Positions 1 through 64,000 of a DNA stretch of 64,000 nt are shown one piece after another. Each line of letters opens with the position of its first letter. Within the stretch, counting starts at the first letter, position 1. Made by a program: the position numbers and the translations under genes. Source of the DNA: Sandarakinorhabdus limnophila DSM 17366 (GTDB taxonomy: Bacteria; Pseudomonadota; Alphaproteobacteria; Sphingomonadales; Sphingomonadaceae); contig NZ_ATVO01000005.1 in assembly GCF_000420765.1 (NCBI RefSeq), positions 186,001 to 250,000 on the forward strand. The letters run 5' to 3'. Under the pieces are notes generated by a model. It was given only the letters and a program-made list of their open reading frames with translations, ran no database searches and was not told where the DNA came from.

Positions 1-2
1 TC

Positions 3-455
3 TTCTTCATCAGTGCCAGCACCGGGGATGGCGTTACCGAACTGAAGGCGGCGTTGGCCGCACGCCTGCCGCTGAGCCCGTGGCATTATCCGGAAGACCA
101 GTTGAGCGATGCCACCACCCGGCTGATGGCGACCGAACTGACGCGCGAGCAGCTGTATCTGCAATTGCATGCCGAACTGCCCTACGCCGCCACCGTTGAA
201 ACCGAAAAGTGGGAAGAGCGCCGCGACGGCAGCGTGGCCATCCACCAGCAGATCATCATCGAGCGGGACAGCCAGAAGGCCATCGTGCTGGGCAAGGGCG
301 GCAGCCGCATCAAGGAAATCGGCGCGACGTCGCGGGCCAACATTGCCGACCTGCTGGGCCGCAAGGTCCACCTGTTCCTGCACATCAAGGTGCGCGCCGA
401 TTGGGGGGATGACCGCAGCCTCTACAGCGCGGTCGGCCTCGATTTCGTGGATTAA
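3..455 (+). CDS. era: GTPase Era, C-terminal part (5' end outside window)
   Basis: The last 150 codons of Era, the small GTPase that binds the 3' end of 16S rRNA and helps mature the 30S subunit. The reading frame is open to the left edge. It begins inside the G domain with FFISASTGDGV, which fits the G5 region (SA-x-xG). The C-terminal KH domain follows, with the GKGGSRIKEIG loop near positions 290-330 carrying the GxxG motif that contacts RNA, and it ends in the usual VKVRADWGDD-like stretch. recO follows on the same strand about 0.8 kb later, a common alphaproteobacterial arrangement (rnc-era-recO), although a PEP-CTERM gene lies antisense between them. The Era stop overlaps that gene's stop. 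Identification is firm; only the truncation limits it. Confidence 0.95.
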   Translation, partial: FFISASTGDGVTELKAALAARLPLSPWHYPEDQLSDATTRLMATELTREQLYLQLHAELPYAATVETEKWEERRDGSVAIHQQIIIERDSQKAIVLGKGGSRIKEIGATSRANIADLLGRKVHLFLHIKVRADWGDDRSLYSAVGLDFVD

Positions 456-1162
456 GCTGCGACGATCCGCTGGCGGCGCGCCATCGCGCCGATCAAGCCA
501 AAGCCGGCAATCAGCATCGCCCAGCTCGATGGTTCCGGGATGGGATCGCCGCCCGGATTGAAGCCGCCATCGTTGGTGCCCATGCCGACACCGGAAGTGC
601 CCAGGCCGCTGCCGGTGATGGATTGGTAGCGCACGATGAAGTTGTTGAAGATCACCGAGGTGATGTTGTTGGCGAAGCTCAGCGCGAATTCCTGTGTCGC
701 CACATTGCCGTTGGTCACGCCGCCGCCGCCACCGCCGCTGCAGTTATTGTTGGCCGTCAGGCAGAAATCGATGGTGGTCTGGCCGCCAATCTGCGGGAAG
801 CCGGCGTTGATGACGGCTGTGCCGAACGGACCCGAAATCGGGGTCGCCCCGATGATTTCCGGATTGCCGTTGAAACCAAAGCTGGAGATGCGGCCACCAA
901 CGGGTGCGGTGGAAAGCGTGTTGTCGATCTCGGCAGAGAAGTTCCAGATCTGCCCGGCCACGCTGTTCAGGGTGAACGTGATCGCCGAGGCCAGACCAGA
1001 CTGGTTCTGTTCGCCGATGATGCCATTGTAGGTGTAGGTGAACGACTTGCCGACATCGGCCGACGTGACCGTGATCGGCGAATTCACCAGCGGCACCACG
1101 GCGGCTGCCGGAGCCGCCACCAGAGCCAAGGCAAAAGCGAACGCAAATCTGTTTATGGTCAT
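452..1162 (-). CDS. PEP-CTERM sorting-domain protein (possibly cistern family)
   Basis: An exported protein of 236 residues. The N-terminus MTINRFAFAFALALVAAPAAA is a Sec signal peptide. The C-terminus has the PEP-CTERM signal: PEPSSWAM, a hydrophobic span (LIAGFGLIGA), then basic MARRQR. Proteins of this class are processed by exosortase (XrtA-like) and usually linked to exopolysaccharide or the cell surface. The middle is Thr/Asn/Ser/Gly-rich, with two cysteines flanking a Gly-rich stretch (FCLTANNNCSGGGGGG), which resembles the cistern subgroup; that placement comes from memory. I chose the ATG at 1162 because it gives a clean signal peptide; the open frame upstream to 1279 overlaps recO. 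No exosortase gene is in the window. Its 3' end overlaps the era stop. Confidence 0.88.
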   Translation of the reverse strand: MTINRFAFAFALALVAAPAAAVVPLVNSPITVTSADVGKSFTYTYNGIIGEQNQSGLASAITFTLNSVAGQIWNFSAEIDNTLSTAPVGGRISSFGFNGNPEIIGATPISGPFGTAVINAGFPQIGGQTTIDFCLTANNNCSGGGGGGVTNGNVATQEFALSFANNITSVIFNNFIVRYQSITGSGLGTSGVGMGTNDGGFNPGGDPIPEPSSWAMLIAGFGLIGAMARRQRIVAA

Positions 1163-1277
1163 TAACAAACCGTTACTAATACATAGATAGTCGATTCGGT
1201 TCCCTGAATCAATTCTAATTTTTTGGTTAACGTGCATATTTGCTGCGCCGGTCACGCTTGCCACTATGATGGCCGCC

Positions 1278-2006
1278 ATGATCCGCGTTGAACCTGCACT
1301 GGTGGTGGCCCTTGCCCCCCACGGCGAACATGCCGTGGTGGCGCGATTCCTGTCGGCGGATCAGGGGCTTGTCGCGGCCTATGTGCAGGGCGGGCGCGGG
1401 CGCAAGCTGCGGCCGGTGCTGCAGATCGGCAATCGCGTCGCGCTCGATCTGGTGACAAGGTCAGCCGGGCAACTGGCCTTTGCGACCGTGCATCCGCTGG
1501 GCACCAACATGGCGATGATGCACGGGCCGGCGGCGCTGGCGCTGGTCGATTATCTCGCCAGCCTGTCGGCCACCTGTTTGAACGAGGGCGAAGCCCAGCC
1601 ACGGCTGTTCCCGTTGTTTGATGCGCTGTTTGGCGCGGCGGCCGCGGGCGCGCTGGCGACAGACGTTGGCCCGGCTTTGGTACGGCTGGAATTGGCGCTG
1701 CTCGCCGAACTTGGGCTGGGCCTCGATCTAACCAGTTGCGCAGCCACTGGCGCGACCAGTGATCTGGCGTTTGTTTCGCCCAAGTCTCGCCAGGCTGTGA
1801 GCCGTGGCGCCGGGGAGCCTTGGGCGGCCAAATTGCTGCGCTTGCCCGTCTTCCTGCTGGGTGAGGGCGAATCCAATGCCGCTGCCATTGCCGACGGCCT
1901 GGCGCTCACGGGGCACTTCCTCGCCCGCGAAGTATTGCGTGATGGCGTGGCGGCAAAGCGCTGCTGGACAGCCCGCGAACGGTTGGTCAGCCTGCTCACC
2001 CGCTGA
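1278..2006 (+). CDS. recO: DNA repair protein RecO
   Basis: RecO, 242 residues from the ATG at 1278 (246 if the ATG at 1266 is used). It works in the RecFOR pathway, helping load RecA onto SSB-coated single-stranded DNA and annealing strands. The N-terminal OB-fold is recognisable (EPALVVALAPHGEHAVVARF, then GLVAAYVQGGRGRKLRP), followed by the helical domain with FDALFGA and LARLELALLAELGLGLDL-like segments. The alphaproteobacterial form lacks the CxxC zinc site found in some bacteria, and none is visible here. The start at 1278 gives the typical MIRVEPALV opening. It lies downstream of era, as is usual. parC follows after 41 bp with a small hairpin between. Confidence 0.93.
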   Translation: MIRVEPALVVALAPHGEHAVVARFLSADQGLVAAYVQGGRGRKLRPVLQIGNRVALDLVTRSAGQLAFATVHPLGTNMAMMHGPAALALVDYLASLSATCLNEGEAQPRLFPLFDALFGAAAAGALATDVGPALVRLELALLAELGLGLDLTSCAATGATSDLAFVSPKSRQAVSRGAGEPWAAKLLRLPVFLLGEGESNAAAIADGLALTGHFLAREVLRDGVAAKRCWTARERLVSLLTR

Positions 2007-2014
2007 CACCGCTT

Positions 2015-2029
2015 GCGGGCAATGCCCGC
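2015..2029. other. Short GC hairpin between recO and parC
   Basis: A perfect inverted repeat, GCGGGC-AAT-GCCCGC, lies 8 bp after the recO stop and about 18 bp before the parC start. No T-run follows, so it is not a standard intrinsic terminator. It may stabilise the recO transcript end, or be chance in GC-rich DNA. Confidence 0.4.
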
Positions 2030-2047
2030 CACCGCTAACCCATCGCC

Positions 2048-4294
2048 ATGGCCAGCCTCCCCACGACAAGCGACAATATCATCGAAGCCCCGTTCGGCGC
2101 TGCGCTGGGCGACCGCTACCTGGTCTATGCCCTTTCCACCATCACCGCGCGCTCGCTGCCCGATCTGCGCGATGGCCTGAAGCCGGTGCACCGCCGCCTG
2201 TTGTGGGCGATGCGGCTGCTGAAGCTGAACCCCGATCAGGGCTACAAGAAATGCGCCCGCGTGGTGGGTGACGTGATCGGCAAATATCACCCGCACGGTG
2301 ACCAGTCGGTTTACGATGCGATGGTCCGACTGGCGCAGAGTTTTGCGCTGCGGGTGCCGCTGGTCGATGGTCAGGGCAATTTCGGCAATATCGACGGCGA
2401 TAACGCGGCGGCCATGCGCTACACCGAAGCGCGGCTGACCGATGCCGCCATCCGCCTGATGGATGGGCTGGACGAAGAATCGGTGCCGATGCGCACCACC
2501 TATAACGGCGAAGAGGAAGAGCCGGAGGTGTTCCCCGGCCTGTTCCCCAACCTGCTGGTCAACGGCGCGGCCGGCATCGCGGTCGGCATGGCAACCTCCA
2601 TCCCGCCGCATAACCCGGTCGAAATCGTCGATGCGGCGCTGCACCTGCTGCGCGCACCCGATGCACCGGAAACCGATCTGCTGCAGTTCGTCACCGGGCC
2701 TGATTTTCCCACCGGCGGTGTGCTGGTCGAACCGCGGGCCAGCATCGCCGAATCCTATCTCACCGGGCGCGGAAGTTTCCGCCTGCGCGCGCGCTGGAGC
2801 GTGGAAGACCAGGGCCGCGGCACCTGGACGATCATCATCAGCGAAATCCCCTATCAGGTGCTGAAAGGCAAATTGATCGAGCAATTGGCCGAACTGATCA
2901 CCGAGAAGAAGCTGCCGATCCTCGCCGACGTAGCGGATGAAAGCGACGAGCAGTTGCGCATCGTTATCACGCCGAAATCGCGCAATGTCGATGCCGACGT
3001 GCTGATGGAAAGCCTGTTCAAGCTGACCGATCTGGAAGTGCGCATTCCGCTCAACATGAACGTGCTGGATGAAGGCCGGCCGGGCGTGCTGGGGCTCAAA
3101 CCCGTGATCGCCAAATGGCTGATCCACCAGCGTGAAGTGCTGATTGCCCGCTCGCGCTATCGGCTCGGCCGGATTGAGGCGCGGCTGGAAGTGCTTGGCG
3201 GCTTGCTCAAGGCCTATCTCAACCTGGATGAGGTGATCCGCATCATCCGCGAAGCCGATGATGCCAAGGCCGAGCTGATTGCGGCCTTTGATCTGACTGC
3301 GGTGCAGGCCGAAGCCATCTTGAACATGCGGCTGCGCAGCTTGCGCCGGCTGGAAGAGATCGAGATAACCCGCGAGAACAAGGCCCTGACCGGGGAAGCC
3401 AAAGGCCTGCGTGGCCTGATCGACAGCGAGGCGCAGCAAACCGAGCGGCTGGCCACCGATCTGGCCGCCCTGCGTGTTGCCTATGGCCCCACGACGCTGC
3501 TCGGCCGCCGCCGCACCAGCATCGCGGACGCGCCGCAGGTGAAGTTCGTGCCGATCGAGGCGATGATCGAGAAGGAACTGCTGACCATCATCTGTTCGGC
3601 CATGGGCTGGATTCGCGCGATGAAGGGCCATGTCGATCTGGCCAGCACCGAAGCGCTGAAGTTCAAGGAAGGCGACGGGCCGGCCTACGCCTTCCACGCC
3701 TTCACCACCGATCGCCTGGTGCTGGCGGCCAGCGATGGCCGTTTTTACACGCTCTCTCCCGATCGCCTGCCCGGCGGGCGCGGCCTGGGCGAACCGTTGC
3801 GGCTGATGATCGATCTGGCGGAAGGGACGGAGATTGTCAGCCTGTTCACACACCAGCCCGATCGCCGCCTGCTGCTCGTGGCCAGCGATGGTCGCGGTTT
3901 CCAGATCGACAGTGCCGAGCTGCTGGCGGAAACCCGCAAGGGCAAGGTGATCATGTCACCCAAGGGTGATGCGCGGCTGGCCATTGTGCGCTGGATCTCC
4001 CCGGCCGACGACATGGTGGCGGTGATCGGCGAGAACCGCAAACTGCTGGTGTTCCCGCTGGAAGAACTGCCGCAGATGCAGAAAGGCCAGGGCGTGGCGC
4101 TGCAAAAATACAAGGATGGCGGCATGAGCGACGTGCGCACATTCGTGATGGCGGAAGGGCTGAGCTGGCCAATGGGCGGCGACAGTGGCCGCACCCGCAC
4201 GGAAGCCGACCTGACTTTCTGGAAGGGCGCGCGCGCCAGCGCCGGGCGGATGCCACCCAACGGCTTCCCACGCGACAACAAGTTCACCGCCTGA
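2048..4294 (+). CDS. parC: DNA topoisomerase IV subunit A
   Basis: ParC, 748 residues, the breakage-reunion subunit of topoisomerase IV, which decatenates daughter chromosomes with ParE. The winged-helix core shows [10 protein letters not shown] (about 41-50), [16 protein letters not shown], and the catalytic tyrosine in [10 protein letters not shown] at Y125. The quinolone-resistance region carries H-G-D-Q-S-V-Y at about 83-89, so Ser87 is wild type. Length and the C-terminal beta-pinwheel blades ([26 protein letters not shown]) favour ParC over GyrA, which is longer and has a canonical GyrA box; I saw no QRRGGKG box here. parE is not in the window. Confidence 0.95.
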
Positions 4295-4334
4295 GCACTC
4301 GCCAGCACCGCCAGGCCGGGGTAAGGATGGTGCC

Positions 4335-4505
4335 ATGATCGGTGTCATCCTTATTGCTGTGCTGAACGTCGCCATGTTCGCCTGGTTTTTCTACCTGGCG
4401 GCCAAGGATCCATCCAACGTGTTCAAGCGCCGCCGCCCGCCAACGGGCGCGGAACAGAATAGCCCATCCACTGATCAGGGCGGCGATCAGCCGTCAAAGG
4501 GCTGA
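4335..4505 (+). CDS. Small single-pass membrane protein (56 aa), unknown
   Basis: An open frame of 56 residues: an N-terminal hydrophobic helix (MIGVILIAVLNVAMFAWFFYLA), a basic patch (FKRRRPP) and a polar Gln/Ser/Asp/Gly tail. The start follows a GGTAAGGA-like purine stretch about 8 bp upstream. It is the first of three short open frames in a row, all beginning with a hydrophobic helix and ending in a polar low-complexity tail. The hydrophobic N-terminus plus positive-inside patch supports a real protein with the tail in the cytoplasm. I recognise no family. Its shortness means coding status is probable, not certain. Confidence 0.55.
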   Translation: MIGVILIAVLNVAMFAWFFYLAAKDPSNVFKRRRPPTGAEQNSPSTDQGGDQPSKG

Positions 4506-4511
4506 ACCGCC

Positions 4512-4685
4512 ATGGTTGTCGTCATCCTCATCCTGCTGTCGCTGGGCGTCGCCGGCTTCATCATGGTCAGCGACGCGCGCAAGAATGACAGCTTCAAGCG
4601 GCTGGAGCAACGCGCCAGCGATGGCACCGTTGTCGACAGCAGCAGTGACGGCGATGCCGGCGGTGATGGCGGCGGGGGCGATTGA
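4512..4685 (+). CDS. Small single-pass membrane protein with acidic Gly/Ser tail (57 aa), unknown
   Basis: 57 residues starting 6 bp after the previous stop. The N-terminus MVVVILILLSLGVAGFIMV is one membrane helix, followed by a charged segment (DARKNDSFKRLEQRASDG) and a tail made almost only of Ser, Asp and Gly (VDSSSDGDAGGDGGGGD). The layout matches its two neighbours, especially the 106-residue protein downstream whose tail is also Gly/Ser/Asp. Close spacing suggests co-transcription. Function unknown; the tail could bind cations or act as a flexible spacer, but that is guesswork. Confidence 0.6.
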   Translation: MVVVILILLSLGVAGFIMVSDARKNDSFKRLEQRASDGTVVDSSSDGDAGGDGGGGD

Positions 4686-4723
4686 CCCCGGCAGGCGTCC
4701 GGCCGTGAACGGCGCCTGAGCCG

Positions 4724-5044
4724 ATGACGGCGATCATCATCATCGTTGTGGTGATTGCCCTGTTCATGCTGTTTGGTGCCAGCGCCAGCCGGGCTGCGGC
4801 GCACTCGCCCTTGCCCCGCCCTCCTCTGTCGCGCCGCGATATCCCGCTTGATCCAATCATCGATCCTGGCCTCGATCCATTGATCGAACCTTGGGCGGAT
4901 GATGTGCCAGTGCGGCTGCGCTCCGACGAATTGATCATCGACGATGCGCCGTTCGCAGCCGGTGGTGGCGATTTTGGCGGCGGCGGCGCCAGCGGAGACT
5001 GGGACGATGACAGCAGCGATGAAAGCGGCAGCAGCGACGACTGA
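4724..5044 (+). CDS. Small membrane protein with acidic Gly/Ser/Asp tail (106 aa), unknown
   Basis: 106 residues. An N-terminal hydrophobic helix (TAIIIIVVVIALFMLFGA) leads to a proline-rich linker with repeated DP motifs (PLDPIIDPGLDPLIEPW), then a tail that is nearly all Gly, Asp and Ser (about 78-106), with a single Trp. The tail resembles that of the 57-residue protein upstream, so the two may be diverged copies of one design. It ends 66 bp before the SPFH gene, but a strong promoter lies between, so the SPFH operon is probably separately controlled. No family recognised. Confidence 0.65.
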   Translation: MTAIIIIVVVIALFMLFGASASRAAAHSPLPRPPLSRRDIPLDPIIDPGLDPLIEPWADDVPVRLRSDELIIDDAPFAAGGGDFGGGGASGDWDDDSSDESGSSDD

Positions 5045-5050
5045 TTCCGC

Positions 5051-5078
5051 TTGCCCGTTCGGCTCGAATCGATATAAT
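5051..5078 (+). promoter_or_regulatory. Sigma-70-type promoter of the SPFH-RHH operon
   Basis: TTGCCC at 5051-5056, a 16-bp spacer, then a perfect TATAAT at 5073-5078. In a genome this GC-rich an exact -10 hexamer in an AT island just upstream of a gene is strong evidence. The predicted start of transcription is about 5084-5087, leaving a leader of roughly 25 nt that contains the ribosome-binding site GAGGAG at 5099-5104, 6 nt before the GTG start. Confidence 0.7.
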
Positions 5079-5090
5079 TATGATATCATA
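5079..5090. promoter_or_regulatory. 12-bp perfect palindrome at predicted transcription start (candidate operator)
   Basis: TATGATATCATA is a perfect 12-bp palindrome that begins directly after the TATAAT box and spans the predicted +1 position. A protein bound here would block promoter opening or escape. The operon's second gene encodes a ribbon-helix-helix protein, a family that commonly binds short palindromes as autorepressors, so autoregulation is the simplest reading. That link is inference. Confidence 0.6.
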
Positions 5091-5110
5091 TTTAAATCGA
5101 GGAGATTAAT

Positions 5111-6004
5111 GTGACCACACATGATCCGGCCCGCCAGCCCAGCCTTGAACGCGCCGGCGTTGGCGCCAACGGCATTGCCATGTTGTTCCTGTTGCTGATC
5201 AATCTGGTGGCGCTGGGCGCCGCCTTGCTGGCGCTGGTTGGCGGTGCTGGGCCGCTGGCGGTGCTGGGCGTGATCGCGCTGTCGCTCACCTTCGCCTTCG
5301 TCGCCACAGGCTTCTACATGCTGCAACCCAACGAGGGCGCGGCGATCACCCTGTTTGGCGACTATCGCGGCACCGATCGGGTGAACGGCCTGCGCTGGAC
5401 CTGGCCGTGGATGGGCAAGACGAAGATTTCCCTGCGCGCCAACAACCTGATTTCGCAGCAGATCAAGGTGAATGATCTGCGCGGCAACCCGATCGAGATC
5501 GCTGCCCAGCTGGTGTGGCGCGTCACCGATACGGCGCAGGCGCTGTTCGATGTCGACGATTATCGCGGCTTCGTGACGGCGCAGGTGGAAGTGGCGGTGC
5601 GCACCATCGGCGCGCGCTACCCCTATGACGATTTCGAGCACAAGGAAGTCACGCTGCGCGGCGATCACGATCGTGTGTCGGGCGAACTGCGCGCCGAACT
5701 GATCAACCGGCTGAGCGTGGCCGGCATCACGGTGGATGAATGCGGCTTCACCCACCTCGCCTATGCCCCCGAAATCGCAGGCGCCATGCTGCGCCGTCAG
5801 CAGGCCGCCGCCGTGGTCGCTGCGCGCGAAACCCTGGTGGCGGGCGCGGTGGGCATGGTCGAAATGGCGCTGGCGCAGCTCTCTGAGAAGAATGTCGTCG
5901 AGCTGGATGATGAGCGCAAGGCCGCCATGGTCTCCAACCTGATGGTGGTGCTGTGCGGCGAGCGCGAGACCCAGCCCATCGTCAATGCAGGCAGCCTCTA
6001 TTGA
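5111..6004 (+). CDS. SPFH (band 7) domain membrane protein
   Basis: 297 residues from a GTG start with a strong Shine-Dalgarno. A short polar N-terminus precedes two adjacent hydrophobic segments (about 18-40 and 42-65, the second with [12 protein letters not shown]), followed by an SPFH/band-7 domain ([73 protein letters not shown]). Near the end, [29 protein letters not shown] is the helical region that mediates oligomerisation in such proteins. SPFH proteins form ring-like assemblies in membranes and often scaffold proteases or stress responses. The ribbon-helix-helix gene starts 7 bp after its stop, so the two form an operon. The substrate or partner is unknown. Confidence 0.88.
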
Positions 6005-6011
6005 CGGTGCG

Positions 6012-6218
6012 ATGACGGCGAAGAAGGCCTTTCCCCTGCGGCTCGATCCTGCCCTTCATGAGGCGCTGGAACGGGCCGCAGCGGCAGATTTGCGCAGTCT
6101 CAACGCGCAGATCGAAGTGCTGCTGCGTGAGGCGCTGGCAAAGCGCGGCGTGAAGGTGGCGGTGACGCCGGCGCCGAAGCGCGGGCGGCCCCCCGCATCT
6201 GAATTGCCTCAGGACTGA
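6012..6218 (+). CDS. Arc/CopG-like ribbon-helix-helix DNA-binding protein
   Basis: 68 residues. KAFPLRLDPALHEALERAAAADLRSLNAQIEVLLREALAKRG fits the ribbon-helix-helix fold: a short beta strand (FPLRL), helix A with the hinge, then S-x-N-x-x-I-x-x-L-L at the second helix, as in Arc and HicB-type antitoxins. The C-terminus is basic (KRGRPP). I chose the ATG at 6012 because the upstream ATG at 5985 lies inside the SPFH gene and adds an unrelated segment. It is translationally linked to the SPFH gene, and there is no toxin-like partner nearby, so a repressor role is more likely than an antitoxin role. Its stop overlaps the cca stop by 10 bp. Confidence 0.8.
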   Translation: MTAKKAFPLRLDPALHEALERAAAADLRSLNAQIEVLLREALAKRGVKVAVTPAPKRGRPPASELPQD

Positions 6219-7402
6219 ACGGCAGCGTCCAGCAGCGCGGCGACTGTTTCCGTATCGTTGGGGAAACCCGCCGCCACCCAGGCCCGTTCGAACGCACCCA
6301 ATCGCTTTGCCACTTCCGGACCGGGCGCGACGCCGCGGGCGATGATGTCCTTGCCTGACGCCGGTGGACGGGGGCGGTGCCAGCCGATCAATGGAACAGC
6401 AGCCATCGCATCACCGGCAATCAGTAACCGGTCGACCACTGCTTCGCCGCCATCCTTGTAGGCCATCGGCCAATATGGCGCCGGCCCGGCCGGTTGCACT
6501 GCCGCCACCAACCGGATGCGCCGCGCATTGGAGAGCTTCAGCCGCGCGCCAATCTCCGCCGCCACGCGCGTCTCACCGGGCGGCAACAGCGCTGCCAGCC
6601 GGCGCTCCCAGGCCGGCGACAGGCCAGCAGCGGCTTCGGCCACGATCACTTGCACCAGCACCGGCAGACGTGCCACATCCAGTTCCGGCAGCACCGGGCG
6701 GAAGATCCCCGCCTCCAGCATCAGCGCCAGCGTCGCCACCGGATCGGGCAGCGCCAGCAGCAGGCGCAATTCCATCGCGATCCGCTCGCGGCTCAGCGCC
6801 ATCAGATCATTGGCGCGGGCGGTGCAGGCCGCCAGCCCGTCGGCATCCACTTGCCCCGCAAAACGCGCGGAGAAACGGAAGAAGCGCAGGATCCGCAGAT
6901 GATCTTCGGCAATGCGCAGCAGCGGATCGCCGATGAAGCGCACACGGTGCGCCGACAGATCGTCAAGGCCGCCCCAATAATCATCGATCACGCCGTCCGG
7001 CAGATGGGCATAAAGCGCGTTGACGGTGAAATCCCGCCGCGCCGCATCCTCGCGCCAGTCATCGGTGAAGGCGACCTGCGCGTGGCGGCCAAAGCTCTGC
7101 ACATCGCGGCGCAGGGTGGTGACTTCGGCGACCAGATCATGCCCCACCACCGTGACCGTGCCATGCGCGATGCCGGTGGGCACGGCTTTCAGGCCGGCGG
7201 CCTTCACGCGCCTCATCACCTCGTCCGGCGCAAACCGCGTTGCCAGATCGATGTCGGCCCCGCCCAGCCCAAGCAGCCCGTCGCGCACGGCGCCGCCGAC
7301 CAGCCGTGTCTCTCCCGCCTCAGCCTCAAGTGCGGCCAGCAGATCGACGCCTGCCGGTGTGTTGGCCCAGGCTTGCGTTGGCAGAGTTTGGGGCAGGCTC
7401 AC
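6209..7402 (-). CDS. cca: CCA tRNA nucleotidyltransferase
   Basis: 397 residues of the class II nucleotidyltransferase family that adds or repairs the 3' CCA of tRNA. The head domain shows RLVGGAVRDGLLG (about 34-46), the catalytic carboxylate motif GADIDLATRF, the basic motif FGRHAQVAFTDDWREDAARRDFTVNALY, and RFIGDPLLRIAEDHLRILRFFRFSARF. The C-terminal helical part is short, as in alphaproteobacterial enzymes. In this order the gene commonly follows a CoA-pyrophosphatase-type Nudix gene, and here the Nudix stop overlaps the cca start by 4 bp, so they are co-translated. Some annotations call this family poly(A) polymerase; the ERxA-like motif (REDAARRDF) favours CCA addition. Confidence 0.92.
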   Translation of the reverse strand: MSLPQTLPTQAWANTPAGVDLLAALEAEAGETRLVGGAVRDGLLGLGGADIDLATRFAPDEVMRRVKAAGLKAVPTGIAHGTVTVVGHDLVAEVTTLRRDVQSFGRHAQVAFTDDWREDAARRDFTVNALYAHLPDGVIDDYWGGLDDLSAHRVRFIGDPLLRIAEDHLRILRFFRFSARFAGQVDADGLAACTARANDLMALSRERIAMELRLLLALPDPVATLALMLEAGIFRPVLPELDVARLPVLVQVIVAEAAAGLSPAWERRLAALLPPGETRVAAEIGARLKLSNARRIRLVAAVQPAGPAPYWPMAYKDGGEAVVDRLLIAGDAMAAVPLIGWHRPRPPASGKDIIARGVAPGPEVAKRLGAFERAWVAAGFPNDTETVAALLDAAVQS

Positions 7403-7992
7403 AGCGTCTCCAGCCGGCGCGACAGGGCGACGATCATGCCGGCAGTGGCGCCCCAGATATAATGGCGATCATGGCGGATCGACCAGTAATGCCGCGTCTG
7501 GCCCTGCCATTGGCCGCTCTGGCGCAGATGATTGGCCGGATCGAGCACATGGGCCAATGGCACGTGGAACAATTCGTCCACCTCATCTGGATGGGCGCGC
7601 AGGGTCAATCCGGGCGGCACCACGCCCACCACCGGCGTCACCAGATAGCCGGTGCCGGTGCGATAAGGATCAAGCGTACCCAGCACCTGTACTTGGCTGC
7701 GCGGCAGGGCCACCTCCTCCTCCGCCTCACGCAGGGCGGCCGCCACGGCATCGGCGTCCTCGGCATCCTGGCGCCCGCCGGGAAAGGCGACCTGGCCGGG
7801 GTGGCGCTTGAGATTCGCGGTGCGGCGGGTGAACAGCAGTTGCGGCGCGGCTTCATCGGAGATTGCCATCAGTACGGAGGCCGGAGTCAGCACATCAACG
7901 GGCGGCGGCCCAGCGCGATCCAGATCCCAATCGCCGTGCGGGCGCGGCGTGAACGGCCCGCTAAGCAGGGAGCGCACGCGATCAAGCGGCAT
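7399..7992 (-). CDS. Nudix hydrolase, CoA pyrophosphatase type
   Basis: 197 residues from the ATG at 7992. The Nudix box is visible as GGRQDAEDADAVAAALREAEEEVAL, with the REAxEE core, preceded by LLFTRRTANLKRHPGQVAFPGG, the typical signature of the CoA diphosphatase group (NUDT7/NUDT8, YeaB). It hydrolyses the pyrophosphate of CoA and related nucleotides to 3',5'-ADP and phosphopantetheine; the exact substrate is inferred. The open frame extends to 8205, but that part is only the shadow of the DUF1285-like gene, whose end the chosen start overlaps by 11 bp. The stop overlaps the cca start by 4 bp. This is the second gene of a leftward operon. Confidence 0.88.
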   Translation of the reverse strand: MPLDRVRSLLSGPFTPRPHGDWDLDRAGPPPVDVLTPASVLMAISDEAAPQLLFTRRTANLKRHPGQVAFPGGRQDAEDADAVAAALREAEEEVALPRSQVQVLGTLDPYRTGTGYLVTPVVGVVPPGLTLRAHPDEVDELFHVPLAHVLDPANHLRQSGQWQGQTRHYWSIRHDRHYIWGATAGMIVALSRRLETL

Positions 7993-8569
7993 CGTCGATG
8001 CCCTGCATGAATGGAAAAAAGGCACCGTCGCTCCACAGGCCGGGTGGCTCTGCGCCTTCGGCCAATGCCAGATCGGCCAGGCGATAGAAGGTGGCGCGGT
8101 TGACCAGCGCGAACAGCCCGCCGCGCACATGCAGATAGGGCCGCGGCGTGCCGTCGCCGCCAATCTGCACATCCAGCATGTTGTTCGGACCGGCCGCCAC
8201 CACATCTTCCGTGTTCAGGCGAAACAGGATGCGCCGGGCTTCCCCCTCGCCCTCCCAGTCGGCATCCACCGCGATGAACGGCGCGTCCTCCACATCAATG
8301 TCGAGCTTTTCCACCGGCGTCACCAGCACATGGCTGCCATCGGGTTCGCGGCGAAGGATCGAGGAAAACAGCTGCACAAGTTCCTTGCGGCCAATGGGAG
8401 AGCCCGCGTGGAACCAGGTGCCATCAGCGGCAATGCGCATGTCGCTGTGGCCACAATGGCTGGGGTGCCAATGTTCCACGGGCAGCCGCTTGCCGGCCCG
8501 CGACAGGGCGAGCAGTTCGGCAAAACGATCAGCAGGAGATTCGATGCTCACGCGCCCTAGATAGGGCAA
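7982..8569 (-). CDS. DUF1285-family protein
   Basis: 195 residues matching what I know of DUF1285: CGHSDMRIAADGTWFHAGSPIGRKELVQLFSSILRRE, then LVTPVEKLDIDVEDAPFIAV, and later RPYLHVRGGLFALVNRATFYRLAD. The motif of a conserved tryptophan next to an R-I-x-x-D-G-T-W-F-H core is characteristic. The biochemical role of the family is not established. It lies directly upstream of and overlaps the Nudix and cca genes, so it belongs to their operon; this neighbourhood is common in alphaproteobacteria. The start could also be the GTG at about 8551 (VSIESPADRF), since no clear ribosome-binding site decides. Confidence 0.8.
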   Translation of the reverse strand: MPYLGRVSIESPADRFAELLALSRAGKRLPVEHWHPSHCGHSDMRIAADGTWFHAGSPIGRKELVQLFSSILRREPDGSHVLVTPVEKLDIDVEDAPFIAVDADWEGEGEARRILFRLNTEDVVAAGPNNMLDVQIGGDGTPRPYLHVRGGLFALVNRATFYRLADLALAEGAEPPGLWSDGAFFPFMQGIDDAA

Positions 8570-8577
8570 GACGCCGT

Positions 8578-9105
8578 TCAGGCAACCTTGGCGGTGCGGG
8601 GCGGGTTGCCGCTGGCGGCTTCCACCCAGGCGATGCGCGGCAATCCCGTGGTGGGCCCACGCAGCAATAGCCGATCATGATCGACCGGGCCGGGCAGTTC
8701 CCAGTGCCGCGTCGCCGCCGCCGAAAAGCCGAAGCGGCCATAGAAGGGCGCATCGCCGATCAGCAGCACCGGCGGACTGTCGGCCGCATCGAGCGCGGCC
8801 AGGCTGGTGCGCATGAGGGTGGAGGCGATGCCCTGCCCTTCACGCGCTGCCGCCACCGCGACCGGCCCGAGCAGGATCATCGGCTGCCGCGCGCCGCCCA
8901 CGCTTTTCAAACGGATCGGCCAGCATTGCAGGCTGCCCACCAGCAAATCGCCGTCCATGGCCACGAATGAGAAATCACCCGGCACCTCGGCGCGATCCCG
9001 CAGGCGATAGGCGGTGCGGTTGCGGCGCGCCGGGCCGAACCGATCGTCGAGCAGGGAGTCGATGACAGGCTGGTGCCCGGGCGCCAGCGGAAGAATGGTG
9101 ATCAC
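8578..9105 (-). CDS. GNAT-family N-acetyltransferase (YhbS-like)
   Basis: 175 residues from a GTG at 9105. Features of GNAT acyltransferases: FSFVAMDGDLLVGSLQCWPIRL (strands 2-4), LLGPVAVAAAREGQGIASTLMRTSL (the acetyl-CoA loop, here R-E-G-Q-G-I-A), and PVLLIGDAPFYGRFGFSAAA (the strand-loop-helix at the C-terminus). The FDGR/RFGF pattern and the opening LLDDRFGPARRNRTAYRLRD resemble YhbS. The open frame continues upstream to a TTG at 9189, but that adds 28 residues unlike the family, so I prefer 9105. The substrate is unknown. It sits upstream of DUF1285-nudix-cca with an 8-bp gap. Confidence 0.8.
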   Translation of the reverse strand: MITILPLAPGHQPVIDSLLDDRFGPARRNRTAYRLRDRAEVPGDFSFVAMDGDLLVGSLQCWPIRLKSVGGARQPMILLGPVAVAAAREGQGIASTLMRTSLAALDAADSPPVLLIGDAPFYGRFGFSAAATRHWELPGPVDHDRLLLRGPTTGLPRIAWVEAASGNPPRTAKVA

Positions 9106-9196
9106 AGGAACGACGGCTTTCTGCAAAACGGGGCGACAAACGCAAGCGGGCACTGCACCAGACGGCGCAGTGTCAGTTTCGTCGGCCAAGGCTCAA

Positions 9197-9217
9197 CAGA
9201 TGCATCATGTGCATCTG
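9197..9217. promoter_or_regulatory. 21-bp inverted repeat between divergent genes (candidate operator)
   Basis: CAGATGCA, a 5-nt centre (TCATG), then TGCATCTG: a perfect 8-bp inverted repeat with ATGCAT cores. It lies in the divergent region between the acetyltransferase and the haem lipoprotein, about 105 bp upstream of the latter. The size and spacing suit a dimeric regulator. No regulator gene is adjacent, and the promoters are not obvious, so the assignment is tentative. Confidence 0.4.
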
Positions 9218-9321
9218 CTTATCAGTGGCCGGGTGAATGCGCAATGAGCATTGGGGCTTGTGTCGGGTGAGCCCTTCAGGCAGTCCTAAGGCTCAGGGAC
9301 GGCCATCCTAGGGGATGAACC

Positions 9322-10554
9322 ATGCGCCGATCTGTGACAATTCCACTGTTTGCGAGCCTTGGTGCAAGCCTGTTGTTGGCAGCGTGCACGCCAAAGGATA
9401 GCCCGCTGGCCGAGACGCCGCCGCGCTTGAGCGGCGGCGAAGTGGCCGCCATTGGCCGTGCCGATCAGATCGCGTTGGGCGGCCACGGCGAATTCTTCGA
9501 TGCCGATATGCGCCGCATCGTGCTGACCGAAAACGCCCTGATCGCCATGCAGGATGATCTGATGCAACGGCTCGACACGCCGGCCGCAGCAGTTGACCCG
9601 CGAATTGCCAAGCTGCTGGCCAGCCAGCGTTTGAGCGCTGCCGAACGCTATTGGCTGCGCGGCGCTGCCATCAGAAGCCATCTGGCCAAGCGTGACGACA
9701 AAGACGGGCAGCGCCTGGCTCTCATCAACGATCTGCTGTTGCAGCGCAACGGCCGGTTCCGCGGACTGCTGTTGTCTGATGCCCGTCTGGCTCGGCTTCG
9801 CGAATTGCTTGGCCTGGCGGAGGTGCCGTTGATCGGCACCAATTACATGCTGCGGTGTCGCAGCGCCGATGTGCCGATCCCGCCAGACTTTGCCACCGGC
9901 GGCACGGACTGGAAGAATCAGGGCGCGCTGGTAACCAACCTGGTCAGCCCCGGCGAATATGCCGGTGTCTATACTTTTCACGATCCGCAAAAGCGCGGCG
10001 CCTGCGTGGCGCTGCTGCGCGGCAGTGGCGCACCGGGTAGCCTGACGGGCATCATCTGCCAAAGCGCCACCACCGGCGCGGCCTGTTTCTGGGACAATAA
10101 ATTGCGCAGCGCTGGCCCCGGTGCGACAGCCATCGGTTGGGCCAACATGACCGTGCGTATACGCGATCTGCAGGATGGAGACAGTTTGCGCGAAAACTGC
10201 ACCGGCTGTCACACGGGCAACAATGTCTATCTGGTGATGCCCGATGATCCGACCTGGGCCAAACTGCTGCGCCGCAACATGGTTGGCACCGATCATGGCA
10301 ATTTCACCCTGCGGGTGAAAGGCTCTACCGATGCCTCCAGCCCGGCCGGATCGGGCAGCACGTTTCGCTATGTGCCGATCAGCAGCCAGGCCGGCTGGAC
10401 CAACACGGTCAATCAGCCGGGCTGTGCCAACGGCTGCCATGAAGGCGCCAATCCCAACGTATCGGCATACTGGGACAGCGCGAGCCCTCGCCCGTCAATG
10501 CCGCCGGCCTGTGCCAGCGGCGGTGTGCACAACTGCTACGTCGATCCGTTCTGA
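9322..10554 (+). CDS. Lipoprotein with c-type haem motif, cytochrome-like, unknown function
   Basis: 410 residues. The N-terminus is a lipoprotein signal (hydrophobic run, then L-A-A-C with the acylated Cys at 22). There is a classical c-type haem attachment motif, C293-T-G-C296-H297, and near the C-terminus C368-A-N-G-C372-H373, which is a CxxxCH variant. Six further cysteines (179, 228, 246, 255, 397, 405) suggest disulphides. The N-terminal half is largely helical with no motif I recognise. It is likely a periplasm-facing, membrane-anchored cytochrome or a sensor of haem or redox. No respiratory genes adjoin except the convergent ATP synthase operon, whose atpF stop lies 4 bp away. I do not recognise a family. 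Confidence 0.75.
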   Translation: MRRSVTIPLFASLGASLLLAACTPKDSPLAETPPRLSGGEVAAIGRADQIALGGHGEFFDADMRRIVLTENALIAMQDDLMQRLDTPAAAVDPRIAKLLASQRLSAAERYWLRGAAIRSHLAKRDDKDGQRLALINDLLLQRNGRFRGLLLSDARLARLRELLGLAEVPLIGTNYMLRCRSADVPIPPDFATGGTDWKNQGALVTNLVSPGEYAGVYTFHDPQKRGACVALLRGSGAPGSLTGIICQSATTGAACFWDNKLRSAGPGATAIGWANMTVRIRDLQDGDSLRENCTGCHTGNNVYLVMPDDPTWAKLLRRNMVGTDHGNFTLRVKGSTDASSPAGSGSTFRYVPISSQAGWTNTVNQPGCANGCHEGANPNVSAYWDSASPRPSMPPACASGGVHNCYVDPF

Positions 10555-10558
10555 AGGA

Positions 10559-11116
10559 TCAGTGCAGGCGGCGGTCGAGGCCGGCGATGGCCTCGTCGGT
10601 CAGCCGGGTCTGCAGGTCCTTGTCGGCGCGGGCGGCGATGATCGCAGCGGCGGCCTTGGTCACCTGGGCGGCGACTTCCGCCTTCAATTCTGCCGTCGCG
10701 GTGCGTTCGGCAGCAGCGATGCGGCTGGCAGCGGCAGCGGTGCGGCGCGCGATGGCGTCGCTGGCGGCGGCTTCGCTGGCCTTCACCAGATCGGCGGCTT
10801 CGGTCTGCGCGCGCTGGCGGATGGCAGCAGCTTCCGATCCGGCGGCAGCCTTGGCGGCCTGCGCGTCGGCCAGCAGCTTTTCGGCTTCAGCGCGCAGGGT
10901 GGCGGCTTCGTCGAGCTGCTTCTTCACGCCGGCGATGCGGTCGTCCAGCGCCTTGGCGATCAGCGACGGTGCCTTGAACACCACCACGGCCAGCACGATG
11001 AAGATGGCAACGCCGGTATAAACCCAGCCTTCGGCGCCAACGCCGAGCAGCGTCGGTTCGGCGTGATGGCCGCCTTCAGCCTGGGTTTCAGCGGTGTGGA
11101 CCTGTTCTTCAGCCAT
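10559..11116 (-). CDS. atpF: ATP synthase F0 subunit b
   Basis: 185 residues, one of the two peripheral-stalk subunits of F1F0 ATP synthase. A short acidic N-terminus (AEEQVHTAETQAEGGHH) precedes a single membrane helix (GVAIFIVLAVVVFKA), after which nearly the whole protein is an Ala/Glu/Lys/Arg-rich coiled coil (KQLDEAATLRAEAEKLLADAQAAKAAAGSEAAAIRQRAQ) ending in RLTDEAIAGLDRRLH. Alphaproteobacteria carry two diverged b genes, b and b', which form a heterodimer; here b' is the adjacent upstream gene, 9 bp away. This is the last gene of the F0 operon atpI-B-E-F'-F. F1 genes are elsewhere, as in other alphaproteobacteria. Confidence 0.93.
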   Translation of the reverse strand: MAEEQVHTAETQAEGGHHAEPTLLGVGAEGWVYTGVAIFIVLAVVVFKAPSLIAKALDDRIAGVKKQLDEAATLRAEAEKLLADAQAAKAAAGSEAAAIRQRAQTEAADLVKASEAAASDAIARRTAAAASRIAAAERTATAELKAEVAAQVTKAAAAIIAARADKDLQTRLTDEAIAGLDRRLH

Positions 11117-11125
11117 GATCGATCC

Positions 11126-11602
11126 TCAGCGGGCCGCGATCGCTGCCGACACGTCGGCAGGGGTGATCTCGATGCCCACCAGCTTGGCAACGGCTTCGCT
11201 GGTCAGTTCGGCAACAGTGGTTTCGAGGCCAGCGCGGGCACTGCCCAGCGCCAGTTCCAGCGAGGCCGCAGCGGCTTCGGCATCGGCATCCAGACGGGCG
11301 CCGAGGGCCTTCAATTGGGCGTCGCTGGCCTTGGCCGCGGTTTCGCGGGCCTGGGCCACCGCCGCCTGGGCGGCATCGCGGGCCGCCTTCATGGCGGTTT
11401 CGTGATCAGCGCGCAGCGTATCAGCCGCGCCCTTGGCCGCTTCGGCCCGATCCAGATCGCCGCCGACCTGCGCTTCACGCGCATCGATCACCTTGCCCAC
11501 CTTGGGCAAAGTCGGCCGCACCACAGCGAAATAGAGCAGCGTGAAGATCACGCCGAACCAGAACAGCTGTGATACGAAACTGGCAGGATCAAATTGTGGC
11601 AC
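11126..11602 (-). CDS. atpF': ATP synthase F0 subunit b'
   Basis: 158 residues. The N-terminus MPQFDPASFVSQLFWFGVIFTLLYFAVVRPTLPKVGKVIDAR is the typical b' opening: a conserved F-x-x-Q-x-x-W-x-x-x-x-F membrane helix, then a coiled-coil stalk rich in Ala, Glu, Asp and Arg. Together with b it forms the stator that holds the F1 head. It lies between atpE and atpF, separated from atpE by 70 bp containing a strong hairpin, consistent with different amounts of c and b/b' being made. The symbol atpG or atpX is also used for this gene. Confidence 0.92.
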   Translation of the reverse strand: MPQFDPASFVSQLFWFGVIFTLLYFAVVRPTLPKVGKVIDAREAQVGGDLDRAEAAKGAADTLRADHETAMKAARDAAQAAVAQARETAAKASDAQLKALGARLDADAEAAAASLELALGSARAGLETTVAELTSEAVAKLVGIEITPADVSAAIAAR

Positions 11603-11635
11603 GGATCATCCCCGGCTTTTCAGCGGTTAAAGGCT

Positions 11636-11662
11636 GGCGCCCGGTGGTTACCACCGAGCGCC
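11636..11662 (-). other. Strong intercistronic hairpin between atpE and atpF'
   Basis: On the coding strand the RNA can fold as GGCGC, one bulged base, CGGTGG, a TAA loop, CCACCG, one bulged base, GCGCC: 11 paired bases with single mismatches and a 3-nt loop. The stem starts 10 bp after the atpE stop. No U-run follows, so it is better read as an RNA-stability or partial-attenuation element than as a terminator. It fits the need for about ten times more c subunit than b and b'. Confidence 0.65.
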
Positions 11663-11672
11663 AGAGCCGAAA

Positions 11673-11900
11673 TCAACCGAACGCCAGCGCCAGCGCGACA
11701 ACGGCGGCGATCAGGCCCAGAGCTTCGGTCACGGCGAAGCCGAAGATCAGGCGGGCGCCGAGCTTGTCGGCAGCGGCCGGATTGCGCAGCGCGCCCTGCA
11801 GGAACATCCCGAAGATCAGGCCGACGCCGATGGCGGCGAAACCAGCACCCATGGCGGCCAGGCCGGCGCCGATCAGCTTGTAAGCAGCAACAGTTTCCAT
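11673..11900 (-). CDS. atpE: ATP synthase F0 subunit c
   Basis: 75 residues forming a two-helix hairpin. Helix 1 has the Gly-rich packing motif (GAGLAAMGAGFAAIGVG), the polar loop is ALRNPAA, and helix 2 carries the proton-binding carboxylate Glu59 in FAVTEALGLIAAVVALALAFG. The loop R-N-P is the usual contact for the gamma and epsilon subunits. The ion-binding site lacks the extra polar ligands (such as Q/ES) of sodium-type rotors, so this is a proton type. It is the third gene of the operon, 36 bp after atpB. A hairpin downstream probably increases its share of the message. Confidence 0.97.
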   Translation of the reverse strand: METVAAYKLIGAGLAAMGAGFAAIGVGLIFGMFLQGALRNPAAADKLGARLIFGFAVTEALGLIAAVVALALAFG

Positions 11901-11936
11901 TGTTCGTCCTCTACGGTGATCTAGTGGTTGAATTGA

Positions 11937-12677
11937 TTAGTGAAGATTGACGGCGTCGTTGAGATAGATGCTGGCCAGCAGCGCGAACACATAGGCCTGC
12001 ACGACGGCGATCAGCAGTTCCAGCGCGGTGAGCGCGACGTTGACGCCCAGCGGGATGATGCCCAGCCCGATGTTGACCGCACCCAGCGACACCACGAAGC
12101 CGCCAAACACCTTCATCAGCACGTGGCCGGCGGTCATGTTGGCGAACAACCGGATGGCGAGCGTGAACGGTCGCGACAGGAACGACAGGAATTCGATCGC
12201 AGCTACCAGCGGCGCCACGAACAGCGGCGTGCCTTCCGGCAGGAACAGCGAGAAGAAATGCAGGCCGTGGCGGGCAAAGCCGACGATCACCACCAGAATG
12301 AAGACGATCATGGCCAGACCGAAGGTGACGGCGATGTGGCTGGTGGGCGTGAAGCTGTGCACGAATGGCACCATGCCGATGAGATTGCACGACAGCACGA
12401 AGATGAAGACAGCAAAGATCAGGGGAGCGTAGCGCAGGCCATCCTTGCCGACATTTTCGCGCAGCATGTCGCGAATGAAATCATAAAGCAGTTCGACGGC
12501 GGCCTGCATCCGGCCCGGCACCAGCTGCGGGCGGGCGGTGCCGATGAACAGGAAGGCCGAAACCGCCAGCAGCGTGATCAGCATCCACAGCGAGCTGTTC
12601 GTGAACGACAGATCGAAGCCGCCCGCGTTCAGCGGGACGATGGTTTCGATCTTGAACTGCTCCATCGGGTTGGCCAC
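11937..12677 (-). CDS. atpB: ATP synthase F0 subunit a
   Basis: 246 residues, polytopic (about five to six membrane helices). The essential arginine is in FTLAIRLFANMTAGH at Arg176, which faces the c-ring carboxylate. Other family signatures are MLRENVGKDGLRYAPLIFAVFIFVLSCNLIGMVP and ALELLIAVVQAYVFALLASIYLNDA. The start MANPMEQFKIETIVPL follows the usual alphaproteobacterial form. It lies 6 bp after the AtpI-like gene and is followed by atpE. The whole set is F0 only. Confidence 0.97.
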   Translation of the reverse strand: MANPMEQFKIETIVPLNAGGFDLSFTNSSLWMLITLLAVSAFLFIGTARPQLVPGRMQAAVELLYDFIRDMLRENVGKDGLRYAPLIFAVFIFVLSCNLIGMVPFVHSFTPTSHIAVTFGLAMIVFILVVIVGFARHGLHFFSLFLPEGTPLFVAPLVAAIEFLSFLSRPFTLAIRLFANMTAGHVLMKVFGGFVVSLGAVNIGLGIIPLGVNVALTALELLIAVVQAYVFALLASIYLNDAVNLH

Positions 12678-12683
12678 GGCCGT

Positions 12684-12986
12684 TTATTCCTCGTCCCGTT
12701 TGGCGGACTCTTGGTCCATCCGCTTCTGCCGGCGCAGCGACTGGGTAAGACCCGTCACAAACCCCAGCAACAACATCGTGATCAGACCCCAGGGGCCGGT
12801 TCCGGCCTGCCGGTCGATGAACCAGCCGATGAAACCGCCGGCCAGCATGGCGCCGATGAATTCCGACGCCGCCTGCCAGCCCTGATTTTCCTGCAGCTTG
12901 GCGCCATCCTTCCGGCTCGGTTCCGCCGCCCGGGCCGCAGCAATGCGGCGCGCGAGGCTATCCTCGTCGGTGGGCGGTTTGGCCAA
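12684..12986 (-). CDS. atpI: AtpI/AtpZ-like ATP synthase accessory protein
   Basis: About 100 residues from the TTG at 12986 (LAKPPTDEDSLARRIAAARAAEPSRKDG). The body is ENQGWQAASEFIGAMLAGGFIGWFIDRQAGTGPWGLITMLLLGFVTGLTQSLRR: two membrane helices separated by a short charged loop, then a basic C-terminus. This is the AtpI/AtpZ family that heads F0 operons, implicated in c-ring assembly or Mg2+/Ca2+ transport. The open frame runs to 13121, but the upstream part has no family resemblance and would cover the promoter. The exact start is therefore uncertain. Confidence 0.82.
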   Translation of the reverse strand: MAKPPTDEDSLARRIAAARAAEPSRKDGAKLQENQGWQAASEFIGAMLAGGFIGWFIDRQAGTGPWGLITMLLLGFVTGLTQSLRRQKRMDQESAKRDEE

Positions 12987-13065
12987 GGCGCAAATCCCTG
13001 TGATCCTACTGCCTGCCGCATATGACAGACGGCCCCGCCAGCGATGCCGGCAAGACTTGGCGCGC

Positions 13066-13094
13066 GTCCTAGATGCGGGGGGTGGGCATGTCAA
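13066..13094 (-). promoter_or_regulatory. Candidate promoter of the F0 ATP synthase operon
   Basis: On the minus strand a perfect TTGACA lies at 13094-13089, with a 17-bp spacer and TAGGAC at 13071-13066. The -35 element is consensus and the -10 is weak. It is about 80 bp upstream of the chosen AtpI start. Upstream lie short TTGTGC and TTGGTGC repeats around 13100-13138 that may be regulatory, but they are too loose to assign. Confidence 0.4.
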
Positions 13095-13139
13095 CCGTTG
13101 TGCAGTGCAACCTTGGTGCAATTGCGAGCGTTGTGACGG

Positions 13140-16100
13140 TTACGCCATGGCCACCAGTCTCTCGGCGGTCTGCAGGTCAACGCTCACCAGCTGACTCACG
13201 CCGGGTTCGCCCATGGTGACGCCGAACAGGCGATGCATGCGGCTCATCGAAACGGCGTTGTGGGTGACGATCAGGAAACGGGTGGCTGTCTCAGCCGCCA
13301 TCCGGTCGAGCAGGTCGCAGAAACGTTCCACGTTGGCGTCATCCAAGGGCGCATCGACTTCGTCGAGCACGCAGATCGGCGCCGGATTGGAGAGGAACAA
13401 GGCGAAGATCAGCGCCGTCGCCGTCAGCGCCTGCTCGCCGCCGGAAAGCAGCGTGAGCGACTGCAGCTTCTTGCCCGGCGGCTGCGCCATGATTTCGAGG
13501 CCGGCTTCGAGCGGATCATCGGATTCGATCAGCGCCAATTGCGCCTCGCCGCCGCCGAACAGATCGGAAAACAGCGTGCGGAAATGGCCATCAACAGCGG
13601 TGAACGCTGCCTGCAGCCGCTGTCGGCCTTCGCGGTTGAGGCTGCCGATGGAGCCGCGCAGGCGGGCGATCGCTGTATCAAGCTCGGCCTTTTCCGATGC
13701 GGTGAGCAGGGCCTGTTCTTCCAATTCCTTCAGCTCGATATCGGCCCGCAGATTGACCGGGCCCAGCCGATCGCGTTCGGCGGTGAGCGCATCGAGGGAT
13801 TCGGCCAGCGCGGCCGGATCGCCGGGTTCGATGCCGAAGCCGAAACGGCCAGGCAACAGGGGCGGCGGACATTGGAACCGCTCCCCGCACAGGCGTTCCA
13901 GATCGAGCCGGGCGGCATCCTGATGCTCGGCTTCGGCGCGGGCGGTGGCGCGCAGCTCGCGGGCTTCGCCGACATCCGCGTCAGCAGCGCGAGCGCGGGC
14001 GGAGACGGCGTTCAGGGCAGATTCGGCCGCAGCCAGCCGATCGGCAGCAGCAGCGCGGGCGGCGTCTGCCGTTTGCGTGGTGGACGCCAGGCCAGCCAGG
14101 TCGGCGGCAATGGCGCGGGTGCGAGCGGCAAGGCCGGCGCGTTCGTCCTCGGCGGCTTCGCGGCGGTTGGCGAGTTCACTGCGCTGGCCGGCACTGGCTG
14201 CGATACGGCGCTGCCAATCACCCTGTTCCGCCTGAATCGCGGCGCGACGGCGGGCGGCGGAGTCGGCATCGCGGCCGGCCGTGTCCACGGCGGCGCGCGC
14301 GGTGGCCAGCGCGGTGCGGGCGGTGTCATTGCCGGTTCGGGCAGCGGCCAGCGCCGCTGACAGGCCGGCGAGTGCATCGGCCGCCGGCACGGCCGCGCGC
14401 GCCGTTTCGGCTTCGGCCACCAGCCGCGCTCGGTCGGCCTCGGCCTGGGCGGCGGAAGTCTTCAGGCTGGATTCCTCGCCGGCGGCGCGGGCCGCCGCGG
14501 TTTCGGCTTGCGCCAGCCGGCCGCGCGCTTCCGTCAGCAGCCGCGCCGCCGCGTCGCGGGCCTGACGGGCGGCGCGCTCGGCCGCAGCAATGGCGGCGGC
14601 AGCGGCTTCAGCGTCGCGCAATGTTGCGCTCGCTTTTTCAACGGTGCCGGCAGCGGCCTGGCGCTCGGCCTCCAGTTCGGCGGCGCGGCGACGCGCGCGC
14701 AGGCGTGCGGCGGCGGCATCGGTGCGGCCACCGGCATCCACCAACCCGTCCCAACGCCACAATTTGCCGTCGCGGCTCACCAGCCGCTGTCCGGGCTTCA
14801 AGGTGGTCAGCAACTGGGCATCGGGCGCGGTATCGACAACGCCGGTCTGCGCCAGCCGGCGCGCCAGCTCGGGCGGCGCCTGCACCTGGCCCGCCAACGG
14901 CACGACGCCCGCCGGCAATGCCGGATCGTCAGCCGCCACACTGCCGGCAAAGCGGCGCGGCGCGGTGGAGCTGGCAGGACCAGCCTCCATGTCTTCGCCC
15001 AGCGCGGCGGCCAGCGCAGCTTCATAGCCGGCAGCAACGACCAGTTGATCGGCAATACGCGGGGCCCCATTTTTCCCGGCGCCCTGATCAGCCGCCAGCC
15101 GGCGCGCCAGCGCCTGGGCTTCGGCCTCCAGGCTGGCCAGCGTGGCGCGGGCGGCGGCCAACGCGGCGGCGGCTCCGCTGCGCGCGGCTTCTGAGGCGGG
15201 GCGGGCCGCTTCTGCTTCGGCAACGCCGGTTTCGCCGGCAGCAACATCAGTCTGCGCCTTGGCCACGGCCGCGCGGAACGGTTCCAGATCCGGCGCCGGG
15301 GCCAGCCGTGCCAGCCGTTCGGCCAGGCTCTTTGCTTCGGCCTCGGCCCGGGCCGCGCGGGCGGTGGCGGCCGCGGCGGCGTCACTGGCGGCGCGGGCAG
15401 CCGCTGCAGCAGCAGCGTGAGCCGCCATCGCATCAGACAGGGCGGTTTCGCCGGCCAGTGCTGCGGCTTGCGCCAGCGTCAGCCGTTCGGCCAGCGCCGG
15501 ACGCTCTGCCGCCAGCGCCGCCAGGCGTTCGGCCAGTGCGGCGTATTCAGCAGCGAGTCGCTCACCTGCGGCGGCGGCATCATCGGCAAGGGCGGTTTCG
15601 CGCGCCGCGTCGCGGTCGATACTGGCGATGCTGGCGGCCAGTGCGGCATCGCGGCGGGCCAGTTCCTGCGCTTCGGCGTCCAGCAAGGCGCGGCGCTGGC
15701 GCAGGGCCTGGGCGGCGGCTGCCGCTTCCGCTTCAGACTGGCGCAGCGCCGGCAGCGCGGCATTGGCATCGGCGGCTTCGGCCGTTAGCCCAGCTGCCAG
15801 CCGTGTGCGTTCGGCGGCCAGCGTTTCGGCGGCCACGGCGGCCTTGCGGGCGCGTTCGCTCAGCGCCACGGCGGTGTGCCAGCGGGCATGGATCAGCGCG
15901 GCCTCGCCATGACGGATCCGGTCAGACAGGCTGCGGTACCGTTCGGCAGACTTGGCTTGCCGGCGCAGCGTATTGGCCTGCGTCTCCAGGCCCCTGATGA
16001 CATCGTCCAGCCGCGTCACATTGGCTTCAGCGGCGCGCAGGCGAATCTCGGCCTCGCGCCGGCGCACGGCAAGCCCAGCGATGCCGGCGGCTTCTTCCAG

Positions 16101-16562
16101 CAACTGGCGGCGTTCGGCCGGCTTGGCGGCGATGATCGCGCTGATGCGGCCCTGGCCCACGATCGCCGGGCTGTGCGCGCCGGTGGCTGAATCGGCGAAC
16201 AGCAGGCGCACATCCTGGGCGCGGGCATCGCGGCCGTTGAGGCGGTAATCCGAACCAGCGCCGCGCTGGATACGGCGCTGCACCTCGATCTCCTCCCCGG
16301 CGCTGCCGGCAAGGTGCAGCGTAACAGTCGCGAACTCGCGCGCCGGGCGGGCACTGGTGCCGGCAAAGATCACATCGTCCATGCCGCCCGATCGCATGGA
16401 TTTCGGGCTGCCTTCGCCCATCACCCAGCGCAGCGCTTCGAGCAGATTGGATTTGCCGCAGCCATTGGGGCCGACAACACCGGTCAACCCCGGTTCGATC
16501 AGCAGATCGACCGGTTCAACGAAGGACTTGAAGCCCGCAAGGCGAAGACGGCGAAATTCCAA
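13140..16562 (-). CDS. smc: Chromosome segregation SMC ATPase
   Basis: 1140 residues, full-length SMC. The N-terminus has the ATP-binding Walker A GPNGCGKS at 31-38 in LTGVVGPNGCGKSNLLEALRWVMGE. Two long Ala/Glu/Arg-rich coiled coils flank a hinge around 500-650 (GRLVSRDGKLWRWDGLVDAG, about 600). The C-terminus carries the ABC signature TLLSGGEQALTA and the Walker B ICVLDEVDAPLDDANV, then the D-loop and FLIVTHN. SMC forms the bacterial condensin complex with ScpA and ScpB. The very Ala-rich coils are typical of high-GC species. Six bp separate its start from the lipoprotein stop, and the thioredoxin-like pair lies upstream on the same strand. Confidence 0.97.
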   Translation of the reverse strand: MEFRRLRLAGFKSFVEPVDLLIEPGLTGVVGPNGCGKSNLLEALRWVMGEGSPKSMRSGGMDDVIFAGTSARPAREFATVTLHLAGSAGEEIEVQRRIQRGAGSDYRLNGRDARAQDVRLLFADSATGAHSPAIVGQGRISAIIAAKPAERRQLLEEAAGIAGLAVRRREAEIRLRAAEANVTRLDDVIRGLETQANTLRRQAKSAERYRSLSDRIRHGEAALIHARWHTAVALSERARKAAVAAETLAAERTRLAAGLTAEAADANAALPALRQSEAEAAAAAQALRQRRALLDAEAQELARRDAALAASIASIDRDAARETALADDAAAAGERLAAEYAALAERLAALAAERPALAERLTLAQAAALAGETALSDAMAAHAAAAAAARAASDAAAAATARAARAEAEAKSLAERLARLAPAPDLEPFRAAVAKAQTDVAAGETGVAEAEAARPASEAARSGAAAALAAARATLASLEAEAQALARRLAADQGAGKNGAPRIADQLVVAAGYEAALAAALGEDMEAGPASSTAPRRFAGSVAADDPALPAGVVPLAGQVQAPPELARRLAQTGVVDTAPDAQLLTTLKPGQRLVSRDGKLWRWDGLVDAGGRTDAAAARLRARRRAAELEAERQAAAGTVEKASATLRDAEAAAAAIAAAERAARQARDAAARLLTEARGRLAQAETAAARAAGEESSLKTSAAQAEADRARLVAEAETARAAVPAADALAGLSAALAAARTGNDTARTALATARAAVDTAGRDADSAARRRAAIQAEQGDWQRRIAASAGQRSELANRREAAEDERAGLAARTRAIAADLAGLASTTQTADAARAAAADRLAAAESALNAVSARARAADADVGEARELRATARAEAEHQDAARLDLERLCGERFQCPPPLLPGRFGFGIEPGDPAALAESLDALTAERDRLGPVNLRADIELKELEEQALLTASEKAELDTAIARLRGSIGSLNREGRQRLQAAFTAVDGHFRTLFSDLFGGGEAQLALIESDDPLEAGLEIMAQPPGKKLQSLTLLSGGEQALTATALIFALFLSNPAPICVLDEVDAPLDDANVERFCDLLDRMAAETATRFLIVTHNAVSMSRMHRLFGVTMGEPGVSQLVSVDLQTAERLVAMA

Positions 16563-16568
16563 GGGCGC

Positions 16569-17315
16569 TTACCGAAGAGCCGCCTGCAGCTTGGTTTCGA
16601 GATCGGCCCAGCTGAACACGCCTTCCTGCACCGTGCCGTTGATGATGAAGCTGGGCGTGCCGGTGAGCTTCAGCTCGTTCACTGCCTGGTTCCTGAGATC
16701 ATTCACGGCCTTCAGCTGCGCCGGATCGGCGAGGCACTGATCGAACTTGGCCCGCGGGATGCCGCGCAGCTTCACATAATCAGCCAGGCCACCCAGTTCG
16801 GCCATGCGGGCAATGGCCTGATCTTCCGGCAGCTTGCTGAGCGCTTCCTGATCGGCCTTGCCGATGCGGCCGAACGGTTCGGTCCAGCCCATCTGATCAG
16901 CGTAGAAATTGTCGAGCAGGCCGAAGAAGGCTGAAGCGCCCTGGCAGCGGGCCAAAACGGTGGCGGCATAATCCGGGCCGTTCAGCACGAAGTTGCGATA
17001 TTCATAGGAAACATTGCCGCTGGCGACATATTTGGATTTGAGCGTGGCCGCCGCTGCTTCGTGGAATTCGCGGCAGTGTGGGCAAGTGAGCGAGGCAAAT
17101 TCCACCAGCTTCACGCGGGCATCCGGGTTGCCCATGCGGAAGCCGCCTTCCGGCGTGGCAGCCACGACATCCACCCAGTTCTGCCCGGCCGGCGCGGCCA
17201 CGGCGGGGCCGGCGGGCGCATCGGCTGCCCCAGAGGCGTCTGGCATGGCGGTCTTTTCACCGCAAGCGGCGAGCATCAGCGCGAGAGCGGAAACAGCAAG
17301 AAGCAAGCGCATCAT
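16569..17315 (-). CDS. DsbA-family thioredoxin lipoprotein (CPHC)
   Basis: 248 residues. The N-terminus ends in L-A-A-C at Cys18, so it is predicted to be lipid-anchored in the periplasm. After a low-complexity linker (about 25-45) comes the thioredoxin fold with active site C78-P-H-C81, and the cis-proline loop TGTPSFIINGT near the C-terminus. A DsbA-type helical insertion lies between. CPHC is the active-site pair of DsbA-like oxidoreductases, so it may catalyse or shuffle disulphides. The next gene upstream encodes a soluble paralogue sharing VKLVEFASLTCPHCREFHEA, and its stop overlaps this start by 4 bp. Target proteins are unknown. Confidence 0.88.
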   Translation of the reverse strand: MMRLLLAVSALALMLAACGEKTAMPDASGAADAPAGPAVAAPAGQNWVDVVAATPEGGFRMGNPDARVKLVEFASLTCPHCREFHEAAAATLKSKYVASGNVSYEYRNFVLNGPDYAATVLARCQGASAFFGLLDNFYADQMGWTEPFGRIGKADQEALSKLPEDQAIARMAELGGLADYVKLRGIPRAKFDQCLADPAQLKAVNDLRNQAVNELKLTGTPSFIINGTVQEGVFSWADLETKLQAALR

Positions 17316-18043
17316 TTCGTCCTTCCAGGGGCGGCCTTCACGGCGGCATCAAGCAATGGTTCAAGCGCGGCCCAATCAAACACGTCGGTTTGCATGCGGC
17401 CGTTGATCAGGAAACTGGGCGTGCCCTGCAGTTTGTGATTCTGCACGGCATCGGCGCGGATGGCGAGCAGCCGGTCCATCCCCGGCTTTGCCGCAACACA
17501 GGCATCATAACGGGCGCGCGGCAGGCCAGCGGCGGCGGCGAATTCCGGCAGCTTGCCGGCGATGGCCATGGCATTACCTTGGCTGTCCTGCGGCAGCGCC
17601 TGGATACGTGTGCGTTCGGCTTCCGGGATGGTCATGAAGGGCTGGATCAGCTGATCCTGACGGGCATAGATGCGGTTGACGAAGGCCCAGGCCTGCGGCG
17701 CGGCCTGGCACTGCATCAGCAGCCCGGCCATCAGATCGATACCGTTCAACGAGAACGGCCGATATTCATAACTCACCTGACCAGCCGCCAGCCAGCGGCT
17801 GCGGATCACCGGCAGGCCGGCTTCATGAAAGGCGCGGCAGTGCGGGCAGGTGAGGCTGCCGAACTCGATCAGTTTCACCGGCGCAGTGGGGTTGCCCATC
17901 AATATGCCGCCCTGCGCCGTGGTGGCGAGGCGGGTGGACCAATCAGCCGGCGCGGCCACCGCGCGCGCGGCCGGTTTGGCAGGTGCTGCGATCAGCGGGG
18001 CAGCGGAGAGGCCGGCAATCAGGAAGGCAAAAGATAGTCGCAT
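17312..18043 (-). CDS. DsbA-family thioredoxin, periplasmic (CPHC)
   Basis: 243 residues with a cleavable Sec signal (MRLSFAFLIAGLSAAPLIAAPA) and no lipobox. The active site is C66-P-H-C69 in LIEFGSLTCPHCRAFHEA; the cis-proline loop LQGTPSFLINGR is near the C-terminus. It shares YEYRPFSLNG with the lipoprotein's YEYRNFVLNG, so the two arose by duplication. The operon order is soluble form first, lipoprotein second, then smc. Both have the same exposed fold but different anchoring, suggesting different sites of action in the periplasm. No DsbB-like partner is nearby. Confidence 0.87.
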   Translation of the reverse strand: MRLSFAFLIAGLSAAPLIAAPAKPAARAVAAPADWSTRLATTAQGGILMGNPTAPVKLIEFGSLTCPHCRAFHEAGLPVIRSRWLAAGQVSYEYRPFSLNGIDLMAGLLMQCQAAPQAWAFVNRIYARQDQLIQPFMTIPEAERTRIQALPQDSQGNAMAIAGKLPEFAAAAGLPRARYDACVAAKPGMDRLLAIRADAVQNHKLQGTPSFLINGRMQTDVFDWAALEPLLDAAVKAAPGRTK

Positions 18044-18090
18044 GAGTCTTCTCTAGCGTGGCGCAGGCGGCAGCGCCAAGCCCCTTCCCG

Positions 18091-18618
18091 TCAGCGAATT
18101 TTCGGCAGGCCGTTGGAAGTGGCCAGCGCTTCGGCCAGCGATTGCAGCGTGGCGCGCAATTCCGGGTCTGCAATGTCCCGCAGCGTGGTGCGCGTGGCTT
18201 CCGGCAGCGGGCCGGGCGGCGGCGGCGGCGGTTCGGGCGGCGGCGCCATGGTGGCGGCGCCCTGTTCGATGGCAATGCGGGCGACCGCGGCAAAACCCAG
18301 GATGCGATTGGCGCGTTCGATGATCTGCGCTTCGACATGGCGCAACATGGGCGCGAGCGCGCCAGTGGCGGCCACGGCCAGCGTGCCGCCATCCTTCTGG
18401 CCGCGCGGGAAGCGCAGCCGCAGCGGCCGGCTGTGGCGGGCAAATTGGGGCCCGACGATTTCGGCCCAGCGATCATTGAGCGCCGAATGTGTGAAGCCGA
18501 ACCGCTTGAAGGCCTGACCGCCGACATCGCTGACCAGCTCGGCAATCGGCTTGGCGCGGCCACCACGCGGTTTGTCCTGCGGCTTTGGCGGCGCAGCTTT
18601 TGAAGGCGTTTTTGGCAT
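18091..18618 (-). CDS. dciA: DUF721/DciA-like protein (replicative helicase loader)
   Basis: 175 residues from the ATG at 18618 (179 from 18630). The conserved DUF721 part spans about 25-105: ELVSDVGGQAFKRFGFTHSALNDRWAEIVGPQFARHSRPLRLRFPRG and GGTLAVAATGALAPMLRHVEAQIIERANRILG. DciA loads the DnaB helicase in bacteria that lack DnaC or DnaI. The tail is a proline-rich linker (PPPEPPPPPPGPLP) and a short helical end. It is divergent from mutY with only 14-26 bp between, so their promoters must overlap coding sequence. The family call is solid; the symbol follows published naming of this family. Confidence 0.78.
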   Translation of the reverse strand: MPKTPSKAAPPKPQDKPRGGRAKPIAELVSDVGGQAFKRFGFTHSALNDRWAEIVGPQFARHSRPLRLRFPRGQKDGGTLAVAATGALAPMLRHVEAQIIERANRILGFAAVARIAIEQGAATMAPPPEPPPPPPGPLPEATRTTLRDIADPELRATLQSLAEALATSNGLPKIR

Positions 18619-18644
18619 CGCCGGATCCATGCCATAGACGCGGC

Positions 18645-19700
18645 GTGACCGATAGCTGGCCCCACGAACTTCTCCACTGGTACTGCGCCCATGCGCGCGA
18701 CCTGCCGTGGCGCAATCCGCCCGGCAGGCAGCTGCCGGACGACCCGGATTGGCCCTATCGTGTTTGGCTGTCCGAAGTGATGCTGCAGCAGACGACGGTG
18801 GAGGCGGCAACACCCTATTTCCACGCCTTTACGTCGCGTTGGCCGACGGTTTCGGCGCTGGCGGCGGCGGATGATGCCGACGTGATGCAGGCCTGGGCCG
18901 GGCTTGGCTATTACGCCCGCGCCCGCAACCTGCTCGCCTGCGCGCGGGCCGTGGTGGAACGACACGGCGGGCGATTCCCGGCCAGCGAAACCGAATTGCG
19001 CGATCTGCCGGGCATTGGCGATTACACGGCAGCGGCGGTGGCGGCGTTCGGTTTCGGCCGCAATGCCGTGGTGATCGACGGCAATGTCGAGCGGGTGGTG
19101 AGCCGGATGTTTGCGATTGCCACCCCCCTGCCCGCGGCCCGTGTTGCCATCCGCGCCGCGCTCACGCCGTTGGTGCCGCAGGGGCAGGCCGGCGATTTCG
19201 CGCAGGCGATGATGGATCTGGCCCGCCGCGTCTGCACGGCGCGGACCCCGCGCTGCCTCGCCTGCCCGCTGATCGATTCCTGCGCCGCCCACAAGGCCGG
19301 CACGCCCGGTGCCTTCCCGGTGAAGGCCGCGAAAAAGGCGCGGCCCACAAGGCAGGGCACGGCTTGGTGGATCGAGGCGGGCGGCGCGGTGTTGACGGTA
19401 CTGCGTCCGGCCAAGGGCCTGCTCGGCGGCATGCGGGCGTTGCCCAGTTGTGACTGGCGTGGAGAGAGCGCGCCGCCACTGGCCGGCGATTGGCAGACGC
19501 TGGGCGTGGTGCGCCACGGCTTCACCCATTTCGATCTGGAACTCCACGTGCAGGCGCTGATCCTGCCGGCCAAGCCCGCGATGACGGGCGAGTGGCTGGC
19601 GCTGGGCGCGGTCGAATCCGCCGGCATGCCCACGCTTTTTGCCAAGGCCGCGCGGCTGGGGCTTGCCGCCGACGATTTCAGGGAGAACAAGGCGGCATGA
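18645..19700 (+). CDS. mutY: A/G-specific adenine glycosylase MutY
   Basis: 351 residues from a GTG at 18645. MutY removes adenine mispaired with 8-oxoguanine. It has the catalytic Glu44 (SEVMLQQT), the helix-hairpin-helix LPGIGDYTA at 121-129, catalytic Asp145 in AVVIDGN, and the four [4Fe-4S] cysteines spaced C197-x6-C204-x2-C207-x5-C213 (CTARTPRCLACPLIDSC). A C-terminal Nudix-like domain recognises 8-oxoG (LLGGMRALPS, GVVRHGFTHFDLELHV). The start was chosen over the in-frame codon at 18585, which would overlap dciA. Its stop overlaps the nudC start (ATGA). It faces dciA and pairs with nudC as an oxidative-damage unit. Confidence 0.95.
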   Translation: MTDSWPHELLHWYCAHARDLPWRNPPGRQLPDDPDWPYRVWLSEVMLQQTTVEAATPYFHAFTSRWPTVSALAAADDADVMQAWAGLGYYARARNLLACARAVVERHGGRFPASETELRDLPGIGDYTAAAVAAFGFGRNAVVIDGNVERVVSRMFAIATPLPAARVAIRAALTPLVPQGQAGDFAQAMMDLARRVCTARTPRCLACPLIDSCAAHKAGTPGAFPVKAAKKARPTRQGTAWWIEAGGAVLTVLRPAKGLLGGMRALPSCDWRGESAPPLAGDWQTLGVVRHGFTHFDLELHVQALILPAKPAMTGEWLALGAVESAGMPTLFAKAARLGLAADDFRENKAA

Positions 19701-20593
19701 CGATCTTCCATGACGTGCCGGTCACCGGCTTTTGCGGCAACATGCTGGACCGTGCCGACGAGATCAGGCGCGATCCGGCAGCGCTGATCGCCATGCGCGC
19801 CCGGCCCGACGCGCGCTGGCTGGTGATGGATGGCCTCAATCCGGTGGTCAGGTCCGGTGAACCCACGTCGATCCTGTGGGCCTATCGGTCCGATGTGCCA
19901 CACGATGCGCTGTCGATTTTCGTCGGGATCGGCCCCGATGGCCCGCGTTTTGCGGCGGCCGCGCCGTCGGATGAACTGGTGGCCGATTTTGGCGGCAAGC
20001 TGCTCGATGCCCGTGCAGCCGGCGCTCTGCTGGCGGCGCCGGAGGCAGCGATCGTGGCGCAGGCCCGCTCCATCCTCGATTGGCACCAACGCCACGGCTT
20101 TTGCGCCGTTTGCGGCGGCAAGACCGAGCTTTCAAAGGCCGGCTATGCCCGCAGCTGCGTCGCCTGCAAGGCCGAGCATTTCCCGCGGGTTGATCCGGTG
20201 GTGATCATGCTGGCGATCAAGGATGGCCATGCGCTGATCGGCCGCCAGCCGCGCTTTCCCAAGCGGTTTCTTTCGGCGCTCGCCGGCTTCGTGGAGCCGG
20301 GCGAAAGCCTGGAAGAAGCCGTGCGCCGCGAATTGTGGGAAGAAGCCGGCATCACCACGCGCCGGGTGCGCTATCTGGCCAGCCAGCCCTGGCCCTTCCC
20401 ATCGAGTCTGATGATGGCCGCCTTTGCCGAAGCCGATGGGTTCGAGGTGCGACTGGACGAAGACGAACTGGAAGAAGTGCGCTGGGTGACGAAGGACGAA
20501 GTGCGCGCGGCACTTGCCGGCAATGGCGATTTCCTCGCCCCGCCGCCCTTGGCCATCGCCCACACGCTGCTGCAAAGCTGGGTGGACGAATAA
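19697..20593 (+). CDS. nudC: NADH pyrophosphatase NudC
   Basis: 298 residues. It has the NudC zinc ribbon with C-x2-C pairs (FCAVCGGK and SCVACKAEHFPR, about 138-165), the Nudix box AGFVEPGESLEEAVRRELWEEAGI, and the diagnostic SQPWPFPSSLM motif, which separates NADH pyrophosphatases from other Nudix enzymes. It cleaves NADH to NMNH and AMP and can remove NAD caps from RNA. The ATG overlaps the mutY stop, so the two are translationally coupled. It ends 3 bp before the convergent GGDEF-EAL gene. Confidence 0.95.
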   Translation: MTIFHDVPVTGFCGNMLDRADEIRRDPAALIAMRARPDARWLVMDGLNPVVRSGEPTSILWAYRSDVPHDALSIFVGIGPDGPRFAAAAPSDELVADFGGKLLDARAAGALLAAPEAAIVAQARSILDWHQRHGFCAVCGGKTELSKAGYARSCVACKAEHFPRVDPVVIMLAIKDGHALIGRQPRFPKRFLSALAGFVEPGESLEEAVRRELWEEAGITTRRVRYLASQPWPFPSSLMMAAFAEADGFEVRLDEDELEEVRWVTKDEVRAALAGNGDFLAPPPLAIAHTLLQSWVDE

Positions 20594-20596
20594 GCC

Positions 20597-22960
20597 TCAG
20601 GTCAGCGCGGCCTCGCACACCAGCCGCGTCGCTTCCTCCGGCGGCATCGGTTTGCCGAACAGATAGCCCTGCACCTGCGTGCAGCCCAGTTGCCGGCACA
20701 ATTCGAAGGCGGCACGGGTTTCGGTGCCTTCCGCTGTTGTCTGCATATCCAGGCTGGCGGCGAGGCGCACGATGGCCTGGATGATGGCGCTGGCTTCATC
20801 GCCCATCGCCGAAGCCCGCGCCACGAAACTGCGATCGATCTTGATGCGGCTGAAACTGGCCTTCTGCAGCGTGCCCAGCGCTGAATATCCGGTGCCGAAA
20901 TCATCCAGCGCGAAGCTCACCCCCATCGCCGTCAGTCGCGCAAGCACCTCAATCACCGCCGGCTTTTCAGCGAGGAACAGGCTTTCGGTGATCTCCAGTT
21001 CCAGCCGCTCCGGGCCGATCTGGTGGCGGGCCAGCGCGGCGGCGATCACATCGGGCAGGCTCGCCTCCTCCACCTGCACCGCCAATAGATTGACCGAGAC
21101 CTTCACATGCGCCGGCCAGCGTGTCGCCCAGGCCAGCGCCTCATCGATCACCCAGGTGCCGATCGGCACGATCAGGCCGGTTTCCTCGGCCACCGGCACG
21201 AAATCCAGCGGAGAGACCACACCCAGTTCCGGGTGATGCCAACGCAGCAATGCTTCGAACCCGGTGATGCGTTCGTCCTCGCTGTCCACCACCGGCTGGA
21301 ACAGCAGCCGCAACTGGCCACGGTCCAGCGCGGCTGCCAGATCGGCTTCCAGCTTGCGGCGCTCGGCCACGGCCTGGGCCATTTCCGGGGCAAAGCGGCA
21401 GGCCGCGCCGCGGCCCTGTTCCTTCACCCGATACAGCGCCAGATCGGCACATTTCAGCAGATCTTCCGGCGTTTCGGCATCGAACGGCGCCAGCGCCCAG
21501 CCCACCGATGCGCCTACCACTGCGGCACCGGCACGGCCTTCCTCCCCCAGCGGAAACGGCCGGGCCATGTCCTTCACGATACGCTGCGCCAGTTTTACGG
21601 CGCGATCACCGCTGCTATCGGGCAGCACAATGGCGAATTCATCGCCGCCCAGCCGCGCGATGGTGGCGCCGCCTTTCACCTGGGCTTTCACCAGGGCCGC
21701 CAGGCGCTGTGCGACCTGGCGCAGCAGCAGATCGCCAGCGGCATGGCCGAAGCAGTCATTCGTCGCCTTGAAGCGATCAAGATCGACAAACAGCAGCGCC
21801 GCCGGCCGGCCCGACAGGGCAGCATTTTCAACCAGATCATCCAGCGATTCGCGGAACAGGCTGCGGTTGGCCAACCCGGTGAGCGGATCGAAGCGCGCCA
21901 GTTGCGCGATGCGTTCCTGGCTGCGCCGCACCTCGGTCACATCACGTCCCACACCGCGAAATCCGGTGAAATTGCCCGCCGCATCCTGTTTCGGCGTGCC
22001 TGAAAGCGCCCACCACCTAAGGTCGCGGCCCAGCGGCACCGGCACCACCAGATCGCGGAATGGCTCGCGTGTCCGCACTGCATGGGCCAGCGCCGCCGTG
22101 GTCGCCCCGCCCTGCACCGGATCGAGCAATGCCAGCAGCGGCTGGCCCAACATGTCCGCCCGGCGGCGGCGCGCGACATCGGCAAAGCGGGTGGTGACAT
22201 GCGTAAGGCAGCCGCGGCCATCCAATTCCAGCAGCCAATCCGACCCGTTCGATTCATATTCGTTGAGCAGCAGGCGGACGACCTCGCCCTGTTCCGAAAG
22301 ATCGGCCTCGCTCTTCAGCCGGGCCATGGTGTGATAGGTGGTGACCAGCGCGGAGCGCAGCTTGATGGCAACAAAACTGGCCAGGCCCAATAGCACGACC
22401 GGATGATCGAGCGCGGTGCCGGCTGGAAAGGCCAGCACCATGCTGATTGTGATGGCACAGCACACCAGCAGCACGGCAACCGGCATGGTGGCCGCCGCGC
22501 TCGTAACCGCACCGAGGCCGACGAGCGAGAACAGCAACAGCACCGATTGGCCTTCTGCCGATTGCGACGGCGCCAGGGCATGTACCATCCCGGCCCAGAA
22601 GGTCGCCAGCGCGCCGATTTCCGCCGTCACCCGCCAAAATTCCAAACGGCCGGCCCGGCGCCGCCCAGGTTGTGGCCGGCGGCGCACGATGCGCAGGCTC
22701 CACAGGCCGGCCAACACGGCGATGCCGCACAGCCACGGAGCCAGTCCGGTGAATGGCACCGAACGACCGAATACCGCCAGCACCGCCACCAGGTTGACCG
22801 TAAGCAGGCTGAGATTGAACGGCACATTGCGTGCCAGTTGCGCCAACTGCTGGCCACGCACCTCGGCCCAGAAACCATCATCGGCCTGATGCAGGCCCAA
22901 CACCTGCCGCCACCCCAGATCGCGCACCATCTGCACTGGCGGCTTCAGCATCGCGGTCAT
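20597..22960 (-). CDS. Membrane-bound PAS-GGDEF-EAL c-di-GMP protein
   Basis: 787 residues. The N-terminus is hydrophobic with about five to six membrane helices (about 48-210). A PAS-like region follows (about 240-345), then GGDEF with RLGGD(438-441)-EF and catalytic FVDLDRFKATND, then EAL with the EALLR motif at 569-573, ALDDFGTGYSALG, KID and QGYLFGKPMP. Both catalytic sets look complete, so it may make and break c-di-GMP. The RxxD I-site five residues before GGDEF is absent (the sequence is KGGA), so product inhibition at that site is not expected. The uvrD gene is divergent, 116 bp away. Confidence 0.92.
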   Translation of the reverse strand: MTAMLKPPVQMVRDLGWRQVLGLHQADDGFWAEVRGQQLAQLARNVPFNLSLLTVNLVAVLAVFGRSVPFTGLAPWLCGIAVLAGLWSLRIVRRRPQPGRRRAGRLEFWRVTAEIGALATFWAGMVHALAPSQSAEGQSVLLLFSLVGLGAVTSAAATMPVAVLLVCCAITISMVLAFPAGTALDHPVVLLGLASFVAIKLRSALVTTYHTMARLKSEADLSEQGEVVRLLLNEYESNGSDWLLELDGRGCLTHVTTRFADVARRRRADMLGQPLLALLDPVQGGATTAALAHAVRTREPFRDLVVPVPLGRDLRWWALSGTPKQDAAGNFTGFRGVGRDVTEVRRSQERIAQLARFDPLTGLANRSLFRESLDDLVENAALSGRPAALLFVDLDRFKATNDCFGHAAGDLLLRQVAQRLAALVKAQVKGGATIARLGGDEFAIVLPDSSGDRAVKLAQRIVKDMARPFPLGEEGRAGAAVVGASVGWALAPFDAETPEDLLKCADLALYRVKEQGRGAACRFAPEMAQAVAERRKLEADLAAALDRGQLRLLFQPVVDSEDERITGFEALLRWHHPELGVVSPLDFVPVAEETGLIVPIGTWVIDEALAWATRWPAHVKVSVNLLAVQVEEASLPDVIAAALARHQIGPERLELEITESLFLAEKPAVIEVLARLTAMGVSFALDDFGTGYSALGTLQKASFSRIKIDRSFVARASAMGDEASAIIQAIVRLAASLDMQTTAEGTETRAAFELCRQLGCTQVQGYLFGKPMPPEEATRLVCEAALT

Positions 22961-23057
22961 CGTTCATCCTTGTCGATCAGGCCACAAGGGGAGGAACGGC
23001 GGCAGCCGCGGCGCTTTGAGTCAGGGGGGCGGTTTGCGGCTTGGCAGCGGCCAACTT

Positions 23058-23072
23058 GTTCCTTACTTGTTC
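23058..23072 (+). promoter_or_regulatory. SOS (LexA) box, alphaproteobacterial type
   Basis: GTTC, 7 bases (CTTACTT), then GTTC: an exact match to the direct repeat GTTC-N7-GTTC bound by LexA in alphaproteobacteria. It sits 4 bp before the preferred uvrD start (ATG 23077). If transcription begins at or near the ATG, LexA would cover the start site; alternatively the real start is further upstream. Confidence 0.75.
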
Positions 23073-23076
23073 ACAT

Positions 23077-25377
23077 ATGACCCTGCCGGTGGCCCATGAT
23101 TCTGCGACCCGTGAGCCGCCGTGGCTGGCCGGGCTGAATCCGCCGCAGCGCGAGGCGGTGACCACCACCGAAGGCCCGGTGCTGATCCTGGCCGGCGCCG
23201 GGACCGGCAAGACGAAAGCCCTCACCGCCCGCCTGGCGCACATATTGTTCAACCGTCTCGCCTGGCCCTCGGAAGTGCTGGCCGTCACCTTCACCAACAA
23301 GGCGGCGCGCGAGATGCGCCACCGCACCGAAATGCTGCTGGGGCCGATGGCCGAAGGCCTGCCGTGGCTGGGCACATTTCACGCGCTTTCAGCAAAGATG
23401 CTGCGCCGCCATGCCGAACTGGTGGGCCTGAACCCGCAGTTCACCATCCTTGATACCGATGACCAGCTGCGGCTGCTGAAGCAGGTGGTGGCCGAAGCCG
23501 GCATCGACGACAAGCGGTGGCCGCCAAAGCAACTCGCCGGCCTGATCGACCGCTGGAAGAACAAGGGCCAGCTCCCCGCCGATGTGCCGGGCGGCGAGAG
23601 TTTCGCCTATGCCGATGGTGCGCACGGCGGTGGTGCTGCCATGTATGCGCGTTACCAGGAACGGCTGAAGGCGCTGAACGCCTGCGATTTCGGCGATTTG
23701 CTACTGCACATGCTGACCATCTTCCGCCAGCACCCCGATGTGCAGGCCGATTATCAGCGCCGTTTCAAATATGTGATGGTGGATGAATATCAGGACACCA
23801 ACAGCGCCCAGTATCAGTGGCTGAAGGCGCTGGTGGGGCCGGCGCGCAACCTGGCCTGCGTGGGCGATGATGATCAGTCGATCTACAGCTGGCGCGGCGC
23901 CGAAGTCGCCAACATCCTGCGTTTCGAAGCGGATTTTCCCGGCGCCAAGATGATCCGGCTGGAACAGAATTACCGCTCCACGCCCCACATCCTCGCTGCT
24001 GCCAACACGCTGATCGCGCACAACCGCGGCCGGCTGGGCAAGGCGCTGTTCACCGCCCACACCAGCGGTGAGCGCGTGGAAGTGACCAGCGTTTGGGATG
24101 GGCCGGAGGAAGCCCGACTGGTGGGTGACGAGGCCGAACGGCTGGCGCGTGAAGGTGTTTCCCTGAACGACATGGCCATATTGGTGCGCGCCCAGTTCCA
24201 GACGCGCCTGTTCGAAGACCGCTTCATTGCCATCGGCCTGCCCTATCGCATCGTCGGCGGGTTCCGTTTCTATGAGCGCGCCGAAGTGCGTGATGCGCTG
24301 GCCTATCTGCGGCTGGTGCATTCGCCTGCCGATGCGCTGGCGTTTGAACGCATCATCAACGTGCCGAAACGCGGCCTGGGCGACAAGGCGATGGCGACGA
24401 TGCACGCCGCCGCTCGCAGCCTTAACCTGCCGCTGTCGCTTGCGGCGGCCGCGCTGGTGGACAGTGATGATCTCACCCCCGCAGCCCGGCGCGCGGTGAA
24501 GGCCTTCTGCACCGATCTCGCCCGTTGGCGCGACATGGCCGGCACCATGGGCCATTCCGAGCTGGCCGAAGTGGTGCTGGAGGAATCGGGCTATGTCGCC
24601 ATGTGGCAGGCCGACAAATCCACCGACGCTGATGGCCGCATCGAGAATCTGAAGGAGCTGGTGCGGGCAATGGGCGATTATCCCAGCCTGACCGCGTTCC
24701 TGGAACATGTCGCGCTGGTGATGGACAATGAGGCGGCCAATGATGATGAGAAGATCACCATCATGACGCTGCACGCCGCCAAGGGGCTGGAATTCGATCA
24801 TGTCTTTCTGCCCGGCTGGGAGGAAGGCGTGTTCCCCAGCCAGCGATCAATGGACGAAGGCGGCACCAGCGCGCTGGAGGAAGAACGGCGGCTGGCCTAT
24901 GTGGGCATCACCCGTGCCCGCAAACGCGCGCACATCATCAATGCGGCCAACCGCCAGGTGTATGGCCAGTGGACGGCCGCCCTGCCCAGCCGCTTCATCG
25001 ACGAATTGCCGGCCGAACATGTGCTGGCGCGATCCACCATGAGCGGCGGGCCCAGCCTGTGGCGCGCGGCGCTGGAAGGCGGCGATCCGTTCGCGCATGT
25101 GCAGCGCGGCACCGGTCGCGGGCCGGGCTGGGACCGGGCGGCGCAAGCTGGGCAAAATCGCGATTTTGGCCCGCGTAGTGCTGCACCGCGAGAGGCACGG
25201 GTCAGCGCCGTCTCGCTCAGCCCCAGCCCGGCCTTTCGCAAGGGCACGCGGGTGTTTCACGCCAAGTTTGGCGAAGGCACCGTGTTCCATGTTGATGGCA
25301 ACAAGCTGGAAATTGATTTCCCGGCAGCCGGGCGCAAGCGCGTGCTCGACAGTTTCGTCAGCCTGAAAGAGGCCTGA
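23077..25377 (+). CDS. uvrD: ATP-dependent DNA helicase UvrD/PcrA
   Basis: 766 residues from the ATG at 23077. Superfamily 1 helicase motifs in order: Walker A GAGTGKT (about 40-46), Ia TFTNKAAREM, II VDEYQDTN, III GDDDQSIYSWRGA, IV LEQNYRS, V TLHAAKGLEFDHVFLPGWEEGVFP, VI EEERRLAYVGITRARK. The C-terminal tail (AKFGEGTVFHVDGNKLEIDFPAAGRKRVLDSFVSL) is the UvrD/PcrA Tudor-like segment. It acts in nucleotide excision repair, mismatch repair and removal of stalled replication proteins. An alternative TTG at 23041 would put the SOS box inside the coding sequence and is less likely. Confidence 0.93.
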   Translation: MTLPVAHDSATREPPWLAGLNPPQREAVTTTEGPVLILAGAGTGKTKALTARLAHILFNRLAWPSEVLAVTFTNKAAREMRHRTEMLLGPMAEGLPWLGTFHALSAKMLRRHAELVGLNPQFTILDTDDQLRLLKQVVAEAGIDDKRWPPKQLAGLIDRWKNKGQLPADVPGGESFAYADGAHGGGAAMYARYQERLKALNACDFGDLLLHMLTIFRQHPDVQADYQRRFKYVMVDEYQDTNSAQYQWLKALVGPARNLACVGDDDQSIYSWRGAEVANILRFEADFPGAKMIRLEQNYRSTPHILAAANTLIAHNRGRLGKALFTAHTSGERVEVTSVWDGPEEARLVGDEAERLAREGVSLNDMAILVRAQFQTRLFEDRFIAIGLPYRIVGGFRFYERAEVRDALAYLRLVHSPADALAFERIINVPKRGLGDKAMATMHAAARSLNLPLSLAAAALVDSDDLTPAARRAVKAFCTDLARWRDMAGTMGHSELAEVVLEESGYVAMWQADKSTDADGRIENLKELVRAMGDYPSLTAFLEHVALVMDNEAANDDEKITIMTLHAAKGLEFDHVFLPGWEEGVFPSQRSMDEGGTSALEEERRLAYVGITRARKRAHIINAANRQVYGQWTAALPSRFIDELPAEHVLARSTMSGGPSLWRAALEGGDPFAHVQRGTGRGPGWDRAAQAGQNRDFGPRSAAPREARVSAVSLSPSPAFRKGTRVFHAKFGEGTVFHVDGNKLEIDFPAAGRKRVLDSFVSLKEA

Positions 25378-25695
25378 TCACAGCGGCTTGATATTCTTGC
25401 CTGTCAGGGCGCCCATGATTTCGGTGAACACCCGCGGCGTCAGGAAAATCAGCCCCACCGCCGTCAGCGCCAGGCACTGCGGCAACGGCCAGTGCAGATA
25501 TTCCTGCGCAAAGAAGAAGGTGCCAACCAGGATATAGCCGTTAAAGCGCGCCACCAGCGACAGGATGATCGCCACCAGCCCCCATTGCCAGCCAAGGCCC
25601 AAGGTCCAGCCGGACCAGGCCAATACCATCTGGATCATGCCGACGCCGCACAGGACGGTCGCCATCACCAGGCCGGGAAATTGACGAAAGCTCAT
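25378..25695 (-). CDS. Small multi-pass membrane protein, unknown
   Basis: 105 residues from the ATG at 25695. Most of it is hydrophobic: about three membrane segments (MATVLCGVGMIQMVLAW, WGLVAIILSLVARF, and YILVGTFFFAQEYLHWPL), then CLALTAVGLIFLTPRVF and a short tail GALTGKNIKPL. The Trp-rich loops are typical of inner-membrane proteins. Its stop falls directly at the uvrD stop. No conserved motif or family recognised. The open frame extends to 25797 but the longer version adds an unlikely Arg-rich start. Confidence 0.6.
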   Translation of the reverse strand: MSFRQFPGLVMATVLCGVGMIQMVLAWSGWTLGLGWQWGLVAIILSLVARFNGYILVGTFFFAQEYLHWPLPQCLALTAVGLIFLTPRVFTEIMGALTGKNIKPL

Positions 25696-25810
25696 CGGTT
25701 GTAAGGCTACCATATGCGGGCACAATCGGCGAATCCGCTGCCCCCAGCGACTGCTGATACCATGACTTTCTGAATACAGCATTGCCGCCCGCGCCACGGC
25801 TTTCTATGGA

Positions 25811-27061
25811 TTGGCCGTGCCGTCCATTCCCGCCCCGCTGAAAATCCGCGATTATCGTGCCTTCTGGGTCGCGCGCTTTCTCGCCACCGTCGCAGGCATG
25901 ATGATGGTCGTCGTCATCGGCTGGCAGGTGTACGATATCGCCCGCGAGAGCATGAGCCGGGACGATGCGGCCTTCCTGCTCGGCATGATCGGGCTGGCGC
26001 AGTTCCTGCCCTTATTCTGCCTGGCGCTTGTGGTCGGCGTAATCGCCGATCGGGTGGACCGGCGTTATATCGCCCGCGCCGCCGTCGCACTGGAAATCGG
26101 CTGCGCCGGGGTCCTCGGCTGGCTGGCGCTTGCCGGTGACATGCCGATGCTGGCGTTGTTCGTGGTCGCCGCCCTGCTTGGTGTGGGCCGCGCCTTCCAG
26201 GGGCCGTCGATGGCCGCACTCGCCCCCAACCTGGTGCCGCGCGAACTGCTGCCGCAGGCCATCGCGCTGAACAGCATCAGCTGGCAAACCGGCGCGGTGC
26301 TGGGCCCGCCGCTGGGTGCCTTTCTTTATGCGGTGTCGCCAGCCACGCCCTATGTGGTGGCTGCCATCTTGTTCGCCCTCACCTTCATCTGCCTGATGAT
26401 CATCCGGCCGGTGCCGCGCCCGGCGCCATCGGTGCTCACGCCGTGGCGCTCGCTGGTGGAGGGCATTGCCTATGTCCGCCACAACAAGGTGCTGCTGGGC
26501 GCGATCAGCCTTGATCTGTTTGCCGTGTTGCTGGGCGGGGCGACCGCGATGCTGCCGGTCTATGCCCGCGATGTGCTGCATGTTGGCGTGGAAGGGCTGG
26601 GGCCGCTGCGGGCCGCGCCGTCGGCAGGCGCGGTGGTGATGGCGGTGCTGCTCGCCAGCCGGCCGCTCAGGCGCCATGTTGGCCCGGTGATGTTCGGTTC
26701 GGTGGCGCTTTTCGGGCTGGCCACCATCGTCTTTGGCATGTCCACCTCCTACCCGCTCAGCCTGGCGGCCCTGGCGGTGCTGGGCGCAGCCGATGCGATC
26801 AGCGTGTTCGTGCGCGGCAGCCTGATCCAGCTGCACACGCCGGATGACATGCGCGGGCGTGTATCCAGCGTGTCGGGCCTGTTCATTTCGGCCAGCAACG
26901 AACTGGGCGAATTGGAATCGGGCCTCGCCGCCCGCTATATCGGCGCGGTACCGGGCGTGGTGATCGGCGGCGTGGGGGCCATCATCGTCACCGTGTTGTG
27001 GGCCTGGCGCTTCCCGCAATTGCGAAACGCCGATCGGTTCGATCAGCAAAAGCCTACCTGA
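25811..27061 (+). CDS. MFS transporter, EntS-like exporter
   Basis: 416 residues, about 11-12 membrane helices. The family signature loop 2-3 [15 protein letters not shown] (about 82-90) follows the first helices, and the paired-helix arrangement resembles the EntS/DHA3 group of MFS exporters ([33 protein letters not shown] at the start, [36 protein letters not shown] in the middle). Substrate unknown. The start is a TTG at 25811 or the GTG at 25817. It precedes cysK but with an 80-bp gap, so they are probably separate units. Confidence 0.82.
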
Positions 27062-27141
27062 ACACACCCCAAGATTTTCCGCCGTTGGCGCGCAGCGTTT
27101 GCAGGTCTAAAACACACGCAAACAACCGGAAGGTGCAGCCC

Positions 27142-28059
27142 ATGAAGGCCAACAACATCCTCGAAACCATCGGCCGCACGCCGCACGTGCGGATGGGCAA
27201 ATTGTTCCCGAACGCCGAAGTGTGGATCAAGTCCGAACGCACCAACCCCGGCGGATCGATCAAGGATCGCATCGCACTCGCCATGATCGAGGCCGCCGAA
27301 GCCGATGGCACGCTGAAACCCGGCGGCATCATCGTCGAGCCGACCAGTGGCAACACCGGCATTGGTCTGGCCATGGTGGCGGCCGTGAAGGGCTACAAGC
27401 TGATCCTGGTCATGCCGGAAAGCATGTCGATCGAGCGGCGGCGGCTGATGCTGGCCTATGGTGCCAGTTTTGATCTGACTCCGCGCGAAAAGGGCATGAA
27501 CGGCGCCATCGCCCGCGCACTGGAAATTGTGGCGAACACGCCGAACAGCTGGATGCCGCAACAGTTCGAGAACCCGGCGAACATCGATGTGCATGTGCGG
27601 ACGACCTCCGAAGAAATCAATGCCGATTTCGCCGACAGTCCGCCTGATGCGATCATCACCGGCGTTGGCACCGGCGGGCACATCACTGGCGTTGCGCAGG
27701 TGTTGAAGGCCCGCTGGCCGAAGCTGAAGGTGTTTGCGGTGGAACCGGCGGCTTCCCCGGTGATTTCCGGCGGCTCGCCCAGCCCGCACCCGATCCAGGG
27801 CATCGGTGCCGGCTTCATCCCGAAGAACCTGGATGTGTCGCTGCTCGATGGCGTGATCCAGGTCGATGCCGCCGACGCCAAGGCCTGGGCGCTGCGCTCG
27901 GCAGCCGAGGAGGGCATGCTGGTCGGCATCTCGTCGGGCGCGACGCTGGCCGCCATTGCGCTGAAGCTGAAGGAAATGCCGGGCGCGCGCATCGTCGGCT
28001 TCAATTACGACACCGGGGAGCGTTATTTGTCGGTGCCTGAATTTCTTCCCGGCGGCTGA
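27142..28059 (+). CDS. cysK: Cysteine synthase A (O-acetylserine sulfhydrylase)
   Basis: 305 residues, PLP-dependent. The PLP lysine is in [11 protein letters not shown] (Lys about 42); the phosphate-binding loop is [12 protein letters not shown], the substrate loop is GTGGHITGV, and ISSGATLAA is the C-terminal Ser-Gly site. It turns O-acetylserine and sulphide into cysteine. The start ATG has GGAAGGTG about 8 bp upstream. A weak promoter-like pair (TTGGCG and TCTAAA, 16-bp spacing) lies at 27084-27111. Its 3' end overlaps the convergent metallophosphoesterase by 37 bp. Confidence 0.95.
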
Positions 28060-28850
28060 GGGACCAACTCCACCACCACGATCTCACCCTGCGTGCCGAG
28101 CCGAACAGGCACGATCGAAGTACCGATGCCAGCGGACACCAGCATCTGCTGGCCACCGGGATTTCGAAACCGGCCGCGCAGATATTGGGAAGCAAGTTTC
28201 TTGAACTGCGGCCAGCCAAAGATCTGGATCTGGCCGCCATGCGTGTGCCCGGCCAGCACCAAGTCCACGTTGGCCGGCAGCATCGTCCACAAGCGCGGTT
28301 CATGCACCAGCGCAACCAGCGGCTTGCCGGGCTGCGCGCGAGCGGCGGCGGCCCGCAGGCCCTGCACCGGCCGCTGGCCCATGATCAGATCATCGCTGCC
28401 AACGATCTGGATCGGGCCAAGATCAACCAGATCGCCGGCCAGCAGTTTCAGACCGAACCGCCGCATCACCCAGCGTATCCAGTAGGGATCATCGTGATTG
28501 CCCGGCACGCTCCACACGCCGAGCGGGGCTTTCAGCCAGGTGAGCGGCTGCACCGCATCGTCCATCCGCATCGGCGGGTCCCAGATCTTGCTGGCGTGGA
28601 AATCGCCGGTGACCACCACCAGATCGGGATGGAGCGCGTTGACCTGATCCATGATGCGGTTCAACCGCACCTGCGGCATATCCCAATTGCTGCCATGCAG
28701 ATCGGAAAGATGCACCAGCCGCAACGGCCGTTGCAGCCCGGCCAGTTCGACGCGATAATGCACCACCGCCGGATCGCGGATCGCGCCGAGCCAGCCCGCC
28801 CATCCAAGGGCAAGCACCAGGCCGGCAACAAGGAACGCGAAGCGTTTCAA
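28023..28850 (-). CDS. Metallophosphoesterase, membrane-anchored
   Basis: 275 residues, TTG start at 28850 overlapping the upstream TGA. A hydrophobic N-terminal segment ([21 protein letters not shown]) is a signal anchor. Metallophosphatase motifs are complete: LVHLSDLHG (D-x-H), VVTGDFHAS (GD), VPGNHDD (GNH), VALVHEPR and AGHTHGGQ. This resembles YkuE-type enzymes (UDP-2,3-diacylglucosamine hydrolase-like or phosphodiesterase). The real substrate is unknown. It is the last gene of the leftward block beginning at hisI. The 37-bp overlap with cysK is unusual. Confidence 0.85.
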
Positions 28851-30112
28851 AGCCGGGCCTTGTTTTCCTTGTCTTCGGCAAGAAAGGCCTTGAACGGGTT
28901 GAGCTTTTCGGCGACGCCGCCGGCCGCAACCCGGCGCAGTTGCTGATAATACCAGGCCTGCGCAGCAAAGCCATTCATGGTCCGCACCAGCTTGAACGGC
29001 GAAGTCGGGCTGAGCCACCAGGGCCCGATCGCCAGCCGTTCCTCGTCGCGCGGCAGTTCCTCGATATGGCCTTCGAGCAGTTCGGCAACGCAGGTGGGAT
29101 CGGCGCACAGCGGCCTGCCGACGCCAACAAAGGCGATGCCGCTGGCCAGCGCATCCTGCATGGCATTCAGGCTGCGGAAGCCACCCGTCACCATCAGCGG
29201 CGGCGTTTTCGCGGCCATCAGCGCGCGCGCCAGCTGCACGAAATAGGCTTCGCGCTGGCGGGTGGATTGCTGCTTCGGTTCCTCGCGCGGGGCGAGGCCA
29301 TCCATGTCCATCATCGCCGGCTGTTCATAGGTACCGCCCGACAATTCCAGGCAATCGACGCCCAGATCGGCCAGCCAGCCCGCAACGGTGAGGCATTCAT
29401 CGAAGGCAAAGCCGCCCTTCTGGAAATCGGCGCTGTTCAGCTTCACCGACACGGTGAAATCAGCCCCCACGGCGGCCCGCACTGCCTTCACCGTTTCAAT
29501 CAGGAAGCGCGCGCGGTTTTCCAGGCTGCCGCCCCATTCGTCGCGGCGCAGATTGGCAAGCGGAGAGAGGAACTGGCTGATCAGGTAACCGTGCGCCGCA
29601 TGGATCTGCACGCCGGTGAAGCCGGCCTCCCGCGAAACGGCGGCGGCGTTGGCAAAACGCGCGATCAGATCCTGGATTTCAATGCCGGTGAGCGGATGCG
29701 GCATGCCGAACTGCCCGCCCGGCAGCGCCAGCGGCACTGCCGACGGCGCCCGCGGATGCGGATTGACGTTCTTCTGCGTCTGGCGTCCGGCGTGACTGAT
29801 CTGCACCCAGGCCTGGGTGTTGCCAGCAGTAGCAGCAGCAGCCCAGCGCGCCCACGCAGCCTTGCCCTCGTCGCTGAGTGGCCCATCGACAATCACATTG
29901 CCCGGCCGTTCCAGATGGCCGCGATCAACCTGCACATTGCCCGTGATCAGCAGCCCGCAACCGCCATCGGCCCAGCGCCGATACAGGGTTTCATGGGCGG
30001 CATTGGGCAGGCCATCGCGAAACGCCAGCCCTTCCGTCATCGCCGCCTTGGCAATGCGATTGCGGAAGTGCTGGCCATTGGGCAGGCTGAAGGCTTCGTT
30101 GACGTCTGGCAT
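28847..30112 (-). CDS. NADH:flavin oxidoreductase, Old Yellow Enzyme family
   Basis: 421 residues, FMN-binding TIM barrel. Family markers: FRNRIAKAAMTEGLA at the N-terminus, QISHAGRQ (about 105), FTGVQIHAAHGYLISQFLSPLANLRRDEWGGSLENR (catalytic His/Asn region and substrate loop), and VTGGFRSLNAMQDALASGIAFVGVGRPLCADP near the end. Such enzymes reduce activated double bonds (enones, dienoyl-CoA) or nitrate esters with NAD(P)H. It lies next to the beta-oxidation genes but after a hairpin, so a role in fatty-acid or terpenoid degradation is possible, not shown. The stop overlaps the metallophosphoesterase start. Confidence 0.86.
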   Translation of the reverse strand: MPDVNEAFSLPNGQHFRNRIAKAAMTEGLAFRDGLPNAAHETLYRRWADGGCGLLITGNVQVDRGHLERPGNVIVDGPLSDEGKAAWARWAAAATAGNTQAWVQISHAGRQTQKNVNPHPRAPSAVPLALPGGQFGMPHPLTGIEIQDLIARFANAAAVSREAGFTGVQIHAAHGYLISQFLSPLANLRRDEWGGSLENRARFLIETVKAVRAAVGADFTVSVKLNSADFQKGGFAFDECLTVAGWLADLGVDCLELSGGTYEQPAMMDMDGLAPREEPKQQSTRQREAYFVQLARALMAAKTPPLMVTGGFRSLNAMQDALASGIAFVGVGRPLCADPTCVAELLEGHIEELPRDEERLAIGPWWLSPTSPFKLVRTMNGFAAQAWYYQQLRRVAAGGVAEKLNPFKAFLAEDKENKARL

Positions 30113-30172
30113 TTAGGGACCCCTGATTTCGGTTCAGCCTGCCGCGCCAGCGGGCCCCGCGCAAGCCCGGCG

Positions 30173-30201
30173 GCTCCCCTCCTGTGGAGAGGGAGGGGAG
30201 C
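30173..30201 (-). terminator. Hairpin downstream of the FadJ-type gene
   Basis: GCTCCCCTCC and GGAGGGGAGC form a perfect 10-bp stem with a 9-nt loop, 8 bp after the fadJ stop. No clear U-run follows, so it may be a weak terminator or an RNA end-stabiliser separating fadJ from the flavin oxidoreductase gene. A similar GC-rich hairpin recurs widely in related genomes, as I recall. Confidence 0.4.
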
Positions 30202-30208
30202 GCCTGGT

Positions 30209-32392
30209 TCAGGCCGCCTTCTTCGCCGCCATGGCGTAAAAGCTGTCGCCCCGGGCCGCCATGTCGCGCAGCAGCTGCGGCGGCGCGAAGCGTTCACCAT
30301 GGGCTTGCGCCAGCCGGTCCAGCGTGGCGACGACGTTGGCAATGCCGACGGTATCCATGTGGCTGAACGGACCGCCAGTGAACGGCGCAAAGCCCCAGCC
30401 GAAGATGGCGCCCAGGTCGCCGTCCTGCGGGGTTTCCAGCACGCCTTCGGCAAAGCAGCGCGCGCATTCGACAAGCTGGCGATAGAGCAGCCGTTCCTTC
30501 ACCTCGGCGGCGGAGGGCTGATCCGCGGCGAGGCCACCGGCCACCGTTGCCGCCAGTTCCGGCCACAGATGCTTTTTGCTGCCTTCGGGATAGACGTAGA
30601 AACCCTTGGCGTTCTTGCGGCCCTGACGGCCAAGTTCGTGCATCTTGGTGATGACGCCATCGGCCGGACCCGGCTTGTAGGCATCGCCCAGATCGGCCTT
30701 GGTCTGCTGGCCAACCTTGTAGCTGAGATCAAGGCCGACTTCGTCGTTCACGGCCAGCGGGCCCACCGGCATGCCCATCTGCTTGCCGACATTTTCGATC
30801 AGCGCCGGCACCGTGCCTTCGCCCAGCAGCGACAGGCCTTCCTGCACATAGGTGCCAAAGCAGCGCGAGGTGTAGAAACCGCGGCTGTCGTTCACCACGA
30901 TCGGCGTCTTGCGGATCGCGGCGACATAATCCAGTGCCTTGGCAATGGCTTCCGAGCCGGTTTCCTTGCCAACGATGATTTCCACCAGCGGCATGCGTTC
31001 GACTGGCGAGAAGAAGTGGATGCCGATGAAATTGGCCGGCTTGCTCCACGCCTTGGCGAGGCCGGTGATCGGCAGGGTGGAGGTGTTGGAACCGAAGATC
31101 ACATCGGGGCCAACAACGGCTTCGGTGGCCTTGGTGACATCGGCCTTGATCTCACGGGTTTCGAACACCGCTTCGATGATCAGGTCGCAGCCGGCCAGAT
31201 CGGCATAGTCCGAAGTCGGCTTGATGCGGTCGAGGATGACCTGCGCCTTGGCCGGATCCATGCGCTTCTTGGCCAGACGATCGGCCGTGTACTGCTTGCC
31301 CTTTTCGGCGGCAGCCAGATCGCGGTCGAGCAGCACGACCTCGATGCCGGCCTGCGCCGTCACCATGGCAACGCCCGCGCCCATCAGGCCAGCGCCGAGC
31401 ATGCCGATTTTCTTCGTCGGCATGGCCGGAACGCCCTTGGGACGACGCGCGCCCTTTTCGGCGGCCTGCTTGGAAACGAACAGGCTGCGGATCATGTTGC
31501 CGGCCTGGGGATCGGCAACGACCTTGGCGAAATACTTGCTCTCAATGCGGATGGCGGTGTCCATCGGCACCTGCGTGCCTTCATAGACGGCGCTCAGGAT
31601 CGCGCGTGGCGCGTTCATGTTGTCGCCGGCATTCACGTGCGTCATCGCCGTGCCGCCCACAAACACTTGCGCGAAATTGGGGTTGAGCGCCGTGGCCGGG
31701 CCGCCGGGCATCTTGAAATTCTTGGTATCCCACGGCTGCACGCCGCCATTGGGGTTGGCCTTTACCCACGCCTTGGCTGTGGCGATGATCTGATCGGCGG
31801 GCACCACGGCTTGCGCGACGCCAAAGCCCAGAGCTTCCTGCGGGCTCATGTTCTTGCCTTGCAGCAGATACATCAGGGCCGGCTGGATGCCCATCAGGCG
31901 CGGCAGGCGCTGGGTGCCGCCCGCGCCCGGGAACAGGCCGACCATGATTTCCGGCAGGCCCAGCGTGATCTTGGGATTGTCGGCAATCACCCGGTAATGG
32001 CAGGCGAGGATGAATTCGAGCCCGCCGCCCAGCGCCAGGCCATTCACGGCCGCCGCCACCGGCTTGCCGCAGGTTTCGAGGTCACGCAGCAACTTGTTGA
32101 GGCCGAACACGCCATCAAACAGCGCGGCCATCTTCGATTTGCCTTCGGGAACACCGCCGCCGCCGAACAGCGCGCCCATGCCCTTCAGATCAGCCCCGGC
32201 CATGAAGCCGCTGGCCTTGCCGGAGGTGAGCACGGCGCCCTTGATGGCTTCGTCGGTCTTCAACCGCTCAATCGCGGCGGCCAGATCGGCCTGCACTTCC
32301 GGCGTGATGACGTTCATCGACTGGCCCAGCACGTCGATGGTGAGCAGGAGGATGCCGTCGGCATCGAGTTCGGTGTGGATGGCGGTGGTCAT
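30209..32392 (-). CDS. fadJ: Bifunctional enoyl-CoA hydratase/3-hydroxyacyl-CoA dehydrogenase
   Basis: 727 residues, ATG at 32392. The N-terminal crotonase domain (about 1-190) has FMAGADLKGM, an oxyanion loop, and LGLPEIMVGLFPGAGGTQRLPRL. The linker leads to the NAD-binding 3-hydroxyacyl-CoA dehydrogenase domain with GAGLMGAGVA (about 315), GSNTSTLPITGLA and GIHFFSPVERMPLVEI; the C-terminal dehydrogenase domain has SRGFYTSRCFGTYVQEG. It performs steps two and three of beta-oxidation. The order in the block is regulator, dehydrogenase, thiolase, then this gene, so all core steps are encoded together. The 123-bp gap before it contains two REP-like palindromes. Confidence 0.93.
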   Translation of the reverse strand: MTTAIHTELDADGILLLTIDVLGQSMNVITPEVQADLAAAIERLKTDEAIKGAVLTSGKASGFMAGADLKGMGALFGGGGVPEGKSKMAALFDGVFGLNKLLRDLETCGKPVAAAVNGLALGGGLEFILACHYRVIADNPKITLGLPEIMVGLFPGAGGTQRLPRLMGIQPALMYLLQGKNMSPQEALGFGVAQAVVPADQIIATAKAWVKANPNGGVQPWDTKNFKMPGGPATALNPNFAQVFVGGTAMTHVNAGDNMNAPRAILSAVYEGTQVPMDTAIRIESKYFAKVVADPQAGNMIRSLFVSKQAAEKGARRPKGVPAMPTKKIGMLGAGLMGAGVAMVTAQAGIEVVLLDRDLAAAEKGKQYTADRLAKKRMDPAKAQVILDRIKPTSDYADLAGCDLIIEAVFETREIKADVTKATEAVVGPDVIFGSNTSTLPITGLAKAWSKPANFIGIHFFSPVERMPLVEIIVGKETGSEAIAKALDYVAAIRKTPIVVNDSRGFYTSRCFGTYVQEGLSLLGEGTVPALIENVGKQMGMPVGPLAVNDEVGLDLSYKVGQQTKADLGDAYKPGPADGVITKMHELGRQGRKNAKGFYVYPEGSKKHLWPELAATVAGGLAADQPSAAEVKERLLYRQLVECARCFAEGVLETPQDGDLGAIFGWGFAPFTGGPFSHMDTVGIANVVATLDRLAQAHGERFAPPQLLRDMAARGDSFYAMAAKKAA

Positions 32393-32416
32393 GTCATTCC
32401 ATTCCTTTTTTTCTTC

Positions 32417-32443
32417 GTCATCCCGGCGAAAGCCGGGATCCAT
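32417..32443. repeat. REP-like palindrome, copy 1
   Basis: ATCCCGGC, GAAA, GCCGGGAT (32420-32439) in the flanking context GTCATCCCGGCGAAAGCCGG, a strong stem with a 4-nt loop. The core resembles the interspersed palindromes known in many alphaproteobacteria. It lies in the gap between the thiolase and fadJ genes. Confidence 0.7.
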
Positions 32444-32483
32444 CTCCCCCAAGTCGCGCCAGATGCAGCGTTCGGGTGATGGG

Positions 32484-32501
32484 CCCCGGCGTTCGCCGGG
32501 G
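32484..32501. repeat. REP-like palindrome, copy 2
   Basis: CCCCGGC, GTTC, GCCGGGG: a 7-bp stem with a 4-nt loop, followed by GTGACGG. It shares the xCCCGGC-loop-GCCGGGx form with copy 1, 40 bp away, in opposite flank orientation (GTCATC before copy 1, GTGAC after copy 2). A paired REP such as this can form a larger structure in RNA. Confidence 0.6.
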
Positions 32502-32515
32502 TGACGGCCAAACGG

Positions 32516-33727
32516 TTACAAACGCTCGATGATCGTGCCCGTGCCCATGCCGGCGCCGACGCACAGGTTGACCAGCGCGGTGCCCTTGCCGGTGCGCTCC
32601 AGTTCATCCAGCACGGTGCCCAGGATCATCGCGCCGGTGGCGCCGAGCGGGTGGCCCATGGCAATGGCGCCGCCGTTCACATTGATCTTGTCGTGCGGGA
32701 TGTTCAGCGCCTGCATGTAACGCAGCACGACGCTGGCAAACGCCTCGTTCAGCTCGAACAGATCAATATCGTCTTTGGTCATGCCGGCGCGTTGCAGCAC
32801 CTTGTTGGCCACAAACTCGGGCCCGGTGAGCATGATCATCGGCTCGCTGCCGATCGAGGCCATTGCACGGATGCGAGCGCGCGGCTTCAGGCCATATTTC
32901 TCACCCATCGCCTTGTTGCCAACCAGAATGGCCGAGGCGCCGTCAACGATGCCGGACGAGTTGCCGCCGTGGTGGACGTGGTCGATCTTCTCGATTTCCG
33001 GGTAGCGCATCAGGGCGATGGCATCAAAGCCGGGCATCTGCTCGCCCATCGCCTGGAAGGCGGGTGCGAGGCTGCCCAGCGACTGCATGTCGGTCTGCGG
33101 GCGCATATGCTCATCATGGGCCAGCACGATCTCGCCGATCACGTCCCGCACCGGCACGATGCTGTTCTTGAAGCGGCCTTCGCTCCAGGCTTGGGCGGCG
33201 CGGCGCTGCGATTCCATCGCATAGGCATCCACGTCGGAGCGCGAGAAGCCGTATTTGGTGGCGATCAGATCGGCGCCAATGCCCTGCGGGGCGAAATAGG
33301 TCTTGTAGGCCACGGCCGGGTCCATCGCCCAGGCGGCGCCGTCGCTGCCCATCGGCACGCGGCTCATGCTTTCCACGCCGCCACCGATTGCGAACATGGC
33401 TTCGCCCGACATCACCTTGGCGGCGGCCATGTTGGTGGCTTCCAGGCCCGACGCGCAGAACCGGTTGATCTGCACGCCGGCCGTGGTCTCGGCATAATCG
33501 GCGTTGAGCACGGCAACGCGCGCGATATCGCTGCCCTGTTCACCAACCGGGGAAACGCAGCCCAGCACCACATCGTCCACATCGGCGGTGTTGATGCCGG
33601 TGCGATCGCGCACGGCCTGCAGTACCTGCGTCGCCAGCTGGATCGGCGTGATCTCGTGCAGCTTGCCGTCCTTGCGGCCCTTGCCGCGCGGGGTGCGGAC
33701 GGCGTCGTAGATATAGGCTTCGGTCAT
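32516..33727 (-). CDS. Acetyl-CoA C-acyltransferase (thiolase)
   Basis: 403 residues. The nucleophilic cysteine is C91 in [10 protein letters not shown]; the second catalytic pair is H359 in [11 protein letters not shown] and C389 in NLCVGAGMG. It performs the final step of beta-oxidation (thiolytic cleavage of 3-ketoacyl-CoA), or condensation in the biosynthetic direction. [13 protein letters not shown] and [10 protein letters not shown] match degradative thiolases such as FadA. It lies 23 bp after the acyl-CoA dehydrogenase stop. Chain-length specificity is not evident. Confidence 0.92.
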
Positions 33728-33750
33728 GGTCGTTCCTCCGGAGGAAAGTC

Positions 33751-35541
33751 TCAGAACATCTCAGCCGGCATGGCCATCACGGTATCGGCACCGGCTTCCA
33801 ATTGGGATTTCAGGCTCGCGGTTTCTGGCAGCACGCGCGCCGCGAAGAAACGGGCGGTGGTGAGTTTGGCGTTGAAGAAATCCGGATCAGCCGTACCGCC
33901 ATCAAGCGCCGCCAGTGACGCGCCGGCCATCTTCAGCCACATATGGCCCAGCGCGACATGGCCCATCATCCGCATGAAGGCGGTGGCGCCGGCCCCGGCA
34001 TTATCGGGATTGGCCATGCCGTTCTGCAACAGCCACATCACGCCGGCTTGCACGTCGCCCAGTGCCTTACCCAAGGGCTGCGCGATGAAGGCCAACCGCT
34101 CGTCGGTCGCCGCGGCAATGTCACCGGCCACGAGACCCAGCCACGCCTGCGTGCCGCGCCCGCCCTTCGAACCCAGCTTGCGGCCAACCAGATCAAGCGC
34201 CTGAATGCCGTTGGTGCCTTCATAGATCATGGCAATGCGGGCATCGCGCACGAACTGATCCATGCCCCATTCGGCGATATAACCGTGGCCGCCCAGCACC
34301 TGCTGGCAATTGGTGGCGACCTCGTAACCGCGATCGGTGCCATAGCCCTTGATGACGGGCGTGAGCAGGCTGATCAGGTCATCAGCCATCTCGCGTTCGG
34401 CCGGGTCGGTCGCCTTGCGCGACAGGTCGACCCGGATCGCGCCCCACAGCATCAGCGCGCGCATGCCCTCGGTATAGCTGCGCGCATCCATCAGCATGCG
34501 GCGCACATCGGGGTGAACGATGATCGGATCGGCCTTGCCTTCGGGGTTCTTCGCACCGGTCAGGCTGCGGCCCTGCAGGCGGCCCTTGGCGTACTCAACC
34601 GCATTCTGATACGCCGCATCGGCCTGCGCTAGGCCCTGGATGCCCACGCCAAGCCGCGCCGCGTTCATCATGATGAACATGGCAGCGAGGCCCTTCATCT
34701 CCTCGCCAAGCATGTACCCGGTGGCGCCATCATAGTTCATCACACAGGTGGCGTTGGCGTGGATGCCCATCTTGTGTTCGATGGAACCGCAAGTGACGGC
34801 ATTGCGCGCACCCAGCGAACCATCGTCGTTCACGATGAACTTCGGCACGATGAACAGGCTGATGCCCTTCACGCTGTCCGGCGCGCCCGGCGTCTTGGCC
34901 AGCACGAGGTGGATGATGTTGTCCGACAGGTCATGCTCGCCGGCCGAGATGAAGATCTTGGTGCCGGTGATCGACCAGCTGCCATCGGCGTTCGGCTCGG
35001 CGCGGGTGCGGATCAGGCCGAGATCGGTGCCACACTGCGGCTCGGTCAGGTTCATGGTGCCGGTCCAGCGGCCCTGCACCATGTTGGGCAGCCACTTGGC
35101 CTTCTGCTCCGGCGAGCCCACCACCTCGATCGCCGCCTGCGCGCCTTCCGACAAGCCGGGATACATGCCGAACGCCATGTTGGACGCGGCGATAAACTCC
35201 TGCATCACCGCGCCGATCGTGTAGGGCAGGCCCTGGCCGCCATGATGTTCGTCCGCAATCAGCCCGCCCCAGCCGCCGCCGCAGAATTTCTTGTAGGCAT
35301 CGCGAAAGCCATCGGGTGCGGTCACGCTGCCATCAGCGTGGCGGATGCAGCCCTGGCGGTCACCCGGCAGGTTCAGCGGCGCCAACACTTCGCCGCAGAA
35401 TTTGCCGCCCTCGTTCAGCACGGCCTCGACCAGATCGGGCGAGACCGCCTCGAAGCCCGGCACATGGGACTGGTTGTAGAGGCCGGCCACGGCCTCCAGC
35501 ACGAACAGCGTGTCTTTTACCGGGGCGCGATAGGTCGGCAT
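33751..35541 (-). CDS. Acyl-CoA dehydrogenase (FadE-like, long form)
   Basis: 596 residues of the longer acyl-CoA dehydrogenase group with an extra C-terminal domain. FAD and substrate motifs: [54 protein letters not shown], and [42 protein letters not shown], in which the Glu of YEGTNGIQ is the likely catalytic base. It catalyses the first oxidation of acyl-CoA to enoyl-CoA. It starts 4 bp after the MerR-type regulator stop, so the two are one unit. The preferred chain length is unknown. Confidence 0.92.
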
Positions 35542-35545
35542 GGAA

Positions 35546-36010
35546 TCAGGCTTTCATCGATTGTTCGACGATGTCGCAAAATTGTTGCAGCTCGGAGATG
35601 GTGGCGTCGATATCGGCGCGCTGTTCTTCCAGCAGGGCAACCCGCGCGCGGCATTTTTCCAGCGTGACGCGCTTCTGCGTCAGCCGGTGATCGCCAACAT
35701 CATACAGATCGATCATCTCGCGGATTTCGGCGAGGCTGAACCCGACATTCTTGGCCCGCAAAATCCACGCCAGCCGGGCGCGATCGCGGCGCGAATAAAT
35801 ACGATTCTGCCCCTGACGCTCCGGCGCGATCAAGCCCTGATCTTCGTAAAATCGGATAGCGCGCGGCGTGATGTTGAAGGCCAGCGCCAGTTCGGTGATC
35901 GAAAAATGGCTGGCATCACCAGCGGCGGGCGGGGCGGGCGCGGTGGCAAAGGCATGCAGCAGCGCCGCGGGCGACTCGTCGTTTTGGGGAGCCTCAGCCG
36001 GATTGCTCAT
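35546..36010 (-). CDS. MerR-family regulator (LiuR-like)
   Basis: 154 residues. The MerR winged helix is visible as FSITELALAFNITPRAIRFYEDQGLIAPERQGQNRIYSRRDRARLAWILRAKNVGFSLAEIREMIDLYD, followed by a coiled-coil dimer helix (EKCRARVALLEEQRADIDATISELQQFCDIVEQ). It has an unusually long Ala/Pro-rich N-terminal tail (about 35 residues) before the DNA-binding domain. Lacking metal-binding cysteines apart from one, it matches the LiuR-type branch that controls branched-chain and fatty-acyl catabolism. It is directly upstream of acyl-CoA dehydrogenase, thiolase and fadJ. An operator-like repeat lies immediately upstream. Confidence 0.85.
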   Translation of the reverse strand: MSNPAEAPQNDESPAALLHAFATAPAPPAAGDASHFSITELALAFNITPRAIRFYEDQGLIAPERQGQNRIYSRRDRARLAWILRAKNVGFSLAEIREMIDLYDVGDHRLTQKRVTLEKCRARVALLEEQRADIDATISELQQFCDIVEQSMKA

Positions 36011-36024
36011 GGGCCAAGGGGGTA

Positions 36025-36047
36025 GTTTACGTTTACGTTAAGGTCAA
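36025..36047 (-). promoter_or_regulatory. Candidate LiuR-like operator and -35 of the beta-oxidation operon
   Basis: On the minus strand: TTGACC, then TTAACGTAAACGTAAAC, an imperfect palindrome built on repeated ACGT units (TTAACGTA/TTTACGTT, 6 of 8 matched). It begins in the last codons of the upstream gene and ends 14 bp before the regulator start. A TTGACC -35 immediately upstream makes it positioned inside a promoter spacer, as for MerR-class sites. Reports of LiuR motifs with ACGT-AAACGT cores fit, from memory. Confidence 0.55.
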
Positions 36048-36638
36048 GCTGGCGATGGCGCGGTTGGTGTGGCGGAACACGCCGGGTTCGTTGCATATCG
36101 TGAGGGCCAGGATGGCGCCCGCAACCGCCCCTGCCGGCAGACTGCCAAGGTCGCGCGGCAGGACGAGGTCCATCACCGGAGCGGCCCATTGCAGGAAGCG
36201 CTCCACCGGCCGACGTTCGGCGCGCGGACCGATGAGGAGGCCGGGCTGGAGGATGTCGAGGCGGGTGAAACCCATCCCGGCCAGCGCTGCCTCCACTTCG
36301 CCCTTGGTGCGCGGGTAGAGCAGGTTGGCCTTGGGGTTGGCGCCGATGCTGCTGACCAGAATGAAGTGGGCGACTCCGGCGGCTTTCGCGGCGCGGGCGA
36401 AGGCAAGCACGGCGTCATGATCGACGGCGCGGAAGGCGGAATCGCTGCCAGCCTTGGCCCGCGTGGTGCCCAGCGCGCAGACGGCGACCTGCGCTTCCGG
36501 CAGCGGTGGCAGATCGTCGAAATCGGCGACCACGCCGGGCCGGCCGATGGGGCGGCGGGTGATGGGGATGGCGTCTCGGCATAGGCCCAGCACCAATCCG
36601 CCGACGAGGCCTGACGCGCCGGCCAGCAACATCCTCAC
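36033..36638 (-). CDS. NAD(P)-binding Rossmann protein (atypical SDR, HTATIP2-like)
   Basis: 201 residues. LLAGASGLVGGLVL is a Rossmann GxxGxxG start; the mid part has VSSIGANPKANLLYPRTKGEVEAAL with the Tyr/Lys pair (YxxxK) as Y-P-R-T-K, and ILQPGLLIGPRAE. This resembles oxidoreductase HTATIP2 or NAD(P)H-binding YbjT-like proteins, probably quality-control reductases. Function not established. It overlaps the P450 stop by 4 bp, so the two are co-translated. Its last codons hold the MerR-type operator. Confidence 0.78.
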   Translation of the reverse strand: MRMLLAGASGLVGGLVLGLCRDAIPITRRPIGRPGVVADFDDLPPLPEAQVAVCALGTTRAKAGSDSAFRAVDHDAVLAFARAAKAAGVAHFILVSSIGANPKANLLYPRTKGEVEAALAGMGFTRLDILQPGLLIGPRAERRPVERFLQWAAPVMDLVLPRDLGSLPAGAVAGAILALTICNEPGVFRHTNRAIASLTLT

Positions 36639-37840
36639 GGGCGAACCCAGAGCTGCTGCACACCGTTGAACGCGGCCGAGATGTTGCGCTCGATGGGATC
36701 GCCGGTGAGCGCCAGGCCGGGGAAGCGGGCGAACAGGCGGGTCAGCGCGATTTCGGCCTCCGCGCGGGCCAGCGGTGCGCCGAGGCAGAAATGCACGCCG
36801 CCGCCAAAAGCGAAATGCGTCTTGTCAGCCCGGTCGATGTCGAACTTCAGCGGGTCTGCGTGCAGCGCCGGGTCCTGCCCAGCCGCCATCAGGAACGTCG
36901 TCACCGCTTCGCCAGCCCGCACCGGGCAGCCGCCGATCTGGCGCGGTTCGAGCGGGATCCGCAGCGATTGCACCACTGGCGGGTCGAGCCGCAGTGTTTC
37001 CTCAATGGCGTCGGCGATGCGGGCCGGGCTGGCCTGTACCTTGGCCAATTGTTCGGGATGGCGCAGCAGGGCGAGCACGCAATTGCCAATGAGGTCGGTG
37101 GTGGTGAGGTTCCCGGCCAGCAGCAGCAGGTTGCACATGGTGACGATTTCTTCGGTGGTGAGCCGATCGCCGCCATCGTCCACCGCCACCAGCGCGCTGA
37201 TCAGGTCATCGCGCGGGGCAGCGCTCCGTTCGGCGATGGCGCGTTCAAAATAGGCGGACAGTTCATCGGCATTGGCCTTCAGCGCCGCGAGGAACTCCGG
37301 AGAACGAATGGGCGAGAACACATTTGCCAGCGCCTTTGACCAGCGCTGGAAATCGCCCACGTCCGCCGCGTCCACGCCCAACATGGTGGCGATGACGATG
37401 ATGGGCAGCGGCGAGGAAAATTCCTCGATGATGTCGAACCTGTCCTTGCCGGCCACCGCGTCGAGCAGGGCGTCGGCCACCTCCACCACCTTCGGCTTCA
37501 CCGCTTCGATGGCGCGGGCGTTGAAGGCGTGGGTGACCAGACGGCGCAGGCGGGCGTGATCGGGATCGTCGAGGACCAGCATCGATCGCGGGGCCTCGCG
37601 GTCCTGCATGGTGGCCAGTTTTTGCACGATCGTATCGGGCGCAGCATTGCGCTGATCGACCGACAGGCTGCGGTCCTTCAGCGTGGCGGCCACATCGGCG
37701 GCGCGGGTGAGCAGCACGCGGCCGAGCACCTTGTCGTCATGCACGGGATCGGCGGCGCGCAGCGCGTCGAAGCGTTCGTGCGGGCGGTTGCGGAACACCT
37801 CGTCGAAAACGGTTATCTCAAGTCCGGTTGGCAGCGTCAT
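36635..37840 (-). CDS. Cytochrome P450
   Basis: 401 residues, bacterial class I P450. The haem cysteine is C352 in FGGGVHFCLGAPLAR; the K-helix ExxR is EETLR; the I-helix reads LLLAGNLTTTDLIGN. In most bacterial P450s the last part is A-G-x-E/D-T-T; here the acid is Thr or Leu, so proton delivery may differ, although AGN-TTTD-containing families are known. A redox partner is not encoded nearby. The start overlaps the stop of hisI by 4 bp, and the Rossmann gene overlaps downstream. Substrate unknown; proximity to beta-oxidation genes hints at lipids or terpenoids. Confidence 0.92.
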   Translation of the reverse strand: MTLPTGLEITVFDEVFRNRPHERFDALRAADPVHDDKVLGRVLLTRAADVAATLKDRSLSVDQRNAAPDTIVQKLATMQDREAPRSMLVLDDPDHARLRRLVTHAFNARAIEAVKPKVVEVADALLDAVAGKDRFDIIEEFSSPLPIIVIATMLGVDAADVGDFQRWSKALANVFSPIRSPEFLAALKANADELSAYFERAIAERSAAPRDDLISALVAVDDGGDRLTTEEIVTMCNLLLLAGNLTTTDLIGNCVLALLRHPEQLAKVQASPARIADAIEETLRLDPPVVQSLRIPLEPRQIGGCPVRAGEAVTTFLMAAGQDPALHADPLKFDIDRADKTHFAFGGGVHFCLGAPLARAEAEIALTRLFARFPGLALTGDPIERNISAAFNGVQQLWVRP

Positions 37841-38208
37841 TCACCGTCTCCGATCATCACCAGCCGGCCACCATCGAGCCGGCGGTAAAAGCAATCCTTC
37901 CGGCCGGTGTGGCAGGCCGGGCCGGCCGGCTCAACCCGCAACAAAAGGCAATCCTGATCGCAATCCACCCGGATCTCCACCAGGCGCTGGATGGCGCCCG
38001 ACGTGGCGCCCTTGTGCCAGAGTTCGCGGCGGCTGCGGCTCCAGTAATGCGCCTCGCCGGTGGCAAGCGTTGCCGCCAGCGCATCGGCGTTCATGTGCGC
38101 CACCATCAGCACCGCGCCGCTGGCCGCATCCACCGCTACAGCGGTGAGCAGATCATCGGCGCCCCACCTGGGCCGGAACTCCAGCGTTTCATCCACGGCT
38201 TGGCTCAT
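37837..38208 (-). CDS. hisI: Phosphoribosyl-AMP cyclohydrolase
   Basis: 123 residues, the third step of histidine biosynthesis. The family pattern is clear: VLMVAHMNADALAATLATGEAHYWSRSRRELWHKGATSG and zinc-binding cysteines and metal residues in RVDCDQDCLLLRVEPAGPACHTGRKDCFY. The other his genes are not in the window, so hisI stands apart, heading the leftward P450 block. The ATG at 38208 gives the normal N-terminus; an upstream ATG at 38223 adds MKVSH. It is divergent from purF. Confidence 0.93.
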   Translation of the reverse strand: MSQAVDETLEFRPRWGADDLLTAVAVDAASGAVLMVAHMNADALAATLATGEAHYWSRSRRELWHKGATSGAIQRLVEIRVDCDQDCLLLRVEPAGPACHTGRKDCFYRRLDGGRLVMIGDGE

Positions 38209-38298
38209 ATGTGACACTTTCATCACAAGACAGGTGCAGACAAAGCGGACTGCCCACCCTATATGGCCCGGCATCTGCCGAATGACAAAGGCCACCAC

Positions 38299-39765
38299 AT
38301 GGACAAGATGCTCACCACCGATCCGTGGGAAGACGATCATCTCCACGAGGAATGCGGCGTGTTTGCGGTTTATGGTGCCGAGGGCGCTGCCGCGCTGGTG
38401 GCACTTGGCCTGCATGCCCTGCAGCACCGCGGCCAGGAAGCCGCTGGCATCACCACGTTCGATGGCAAGGAATTTCACACCCACCGCGCCATGGGGCATG
38501 TGGCGGGCAATTTCGACAATGATTCAGTGATCAACAAGCTCAAGGGCGAGATCGCCATCGGCCACAATCGCTATTCCACCACGGGCGAAACCGCGCTCAG
38601 GAACGTGCAGCCGCTGTTTGCCGAGCTGGCCAGCGGCGGCTTTGCCGTTGCGCATAACGGCAATATCTCCAACGCCACCACCTTGCGCCGCGAACTGGTG
38701 CGGCGCGGATCGATCTTCCAATCGACCAGCGATACCGAGGTGATCATCCACCTTGTTGCCACCTCGTCCTATCGCACCCTGCTCGATCGCTTCATCGATG
38801 CGCTGAAGCGGGTGGAAGGCGCCTACAGTCTGATCTGCCTCACCGCCGAAGGTATGCTCGCCTGCCGCGATCCACTCGGTATCCGGCCACTGGTGCTGGG
38901 CCGGCTGGGCGATTCATATATCCTCGCCTCCGAAACCGTTGCGCTCGACATCGTGGGGGCGACCTTCCTGCGCTCGGTCGAACCGGGCGAGTTGATCATC
39001 ATTTCCGGGCGCGGCCTGCGCTCGATCCGCCCGTTCGCGCCGGTGCGGGCGCGGCCGTGCATCTTCGAACATGTTTATTTCAGCCGCCCCGATTCGATGA
39101 TGGACGGCAGCAGCGTGTATGAAGTGCGCAAGCGCATCGGCGCCGAACTGGCCCGCGAGAATCCGGTGGAAGCCGACATGGTGGTGCCGGTGCCCGACAG
39201 CGGCGTGCCCGGCGCCATCGGCTATGCCCAGGAAAGCGGCATCCCGTTCGAACTGGGCATCATCCGCAGCCACTATATCGGCCGGACGTTTATCCAGCCC
39301 GGCGATCAGATCCGCAATCTTGGCGTCAAGCTGAAGCATAATGCCAACCGCGCGCTGATCGCCGGCAAGCGCATCGTGCTGATCGACGATTCGATCGTGC
39401 GCGGCACCACATCGGTCAAGATCGTGCAGATGCTGCGCGAAGCCGGCGCCGAAGAAGTGCATATGCGCATCGCCAGCCCGCCGACGCGGCACAGCTGCTT
39501 CTATGGCGTCGACACGCCGGAACGATCGAAGCTCCTGGCCGCCCAGATGGATATCGAGCGGATGCGCGATTACATCAAGGTGGACAGCCTGTCGTTCCTG
39601 TCGATCGACGGCCTCTATCGCGCCGTGGGTGAACCCACCCGCGACGAGCACGCGCCGCAATATTGCGACGCCTGCTTCACCGGCGATTACCCGACGCGGC
39701 TGACCGACCAGGAAGAAGTGGAAGTGCCGGACCAGCTGAGCCTGCTGGCCGAGCGCGTCATCTGA
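38299..39765 (+). CDS. purF: Amidophosphoribosyltransferase (FeS type)
   Basis: 488 residues. PurF makes phosphoribosylamine from PRPP and glutamine, the first step of purine biosynthesis. After an 18-residue propeptide, the glutaminase nucleophile is C19 in [10 protein letters not shown]. The PRPP loop is [14 protein letters not shown]-terminal [11 protein letters not shown] and the earlier cysteines ([10 protein letters not shown] and HSCFYG) match the iron-sulphur type of Bacillus PurF, so the propeptide is presumably removed. The ATG at 38299 follows AAAGG; an upstream ATG at 38263 would give a 30-residue propeptide. Divergent from hisI. Confidence 0.94.
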
Positions 39766-39805
39766 GGCGCTTGCCCTGCCCGTCCCTGCCGCCTAAGGCC
39801 GCCGC

Positions 39806-40477
39806 ATGACCGACATCACGACCAAGAAACTCGCCCTCGTTACCGGCGCCAGCCGCGGCATTGGCGCGGCAACGGCCGAAATGCTGGCCCGCGAAGACTG
39901 GCACGTGATCATCATAGCCCGCACCGAAGCCGGGCTGGCCGAGCTGGACGACCGCATCCACAAGGCCGGCGGCAGCGCCACCATCGCGCCGTTCGATCTG
40001 GCCGATTATGACGCCATCGACCGGCTGGGCAATGCCATCGGTGCGCGCTGGGGCCGGCTGGATGCGCTGATCCTCAATGCGGCGCAGCTGGGCACACTGG
40101 CGCCGGTGCCGCATCTTGATCTGAAGGAATGGGACAAGCTGATTGCGCTCAATCTCACCGCCAACATGCGGCTGATCCGGGCGCTTGATCCCTGGCTGCG
40201 CCAATCGGCGGCTGGCCATGTCGTGGCCGTCACCTCGTCGGTGGCCGCCAGCCCACGCGCCTATTGGGGCGGCTATGCCGCGACCAAGGCGGCGCTGGAA
40301 AATCTGGTGGCAACCTATGGGGAAGAGGTGAAGAACGTCTCCGCCATCCGCACGCATATCATTGATCCCGGCGCCACCCGCACCGTGATGCGCGCCCGCG
40401 CCTATCCGGGCGAAGATCCGGCAAGGCTGAAGCCGCCGGAAGATGCGGCGCGCCTGATTCTCGACCGGCTGGGCTGA
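39806..40477 (+). CDS. Short-chain dehydrogenase/reductase
   Basis: 223 residues, classical SDR: TGASRGIG (about 14-21), an NAA motif in LILNAAQLGT, the catalytic Ser in VTSSVAASP, and Y-x-x-x-K in YWGGYAATKAALE. The IIARTEAGLAEL segment after strand 2 suits NADP binding (Arg). Similar proteins are annotated as YciK-like or 3-oxoacyl reductases; the substrate is unknown. It starts 40 bp after purF on the same strand and ends 12 bp before the convergent def. Confidence 0.85.
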   Translation: MTDITTKKLALVTGASRGIGAATAEMLAREDWHVIIIARTEAGLAELDDRIHKAGGSATIAPFDLADYDAIDRLGNAIGARWGRLDALILNAAQLGTLAPVPHLDLKEWDKLIALNLTANMRLIRALDPWLRQSAAGHVVAVTSSVAASPRAYWGGYAATKAALENLVATYGEEVKNVSAIRTHIIDPGATRTVMRARAYPGEDPARLKPPEDAARLILDRLG

Positions 40478-40489
40478 AACCGGCGCCGC

Positions 40490-41047
40490 TCAGGCGGCGC
40501 GGCTGGTCTTGCGCAGCTTTTCCAGCTTCTTCAGCAGCATGTCGCGCTTCAGCTTGCTGAGGTGATCGATGAACAGCACGCCGTTCAGATGGTCCATCTC
40601 GTGCTGCAAGCAGGTGGCGAGCAGGCCGTCCAGCTTCTCGTCGTGGGCCTTGCCCTGCTCGTCGAGCCATTTAACCTGGATTTCGGCCGGGCGCTGCACA
40701 TCGGCATACATTTCCGGGACCGACAGGCAGCCTTCCTGATAGACCGACAGTTCGTCGGATTCCCAAGTGACCTCCGGGTTGATGAACACGCGCGGTTCTT
40801 TCACGCGCACGATCTTGTCGGGATCGGCGTCTTCCGGCGTGTCATCGGCTTCGCGCTGCAGATCGATCACCAGGATGCGTTCCGCCACGCCCACCTGGAT
40901 GGCGGCCAGGCCGATGCCCGGCGCGTCATACATGGTCTCGAACATGTCGGCGATCAGCGTGCGGTGCGCGTCGGTGACGGCTTCCACGGGCGTGCTGATC
41001 TGCTTCAGCCGGGCGTCGGGCGTTTCGATGATGGGGAGGATGGCCAT
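40490..41047 (-). CDS. def: Peptide deformylase
   Basis: 185 residues. All three deformylase motifs are present: GIGLAAIQVG, EGCLSVP (metal Cys), and QHEMDHLNGVLF (HExxH metal site). It removes the formyl group from nascent proteins. An acidic insertion (READDTPEDADPDKIVRVKEP, about 75-95) between strands is typical for alphaproteobacteria. The start was set at the second Met (MAILPIIETPDARL), 9 bp inside the open frame. The neighbouring fmt gene is not present here. Confidence 0.95.
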   Translation of the reverse strand: MAILPIIETPDARLKQISTPVEAVTDAHRTLIADMFETMYDAPGIGLAAIQVGVAERILVIDLQREADDTPEDADPDKIVRVKEPRVFINPEVTWESDELSVYQEGCLSVPEMYADVQRPAEIQVKWLDEQGKAHDEKLDGLLATCLQHEMDHLNGVLFIDHLSKLKRDMLLKKLEKLRKTSRAA

Positions 41048-41183
41048 GGGCGGCACGTATGGTGCAGGCGGCGGGGCGTCAAGGGCTGCGGCAATTCACG
41101 GGCACACCCATGAGTCACAGCTTTTCAGCCGGGCGCGGTGCGGGCAAGGTGGTGCTGACCACGAAAACCAAGGGGAAGATGAC

Positions 41184-41957
41184 ATGAACCGACTGGCAGG
41201 CAAGGTGGCACTGATCACTGGCGCAGCGCAGGGCCTGGGCGAGGCGATGGCCCGCCGCATGGTGGAAGAAGGCGCCCGCGTGGTGCTGACCGACATCAAC
41301 GAAGCCGGCGTGAAGGCCGTGGCGGCCAGCATCGGTGATGCCGCGGTGGCCTGCCGCCATGATGTGACCAGCCCCGAAGACTGGGCCGCTGCTGTTGCCT
41401 TTGCCGAAGAAAAGTTCGGCGGCTTCCACGTGCTGGTCAACAATGCCGGCATCGCGGCAGGTTCAACGGTAGAGGCCACCGATTTCGACACCTGGAAGCG
41501 CGTGCATTCGATCGATCTCGACAGCGTGTTCCTGGGCTGCAAGCTGAGCCTGCCGACCATGGCGCGCACCGTACGCGAAACCGATGTGCGCGGCAGCATC
41601 ATCAATCTTTCCAGCATCGCCGGCGTGATCGCCGCCCACAACAGCGCCGCCTACAACAGCGCCAAGGCCGCCGTGCGCCACCTGACCAAGAGCGTCGCCC
41701 TGCATTGCGCCAAGCAGAAGTATCGCATCACCTGCAACAGCATCCACCCGGTGTTCATCGACACGCCGATCCTGAAGGGCATCACCGACACCATGGGCCG
41801 CGAAGCCGGGCTGGAAAAGCTGGGCCGGCAGATCCCGCTGGGCGCGGTGGGAGAACCGGATGATATCGCTTGGGCCGCCGTCTATCTGGCCAGCGACGAA
41901 GCCAAGATGGTGACTGGCCATGGCCTGTACGTGGATGGCGGCATCAGCGCGATGTGA
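41184..41957 (+). CDS. Short-chain dehydrogenase (hydroxysteroid-type)
   Basis: 257 residues, classical SDR: ITGAAQGLGEAMARRMVEEGARVVLTDI (Asp after strand 2, so NAD is preferred), NNAGIA, INLSSIAGVIAAHNSAAYNSAKAAVRHLTKSVALHCA with Tyr and Lys of the YxxxK motif, and HPVFIDTPILKGI. The sequence resembles 3-alpha or 17-beta-hydroxysteroid dehydrogenase-like enzymes such as cyclopentanol dehydrogenases. The substrate is not known. GGGGAAGATG sits just before the ATG as ribosome-binding site. It is followed by an AraC-type regulator on the same strand. Confidence 0.87.
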   Translation: MNRLAGKVALITGAAQGLGEAMARRMVEEGARVVLTDINEAGVKAVAASIGDAAVACRHDVTSPEDWAAAVAFAEEKFGGFHVLVNNAGIAAGSTVEATDFDTWKRVHSIDLDSVFLGCKLSLPTMARTVRETDVRGSIINLSSIAGVIAAHNSAAYNSAKAAVRHLTKSVALHCAKQKYRITCNSIHPVFIDTPILKGITDTMGREAGLEKLGRQIPLGAVGEPDDIAWAAVYLASDEAKMVTGHGLYVDGGISAM

Positions 41958-42077
41958 GGCAACCGCCGGGAACCGGCAGGTCTCGCGTTAGATGAACTAT
42001 TGGTAAAATGATGTGAATGGCTTGCGGTTGCAGGGCTGGCCGTTAATGCAGAAAGGGGATCAGGGATTGGGGGTGGC

Positions 42078-42956
42078 GTGTTCAGTGCCAATGACATGCA
42101 GACACGCAACGTGTTGCCAGACGTGCATTTTGCGCTTCCAGCTCAACAGCTGCGGCCACTGATCACCACTTATTATGGTGTTTCAACGCCGGTCGCGCTG
42201 GAAGATCATCTCCATCCCGAATGGGGCAATATCCGTTTCACCATCACCGGCGAATGGACGGTGGAACGGCCCGGCTCCACCGATCCCACCGGAACGCGCG
42301 GCGCCCTGTTCGGGCCCACAGATCGCACCGCCATTGTCCGTTCGGCTGGTCCGGGCCGGACAGTGGGTGTTGGACTCACGGCGATGGGCTGGGCGACGCT
42401 GGTACAGCAGTCAGAGCATGAACATGCCAATCGCATCCACGATCTGGCCGATATCTACGGGCCCAGTGCCGAGCGCTTGTGGGCCGATCTGTGCGCCAGT
42501 GATTGGGAAGGCTGCTGCGCGCTGTTCGATCGGTTCTTCGGCAAACTCGCTGTTGCCGCACCGCCACCTGAACCGTTTATCGAACGGGTGCAACAGGCGC
42601 TGGTGAGCGGCAACATCGATACGGTGCAGGATTTCGCAGACGAACTGGCCCTGACCGAGCGCACCCTGGCGCGCCTGTGCCAACGCGCTTTCGGCTTTTC
42701 GCCCAAGCAGTTGCTGCGCCGCCAGCGCTTCCTGCGCACGCTGGCCCAGATCGGCGACAGGCTCGACCAGCCGTTGGCCACGTTGCTCGACGGCGGTTAC
42801 TATGACCAGTCGCACTTCATCCGGGAATTCAGGGCCTATATGGGCATGACGCCGCTGGCCTATTTCAACAGCCCGCGCCAGATGGTGCGGCGGGCCGGCG
42901 CAGAACGGCTGCGCACCGCTGGCGCCCGCGTACAAGGCCTGCACCAGCAGGGCTGA
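42078..42956 (+). CDS. AraC-family transcriptional regulator
   Basis: 292 residues from a GTG (42078) or 286 from the ATG at 42096. The C-terminal AraC DNA-binding domain has two helix-turn-helix units: [44 protein letters not shown] and [30 protein letters not shown], both typical. The N-terminal part (about 1-165) resembles the DUF6597-like sensor domain. It sits 120 bp after the hydroxysteroid-type SDR gene and may control it. The 119-bp gap holds no obvious operator. Confidence 0.87.
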
Positions 42957-42957
42957 T

Positions 42958-43452
42958 TCAGCGGGCCATCAGCCATTCGCCCAGCGTGCGCCCGAACGGC
43001 AAGGTGAACAGGCCGGCGATCAACAGGCTACCGATCACCAGGCCGCGGATATTACCTTCACGCCCGGCCCGGTCATGCCGGCGCGCCTTCAGCACCGCCT
43101 GCGGAACCGAAATGGCCACAAACAGGCTGATGGCATGGATCGGCGAAAAATCGCCCACGAACACCCCGCCCAGCTGCCGGGAGCCGGCATTGAAACACAA
43201 GGTGAGCAGCGCGTTGCCCAGCATCAGCGCCGCCCAGATGCGACCCAACAGGCGATGGCGGGCTGTGCCCTTTGGCCCCAACAGCATCGGCACAGTTACG
43301 CCCATGATGATGATCATGCTGGCCAGGTGGATCTGCACCAGCAGCGGCAGGCCCGGAAGCTGGCTGGCACCGCGCACCACGGCCACCAGCACCACCGCCA
43401 GCAGCGCCGCGGTGGCAATGGCCAGATTGCGGTTGGACAAGACAGACGCCAT
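42958..43452 (-). CDS. DUF2306-like membrane protein
   Basis: 164 residues from the second Met. Four membrane helices: [57 protein letters not shown] and [17 protein letters not shown], then a final [18 protein letters not shown]. Conserved family residues are the His of [20 protein letters not shown], and SPIHAISLF, followed by a charged loop [12 protein letters not shown]. The role of DUF2306 proteins is unknown. The stop lies at the AraC gene's stop, so these genes converge. Assignment to DUF2306 rests on pattern recall. Confidence 0.7.
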
Positions 43453-43545
43453 CACACCCCCCGATCAGAAGCCCCGGTGTCGCTTCGCAACCGTGGCGGC
43501 GCAAGCTGTTTTACGCTGCGGCCAATTTGCGATATGGCCCGCGCG

Positions 43546-44907
43546 ATGAACAACGATGCCTCCCCGATCAATGACGACAGCAGCGACAACGGGGCGCTGC
43601 CTGCGGACGTGATGCCCATCCCCGGCCTGTCTGATCCGATGGTGCTGCCGCGCAAGCCCGTGGCGCGTGCCGATGGCAAGCGGGCACTGATCGGCCTGTC
43701 GAAAGATCAATTGCGCGCCGCGCTGGCCGAGATCGGCCTGCCGGCCAAGCAAGTGAACATGCGCGCGTCCCAGGTTTGGCACTGGCTTTATCATCGCGGT
43801 GTCACCGAAGTTTCGGCGATGGCCAATATTGCAAAGGACACGCGCGCGCTGCTGGATGACCATTTCGTCGTCGGCCGCCCGGAAGTGGTGACGGCACAAG
43901 TGTCGAGCGACGGCACCCGCAAATGGCTGCTGCGCTTCGGCGACGGCGAGGAAGCCGAATGCGTGTTTATCCCCGATGCCTGGCGCGGCACGCTGTGCGT
44001 GTCTTCACAGGTCGGCTGCACATTGAATTGCCGTTTCTGCCACACCGGCACGATGAAGCTGGTGCGTAACCTGACGGCGGCCGAAATCGTGGGCCAGGTC
44101 ATGCTGGCGCGCGATGCGCTGGGCGAATGGCCGGGCGCGACGCCTGTGCCGATCACAAGGCCGACCACCAGCGATGCCGCCGATGATATGGATGAGGATG
44201 ACGTGCCGTGGGTGCCCGGCGCGCACAATGCGGGCAGCAACTACACGTCGGAAGGCCGCATGCTCACCAACATCGTGATGATGGGCATGGGCGAGCCGCT
44301 GTATAATTTCGACAATGTCCGCGATGCGTTGCAGATCGTCATGGATGGTGACGGCCTGGGGCTTTCGAAGCGCCGCATCACGCTGTCCACCAGCGGCGTG
44401 GTGCCGATGATGGTGCGGGCCGGCAAGGAGATCGGCGTCAATCTCGCCGTGTCGCTGCACGCCGTCACCAAGGAAATCCGCGACGAGATCGTGCCGATCA
44501 ACAAGAAATACGGCATCGAGCAGTTGCTGCAGGCCTGCGCCGATTATCCCGGCGTCAACAACGCACGGCGCATCACCTTTGAATATGTGATGCTGGCCGG
44601 CAAGAACGACAGCGACGAGGATGCGCATGAACTGGTGCGGCTGATCCGCAAATATCGCCTGCCGGCAAAGGTGAACCTGATCCCGTTCAACCCGTGGCCG
44701 GGCAGCATCTATGAATGTTCGCCGCAGGAACGCATTCGCGCCTTTTCGGACATCATCTTCAAGGCCGGCATCAGCGCCCCGGTGCGCACGCCGCGCGGGC
44801 GGGACATCATGGCAGCATGTGGCCAGCTGAAATCGGCGTCGGAAAAAATCAGCCGGGCGGAACTGGACAAGCGCGCGGCGGAAAAGGAACTGGGCTGGGT
44901 CGATTAA
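43546..44907 (+). CDS. rlmN: 23S rRNA (adenine2503-C2)-methyltransferase RlmN
   Basis: 453 residues (457 if the ATG at 43534 is used). Radical SAM enzyme: C158-x3-C162-x2-C165 ([12 protein letters not shown]), the GMGEPL motif, LAVSLHA, and a C-terminal Cys in DIMAACGQL that forms the methyl transfer intermediate. RlmN methylates A2503 in 23S rRNA and A37 in some tRNAs. A segment of about 35 residues between the radical SAM motif and [15 protein letters not shown] is rich in Asp/Glu and Thr/Pro ([15 protein letters not shown]), longer than in E. coli. The N-terminal tail (about 45 residues) is also extended. The neighbour cfa is convergent and overlaps by 4 bp. Confidence 0.93.
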
Positions 44908-46122
44908 GGCGCCCCGCCCGGCAACCCCTTCTCCACATCGCGCATATAATCCCGGCTCGGTGGCAGCGCATCCCGCCGCTTGGTCATCTGTATCTGCACG
45001 TTCATGTGGCCATCATTAGCAAAGGCGCACCACGCCGCCGCCAGATAGAACATCCACATCCGGTAAAAGCGGGCGTCGTACAGGGCCGTGATCGCATCCT
45101 CCTGTACGGCGCAGCGGTCATACCAAGCCTTCAGCGTGTAAGCATAATGCAGGCGCAGCACCTCGATATCGGTGATCCACAGCCAGGCCCGCTCCACCGC
45201 CGGCACGATCTGCGACAGCGCCGGAGAATAGCCGCCGGGGAAGATGTATTTCGCCGTCCACGGATCCGTGGCGCCCGGCCCGTCGGCACGGGCGATGCTT
45301 TGGAGCAACGCCACGCCGTCGGTGGCCAGCAGGCGCTCTACGGTATCGAAGAACGGCTGATAATGCGGCAGGCCGACATGTTCGAACATGCCGACCGAAA
45401 CGATGCGATCAAACTGCCCGGTCATCTGGCGATAGTCGATCAATTGGTAATCAACGCCGGTCAGCCCCTGCCGCACGGCTTCGGCGCGGGCATATTTCAA
45501 CTGTTCTTCCGAAAGGGTGATGCCTGTCACATGGGCACCCGAAACCTTGTGCAGGTAGCGCGCCAGCCCGCCCCAACCGCAGCCGATATCGAGCACTTGG
45601 CTCCCCGGTTTCAGATCAAGCTTGGCGGCAATATGCGCCAGCTTGGCCTCCTGCGCCGCTTCCAGCGAGGTGATGCCCGGCGCCCAATAGGCGCAGCTAT
45701 ATTGCCGATGCGGATCAAGGAACAGGTCGTAGAGCCGATCATCAAGGTCATAATGATGGGCGACGTTTCGCTTGGATCGGCGCTCGAAATTGGTCCCACC
45801 ACGCCGCCAACCTTGCCTGCCGCCACAGCGCAAAGCGCACCGGATTGTCGCGTTCCCAGCGCAGATTGTGGGTGACGAGATCGAGCAGGGCAAAAATATC
45901 GCTCTCCTCCATGACCAGCCGGCCATCCATGAAGGCCTCGCCCGCGCCGAGCGCCGGATTGAGCGCGATGGCCCGTGCCGTGGCATTGTCGGCCAAACGG
46001 ATGCGGACCGGCGCACGGGTGGCGCTGGGCCTGCCATAGCGCCGCTCGCCGCCGGCCGGGTCGATCACGACCAACTCGCCATCCTGCATGAAGCGCTTGA
46101 AGAGGCGATCAAACAGCCACAT
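44904..46122 (-). pseudogene. cfa: Cyclopropane-fatty-acyl-phospholipid synthase, apparent frameshift
   Basis: The gene reads in two frames. From the ATG at 46122 to about 45790 the protein starts MWLFDRLFKRFMQDGELV and continues to WWDQF. From there the frame 44904-46037 carries the rest: FERRSKRNVAHHYDLDDRLYDLFLD, the SAM-binding VLDIGCGWGGLARYL, and SVGMFEHVGLPHYQPFF. If one T of the TTT run (AAA at 45787-45789 on the + strand) is removed, the join is D-Q-F-E-R-R-S-K-R-N without a break and the product is about 405 residues, the normal length. So a single-base insertion inactivates or, if an assembly error, hides an intact gene. CFA synthase methylates membrane unsaturated fatty acids to cyclopropanes. 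Confidence 0.85.
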
Positions 46123-46177
46123 GCCGGCAGACTGCCAAAGCTGCCGGCAAGGTCAAGTCAGGGGTTTGACGTGATGG

Positions 46178-46720
46178 TCAGGCGCGCGCAACACTCACCA
46201 TCGCCGGGCGCAGCAGGCGATCGCGGATCGTCCAGCCACTGGCCAGTTCGGCCACCACGCTACCGACGTCCATGTCGCTTTCCACCTCCAGCATCGCCTG
46301 ATGGCGATTGGGATCAAGCGGTTCGCCAGGCGTGATCTCGATCTTGGATATGCCTTGGCGGCCAAAGATCGCCAGCAGCTCGCGCTCGGTCGCCTCGATG
46401 CCGGCGCGCACATTGTCGAAGCCATCGGCCGGCAGCGACGCGACGGCGCGGCGCAGATTCTCGGCCACGGCCAGCATGTCGCGGGCAAAGCCGGTGACGG
46501 CATATTGCGTCGCTTCCGCCTTGTCGCGCTCCAGCCGGCGCCGGGTATTCTCCAGATCCGCCAGGGAGCGCAGCACGCGATCCTTCAGATCGGCAATTTC
46601 CTGATCCTTGGCCAGCAGCGCTTCGGCCAGATCGATCTCCGGTGCGGCCGCTTCGGGCGCTTCGTTTTCCGGGGTTTCGGTGTTTTCGGTCGTGCCAGAG
46701 TTTTCGGTTGTGTCTGTCAT
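46178..46720 (-). CDS. grpE: Nucleotide exchange factor GrpE
   Basis: 180 residues. A long Glu/Thr/Asn-rich disordered N-terminus (about 1-30) is followed by the long dimer helix (LLAKDQEIADLKDRVLRSLADLENTRRRLERDKAEATQYA) and the beta-domain signature GEPLDPNRHQAMLEVES ending in RDRLLRPAMVSVA. GrpE releases ADP from DnaK. The start overlaps the hrcA stop by 4 bp, the normal hrcA-grpE pair of alphaproteobacteria. The dnaK-dnaJ genes are elsewhere. Confidence 0.95.
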   Translation of the reverse strand: MTDTTENSGTTENTETPENEAPEAAAPEIDLAEALLAKDQEIADLKDRVLRSLADLENTRRRLERDKAEATQYAVTGFARDMLAVAENLRRAVASLPADGFDNVRAGIEATERELLAIFGRQGISKIEITPGEPLDPNRHQAMLEVESDMDVGSVVAELASGWTIRDRLLRPAMVSVARA

Positions 46721-47766
46721 GATACCAGTCTGCTCAGGGTTCGGGCGGTGTAATCCACCATGGGGATGACGCGTGCATAGTTCAACCGCGTCGGCCCGAT
46801 AACCCCAACAACGCCGATCACCTTGCCATCGTTCCCGCGATAGGGTGCGGCAATGACGCTGGACCCCGACAACGAGAACAAGCGCGATTCCGCCCCGATG
46901 AAGATGCGCGCTGCCTCTGCCTCGCGGGCGTGGTCGAGCAGGCGGATGAGTTCGGCCTTGTCTTCCAGATCATCCAGCAACTGGCGCACCCGTTCAAGAT
47001 CCACCGCGTCTTCGACCAGATTGGCCTGGCCGCGCACGATCAGCACGGGGCGGGCCGCCGCATCCGAAGACCAGGCCGCCAGCCCGGCCGCCACCGCCGT
47101 CTGCGTCAGCGTATCGAGCATGGCGCGATCACGAGCGATCTCTTGGCTCATGCGCGCCGTGGCTTCGGCCAGCGTCAGCCCGGCCAGCCGCGTGGTGATA
47201 TAGTTGGCCGCGGCTTCCAGCGAGGCCGGCAGCACGCCCACCGGCAGATCGAGCAGACGGTTTTCGACACTGCCATCGGCGCCGACCAGCACCACCAGCG
47301 CGCGGGTGGGGGACAGCGGCACGAAACTGATCTGGCGGATGACGAGTTCGCGCGCCGGCACCAGCACCAGCCCGGCGCACTGCGACAGGCCCGACAGCGC
47401 GGCGGTGGTGCGTGTCAACGCTTCTTCCATCGCCACGCCCGGTGCCAGCCCGGCTTCCAGCGCGGCGCGTTCATCCTGCGACGGTTCGGCGGCCTGCATC
47501 ATGCCATCAACGAACATCCTGAGACCCAGTTCGGTCGGCAGCCGCCCGGCAGACGTGTGCGGCGCGGCCAGGAGGCCGAGTTCCTCCAGATCCTGCATGA
47601 CATTGCGGATCGAGGCCGGCGACAGGCCCAACCCGCCTTTTGACAACGTGCGGCTGCCCACCGGCGCACCCGACACCAGATAGGCATCGACAATCTGCCG
47701 GAAAATCTCGCGCGCTCGCGTGTTGAGCTCGGCCAGCGCCAAGGTCTGCTGGTTCGTTGGCTGCAT
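46717..47766 (-). CDS. hrcA: Heat-inducible transcription repressor HrcA
   Basis: 349 residues. The winged-helix N-terminus is typical: REIFRQIVDAYLVSGAPVGSRTLSKGGLGLSPASIRNVMQDLEELGLLAAPHTSAGRLPTELGLRMFVDGM, followed by the GAF-like domain and the C-terminal IGVVGVIGPTRLNYARVIPMVDYTARTLSRL. HrcA binds CIRCE elements to repress chaperone genes and is controlled by GroEL. I saw no CIRCE sequence (TTAGCACTC-N9-GAGTGCTAA) upstream, so the operon is not obviously self-repressed here. An 8-bp inverted repeat (TGCGTGGG/CCCACGCA, 47782-47830) lies in the divergent gap with rph. Confidence 0.95.
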   Translation of the reverse strand: MQPTNQQTLALAELNTRAREIFRQIVDAYLVSGAPVGSRTLSKGGLGLSPASIRNVMQDLEELGLLAAPHTSAGRLPTELGLRMFVDGMMQAAEPSQDERAALEAGLAPGVAMEEALTRTTAALSGLSQCAGLVLVPARELVIRQISFVPLSPTRALVVLVGADGSVENRLLDLPVGVLPASLEAAANYITTRLAGLTLAEATARMSQEIARDRAMLDTLTQTAVAAGLAAWSSDAAARPVLIVRGQANLVEDAVDLERVRQLLDDLEDKAELIRLLDHAREAEAARIFIGAESRLFSLSGSSVIAAPYRGNDGKVIGVVGVIGPTRLNYARVIPMVDYTARTLSRLVS

Positions 47767-47869
47767 AGGCGCAATCTAAGGTGCGTGGGCACGCGGCGCA
47801 ATGGGCGCTTCCCTTCGGAGCCCCCACGCAATAAGGCCCACCCAACAGCAATCAGGAAAGACACGCCCC

Positions 47870-48586
47870 ATGCGCCCGTCAGGCCGCGCCCCCGATCAGA
47901 TGCGCGCCATCGAGATGATCCCCGGCTTTTCAACCCACGCCGAAGGATCGTGCTTGGTCAAGTTCGGCAATACCCATGTGCTGGTGACCGCCAGCGTGGA
48001 GGACCGGGTGCCGCCGTGGCTGCGCGGTGGCGGCAAGGGCTGGGTGACGGCCGAATATGGCATGCTGCCGCGCGCCACCCACACCCGCGGCCAGCGTGAA
48101 GCCGCAAAGGGCAAGCAATCGGGCCGTACCCAGGAAATCCAGCGCCTGATCGGGCGCAGTTTGCGCGCTGTCACCGATCTGACGCTGCTGGGCGAACGCC
48201 AGATCACGCTGGATTGCGACGTGATCCAGGCCGATGGTGGCACCCGCACGGCGGCGATTTCCGGCGCCTGGGTGGCCCTGCGCCTCGCCATCGACGCGAT
48301 CCACGCCAAGACGCCGCTGGCCGGCGATCCGCTGAGCCTTCAGGTCGCGGCGATTTCGTGCGGGATCTACAATGGCAATCCGGTGCTCGATCTTGATTAT
48401 ATCGAAGACAGCGCTGCCGGCACCGACGCCAATTTCGTGCTGACCAACCAGGCCGGCATCGTGGAAGTGCAAGGCACCGCCGAAGGCGAACCGTTCGACG
48501 AGGAAGCGCTGCTGCGCCTGCTGCGCCTGGCGCGTATCGGCTGCAACGAAGTCTTCGCCGCCCAGCTGAAGGCGGTCGGCCGGTGA
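47870..48586 (+). CDS. rph: Ribonuclease PH
   Basis: 238 residues, phosphorolytic 3' to 5' tRNA-trimming enzyme. Diagnostic segments: [86 protein letters not shown], and [33 protein letters not shown]. The start ATG at 47870 follows AGGAAAG. It is divergent from hrcA and begins the rph-rdgB-hemW operon, in which the rdgB GTG start overlaps the rph stop. Confidence 0.96.
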
Positions 48587-49191
48587 GGCAGCTGCTGCGC
48601 CAGCTTGATCGGGGCCGGCTGGTGCTGGCCACGCACAATCCCGGCAAGGTGGTGGAACTGGCCGAACTGCTGAACCCGCACGGGCTGGACGTGGTGTCGG
48701 CCGGCGAATTGGGTTTGCCGGAGCCGGATGAGACGGAAACGAGCTTCATCGGCAATGCCCGGCTGAAGGCGCTGTCGGCGGCCACGTTGAGCGGCCTGCC
48801 GGCGATTGCCGATGACAGCGGGCTGTGTGTGGATGGCCTGGGCGGCGCGCCCGGCATCTATTCGGCGCGCTGGGCTGGGCCGGGCAAGGATTTCGCCGTC
48901 GCCATGGCGCGCGTGAACGACGAACTGGGCGAGAAGGCCCGAACTGCCCATTTCATTTGCGCGCTGTGCGTGGCTTGGCCCGATGGCCACACCGAGGTGG
49001 TCGAAGGTCGGGTTGACGGCACGCTGGTGTGGCCGCCACGCGGTGGCAACGGCTTTGGCTATGATCCGATGTTCCTGATGGACGGCAAGGCGCAGACCTA
49101 TGGCGAAATGCCTCGCGCCGAGAAGGAAGAAGACAACCATCGCGCCCGGGCCTTCCGGCAGCTGGACGCGCTGTTGCCGCCGGTGGCATGA
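48583..49191 (+). CDS. rdgB: XTP/dITP pyrophosphatase (RdgB/HAM1)
   Basis: 202 residues from a GTG at 48583 that overlaps the rph stop. The family motif [11 protein letters not shown] is at the N-terminus, followed by [46 protein letters not shown], and [12 protein letters not shown] near the end. It hydrolyses non-canonical purine triphosphates (dITP, XTP) and so keeps them out of DNA and RNA. Translationally coupled between rph and hemW. Confidence 0.95.
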
Positions 49192-50333
49192 CAGACGCAC
49201 CGCCTGTCGCGCTTTACGTCCACTGGCCGTTCTGCGTCACCAAATGCCCCTATTGTGATTTCAACAGCCATGTCCGCGAGACGGTGGACCAGGGCGCATG
49301 GCAGGCCGCCCTCCTCGCCGATCTGGCGTTTGAAGCCGCCCGCCTGCCCGGCCGCCGGCTGGCCAGCATCTTCTTCGGCGGCGGCACACCCAGCCTGATG
49401 CCGCCTGCTACGGTTGCGGCCATCATCGAGGCGGCGTGCCAGCATTGGACGCCCGCACCCGATCTCGAAATCACGCTGGAAGCCAATCCGTCGAGTGTCG
49501 AGGCCGGCCGCTTCGCCGGTTTTGCCAGCGCCGGGGTGAACCGGCTGAGCCTTGGCGTTCAGGCCCTCGACGATGCGGCGCTCAAACTGCTCGGCCGCCC
49601 GCATGATGTTGCCGCCGCGCTGGCCGCGCTCGATGTCGCGCAGGCGACGTTCAATCGGGTCAGCTTCGATCTCATCTACGACCGGCCGGGGATGACGCGC
49701 GAGAGCTGGCAGGCGGAGCTGACCCGTGCGCTGGGTTTCGGGACTACCCACCTGTCGCTTTACCAGCTCACCATCGAACCCGGCACGCGCTTTGCCGCCC
49801 TGCACGCGCGGGGCCAATTGGTGATGCCCGATGAAGATACCAGCGCCGATCTGTTCGCCATGACGCAGGCGATCACGGCGGCGGCGGGGGTGCCGGCCTA
49901 TGAAATCTCCAACCACGCCGCACCCGGCATGGAGAGCCGCCACAATCTCACTTACTGGCGCTATGGCGATTATGCCGGCATCGGGCCGGGTGCGCATGGC
50001 CGGCGCGAGGGCGTTGCCACGCTCAGACGCAAGAAACCGGAGCACTGGCTGGCTGGCGTGAATGAAAGCGGCCACGGCATGGAAAGCGAAACGTCGCTCA
50101 GCGTGGCCGAACGCACCACTGAAGCACTGGTGATGGGGCTGCGGCTGGCCGAAGGGCTGGACGCGGCGCGCTTTGTTGCGCGCAGCGGCACGGCGCTGGC
50201 CGATGCGGTGAAGCCCGATGCCGTCGCCCGACTGGTCGAACAGGGATTGCTGATCAGCGACTCGCGCGGCCTGCGACTCACCGCTGCTGGCTGGCCGTTG
50301 GCCAACGCCGTGCTGGCCGAAATCGCGCGTTAG
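49188..50333 (+). CDS. hemW: HemW-type radical SAM protein
   Basis: 381 residues. The radical SAM cluster motif C16-x3-C20-x2-C23 (FCVTKCPYC) with the second-sphere residues (CDFNSH), then [42 protein letters not shown] and [10 protein letters not shown] are diagnostic. HemW is a haem chaperone; the extra Cys and C-terminal HemN-like domain distinguish it from coproporphyrinogen III dehydrogenase HemN, which has a different CxxxCxxC-xC pattern. It overlaps rdgB by 4 bp. This is the last gene in this operon, convergent with the LpoA-like gene. Confidence 0.92.
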
Positions 50334-51580
50334 AAGCTGTTCGGCGCCGGCGAAACGGTGCCCGTGCCCAGCTGATCCACTTCCAGCGCCCGCTCTGCCA
50401 CGCCCGACGGGGTGAAGCGGAAGGCGCCGTCGATACCGGCAAAGCCATCGCGCGCCAGCAGCGCCGCGCGCGGGAACGGCTGGCCCAGCGGCCAACGCGC
50501 GGCCAGGCTGGAGGCGAGCAGCACCGCGTCATAACCCAGCGACGCCAGCCGCGACGGGTTGGTGCCATGCTTGGCACGGTAGCGCACGGCCAAGCTGTTG
50601 AAGCGCGCATCCGACACGGTGGCATAAAGCGCGCCCTTCAGCGCCGGCACGCGGGCCAGGCCGGGTTCATTGTTCCACAGCTCCGTGCCCAAAATCACCA
50701 CCTGGCCCGGCGCTGCGCCAAAGCGGGCCAGCGGTTGCAGAAAACGCGCGGCGGCGGCGCCGGAATCGGCGATCATCAGCGCCTGGAACGGCACCGGCGC
50801 CAAGGCCCCGGCCACCCGCGCCACCGTGCCATCGGCGCGGATCTGCGGCTTGCCGCTGGCGCGCACCCGGGCATCATAATTGGTCACCTGCGCCGCCGCT
50901 GCCGCCAGCTTGGCCGGATCGCGGGCATAGGAAACCACCGCCGTCGAGCGGCCGCCCGAATCATTCACCGCCTTCACGAACGCCAGTTGCGCGCGCTGGC
51001 CATAGGCGCCCTGCGGCACCAGCGCCGCGAAACGATCAACACCGCGGCTACGCGCATAGGTGATCACCCGCGCAATCGCCTGGCCGGGCTGAAAGCCCAG
51101 CACGAACACATCACCGCCGGCCACCCCGGCATCGTTGGAGAAAGACAGGATCGGCACCGGTCGGCCGGCCACCGCCGCCGTCACCGCCGGCACATCGCTG
51201 GCGAGCAACGGCCCCAGGATCAGGCCGGCACCCGCCGCCATCGCCTTGGCTGCGGCTTCGCCAGCGCCGGGCGCCGTATCGAAACTGAGCAATTGCACCT
51301 GCGGTTTCCCAAGATCAGCCATGGCCAGCGCGGCGGCATTGGCGATGGATTCGCCCAGCGCCGCATTGGGACCGGTGAGCGGCACCAGCAGCGCCACCTT
51401 GTTAAGCCGGGCTTCCGGCAACGGCGCCGGTTTGGGCGCGGCCACCACGGGCGGCGGCGGCGCGGCCACCACGGTTGGCGCCTTTTTCGGCGTCGAACAG
51501 GCCGCCACCAGCAGCCCAAGCCCGATCACGCCGGCGCGAACCACTTGCCAGCCGCTTCCAACCCGGCTCTTGATAGCCAT
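50330..51580 (-). CDS. LpoA-like penicillin-binding protein activator, lipoprotein
   Basis: 416 residues with a lipoprotein signal (VIGLGLLVAAC, then S-T-P-K-K). A proline/valine/alanine-rich linker precedes a periplasmic-binding-protein fold: KVALLVPLTGPNAALGESIANAAALAMAD, GAGLILGPLLASDVPAV, and PVPILSFSNDAGVAGGDVFVLGFQPGQAIARV. This is the C-terminal domain type of LpoA (YraM), the outer-membrane activator of PBP1A, or of Leu/Ile/Val-binding proteins. The neighbours rsmI and yraN match the E. coli yraL-yraM-yraN neighbourhood, which supports the LpoA-like reading. Its start is directly back to back with the rsmI start (0 bp apart). Confidence 0.83.
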   Translation of the reverse strand: MAIKSRVGSGWQVVRAGVIGLGLLVAACSTPKKAPTVVAAPPPPVVAAPKPAPLPEARLNKVALLVPLTGPNAALGESIANAAALAMADLGKPQVQLLSFDTAPGAGEAAAKAMAAGAGLILGPLLASDVPAVTAAVAGRPVPILSFSNDAGVAGGDVFVLGFQPGQAIARVITYARSRGVDRFAALVPQGAYGQRAQLAFVKAVNDSGGRSTAVVSYARDPAKLAAAAAQVTNYDARVRASGKPQIRADGTVARVAGALAPVPFQALMIADSGAAAARFLQPLARFGAAPGQVVILGTELWNNEPGLARVPALKGALYATVSDARFNSLAVRYRAKHGTNPSRLASLGYDAVLLASSLAARWPLGQPFPRAALLARDGFAGIDGAFRFTPSGVAERALEVDQLGTGTVSPAPNSF

Positions 51581-52453
51581 GTGAGCTTGCACCCTTCCTT
51601 CGATCCCGACGCCCTGCCTGAAGCAGCGCTTGCGCCGGGGCTTTACATCGTTGCGACGCCGATCGGCAATCTCATGGATATCACCGCCCGCGCCCTGCTG
51701 GTGCTGGCCCGCGCCAGTCTGATCGCGTGTGAGGATACACGGGTGACCGGCAAGTTGCTTGGACATTTCGGCATCAAGACGAAGATGCTGCCTTATCATG
51801 ATCACAACGCCGCCCGCGCCCGGCCGGGCCTGATCATGCGGGCGATCGCAGAGCCGGTGGCGCTGGTCTCCGATGCCGGCACGCCGCTGATTTCCGATCC
51901 GGGTTACAAATTGGTCGCCGAAGCCCGCGCGGCAGGTGTGAACGTGGTGACGGTGCCCGGCGCGTCGGCGGTGATTGCCGCGCTATCCATCGCCGGGCTG
52001 CCCACCGATCGTTTCCTGTTCGCCGGCTTCCTGCCTGCCAAGGAAAAGGCCAAGGCCGATGTGATCGCCGAGCTGGCAAACGTGCCGGCCACGCTGGCCT
52101 TCTACGAATCCGGCCCGCGCCTCGCCGTCACGCTGGCGGCGTTGCACGCTGGGCTGGGCGATCGCCCGGCAGCCGTGGGCCGCGAACTCACCAAGAAATT
52201 CGAGGAGATGGTGACCGGCACGCTTTCGGAGCTCGCCGCGCGCTGGGCGGATGCGCCGCCCAAGGGCGAGATTGTCGTGCTCGTCGGGCCGCCGCTGCCG
52301 CCGCCCGCCGCCAGCGCCGATGATCTTGATTCGGCCCTGCATGCCGCCTTGGCGACAATGCGGGTGAAGGATGCGGCCAAGGCCGTTGCGGATCGGCTGG
52401 GCCTGTCGAAATCCGAGGTTTATGCCCGCGCACTGGCGCTCAAAAATGGCTGA
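51581..52453 (+). CDS. rsmI: 16S rRNA 2'-O-ribose C1402 methyltransferase RsmI
   Basis: 290 residues from the GTG at 51581, the base directly after the divergent ATG. Tetrapyrrole methylase fold: GLYIVATPIGNLMDITARALLVLARASLIACEDTRVTGKLL, the YHDHN motif, ALVSDAGTPLISDPGYKLV, and VPGASAVIAALSIAGLPTDRFLFAGFLP, then YESGPRL. It 2'-O-methylates C1402 in 16S rRNA. Its C-terminus overlaps yraN by 8 bp. If this GTG is right, its ribosome-binding site lies in the coding region of the divergent lipoprotein gene. An internal start further down would drop the RsmI N-terminal motif and is unlikely. Confidence 0.93.
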   Translation: MSLHPSFDPDALPEAALAPGLYIVATPIGNLMDITARALLVLARASLIACEDTRVTGKLLGHFGIKTKMLPYHDHNAARARPGLIMRAIAEPVALVSDAGTPLISDPGYKLVAEARAAGVNVVTVPGASAVIAALSIAGLPTDRFLFAGFLPAKEKAKADVIAELANVPATLAFYESGPRLAVTLAALHAGLGDRPAAVGRELTKKFEEMVTGTLSELAARWADAPPKGEIVVLVGPPLPPPAASADDLDSALHAALATMRVKDAAKAVADRLGLSKSEVYARALALKNG

Positions 52454-52811
52454 CCCACGTCGGCAAGCCAACGAGCGCCGCGGGCGGCTGGCCGAACATA
52501 TTGCCGCCATCTGGTTGATCGCAAAGGGCTATCGCCTGATCGGCCGCCGGCTGCGCACGCCCGGCGGCGAGATTGATCTGCTGCTGCGCCGCCGCGATGC
52601 GCTGGTGTTTGTGGAGGTGAAAGCGCGGCCCACTCTCGACTCCGGCGTGGCAGCACTGCATCTTGCGCAACAGCGGCGTTGCCAGGCAGCCGCCCGCTGG
52701 CTGGCAACGCGCTATGGCTGGCCGGGCGCGGTGATCCGGCACGACGCGGTGGTGGTCACACCGTGGGCGCCGCCCCGGCACCTGGTCGCCATCTGGCGGG
52801 AAGAGGCGTGA
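52446..52811 (+). CDS. yraN: YraN/UPF0102 endonuclease-like protein
   Basis: 121 residues. The UPF0102 pattern is clear: NERRGRLAEHIAAIWLIAKGYRLIGRRLRTPGGEIDLLLRRRDALVFVEVKARPTLDSGVAAL. The fold is related to restriction endonucleases (GEIDL and FVEVK are the PD-(D/E)xK type Glu-Asp and Glu-x-Lys). The in vivo role is unsettled. It overlaps rsmI by 8 bp and the next gene by 1 bp (TGATG). The conserved neighbourhood rsmI-yraN-gshB is common in alphaproteobacteria. Confidence 0.92.
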   Translation: MADPRRQANERRGRLAEHIAAIWLIAKGYRLIGRRLRTPGGEIDLLLRRRDALVFVEVKARPTLDSGVAALHLAQQRRCQAAARWLATRYGWPGAVIRHDAVVVTPWAPPRHLVAIWREEA

Positions 52812-53605
52812 TGTTACTGGCAACAATCGGCCTGATGGATGATGCCGATATCGACGTGATCGAAGCCGGCATTGCGCTGAGCCTGGCTGACAATCCGCGC
52901 GCGGATGCCGACAGGCTGCGCCGGCTGATGACCGGCTGGGCCGTCATCCTGCAACGTGATCTGGCTCCCTCCACCGCCAAGGGCCGCGCCTTGCGGCTGT
53001 CCAGCCTGATCGCTGGCGAAGCCGGTTTGACCGGCGACACCCAGGATTATGACAATCCCTTGAATGCCGATCTGGTGGCGGTGGCGACACGCAGCCGCGG
53101 CCTGCCGATCAGCCTGTCGATCCTCTATGTCGCGCTGGCCCGGCGCATTGGCTGGCGGGCCGATGCATTGGCCCTGCCCGGCCACGTGCTGGTGGAAGTG
53201 CATGGCGGCGGCGAATCGGCCCTGCTCGATCCATTCGATCACGGCATCAGTTTGACGGCAGCCCGCGCCGCCGACATTGCCCGCCAAGCCGGCGGCGCGC
53301 CGGTTGCCGGCGGCTTTCCGGCAATGAGCACCCGCCAGATGCTGGTGCGGATGGTGTCCAATCAGGCCAGCCGCGCGCGCCTGAATGGTGATATCGGGCG
53401 GGCGCTGATGTTGTACGAACGGCTCACCACCATCGCGCCGGATCAGGGCGGCTTGTGGTGGGAACGCGCCCGGCTGGAACAGCGCATCGGTCGCCTTGCC
53501 GCCGCCCGCGCCAGCCTGACCGCCATGCTGGAAACCACCCACGACGCCCAGGTGGGCGAACGCATCCGCGCCACACTTGCCACGCTGGCAAGATCCGAAA
53601 ACTGA
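52811..53605 (+). CDS. SirB1/transglutaminase-like protein
   Basis: 264 residues. The N-terminal half resembles the SirB1 transglutaminase-like domain: NPLNADLVAVATRSRGLPISLSILYVALARRIGWRADALALPGHVLVEVHGG. The catalytic Cys expected for a transglutaminase is not visible (the position is filled by Ser in LPISLSILY), while the His (PGHVLVEV) and Asp (LDPFDHG) are, so it is probably not an active transglutaminase. The C-terminus (about 205-260) has a TPR-like helical pair. Start uses TGATG coupling with yraN. Function unknown. Confidence 0.75.
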   Translation: MLLATIGLMDDADIDVIEAGIALSLADNPRADADRLRRLMTGWAVILQRDLAPSTAKGRALRLSSLIAGEAGLTGDTQDYDNPLNADLVAVATRSRGLPISLSILYVALARRIGWRADALALPGHVLVEVHGGGESALLDPFDHGISLTAARAADIARQAGGAPVAGGFPAMSTRQMLVRMVSNQASRARLNGDIGRALMLYERLTTIAPDQGGLWWERARLEQRIGRLAAARASLTAMLETTHDAQVGERIRATLATLARSEN

Positions 53606-53618
53606 AAAGGCCTGCCCA

Positions 53619-54575
53619 ATGACAATGCGCGTCGCGGTTCAGATGGACCCGATCGAAACAATCAACATCGGCGGCGATTCCAGTTTCGCGCTGATGCTGG
53701 AAGCCCAGGCGCGCGGCGCCACGTTGATCCATTATCTGGCTGATGATCTTTCCGCCGAAAACGGCCGGGTGCGGGCCAAGGCTCGGCCGCTAAAGGTGAT
53801 CAACCAAGCCGGCGCCCATTATGAATGGCTGGGCGATCCGCGCACGGTCGATCTGGCGGATGAGGCTGACGTGGTGCTGATGCGGCAGGATCCGCCATTC
53901 GACATGGGCTATATCACCGCCACCCACTTGCTGGAGCAGATCCAGGACCGGGTGCTGGTGGTCAATGATCCCGCCGAGGTGCGCAACGCGCCGGAAAAAT
54001 TGTTTGTGCTGCGCTTTCCCGATCTGATGCCGCCGACATTGGTCACGAAAAGCCTGGAAGAAGCCATGGACTTCCGCGCCCGCCACGGCGCCATCGTGGT
54101 GAAGCCGCTCTATGGCAATGCCGGCACCGCGGTGTTCCTGATCGACAGACAAGACGGTAATCTGCCGGCGCTGGTTGAACTGTTCAGCAGCGTGTGGCGC
54201 GAGCCATTCATGGTGCAGGCGTTCCTTCCTTCCGTGGCGGAGGGCGACAAGCGCATCGTGCTGGTGGATGGTGAACCGGCCGGCGCCATCAACCGACTGC
54301 CGAAAAAGGGCGAAATCCGTTCCAACCTCGCCGCCGGTGGCAGCGCCCAGCCGACCGAACTGACGGCGCGCGAGCAGGAAATCTGCGCGCGGCTCGGCCC
54401 TGAACTGAAAAAGCGCGGGCTGATCTTTGTCGGCATCGACGTGATCGGCGGCTTCCTCACCGAGATCAACGTCACCTCCCCCACCGGCATCCGCGCCATC
54501 GACCGGTTCAACGGCACCGACACGCCAGCGCGCATCTGGGACGCGATCAAGGCCAGGCTCGACGCGCGCGGTTGA
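53619..54575 (+). CDS. gshB: Glutathione synthetase
   Basis: 318 residues, ATP-grasp. The prokaryotic-type sequence is clear: QMDPIETINIGGDSSFALMLEAQARGA at the start, MRQDPPFDMGYITATHLLE, NDPAEVRNAPEKLFVLRFPDLMPPTLVT, IVVKPLYGNAGTAVF (the ATP-grasp loop), and FVGIDVIGGFLTEINVTSPTGIRAIDRF. It joins gamma-glutamylcysteine and glycine. It is coupled to the upstream genes and followed by arsR and gloA-gloB, all of which concern thiol detoxification. Its stop codon overlaps the arsR -35 box. Confidence 0.96.
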   Translation: MTMRVAVQMDPIETINIGGDSSFALMLEAQARGATLIHYLADDLSAENGRVRAKARPLKVINQAGAHYEWLGDPRTVDLADEADVVLMRQDPPFDMGYITATHLLEQIQDRVLVVNDPAEVRNAPEKLFVLRFPDLMPPTLVTKSLEEAMDFRARHGAIVVKPLYGNAGTAVFLIDRQDGNLPALVELFSSVWREPFMVQAFLPSVAEGDKRIVLVDGEPAGAINRLPKKGEIRSNLAAGGSAQPTELTAREQEICARLGPELKKRGLIFVGIDVIGGFLTEINVTSPTGIRAIDRFNGTDTPARIWDAIKARLDARG

Positions 54576-54613
54576 CATTTCGATAGTTGTCGAATAATTC
54601 GATGATTGTCGAA
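54572..54613 (+). promoter_or_regulatory. arsR-arsI promoter with two tandem operators
   Basis: TTGACA (54572-54577), overlapping the gshB stop, is a perfect -35. Two inverted repeats of the form TTCGAT-N4-GTCGAA follow at 54579-54594 and 54598-54613, with starts 19 bp apart. The candidate -10 is AATAAT at 54593-54598 (15-bp spacer) or TAATTC at 54595-54600 (17-bp). One operator thus fills the spacer and the second lies at the start site, an arrangement that would block RNA polymerase. Confidence 0.8.
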
Positions 54614-54623
54614 AGGATTTGGG

Positions 54624-54947
54624 ATGGACTCATCGTCAGCCGTGCCGGCACTTGCCGCCCTTGCCCATGAACGGCGCCTGGCACTGTTCCGGGCTTTGGT
54701 GGTGGCCGGGCCTGATGGCCTGTCAGCCGGGGCCATCGCGCGGGCGCTGGATGTGCCGCCCTCCAGCCTTTCGCACCACCTGGGGCTGCTGGAACAGGCG
54801 GGGCTGACGACCGTCCGCCGCGCCGGCCGCAGCCTCATCTATGCGGCGGATTTCGCCGCGATGCGGGCACTCATCGGTTTCCTGACCGAAGATTGCTGCC
54901 AGGGCCTTGCCCCTGAAACCGCCTGCACAACCGGAGACTGCGTATGA
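54624..54947 (+). CDS. arsR: ArsR-family repressor, arsenic-type
   Basis: 107 residues. ArsR/SmtB winged helix: ALAHERRLALFRALVVAGPDGLSAGAIARALDVPPSSLSHHLGLLEQAGLTTVRRAGRSLIYA. The C-terminus has the vicinal cysteine pair and extra cysteines (EDCCQGLAPETACTTGDCV), like the As(III)-binding site of the type found in Acidithiobacillus ArsR (Cys95-Cys96-Cys102), rather than the alpha-3N type CxC. The RBS is AAGGA at 54613-54617. It overlaps arsI by 4 bp and shares the operator-bearing promoter. No other ars genes (arsB, arsC, arsM) are adjacent. Confidence 0.9.
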   Translation: MDSSSAVPALAALAHERRLALFRALVVAGPDGLSAGAIARALDVPPSSLSHHLGLLEQAGLTTVRRAGRSLIYAADFAAMRALIGFLTEDCCQGLAPETACTTGDCV

Positions 54948-55387
54948 AGCGTTTGCACGTGCACGTGGGCGTGACCGATCTCGCCCACTCCATCGCCTTC
55001 TACACCAACCTGTTCGGTTCCGAGCCAACACTGGTGCGCGATGATTATGCCAAGTGGATGCTGGACGATCCGCGCGTGAACTTTGCCATCAGCCACGGCC
55101 ACGCCGCGCCGGGGATCGAACATCTGGGCATCCAGGCCGAAACCACTGAAGAACTGGCCGAAGTCACCGCCCGGCTGAACAGCGCGTCTGCGCCGGTGCT
55201 GGCCGAAGGCGAAGCGACCTGCTGCTATGCAAGGTCTGAAAAAAGCTGGACCGCCGATCCGCAGGGCGTCGTGTGGGAAGCCTTCCACACCATGGCCGAA
55301 GCCCGCACCTATGGCAGCAGCCCGATGCTGGACACGCTGGCAGCGATGGCCCCAGCAACAGGGGCCAGCGGCGGCGGTTGCTGTTAA
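54944..55387 (+). CDS. arsI: ArsI-type C-As lyase (vicinal oxygen chelate dioxygenase)
   Basis: 147 residues, VOC fold. ArsI/CadI signature: LHVHVGVTDLAHSIAFYTNLFG, GIEHLGIQAETTEEL and the vicinal thiols C93-C94 in ATCCYARSEKSW, then DPQGVVWEAFHT (Glu112). The likely Fe(II) ligands are His5 or His7, His60 and Glu112. ArsI splits the carbon-arsenic bond of trivalent methylarsenite and aromatic arsenicals, giving As(III). The C-terminus ends in GGGCC with another Cys pair. Regulated by the upstream arsR and co-translated with it. Confidence 0.9.
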   Translation: MKRLHVHVGVTDLAHSIAFYTNLFGSEPTLVRDDYAKWMLDDPRVNFAISHGHAAPGIEHLGIQAETTEELAEVTARLNSASAPVLAEGEATCCYARSEKSWTADPQGVVWEAFHTMAEARTYGSSPMLDTLAAMAPATGASGGGCC

Positions 55388-55773
55388 TCCTTGGACTTCG
55401 CCGGCTTGCTGGGCGGGCCGGCGACGCGTTCCCAGCTGCCAAAGCCGCAGCCGCCGAAATTGACGCCGCCCAGGTTGAAATCGATCACCTGCACGATGTC
55501 GCCGCGGCATTGGCTGCCGATCGGGCTGCTGTGCACCAGCGCCCGGCGCGGTTGCAGGGTGGGGCATTCCATGGTGTTGCGCCACCAGCGGCCATCGCGC
55601 AGCCGGGCATACCATTTGCCATCAGGCGCGGCCTGCGCCTGCAGGATGCTGCGCGTTTGCAGGCAATCCCGGGTTTCGGCCTTGAAATCGGCGGCCTTGG
55701 TGGCCGGATCGTCGCCGGCCAGTGCCGGGGCTGCCGCGACCAGCGCGGCGAGGAGGAGCGCGTTTCTGATCAT
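55384..55773 (-). CDS. Secreted protein of unknown function (Cys-rich, DUF6491-like?)
   Basis: 129 residues with a Sec signal (MIRNALLLAALVAAAPALAGD). The mature part has DCLQTRSILQAQAAPDGKWYARLRDGRWWRNTMECPTL, RRALVHSSPIGSQCRGDIVQVIDF, and GGVNFGGCGFGSWERV. Four cysteines probably form two disulphides. It resembles DUF6491-type sphingomonad proteins, but I am unsure. Its stop overlaps arsI's stop. An alternative start at 55806 adds MDTASHRHQGR. Confidence 0.6.
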   Translation of the reverse strand: MIRNALLLAALVAAAPALAGDDPATKAADFKAETRDCLQTRSILQAQAAPDGKWYARLRDGRWWRNTMECPTLQPRRALVHSSPIGSQCRGDIVQVIDFNLGGVNFGGCGFGSWERVAGPPSKPAKSKD

Positions 55774-55816
55774 GCGTCCCTGATGCCGGTGGCTCGCTGT
55801 ATCCATGCTGAATGCC

Positions 55817-56539
55817 TCACCCCCTGAATGCGTCCTTCGCGGCCCGCCGACGCGCCAGTTCGGCCACGCTGCCGGCCCGCACGAACGGGTTGGTCGCCGC
55901 TTCCATGGCCAGGCTGAAGGGCACGGTGGGATCGCCACGTTCCCGCAGCCGGTCCACGGCTTCGGCGCGCCGCAGCAGCGCATCATTCTCCGGCTCCACC
56001 GTCAGGGCAAAGCGCGCGTTGGATTGGGTATATTCATGCGCACAATAGACCAGCGTGCGCGGCGGCAGCGCCATGAACTTGGCCAAGGCAGCGTGCATCT
56101 GCTCCGCCGTGCCTTCGAACAGGCGGCCGCAGCCCATGGCAAACAGCGTGTCGCCGCAGAACAGCGCGCCTTCGAAGGCATAGGCATTGTGGCCCGCCGT
56201 GTGCGCCGGGCAATCGATGACGCGGCCGATGTTGCTGCCGATTTGCACCGTATCGCCTTCCACCACGGCACGGCTGATGTGCGGTATCTTGGCGGCCTCG
56301 GCCTGCGGGCCAGTTACCTTTGCACCCGTGGCGGCCACGATATCGGCATTGCCGCCCACATGATCGGGATGCCAGTGGGTGTTCAAGATCTGGGTGATTT
56401 TCCAGCCCCGGCTGGTCGCGGCCTCCAGCACCGGGCCAGCGACTGCGGGGTCGATCACCGCCGTCTCACCGCTGGCGGCATCATGGGCCAGCCAGACATA
56501 ATTGTCATGCAGCACCGACACGCCAACGATCTCAAGCAT
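55817..56539 (-). CDS. gloB: Hydroxyacylglutathione hydrolase (glyoxalase II)
   Basis: 240 residues, metallo-beta-lactamase fold. The metal motif is NTHWHPDHVGGN (T-H-x-H-x-D-H); further ligands are PAHTAGHNAY and FCGDTLFAMGCGRLFEG, with YCAHEYTQSNARFAL in the C-terminal glutathione-binding region, and the usual length. It hydrolyses S-lactoylglutathione. The start ATG at 56539 lies 1 bp from the gloA stop, so the two form an operon. The nearby gshB supplies glutathione. Confidence 0.94.
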   Translation of the reverse strand: MLEIVGVSVLHDNYVWLAHDAASGETAVIDPAVAGPVLEAATSRGWKITQILNTHWHPDHVGGNADIVAATGAKVTGPQAEAAKIPHISRAVVEGDTVQIGSNIGRVIDCPAHTAGHNAYAFEGALFCGDTLFAMGCGRLFEGTAEQMHAALAKFMALPPRTLVYCAHEYTQSNARFALTVEPENDALLRRAEAVDRLRERGDPTVPFSLAMEAATNPFVRAGSVAELARRRAAKDAFRG

Positions 56540-56540
56540 C

Positions 56541-56957
56541 TTACCAGTTCCCGATGTTGGGCGCCGACACCCAGGGTTCCGCCGCTGGCAGCGCCGGGCC
56601 GGCCTGCAGAAGTTCCACCGAAATCCCATCCGGCGATTTCACGAACGCCATGCGACCATCGCGCGGCGGCCGGTTGATGGTCACGCCGCCGTCCATCAGG
56701 CGCTGGCAGGCCGCATAGATATCATCCACCGCATAAGCGAGATGGCCGAAATTGCGCCCGCCGGTATAGCCGCTCTCATCCCAATTGTGGGTCAGTTCGA
56801 CCTGGGCGTCTTCATCGCCGGGTGCCGCCAGGAAGATCAGGCTGAAGCGCCCCGGCTCGTTGTCGATGCGGCGCAGTTCCTTCAGGCCCAGCAATTCGAA
56901 GAAGCGCAGCGTTTCCGCCACGTCCGACACGCGGATCATGGTGTGGAGATATTTCAT
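56541..56957 (-). CDS. gloA: Lactoylglutathione lyase (glyoxalase I)
   Basis: 138 residues, VOC fold. It opens MKYLHTMIRVSDVAETLRFFELLGL, with metal ligands His5 (LHTMIRV), Glu54 region (QVELTHNWD), His in FGHLAYAV and Glu in GISVELLQ. It isomerises the hemithioacetal of methylglyoxal and glutathione. It lies upstream of gloB, and its own stop is adjacent. The upstream thioesterase stop overlaps the gloA start by 4 bp. Confidence 0.94.
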   Translation of the reverse strand: MKYLHTMIRVSDVAETLRFFELLGLKELRRIDNEPGRFSLIFLAAPGDEDAQVELTHNWDESGYTGGRNFGHLAYAVDDIYAACQRLMDGGVTINRPPRDGRMAFVKSPDGISVELLQAGPALPAAEPWVSAPNIGNW

Positions 56958-57400
56958 TTCAGAGCGCGTCCTTCAAGGGCTTCGAACAGGGCCACCACGG
57001 CATCCGGCACCGGCGTCGGCCGGCCGCGCGGTTCATCGACATGCACCTGCACTTCGGTGCCGCTGGCGCGCAGATCCTCGCCGCCCGGCCCGTTGGCCAG
57101 CCCATGCACTTCAAACGCGAATGACAGCGACGTGCGACCGACCTTCTCGCAGCGCACGCAGATCGCCATTTCCTCGTCGAGCAGGATGGGGGCGTGATAA
57201 ACCACCTCCGCCTTCACCACGTGCAGTTCAGGCGCGCCCTGCAAATTGGGTTCCGGATAGAGGCCGGCGGCGCGGAAATATTCGGTGATGCCGATATCGA
57301 AATATTCGAGGTAGCGGCTGTTGAACACCACTGCCTGCGCGTCGACTTCGGCGTAGCGGGCGCGGGCGGACCAGGCGAAACGATAATCGGAGCGAGCCAT
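56954..57400 (-). CDS. Acyl-CoA thioesterase (4HBT/YbgC-like)
   Basis: 148 residues, hotdog fold. ARYAEVDAQAVVFNSRYLEYFDIGITEYFRAAG matches the 4-hydroxybenzoyl-CoA thioesterase family, where the Asp of E-V-D is the likely catalytic residue. The rest has VYHAPILLDEEMAICVRCEKVGRTSLSFAFEVHG, and the chain end is short. It cleaves CoA esters; the substrate is unknown. It lies between the TPR gene and gloA with a stop/start overlap, but it is not functionally linked to glyoxalases in an obvious way. Confidence 0.85.
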   Translation of the reverse strand: MARSDYRFAWSARARYAEVDAQAVVFNSRYLEYFDIGITEYFRAAGLYPEPNLQGAPELHVVKAEVVYHAPILLDEEMAICVRCEKVGRTSLSFAFEVHGLANGPGGEDLRASGTEVQVHVDEPRGRPTPVPDAVVALFEALEGRALK

Positions 57401-58200
57401 CAGCGCGGTGTAGCAGGCAGCGCCCCATCCGTCAGTGGTTTTTCAGGCAGGGCGGCTTTCATGCGACCAAGCGCGGCAGCGGCTGCTTGCCCCGCCGGCG
57501 TATCGGGCGCGTCGGTGGCCGCCGCCTCCCAGGCCTGACGGGCCAGCGCCGTGTCGCCCTTGGCCGAAGCGATATTGCCGGCTTCCAGTTCGACATCGGC
57601 CGAGTCCGGTGCCAGCGCTGCAGCCTTCAGCAGCGCGGCTTCGGCCATGACCAGATCGCCGCCGCGCCGCGCCAGCGTTGCCTTCAGCAGCCACGGCGTG
57701 AAATATTCCGGCGAAAGCGTGGTGGCGCGGGTGAGATCAGCCATCGCCAGATCGGGCTTGCCGGCTGCGACATGCGCTTCAGCGCGAGTGGTGAGCAGAT
57801 CAGCTTCGGCGCGCGGGCTGAGTTCGGCGCCGCCCGGTCGCGCCAGTGCACGGGTGAGGAAGCGCGCCGCGTCGGCGGGCTGCTCGGCGATCATCGCCGC
57901 GTCTGCCGCCTGCCGCCACAGCGCGATGGCCTGGCCGTCGCGGGCCGCCTCGCTAGCCTCGCCGGCCGCCTCATAATTCTTCAGCGCCGCCTCGTGATGG
58001 CGCGCATGCATCTGGGCCACGGCCAGGCAATGGCGCGGCGCCACGCCACCGCCTTCGATGCGCCAGGCATAGGCCATCTGCATGGCGCGCGCCGGATCCT
58101 TGACCGCCAGTTCGATGCAGGCGGCATAGCGCGTCGGGTCCGACGGTGCCGACCAAGCCGGTGCAGCGGCCAGCAGGGCCAGGAGAGCCAGATGCTTCAA
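57400..58200 (-). CDS. Periplasmic TPR-repeat protein
   Basis: 266 residues with a Sec signal (MKHLALLALLAAAPAWSAP). The mature protein is built of helical repeats: NYEAAGEASEAARDGQAIALWRQAADAAMIAEQPADAARFLTRALARPGG, TTRAEAHVAAGKPDLAMADLTRATTLSPEYFTPWLLKATLARRGGDLVMAEAALLKAAALAPDSADVELEAGNIASAKGDTALARQAWEAAATDAP: at least four TPR-like pairs. Role is probably scaffold or assembly. The start overlaps the alpha/beta hydrolase stop by 4 bp. No function known. Confidence 0.8.
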   Translation of the reverse strand: MKHLALLALLAAAPAWSAPSDPTRYAACIELAVKDPARAMQMAYAWRIEGGGVAPRHCLAVAQMHARHHEAALKNYEAAGEASEAARDGQAIALWRQAADAAMIAEQPADAARFLTRALARPGGAELSPRAEADLLTTRAEAHVAAGKPDLAMADLTRATTLSPEYFTPWLLKATLARRGGDLVMAEAALLKAAALAPDSADVELEAGNIASAKGDTALARQAWEAAATDAPDTPAGQAAAAALGRMKAALPEKPLTDGALPATPR

Positions 58201-58934
58201 AGCAGTTCCTCAACAGTGGCAATCAACGTGGCGATATCCGCCTCGCGGGAAAGGCGATGATCACCATCCTTGATGAGCCACACCTGAACTTGCGTGCTCT
58301 GCAGGCGCGCCGCGATGTCAAGCGACAGGCGCCACGGCACCGCCTCATCGCGCTGGCCATGCAGCAGCCGCACCGGCGCCGTGATGCCGATCTGGCCATC
58401 GAGCAACAGCTGATCGCGCGCATCATCGATCAGCGTACGGGAATAACGATAGGGTTCGCCATAATCGGATGGGCGGGTGAAATAGCCCTGCGCCTGCAGC
58501 TGCCGTCGCTCGGCCTCGCCCAGCTTCAGCCCCCACACGGTGAAATCCGGCGCCGCTGCCACGCCCACCAGCCCGGCCAGCCGATCCTTCAGCGCCCGAC
58601 CCGCCAGCAGCGCAATCCAGCCGCCCATCGAGCTTCCGACCAGCACCACCTTGCCCGCCGGCCAGACATGATTGACCAGCGCCAGCGCATCATCGGTCCA
58701 GCGGCCAATGCTGCCATCCAGGAAATCGCCGCTGCTCGCCCCGCAGCCGGAATAATCCAGCCGCAGGAACGCGCGGCCTTGCGCGCGGGCCCAACCGCTC
58801 AACGCTTCGGCCTTCGATCCGGTCATGTCGCTCATGTAACCGGGCAGGAAGACGACGAGCGGCCCCGCCCCCGGCGTGAAGCGATAGGCAAGGCTGGCAC
58901 CGTTATGGGAAAGGCTGCTCATGCCACGTCGCAT
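58197..58934 (-). CDS. Alpha/beta hydrolase
   Basis: 245 residues. Nucleophile elbow GSSMGG (S in LVGSSMGGWIALL), oxyanion region FLPGYMSDMTGSKAEAL, the aspartate in RDEAVPWRLSLDI and the terminal His in GDHRLS. The layout resembles ABHD10-type mitochondrial/bacterial carboxylesterases. Substrate unknown. It could start at the Met at 58922. It lies upstream of the TPR gene and downstream of the transferase gene ggt by 18 bp. Confidence 0.85.
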   Translation of the reverse strand: MRRGMSSLSHNGASLAYRFTPGAGPLVVFLPGYMSDMTGSKAEALSGWARAQGRAFLRLDYSGCGASSGDFLDGSIGRWTDDALALVNHVWPAGKVVLVGSSMGGWIALLAGRALKDRLAGLVGVAAAPDFTVWGLKLGEAERRQLQAQGYFTRPSDYGEPYRYSRTLIDDARDQLLLDGQIGITAPVRLLHGQRDEAVPWRLSLDIAARLQSTQVQVWLIKDGDHRLSREADIATLIATVEELL

Positions 58935-58952
58935 AAGCCAAGCATCACCCCG

Positions 58953-60743
58953 TTACCAGCCGGCGGCCTGGCCATCCTTGCGGTGATCGGAACCGGCGCG
59001 ATAGACCGGCTTGCCGTCCTTGTCCGTCTCGATGCGGATCGCCTGATAGCCGCCCATCGCTCCGCTGCTGGGCGTGCCCAGCCGGTGGCCCATCGCCTTC
59101 AGATCGGCCCCGACCAATGCATCCAGCGCCGGCTCCAGCGTGAGCTGGTCCGACACCTGGCCGTGACGGAAGCGCGCCATGTCGGTCGCCATCTGCACAT
59201 TGGCACCCAGATCGAGCATGTTGACCAGCACCTGGCCGTGCCCCTGTGCCTGCATGTCGCCGCCCATCAGCAGCAACGACAGCAACGGCGCGCCATCCTT
59301 CAGCACGAAACCGGCGGCCAGCGTGTGATAGGGGCGCTTGCCCGGCGCGATGATGTTGGGGCTGGCCGGATCAAGGCTGAACTGCACGCCGCGGTTGTGC
59401 AGTATCATGCCATAATCCTTCACCGTGAGGCCCGATCCCCACACGGAAGAGATGGAGTTGACCATCGCCACCACATTGCCTTGGGCATCGGCGGTGGCCA
59501 GCACGACGGTATCACCTGTGCGATCAGCCGGGCCGGGCTTGGTGATGGCGGCGCGCGCCGGATCAACCCGCGCGCACAGGCTGGCGGCATAGGCTTTCGA
59601 AGTCAGCCGTTCCACCGGCACCGTGACGAACTTGGGATCGCCGTTCCACGCCGCGAGATCGGCATAGGCCAGTTTCTTGGCCTCGACGAGATAATGCCAG
59701 AAGCGCGGATTGGCTGGCCCCAAAGCGGCAAGATCCTGCCCCGGCGACCAGACCGGCACGCAGGCTTCGAGGATGTTGAGCATTTCGAGCGCGCCCCAGC
59801 TTTGCGCGGGCGGCGGCAGTTCATAGACATCATGGCCGCGATAGCGTGTGTGGACCAGATCGACCCACTCGCCCTTGTAGCCGGCCAGGTCGGCCGCGGT
59901 CATGGTGCCGCCCAGCGCTTGCGATTTGGCAATGATCGCCCGCCCGATGTCACCCGTGTAAAAGGCGCTGGGACCGTCCTTGCGCAGCAGTGCGAAGGCG
60001 CGGGCAAGGCCGGGATTGCGGAACATCTCGCCCACGGCCGGGCCCTTGCCGCCCGGTGTCCACACCGCCAGCGTGTCGGGATCATGCTCTGTGCAGCAGG
60101 CTTTCAGCGGGGAGGACCTGGGCAGCGGTGTCCAATCTTCGGCGATCCGCGGGCTGACCGGAAAGCCGTCGCGGGCATAAAATTCGGCATCGGCCAGCAC
60201 ATCGGCAAAGCCCATGCTGCCAAAGCGTTTCAGCGCCGCATCCCAGCCCCACACTGCGCCCGGCACGGTAACAGTGAGAATGCCGCCCGATGGCATGCCC
60301 GAACCCAGCGTCCAGTTCTTGGGATCCTTGCCATAGCCCAGTTCGGCAAAGCGCTGCGGTGTCGCCCCGGTGGGGGCCGGGCCAGCAGCAGCCAGCGCGT
60401 GCAGTTTCTTCGACTTGGCATCCCAGACGATCATGAACAGATCGCTGGCGATGCCGGTGCTGAACGGTTCGACCACGCCCAGAACCGCCGCCGTCGCCAC
60501 CGCCGCATCCACGGCATTGCCGCCGCGGCGCAGGATGGCGAGCCCGGCCTGCGTGGCCAGCGGTTGGCTGGAGGTGACCATGCCGTTGCGCGCAATCACC
60601 TCGGCCCGGCTTTGCGCCGCCCAGCCTTCAGTGCGGCCACCGGCAACAGCGGCGCACGCCGGTTCCGGGCAACGTGCCTCTTGCGCTGCCGCTGGCCACG
60701 CCAGGCTGGCAAGCAGGCCCAATCCGATTATCCGCTGCATCAT
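58953..60743 (-). CDS. ggt: Gamma-glutamyltransferase
   Basis: 596 residues, Sec signal MMQRIIGLGLLASLAWPAAA. The N-terminal nucleophile is predicted at Thr412 in DTVVLATADAQGN, where autoprocessing gives the large and small subunits; GGNAVDAAVAT and PAQSWGALEML are family features. In the C-terminal part MGGDMQAQGHGQVLVNML corresponds to the GGTPGGDxQ-like region. It hydrolyses or transfers the gamma-glutamyl group of glutathione in the periplasm. Grouping with gshB, gloA and gloB within about 6 kb supports a thiol-metabolism cluster, although it is not one operon. The start lies 6 bp from the downstream end of the M24 peptidase gene. Confidence 0.92.
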   Translation of the reverse strand: MMQRIIGLGLLASLAWPAAAQEARCPEPACAAVAGGRTEGWAAQSRAEVIARNGMVTSSQPLATQAGLAILRRGGNAVDAAVATAAVLGVVEPFSTGIASDLFMIVWDAKSKKLHALAAAGPAPTGATPQRFAELGYGKDPKNWTLGSGMPSGGILTVTVPGAVWGWDAALKRFGSMGFADVLADAEFYARDGFPVSPRIAEDWTPLPRSSPLKACCTEHDPDTLAVWTPGGKGPAVGEMFRNPGLARAFALLRKDGPSAFYTGDIGRAIIAKSQALGGTMTAADLAGYKGEWVDLVHTRYRGHDVYELPPPAQSWGALEMLNILEACVPVWSPGQDLAALGPANPRFWHYLVEAKKLAYADLAAWNGDPKFVTVPVERLTSKAYAASLCARVDPARAAITKPGPADRTGDTVVLATADAQGNVVAMVNSISSVWGSGLTVKDYGMILHNRGVQFSLDPASPNIIAPGKRPYHTLAAGFVLKDGAPLLSLLLMGGDMQAQGHGQVLVNMLDLGANVQMATDMARFRHGQVSDQLTLEPALDALVGADLKAMGHRLGTPSSGAMGGYQAIRIETDKDGKPVYRAGSDHRKDGQAAGW

Positions 60744-60749
60744 TTCACT

Positions 60750-62075
60750 TCACCCCCGCATAGCAGCCTCGATTTCGGCGATGCTGCGCGGGATGCCGGC
60801 CGACATCCGCTCCGATCCCGTTCCCGTCACCAGATATTGATCCTCAATCCGGATGCCTTGATTGGCGGACTGAGTGTACAGCCCCGGCTCGATGGTGATC
60901 ACCGCGCCGGCCGGGATGGGCTTTGAACGGTCGAACGGATCGTGGACATCCAGCCCGACATAATGGCCAAGCCCGTGGATGAAATCATCGATGCGACCGG
61001 CGCGGCGGAACACCTGCTTGGCGGCGTCTTCGAACGCGTCATAACTTACCCCGGCTTTCAGCGTTGCCGCGGCAGCAGTCTGGGCGGCCAGCACCAGTTC
61101 GTAATCGGCGCGCTGGCTGGCCGTGAAGCGGCCATTGGCCGGGAAGGTACGGGTGACATCACAGGCATAACCATCCACCGCCGCCGCGGCATCAATCAGC
61201 ACCAGATCGCCATCCCGGATCGGGCCGGTTTCCACCACATAATGCAGCGATGCGGCGTTGCGCCCGGCCGCCACGATGCTGTTGTAGGCAAGGCCGGTGC
61301 CGCCGGCATTGGCAAAGCCTTCCTCCAGCACGCGGCGAAGCTGGCGTTCCGTCATGCCCGGTTTCACGGCCTTCATCGCCGCCAGATGGCCGGCGCGCGT
61401 GGCGGACATGGCCTTGTTCAACCACTCCAGTTCGCGCGGTTCCTTGACGCTGCGCATCTGGGTGAGCAGGCCGGATTGGTCGCGGATGCTAGTGCCGGGC
61501 ACGCGGGCCATCACCTTGCCATACAGCTCCAGCGTTGCCGGCACTGGCGCATCGGCCGATACCACTGGTCCCAGGAAATGCAGTTCCTTGGCGCGTGTGG
61601 CGAGCTGTGTAACAACCCCGCCCAGCCGCGCCGTGCGCTGCACACGCTGCACCCCGGTGCGCTGCTCGATCAGCGAGCCCAGCGGCAGCCGCTCCACCTC
61701 CCAACGCTCGGTCTCGACATCACGCGATGGCAGGAACAGAAACTCCTTCACGAACGCCTCGCCGGGCGCCAGCACCAGAACCGCCCCCGGCTCGTCGCTG
61801 ATGCCGGTGAGCCAGGCGAAGTCGCCGTTCTGGGTAAAGGGCGCGGCGATGGTGTTGTCGGGGGCGCCAAATGCGGTGGCGCCATGGATCACCGCCAGCC
61901 CGGTCTTCAGCTCAGCCATCAACCGCGCGCGGCGGGCGCGATAGACCTCGGGCGCAAACGGCCTTGTGCCCAGCGGCGTGCCAAAGCCTGGTCCGGGCAG
62001 GATCTGCGCTGCGGCATTGGCCGCGGGCAAGAGGGACATGGCGGCGGCGCCCGCCAGAAATTGCCTGCGTTCCAT
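60750..62075 (-). CDS. Xaa-Pro aminopeptidase-like M24 peptidase, Tat-exported
   Basis: 441 residues. The N-terminus MERRQFLAGAAAMSLLPAANAAA has a twin-arginine motif (R-R-Q-F-L). The M24 fold has metal ligands in LIDAAAAVDGYACDVTRTF (two Asp), HGLGHYVGLDVHD (His), ITIEPGLY (Glu) and GIRIEDQYLVTG (Glu). The N-terminal creatinase-like domain (about 30-200) is typical of PepP/XaaPro aminopeptidases. Export through Tat fits a folded metalloenzyme. The start at 62075 gives the RR motif; the upstream open frame has none. It lies just upstream of ggt in the same direction. Confidence 0.88.
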   Translation of the reverse strand: MERRQFLAGAAAMSLLPAANAAAQILPGPGFGTPLGTRPFAPEVYRARRARLMAELKTGLAVIHGATAFGAPDNTIAAPFTQNGDFAWLTGISDEPGAVLVLAPGEAFVKEFLFLPSRDVETERWEVERLPLGSLIEQRTGVQRVQRTARLGGVVTQLATRAKELHFLGPVVSADAPVPATLELYGKVMARVPGTSIRDQSGLLTQMRSVKEPRELEWLNKAMSATRAGHLAAMKAVKPGMTERQLRRVLEEGFANAGGTGLAYNSIVAAGRNAASLHYVVETGPIRDGDLVLIDAAAAVDGYACDVTRTFPANGRFTASQRADYELVLAAQTAAAATLKAGVSYDAFEDAAKQVFRRAGRIDDFIHGLGHYVGLDVHDPFDRSKPIPAGAVITIEPGLYTQSANQGIRIEDQYLVTGTGSERMSAGIPRSIAEIEAAMRG

Positions 62076-62173
62076 TGCTATTCCCCAGACCAACCCTGGG
62101 CCGAACGTGGCAGATGCAGGGGACATCGTCCAGCCGCCGGAACCGCCGCGCGGATACCGTGCCCGTTCGCCCC

Positions 62174-62611
62174 TCAGACCAACCAGGATTGCGGCACCGG
62201 CCGGGGCAGCACCTTGGCAAGATCGGGCAGCGACTGTGGGGCCAGCGAGACACCGTCGCCGCCCACCGCCCACAGCGCAGTGCCAATCAGGGCCAGCAGT
62301 GCCAGCAGGATCACCACCAGCCGGCGCAAGGGATTGGGCGGCGGCAACAACGGCAAATCATGCACCCAGCTTTCGGCCGGCGGCAGCGTATCGAAACGAA
62401 TGCGCCAATCCTTGTTGTCGGTGCGGCGCAGGTTCAGCCCCTCATCGCGGCGCACGCGGGCGATGGGGATGGCGCTGATGTTCGCCTCCACATTGATCAC
62501 CAGCCGCGTTTCATGCGCCGTCACCACCACCTCGTCACGACGGCCATCGCACAGCAACAGGCCCGAAAGGGGCCGGCTCTTGGCACTGCGGCGGGCGGGC
62601 GGGGCTGACAT
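62174..62611 (-). CDS. Small membrane protein, unknown
   Basis: 145 residues from the ATG at 62611. The first part is soluble with beta-like character (DEVVVTAHETRLVINVEANISAIPIARVRRDEGLNLRR); there is one membrane helix near residue 105-125 (LRRLVVILLALLALIGTALWAVGG) and a short periplasmic tail ending in VPQSWLV. The membrane helix is preceded by arginines. It could be a membrane-anchored beta-domain protein. I recognise no family; codon use and the membrane helix support coding. Divergent from thrS with 170 bp between. Confidence 0.6.
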   Translation of the reverse strand: MSAPPARRSAKSRPLSGLLLCDGRRDEVVVTAHETRLVINVEANISAIPIARVRRDEGLNLRRTDNKDWRIRFDTLPPAESWVHDLPLLPPPNPLRRLVVILLALLALIGTALWAVGGDGVSLAPQSLPDLAKVLPRPVPQSWLV

Positions 62612-62642
62612 TGGCACCAACCCTGCCAAGACACGGCCATGA

Positions 62643-62676
62643 CTGCAAGTCGCCAAGCAACCGCTCCCTGCAAGTC
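62643..62676. repeat. Pair of 9-bp direct repeats upstream of thrS
   Basis: CTGCAAGTC occurs at 62643-62651 and again at 62668-62676, spacing 25 bp. It lies in the divergent region between the small membrane protein gene and thrS. No promoter or known site can be assigned. Confidence 0.35.
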
Positions 62677-62781
62677 TGGCACGCGCGGGCAGCGGAGGGC
62701 GGGGGTGGCGGGGGCCGGCTTTTTTGGCTAAGCGCGGCGGGCCGCTGCTTGGGCGGCGCTGTTCGCAATCAAAGGCCACCA

Positions 62782-64000
62782 ATGTCCGACCTCATCACCC
62801 TCACGCTTCCTGATGGTTCGCAGCGCGAAGTCGCGCGCGGGACTACCGGTGCGGACGTGGCGGCGAGCATCGGACCGGGCCTGGCCAAGGCGGCGCTCGC
62901 AGCCAAGCTGAATGGCGAACTGGTCGATCTGTCGCGCCCGATCGAGAGCGATGCCGCGCTGGCGCTGGTGACGGCGAAGGACGAAGCCGACGCGCTGGAA
63001 CTGGCGCGCCACGATTTCGCGCACGTGCTGGCCGAAGCGGTTCAGGGCTTGTTCCCCGGCACGCAGATCACCTTTGGCCCATCGACAGACGATGGCTTCT
63101 ATTATGATTTCGCCCCCGCTCCCGGCCGCGGCCCGTTCACCGAAGATGACCTGCCGGCCATCGAGGAGGCGATGCGCACCATCGTCAAGGCCGACAAGCC
63201 GCTGCGCCGCGAAGTGTGGAGCCGCGCGCAACTGATCAGCCGCTGGAAGCAGCAGGGCGAGAATTTCAAGGCCGAATGGGCCGCCGAACTGCCGGGTGAC
63301 GAAGATCTGACGGTCTATTGGTCCGGCGATGACTGGCTCGACATGTGCCGCGGGCCGCACCTGCCCTCGACCGGCAAGCTCGACCCCCAGGCCTTCAAGC
63401 TGACGCGGGTTTCCGGCGCCTATTGGCGCGGCGATCAGAAGAACGCCATGCTCAGCCGCGTCTATGGCACCGCCTGGCTGAACAAGAAGCAGCTCGATGC
63501 GCATCTGCTGCGACTGGAGGAAGCCGCCAAGCGCGACCACCGCAAGCTGGGCCGCGAGATGGACCTGTTCCACCTGCAGGAAGAAGCCCATGGCAGCGTG
63601 TTCTGGCACCCGCGCGGCTTCATCATCTACCGCGAGCTGGAAGCCTATATGCGCCGCCGGCTGGACCCGGCCGGATACCAGGAGGTGAAGACCCCGCAGA
63701 TCATGGACGCGCGCCAGTGGGAACAATCCGGCCACTGGGGCAAGTATCGCGAGAACATGTTCGTCATCCCCGACGAAGTGCCCAACACCGAGGATGAAGG
63801 CCCGGTGGTGAGCAACGACGCGCAGTGGATGGCCCTGAAGCCGATGAACTGCCCGGCGCACGTGCTGATCTTCCGCCAGGGCATCAAATCCTACCGCGAT
63901 CTGCCGCTGCGCATGGCCGAAATGGGCTGCTGCCACCGCAACGAACCGCACGGCGCCCTGCACGGCCTGATGCGCGTGCGCCAGTTCACCCAGGACGACG
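62782..64000 (+). CDS. thrS: Threonyl-tRNA synthetase, N-terminal 406 residues (3' end outside window)
   Basis: The open frame starts at ATG 62782 and runs to the window edge. It opens with the TGS domain (LITLTLPDGSQREVARGTTGADVAASIGPGLAKAALAAKLNGE). Next comes the editing domain with RHDFAHVLAEAVQ (H-x-x-x-H) and DGFYYDF, then LDMCRGPHLPSTG with the editing C and H. The catalytic core begins with the conserved motif KLGREMDLFHLQEEAHGSVFWHPRG, followed by MNCPAHVLIFRQGIKSYRDLPLRMAEMGCCHRNEPHGALHGLMRVRQFTQDD. It charges tRNA-Thr. No T-box or leader was recognised. Confidence 0.95.
   Translation, partial: MSDLITLTLPDGSQREVARGTTGADVAASIGPGLAKAALAAKLNGELVDLSRPIESDAALALVTAKDEADALELARHDFAHVLAEAVQGLFPGTQITFGPSTDDGFYYDFAPAPGRGPFTEDDLPAIEEAMRTIVKADKPLRREVWSRAQLISRWKQQGENFKAEWAAELPGDEDLTVYWSGDDWLDMCRGPHLPSTGKLDPQAFKLTRVSGAYWRGDQKNAMLSRVYGTAWLNKKQLDAHLLRLEEAAKRDHRKLGREMDLFHLQEEAHGSVFWHPRGFIIYRELEAYMRRRLDPAGYQEVKTPQIMDARQWEQSGHWGKYRENMFVIPDEVPNTEDEGPVVSNDAQWMALKPMNCPAHVLIFRQGIKSYRDLPLRMAEMGCCHRNEPHGALHGLMRVRQFTQDD

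Follow-up and report, generated by a model that had tools for sequence, protein, structure and literature searches.

What can an arsR-arsI pair contribute to the defence against arsenic when it stands without any of its usual partner genes? The question is raised by a locus in the window, i.e. the whole stretch of 64,000 nucleotides that was analysed, where arsR and arsI are the sole genes between gshB and a convergent gene (Table 1). As a sequence-only reading of this DNA had stated, arsM, arsP and arsC are all missing from the positions adjoining the locus, and we found no acr3, arsB, arsP, MFS or MIP gene within the operon itself. The best explanation, which we regard as quite probable, is that the locus represents a reduced, clade-specific ars operon for organoarsenical defence, derived from an operon of sphingomonads. 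In the titles and abstracts of the literature, which was covered in part, an arsR-arsI unit standing alone is not described for these bacteria.

Table 1. Features of the arsR-arsI locus and its immediate flanks, in positions of the window
Feature	Position	Strand	Basis or remark
gshB, glutathione synthase, insertion site of arsRI (context)	53619..54575	+	family match
TTGACA, -35 element	54572..54577	+	overlaps the gshB stop (54573-54575); sequence, conserved place in six orthologous loci
predicted ArsR operator 1 (op1), TTCGATAGTTGTCGAA	54579..54594	.	fills the -35/-10 interval; kept in 6/6 arsR-bearing orthologous loci
probable -10 region, AATAATTC	54593..54600	+	gap between both operators; read from sequence, TAT-type in relatives
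predicted ArsR operator 2 (op2), TTCGATGATTGTCGAA	54598..54613	.	over the -10 edge and the expected start site
arsR, 107 aa ArsR/SmtB repressor, Cys91-Cys92, Cys101 and Cys106	54624..54947	+	family match, alignment, dN/dS
arsI, 147 aa ArsI/CadI C-As lyase family	54944..55387	+	family match, alignment, dN/dS
conserved convergent gene, no family assigned (context)	55384..55773	-	stop overlaps the arsI stop

The arsI gene, whose start codon overlaps the stop codon of arsR in the sequence ATGA (54944-54947), encodes a protein that scores above the cut-off of the ArsI/CadI equivalog family (NF041414: 123.8 bits, cut-off 116) and contains two pairs of adjacent cysteines, Cys93-Cys94 and Cys146-Cys147. 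In the alignment with the structures of Thermomonospora curvata ArsI (5c4p, 5d4f), residues H5, H60, E112, C93, C94, K100 and Y35 fall on Gln8, His65, Glu117, Cys98, Cys99, Lys105 and Tyr38, respectively, which in that enzyme serve as ligand, substrate-binding or catalytic residues (PMC12607644). The positions of the metal ligands, the vicinal cysteines, the lysine and the tyrosine are aligned with those of the Bacillus sp. MD1 enzyme as well, whereas Gln103 of TcArsI is replaced by Ser98 and the C-terminal Cys pair falls beyond the part aligned with TcArsI. Demethylation of MAs(III) is the activity predicted from these similarities. The comparison of arsI with its orthologs yielded dN/dS values of 0.08-0.24.

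Upstream of arsR, whose start at 54624 is preceded by AGGA, the -35 element lies over the end of gshB exactly as had been proposed, and the two TTCGAT-N4-GTCGAA repeats reported there proved to be perfect 16-bp dyads, 19 bp apart from start to start, which are the only exact matches to this pattern in the whole window. A scan with the sigma-70 consensus returned no promoter satisfying the rule of the scan: the -35 element alone is a match to the consensus, and the -10 region was not picked up. Both operators occupy identical positions relative to arsR (-46 and -27) in all six arsR-bearing orthologous Sandarakinorhabdus loci, each of which also has TTGACA or TTGACG immediately 5' of the first box. 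Because of this conservation, op1, op2, their spacing and the -35 element are very probably functional. The pair is not a product of chance: the core pattern TTCGA-N6-TCGAA occurs at only five sites in the 2.61-Mb genome, two of which are op1 and op2, and the pattern read backwards occurs at none. A wider ArsR regulon was considered and rejected, since the three remaining core sites lie within long ORFs and have mostly G+C-rich spacers, which makes them likely chance occurrences.

The same box was detected in 72 of 76 arsR-arsI promoters of related bacteria (named genomes; a promoter was counted as positive with at least one box with at most two mismatches), compared with an average of 0.055 in shuffled regions. 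Boxes often occur in pairs, most of them in a different arrangement: 33 promoters exhibit a spacing of 47-49 bp, and nine exhibit 19 bp, six of the latter belonging to the gshB-site unit of Sandarakinorhabdus. In one relative (locus L139), three ArsR boxes follow each other in 19-bp steps upstream of arsR. TTCGA-N6-TCGAA is therefore the predicted general ArsR operator of these bacteria; boxes 19 bp apart represent a minority architecture, which is found outside Sandarakinorhabdus too.

The ArsR protein was identified by the HTH_metalloreg profile (59.1 bits, cut-off 55), and its nearest match is the ArsR of 6j05 (E-value 3.8e-18), with Cys91-92 aligned to the Cys95-96 pair of the latter, in agreement with the CC-type metal site that had been read from the sequence. 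Cys101 is present in all ArsR orthologs and Cys106 in all except one; the dN/dS values for arsR range from 0.16 to 0.27. A C-terminal Cys pair and the 5-N6-5 geometry of the operator are common to this protein, the Acidithiobacillus ferrooxidans-type ArsR (6j05) and the ArsR of Paracoccus denitrificans, however with several differences: the half-site is TTCGA and not ATCAA (published operator: ATCAA-N6-TTGAT), Cys101 is placed nine residues past the pair while Cys102 of AfArsR is placed six residues past its own pair, and the two operators are separate, 19 bp apart, whereas those of the A. ferrooxidans-type and Paracoccus repressors overlap. Conservation of the predicted operators supports the binding of ArsR to its own promoter.

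As to its ligand, the repressor may sense MAs(III) or As(III). The two-Cys site of the Shewanella SpArsR type is selective for trivalent organoarsenicals. Cys91-92 match the As(III)-sensing type represented by Cys95-96 of the 6j05 protein, and the Paracoccus ArsR of matching Cys type is released by arsenite as well as by diamide (PMC9137774). Hence the main signal for the repressor might be As(III), antimonite or the oxidation of thiols, in which case the unit would belong to a general arsenic or redox response and would not be specific for organoarsenicals. We take this alternative seriously, and nonetheless give it rather less than an even chance, as ArsI is the sole effector encoded in the unit and induction by As(III) alone would gain the cell little.

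According to the preferred explanation, organoarsenical defence by a reduced operon, one ArsR dimer per dyad would block RNA polymerase, with op1 occupied between the -35 and -10 elements and op2 over the -10 edge and the start. By analogy with the repressors of A. ferrooxidans and Paracoccus, a trivalent arsenical bound to the C-terminal cysteines would release ArsR, and ArsI, if it acts like the characterised members of its family, would serve as an Fe(II)-dependent dioxygenase that cleaves methylarsenite, with formaldehyde and As(III) as the products. As(III), the less toxic species, would then have to leave the cell without Acr3, ArsB, ArsP or ArsK, most plausibly through a MIP channel whose gene lies outside the operon, or be bound by glutathione. 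The protein families, the active-site residues and the conservation of the operators lend good support to the prediction, made already in the sequence-only reading, of an organoarsenical unit with a self-regulated promoter.

That reading had also assigned the export of As(III) to other loci, a suggestion that was borne out in part. A search of the whole genome (99.99% complete) revealed no match to Acr3, ArsB, ArsP or ArsK, so that none of the three genes proposed for such a search (arsB, acr3, arsP) was found and no dedicated pump of these types is encoded, while one candidate MIP channel is encoded on another contig (C9:41325-42008). This channel is ~60% identical to the MIPs of ~35 related loci, in which the MIP gene is located downstream of arsR-arsI or arsR-arsI-arsC. 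It is a reasonable exit for As(III), because MIPs in ars operons were noted never to have been found together with another transporter (PMC4435449); its role in arsenic transport is a guess, however, since its surroundings revealed no ars gene and genus members devoid of arsRI possess the channel gene too. Among the eight genomes that carry the unit, Acr3 is encoded in only one (G015, where acr3 forms an operon of its own together with arsC and arsH) and ArsB in none. As to other arsenic genes in the genome analysed, the candidates for ArsM were dismissed as generic methyltransferases (59 bits, cut-off 263), and one candidate for ArsC (C6:89478) turned out to be a YffB/Spx-like protein. An ArsC-like reductase at C6:238072 (97.3 bits, cut-off 106) overlaps an acetyltransferase similar to ArsN1b, of the arsinothricin-resistance type (G000:C6:238030-238886; L172:5031-5887), both with scores below their cut-offs; matches to the ArsC family were obtained in all 10 genus genomes searched. 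We tentatively consider a stricter version of the defence, in which an MAs(III)-responsive ArsR drives ArsI only, demethylation alone protects the cell, and As(III) escapes passively via the MIP channel or as a glutathione complex, and find it somewhat doubtful.

The closest known relatives of the unit are operons of other sphingomonads. The arsR-arsI-arsC-acr3 operons, e.g. that of plasmid pLA3 of Novosphingobium pentaromativorans US6-1, exhibit the same order of arsR and arsI, homologous proteins and boxes of the TTCGA type, but the Sandarakinorhabdus unit has neither arsC nor acr3, and the latter is missing from the entire genome. The arsR-arsI-(arsC)-MIP operons of Sphingomonas, Sphingopyxis and their relatives likewise have arsR, arsI and the ArsR boxes in common with it, the differences being that the MIP gene resides inside the operon and that the boxes are mostly 47-49 bp apart rather than 19 bp. 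The earlier statement that such operons usually contain arsM, arsP or arsC has to be made more specific: the usual partners in close relatives are arsC plus either acr3 or a MIP channel. Among 78 related loci with enough flanking sequence, 11 contain a bare arsR-arsI or arsI, as judged by the partners covered in the survey (arsC, acr3, arsH, arsN2, one type of MFS and MIP genes only); seven of them are the gshB-site unit, and of the remainder one, L129, is located close to the end of a contig. Bare units are thus uncommon, without being unique.

Within the genus (24 genomes, the named members being Sandarakinorhabdus, e.g. NM-18, AAP62 and TH057), arsI was found at the 3' end of gshB in eight genomes, that of AAP62 (locus L074) among them. 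Six others possess a different arsR-arsI copy elsewhere, adjoined by arsC in five cases; in the sixth (G012) there is no arsC within the short locus. The arsI genes of the gshB locus are monophyletic (support 0.98), and we suppose about one gain of the unit at this site; it would have descended, by a single entry in this genus, from the arsR-arsI-arsC-(acr3 or MIP) operon that is common among sphingomonads. The site is cleanly devoid of arsRI in G002 and G020, and the absence from G002 is a loss, because a three-gene tree groups this genome beside the one analysed here (G000) and G011. In G009 arsR has been lost, and arsI, equipped with its own ribosome site, follows gshB by 22 bp (L041:8320-8342), with which it is probably co-transcribed. 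In G008 (Sandarakinorhabdus cyanobacteriorum TH057), arsI (L039:5908-6342) is interrupted by an in-frame stop at codon 107, before the Glu ligand, whereas its relatives have intact copies.

These three cases suggest weak or patchy selection on the unit, and together with the absence of Acr3 from seven of the eight carrier genomes they could indicate a decaying remnant, i.e. that the ancestral arsC and efflux genes were lost and arsRI, now of little function, is on its way out. We consider this unlikely: low dN/dS values (0.08-0.27 for both genes) and the conservation of the operators over dS of ~0.3-0.7 argue for long-term purifying selection on the two genes as a unit, and in the three genomes checked the interval that follows arsI contains no traces of arsC, acr3 or MIP genes.

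With respect to the flanks, gshB and gloB score above the cut-offs of their families, the gloA-like VOC protein scores below that of glyoxalase I, and ggt has a strong match to PF01019 but remains below the cut-off of TIGR00066. The overlap of the arsI stop with that of the convergent gene leaves little room for a terminator of arsI, and the search for one gave no convincing candidate, as the stem present is part of the convergent gene and lacks a T-run. In G011 an insert of ~270 bp with long terminal inverted repeats (L035:7658-7928), which looks like a small non-coding mobile element, separates the two genes. The early reading was correct about the position of the unit among gshB, gloA, gloB and ggt, but in G002, G020, G004 and G022 the convergent gene and gloB-gloA follow gshB immediately, with no arsRI in between, so that the context is positional and no evidence of a functional link to thiol genes. 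For the same reason a role of arsI in glutathione metabolism or in chemistry of the glyoxalase type, which its location beside gshB, gloB and gloA and its arrangement behind gshB in G009 could imply, is highly improbable, all the more since ArsI scores above the equivalog cut-off and all other arsR-arsI units in the survey, with the exception of three or four that are bare, are accompanied by arsC, acr3 or further arsenic genes.

The arsR-arsI unit is a real, conserved and reduced variant of a well-known operon, with ordinary chemistry and a modest departure from the known organization. Its carriers maintain arsI under its own ArsR without Acr3 (seven of eight genomes) or ArsB (all eight), which allows a direct test of whether cleavage of the C-As bond protects the cell without a dedicated pump, and the natural deletion in G002 and the gshB-arsI arrangement without arsR in G009 provide ready-made comparisons.
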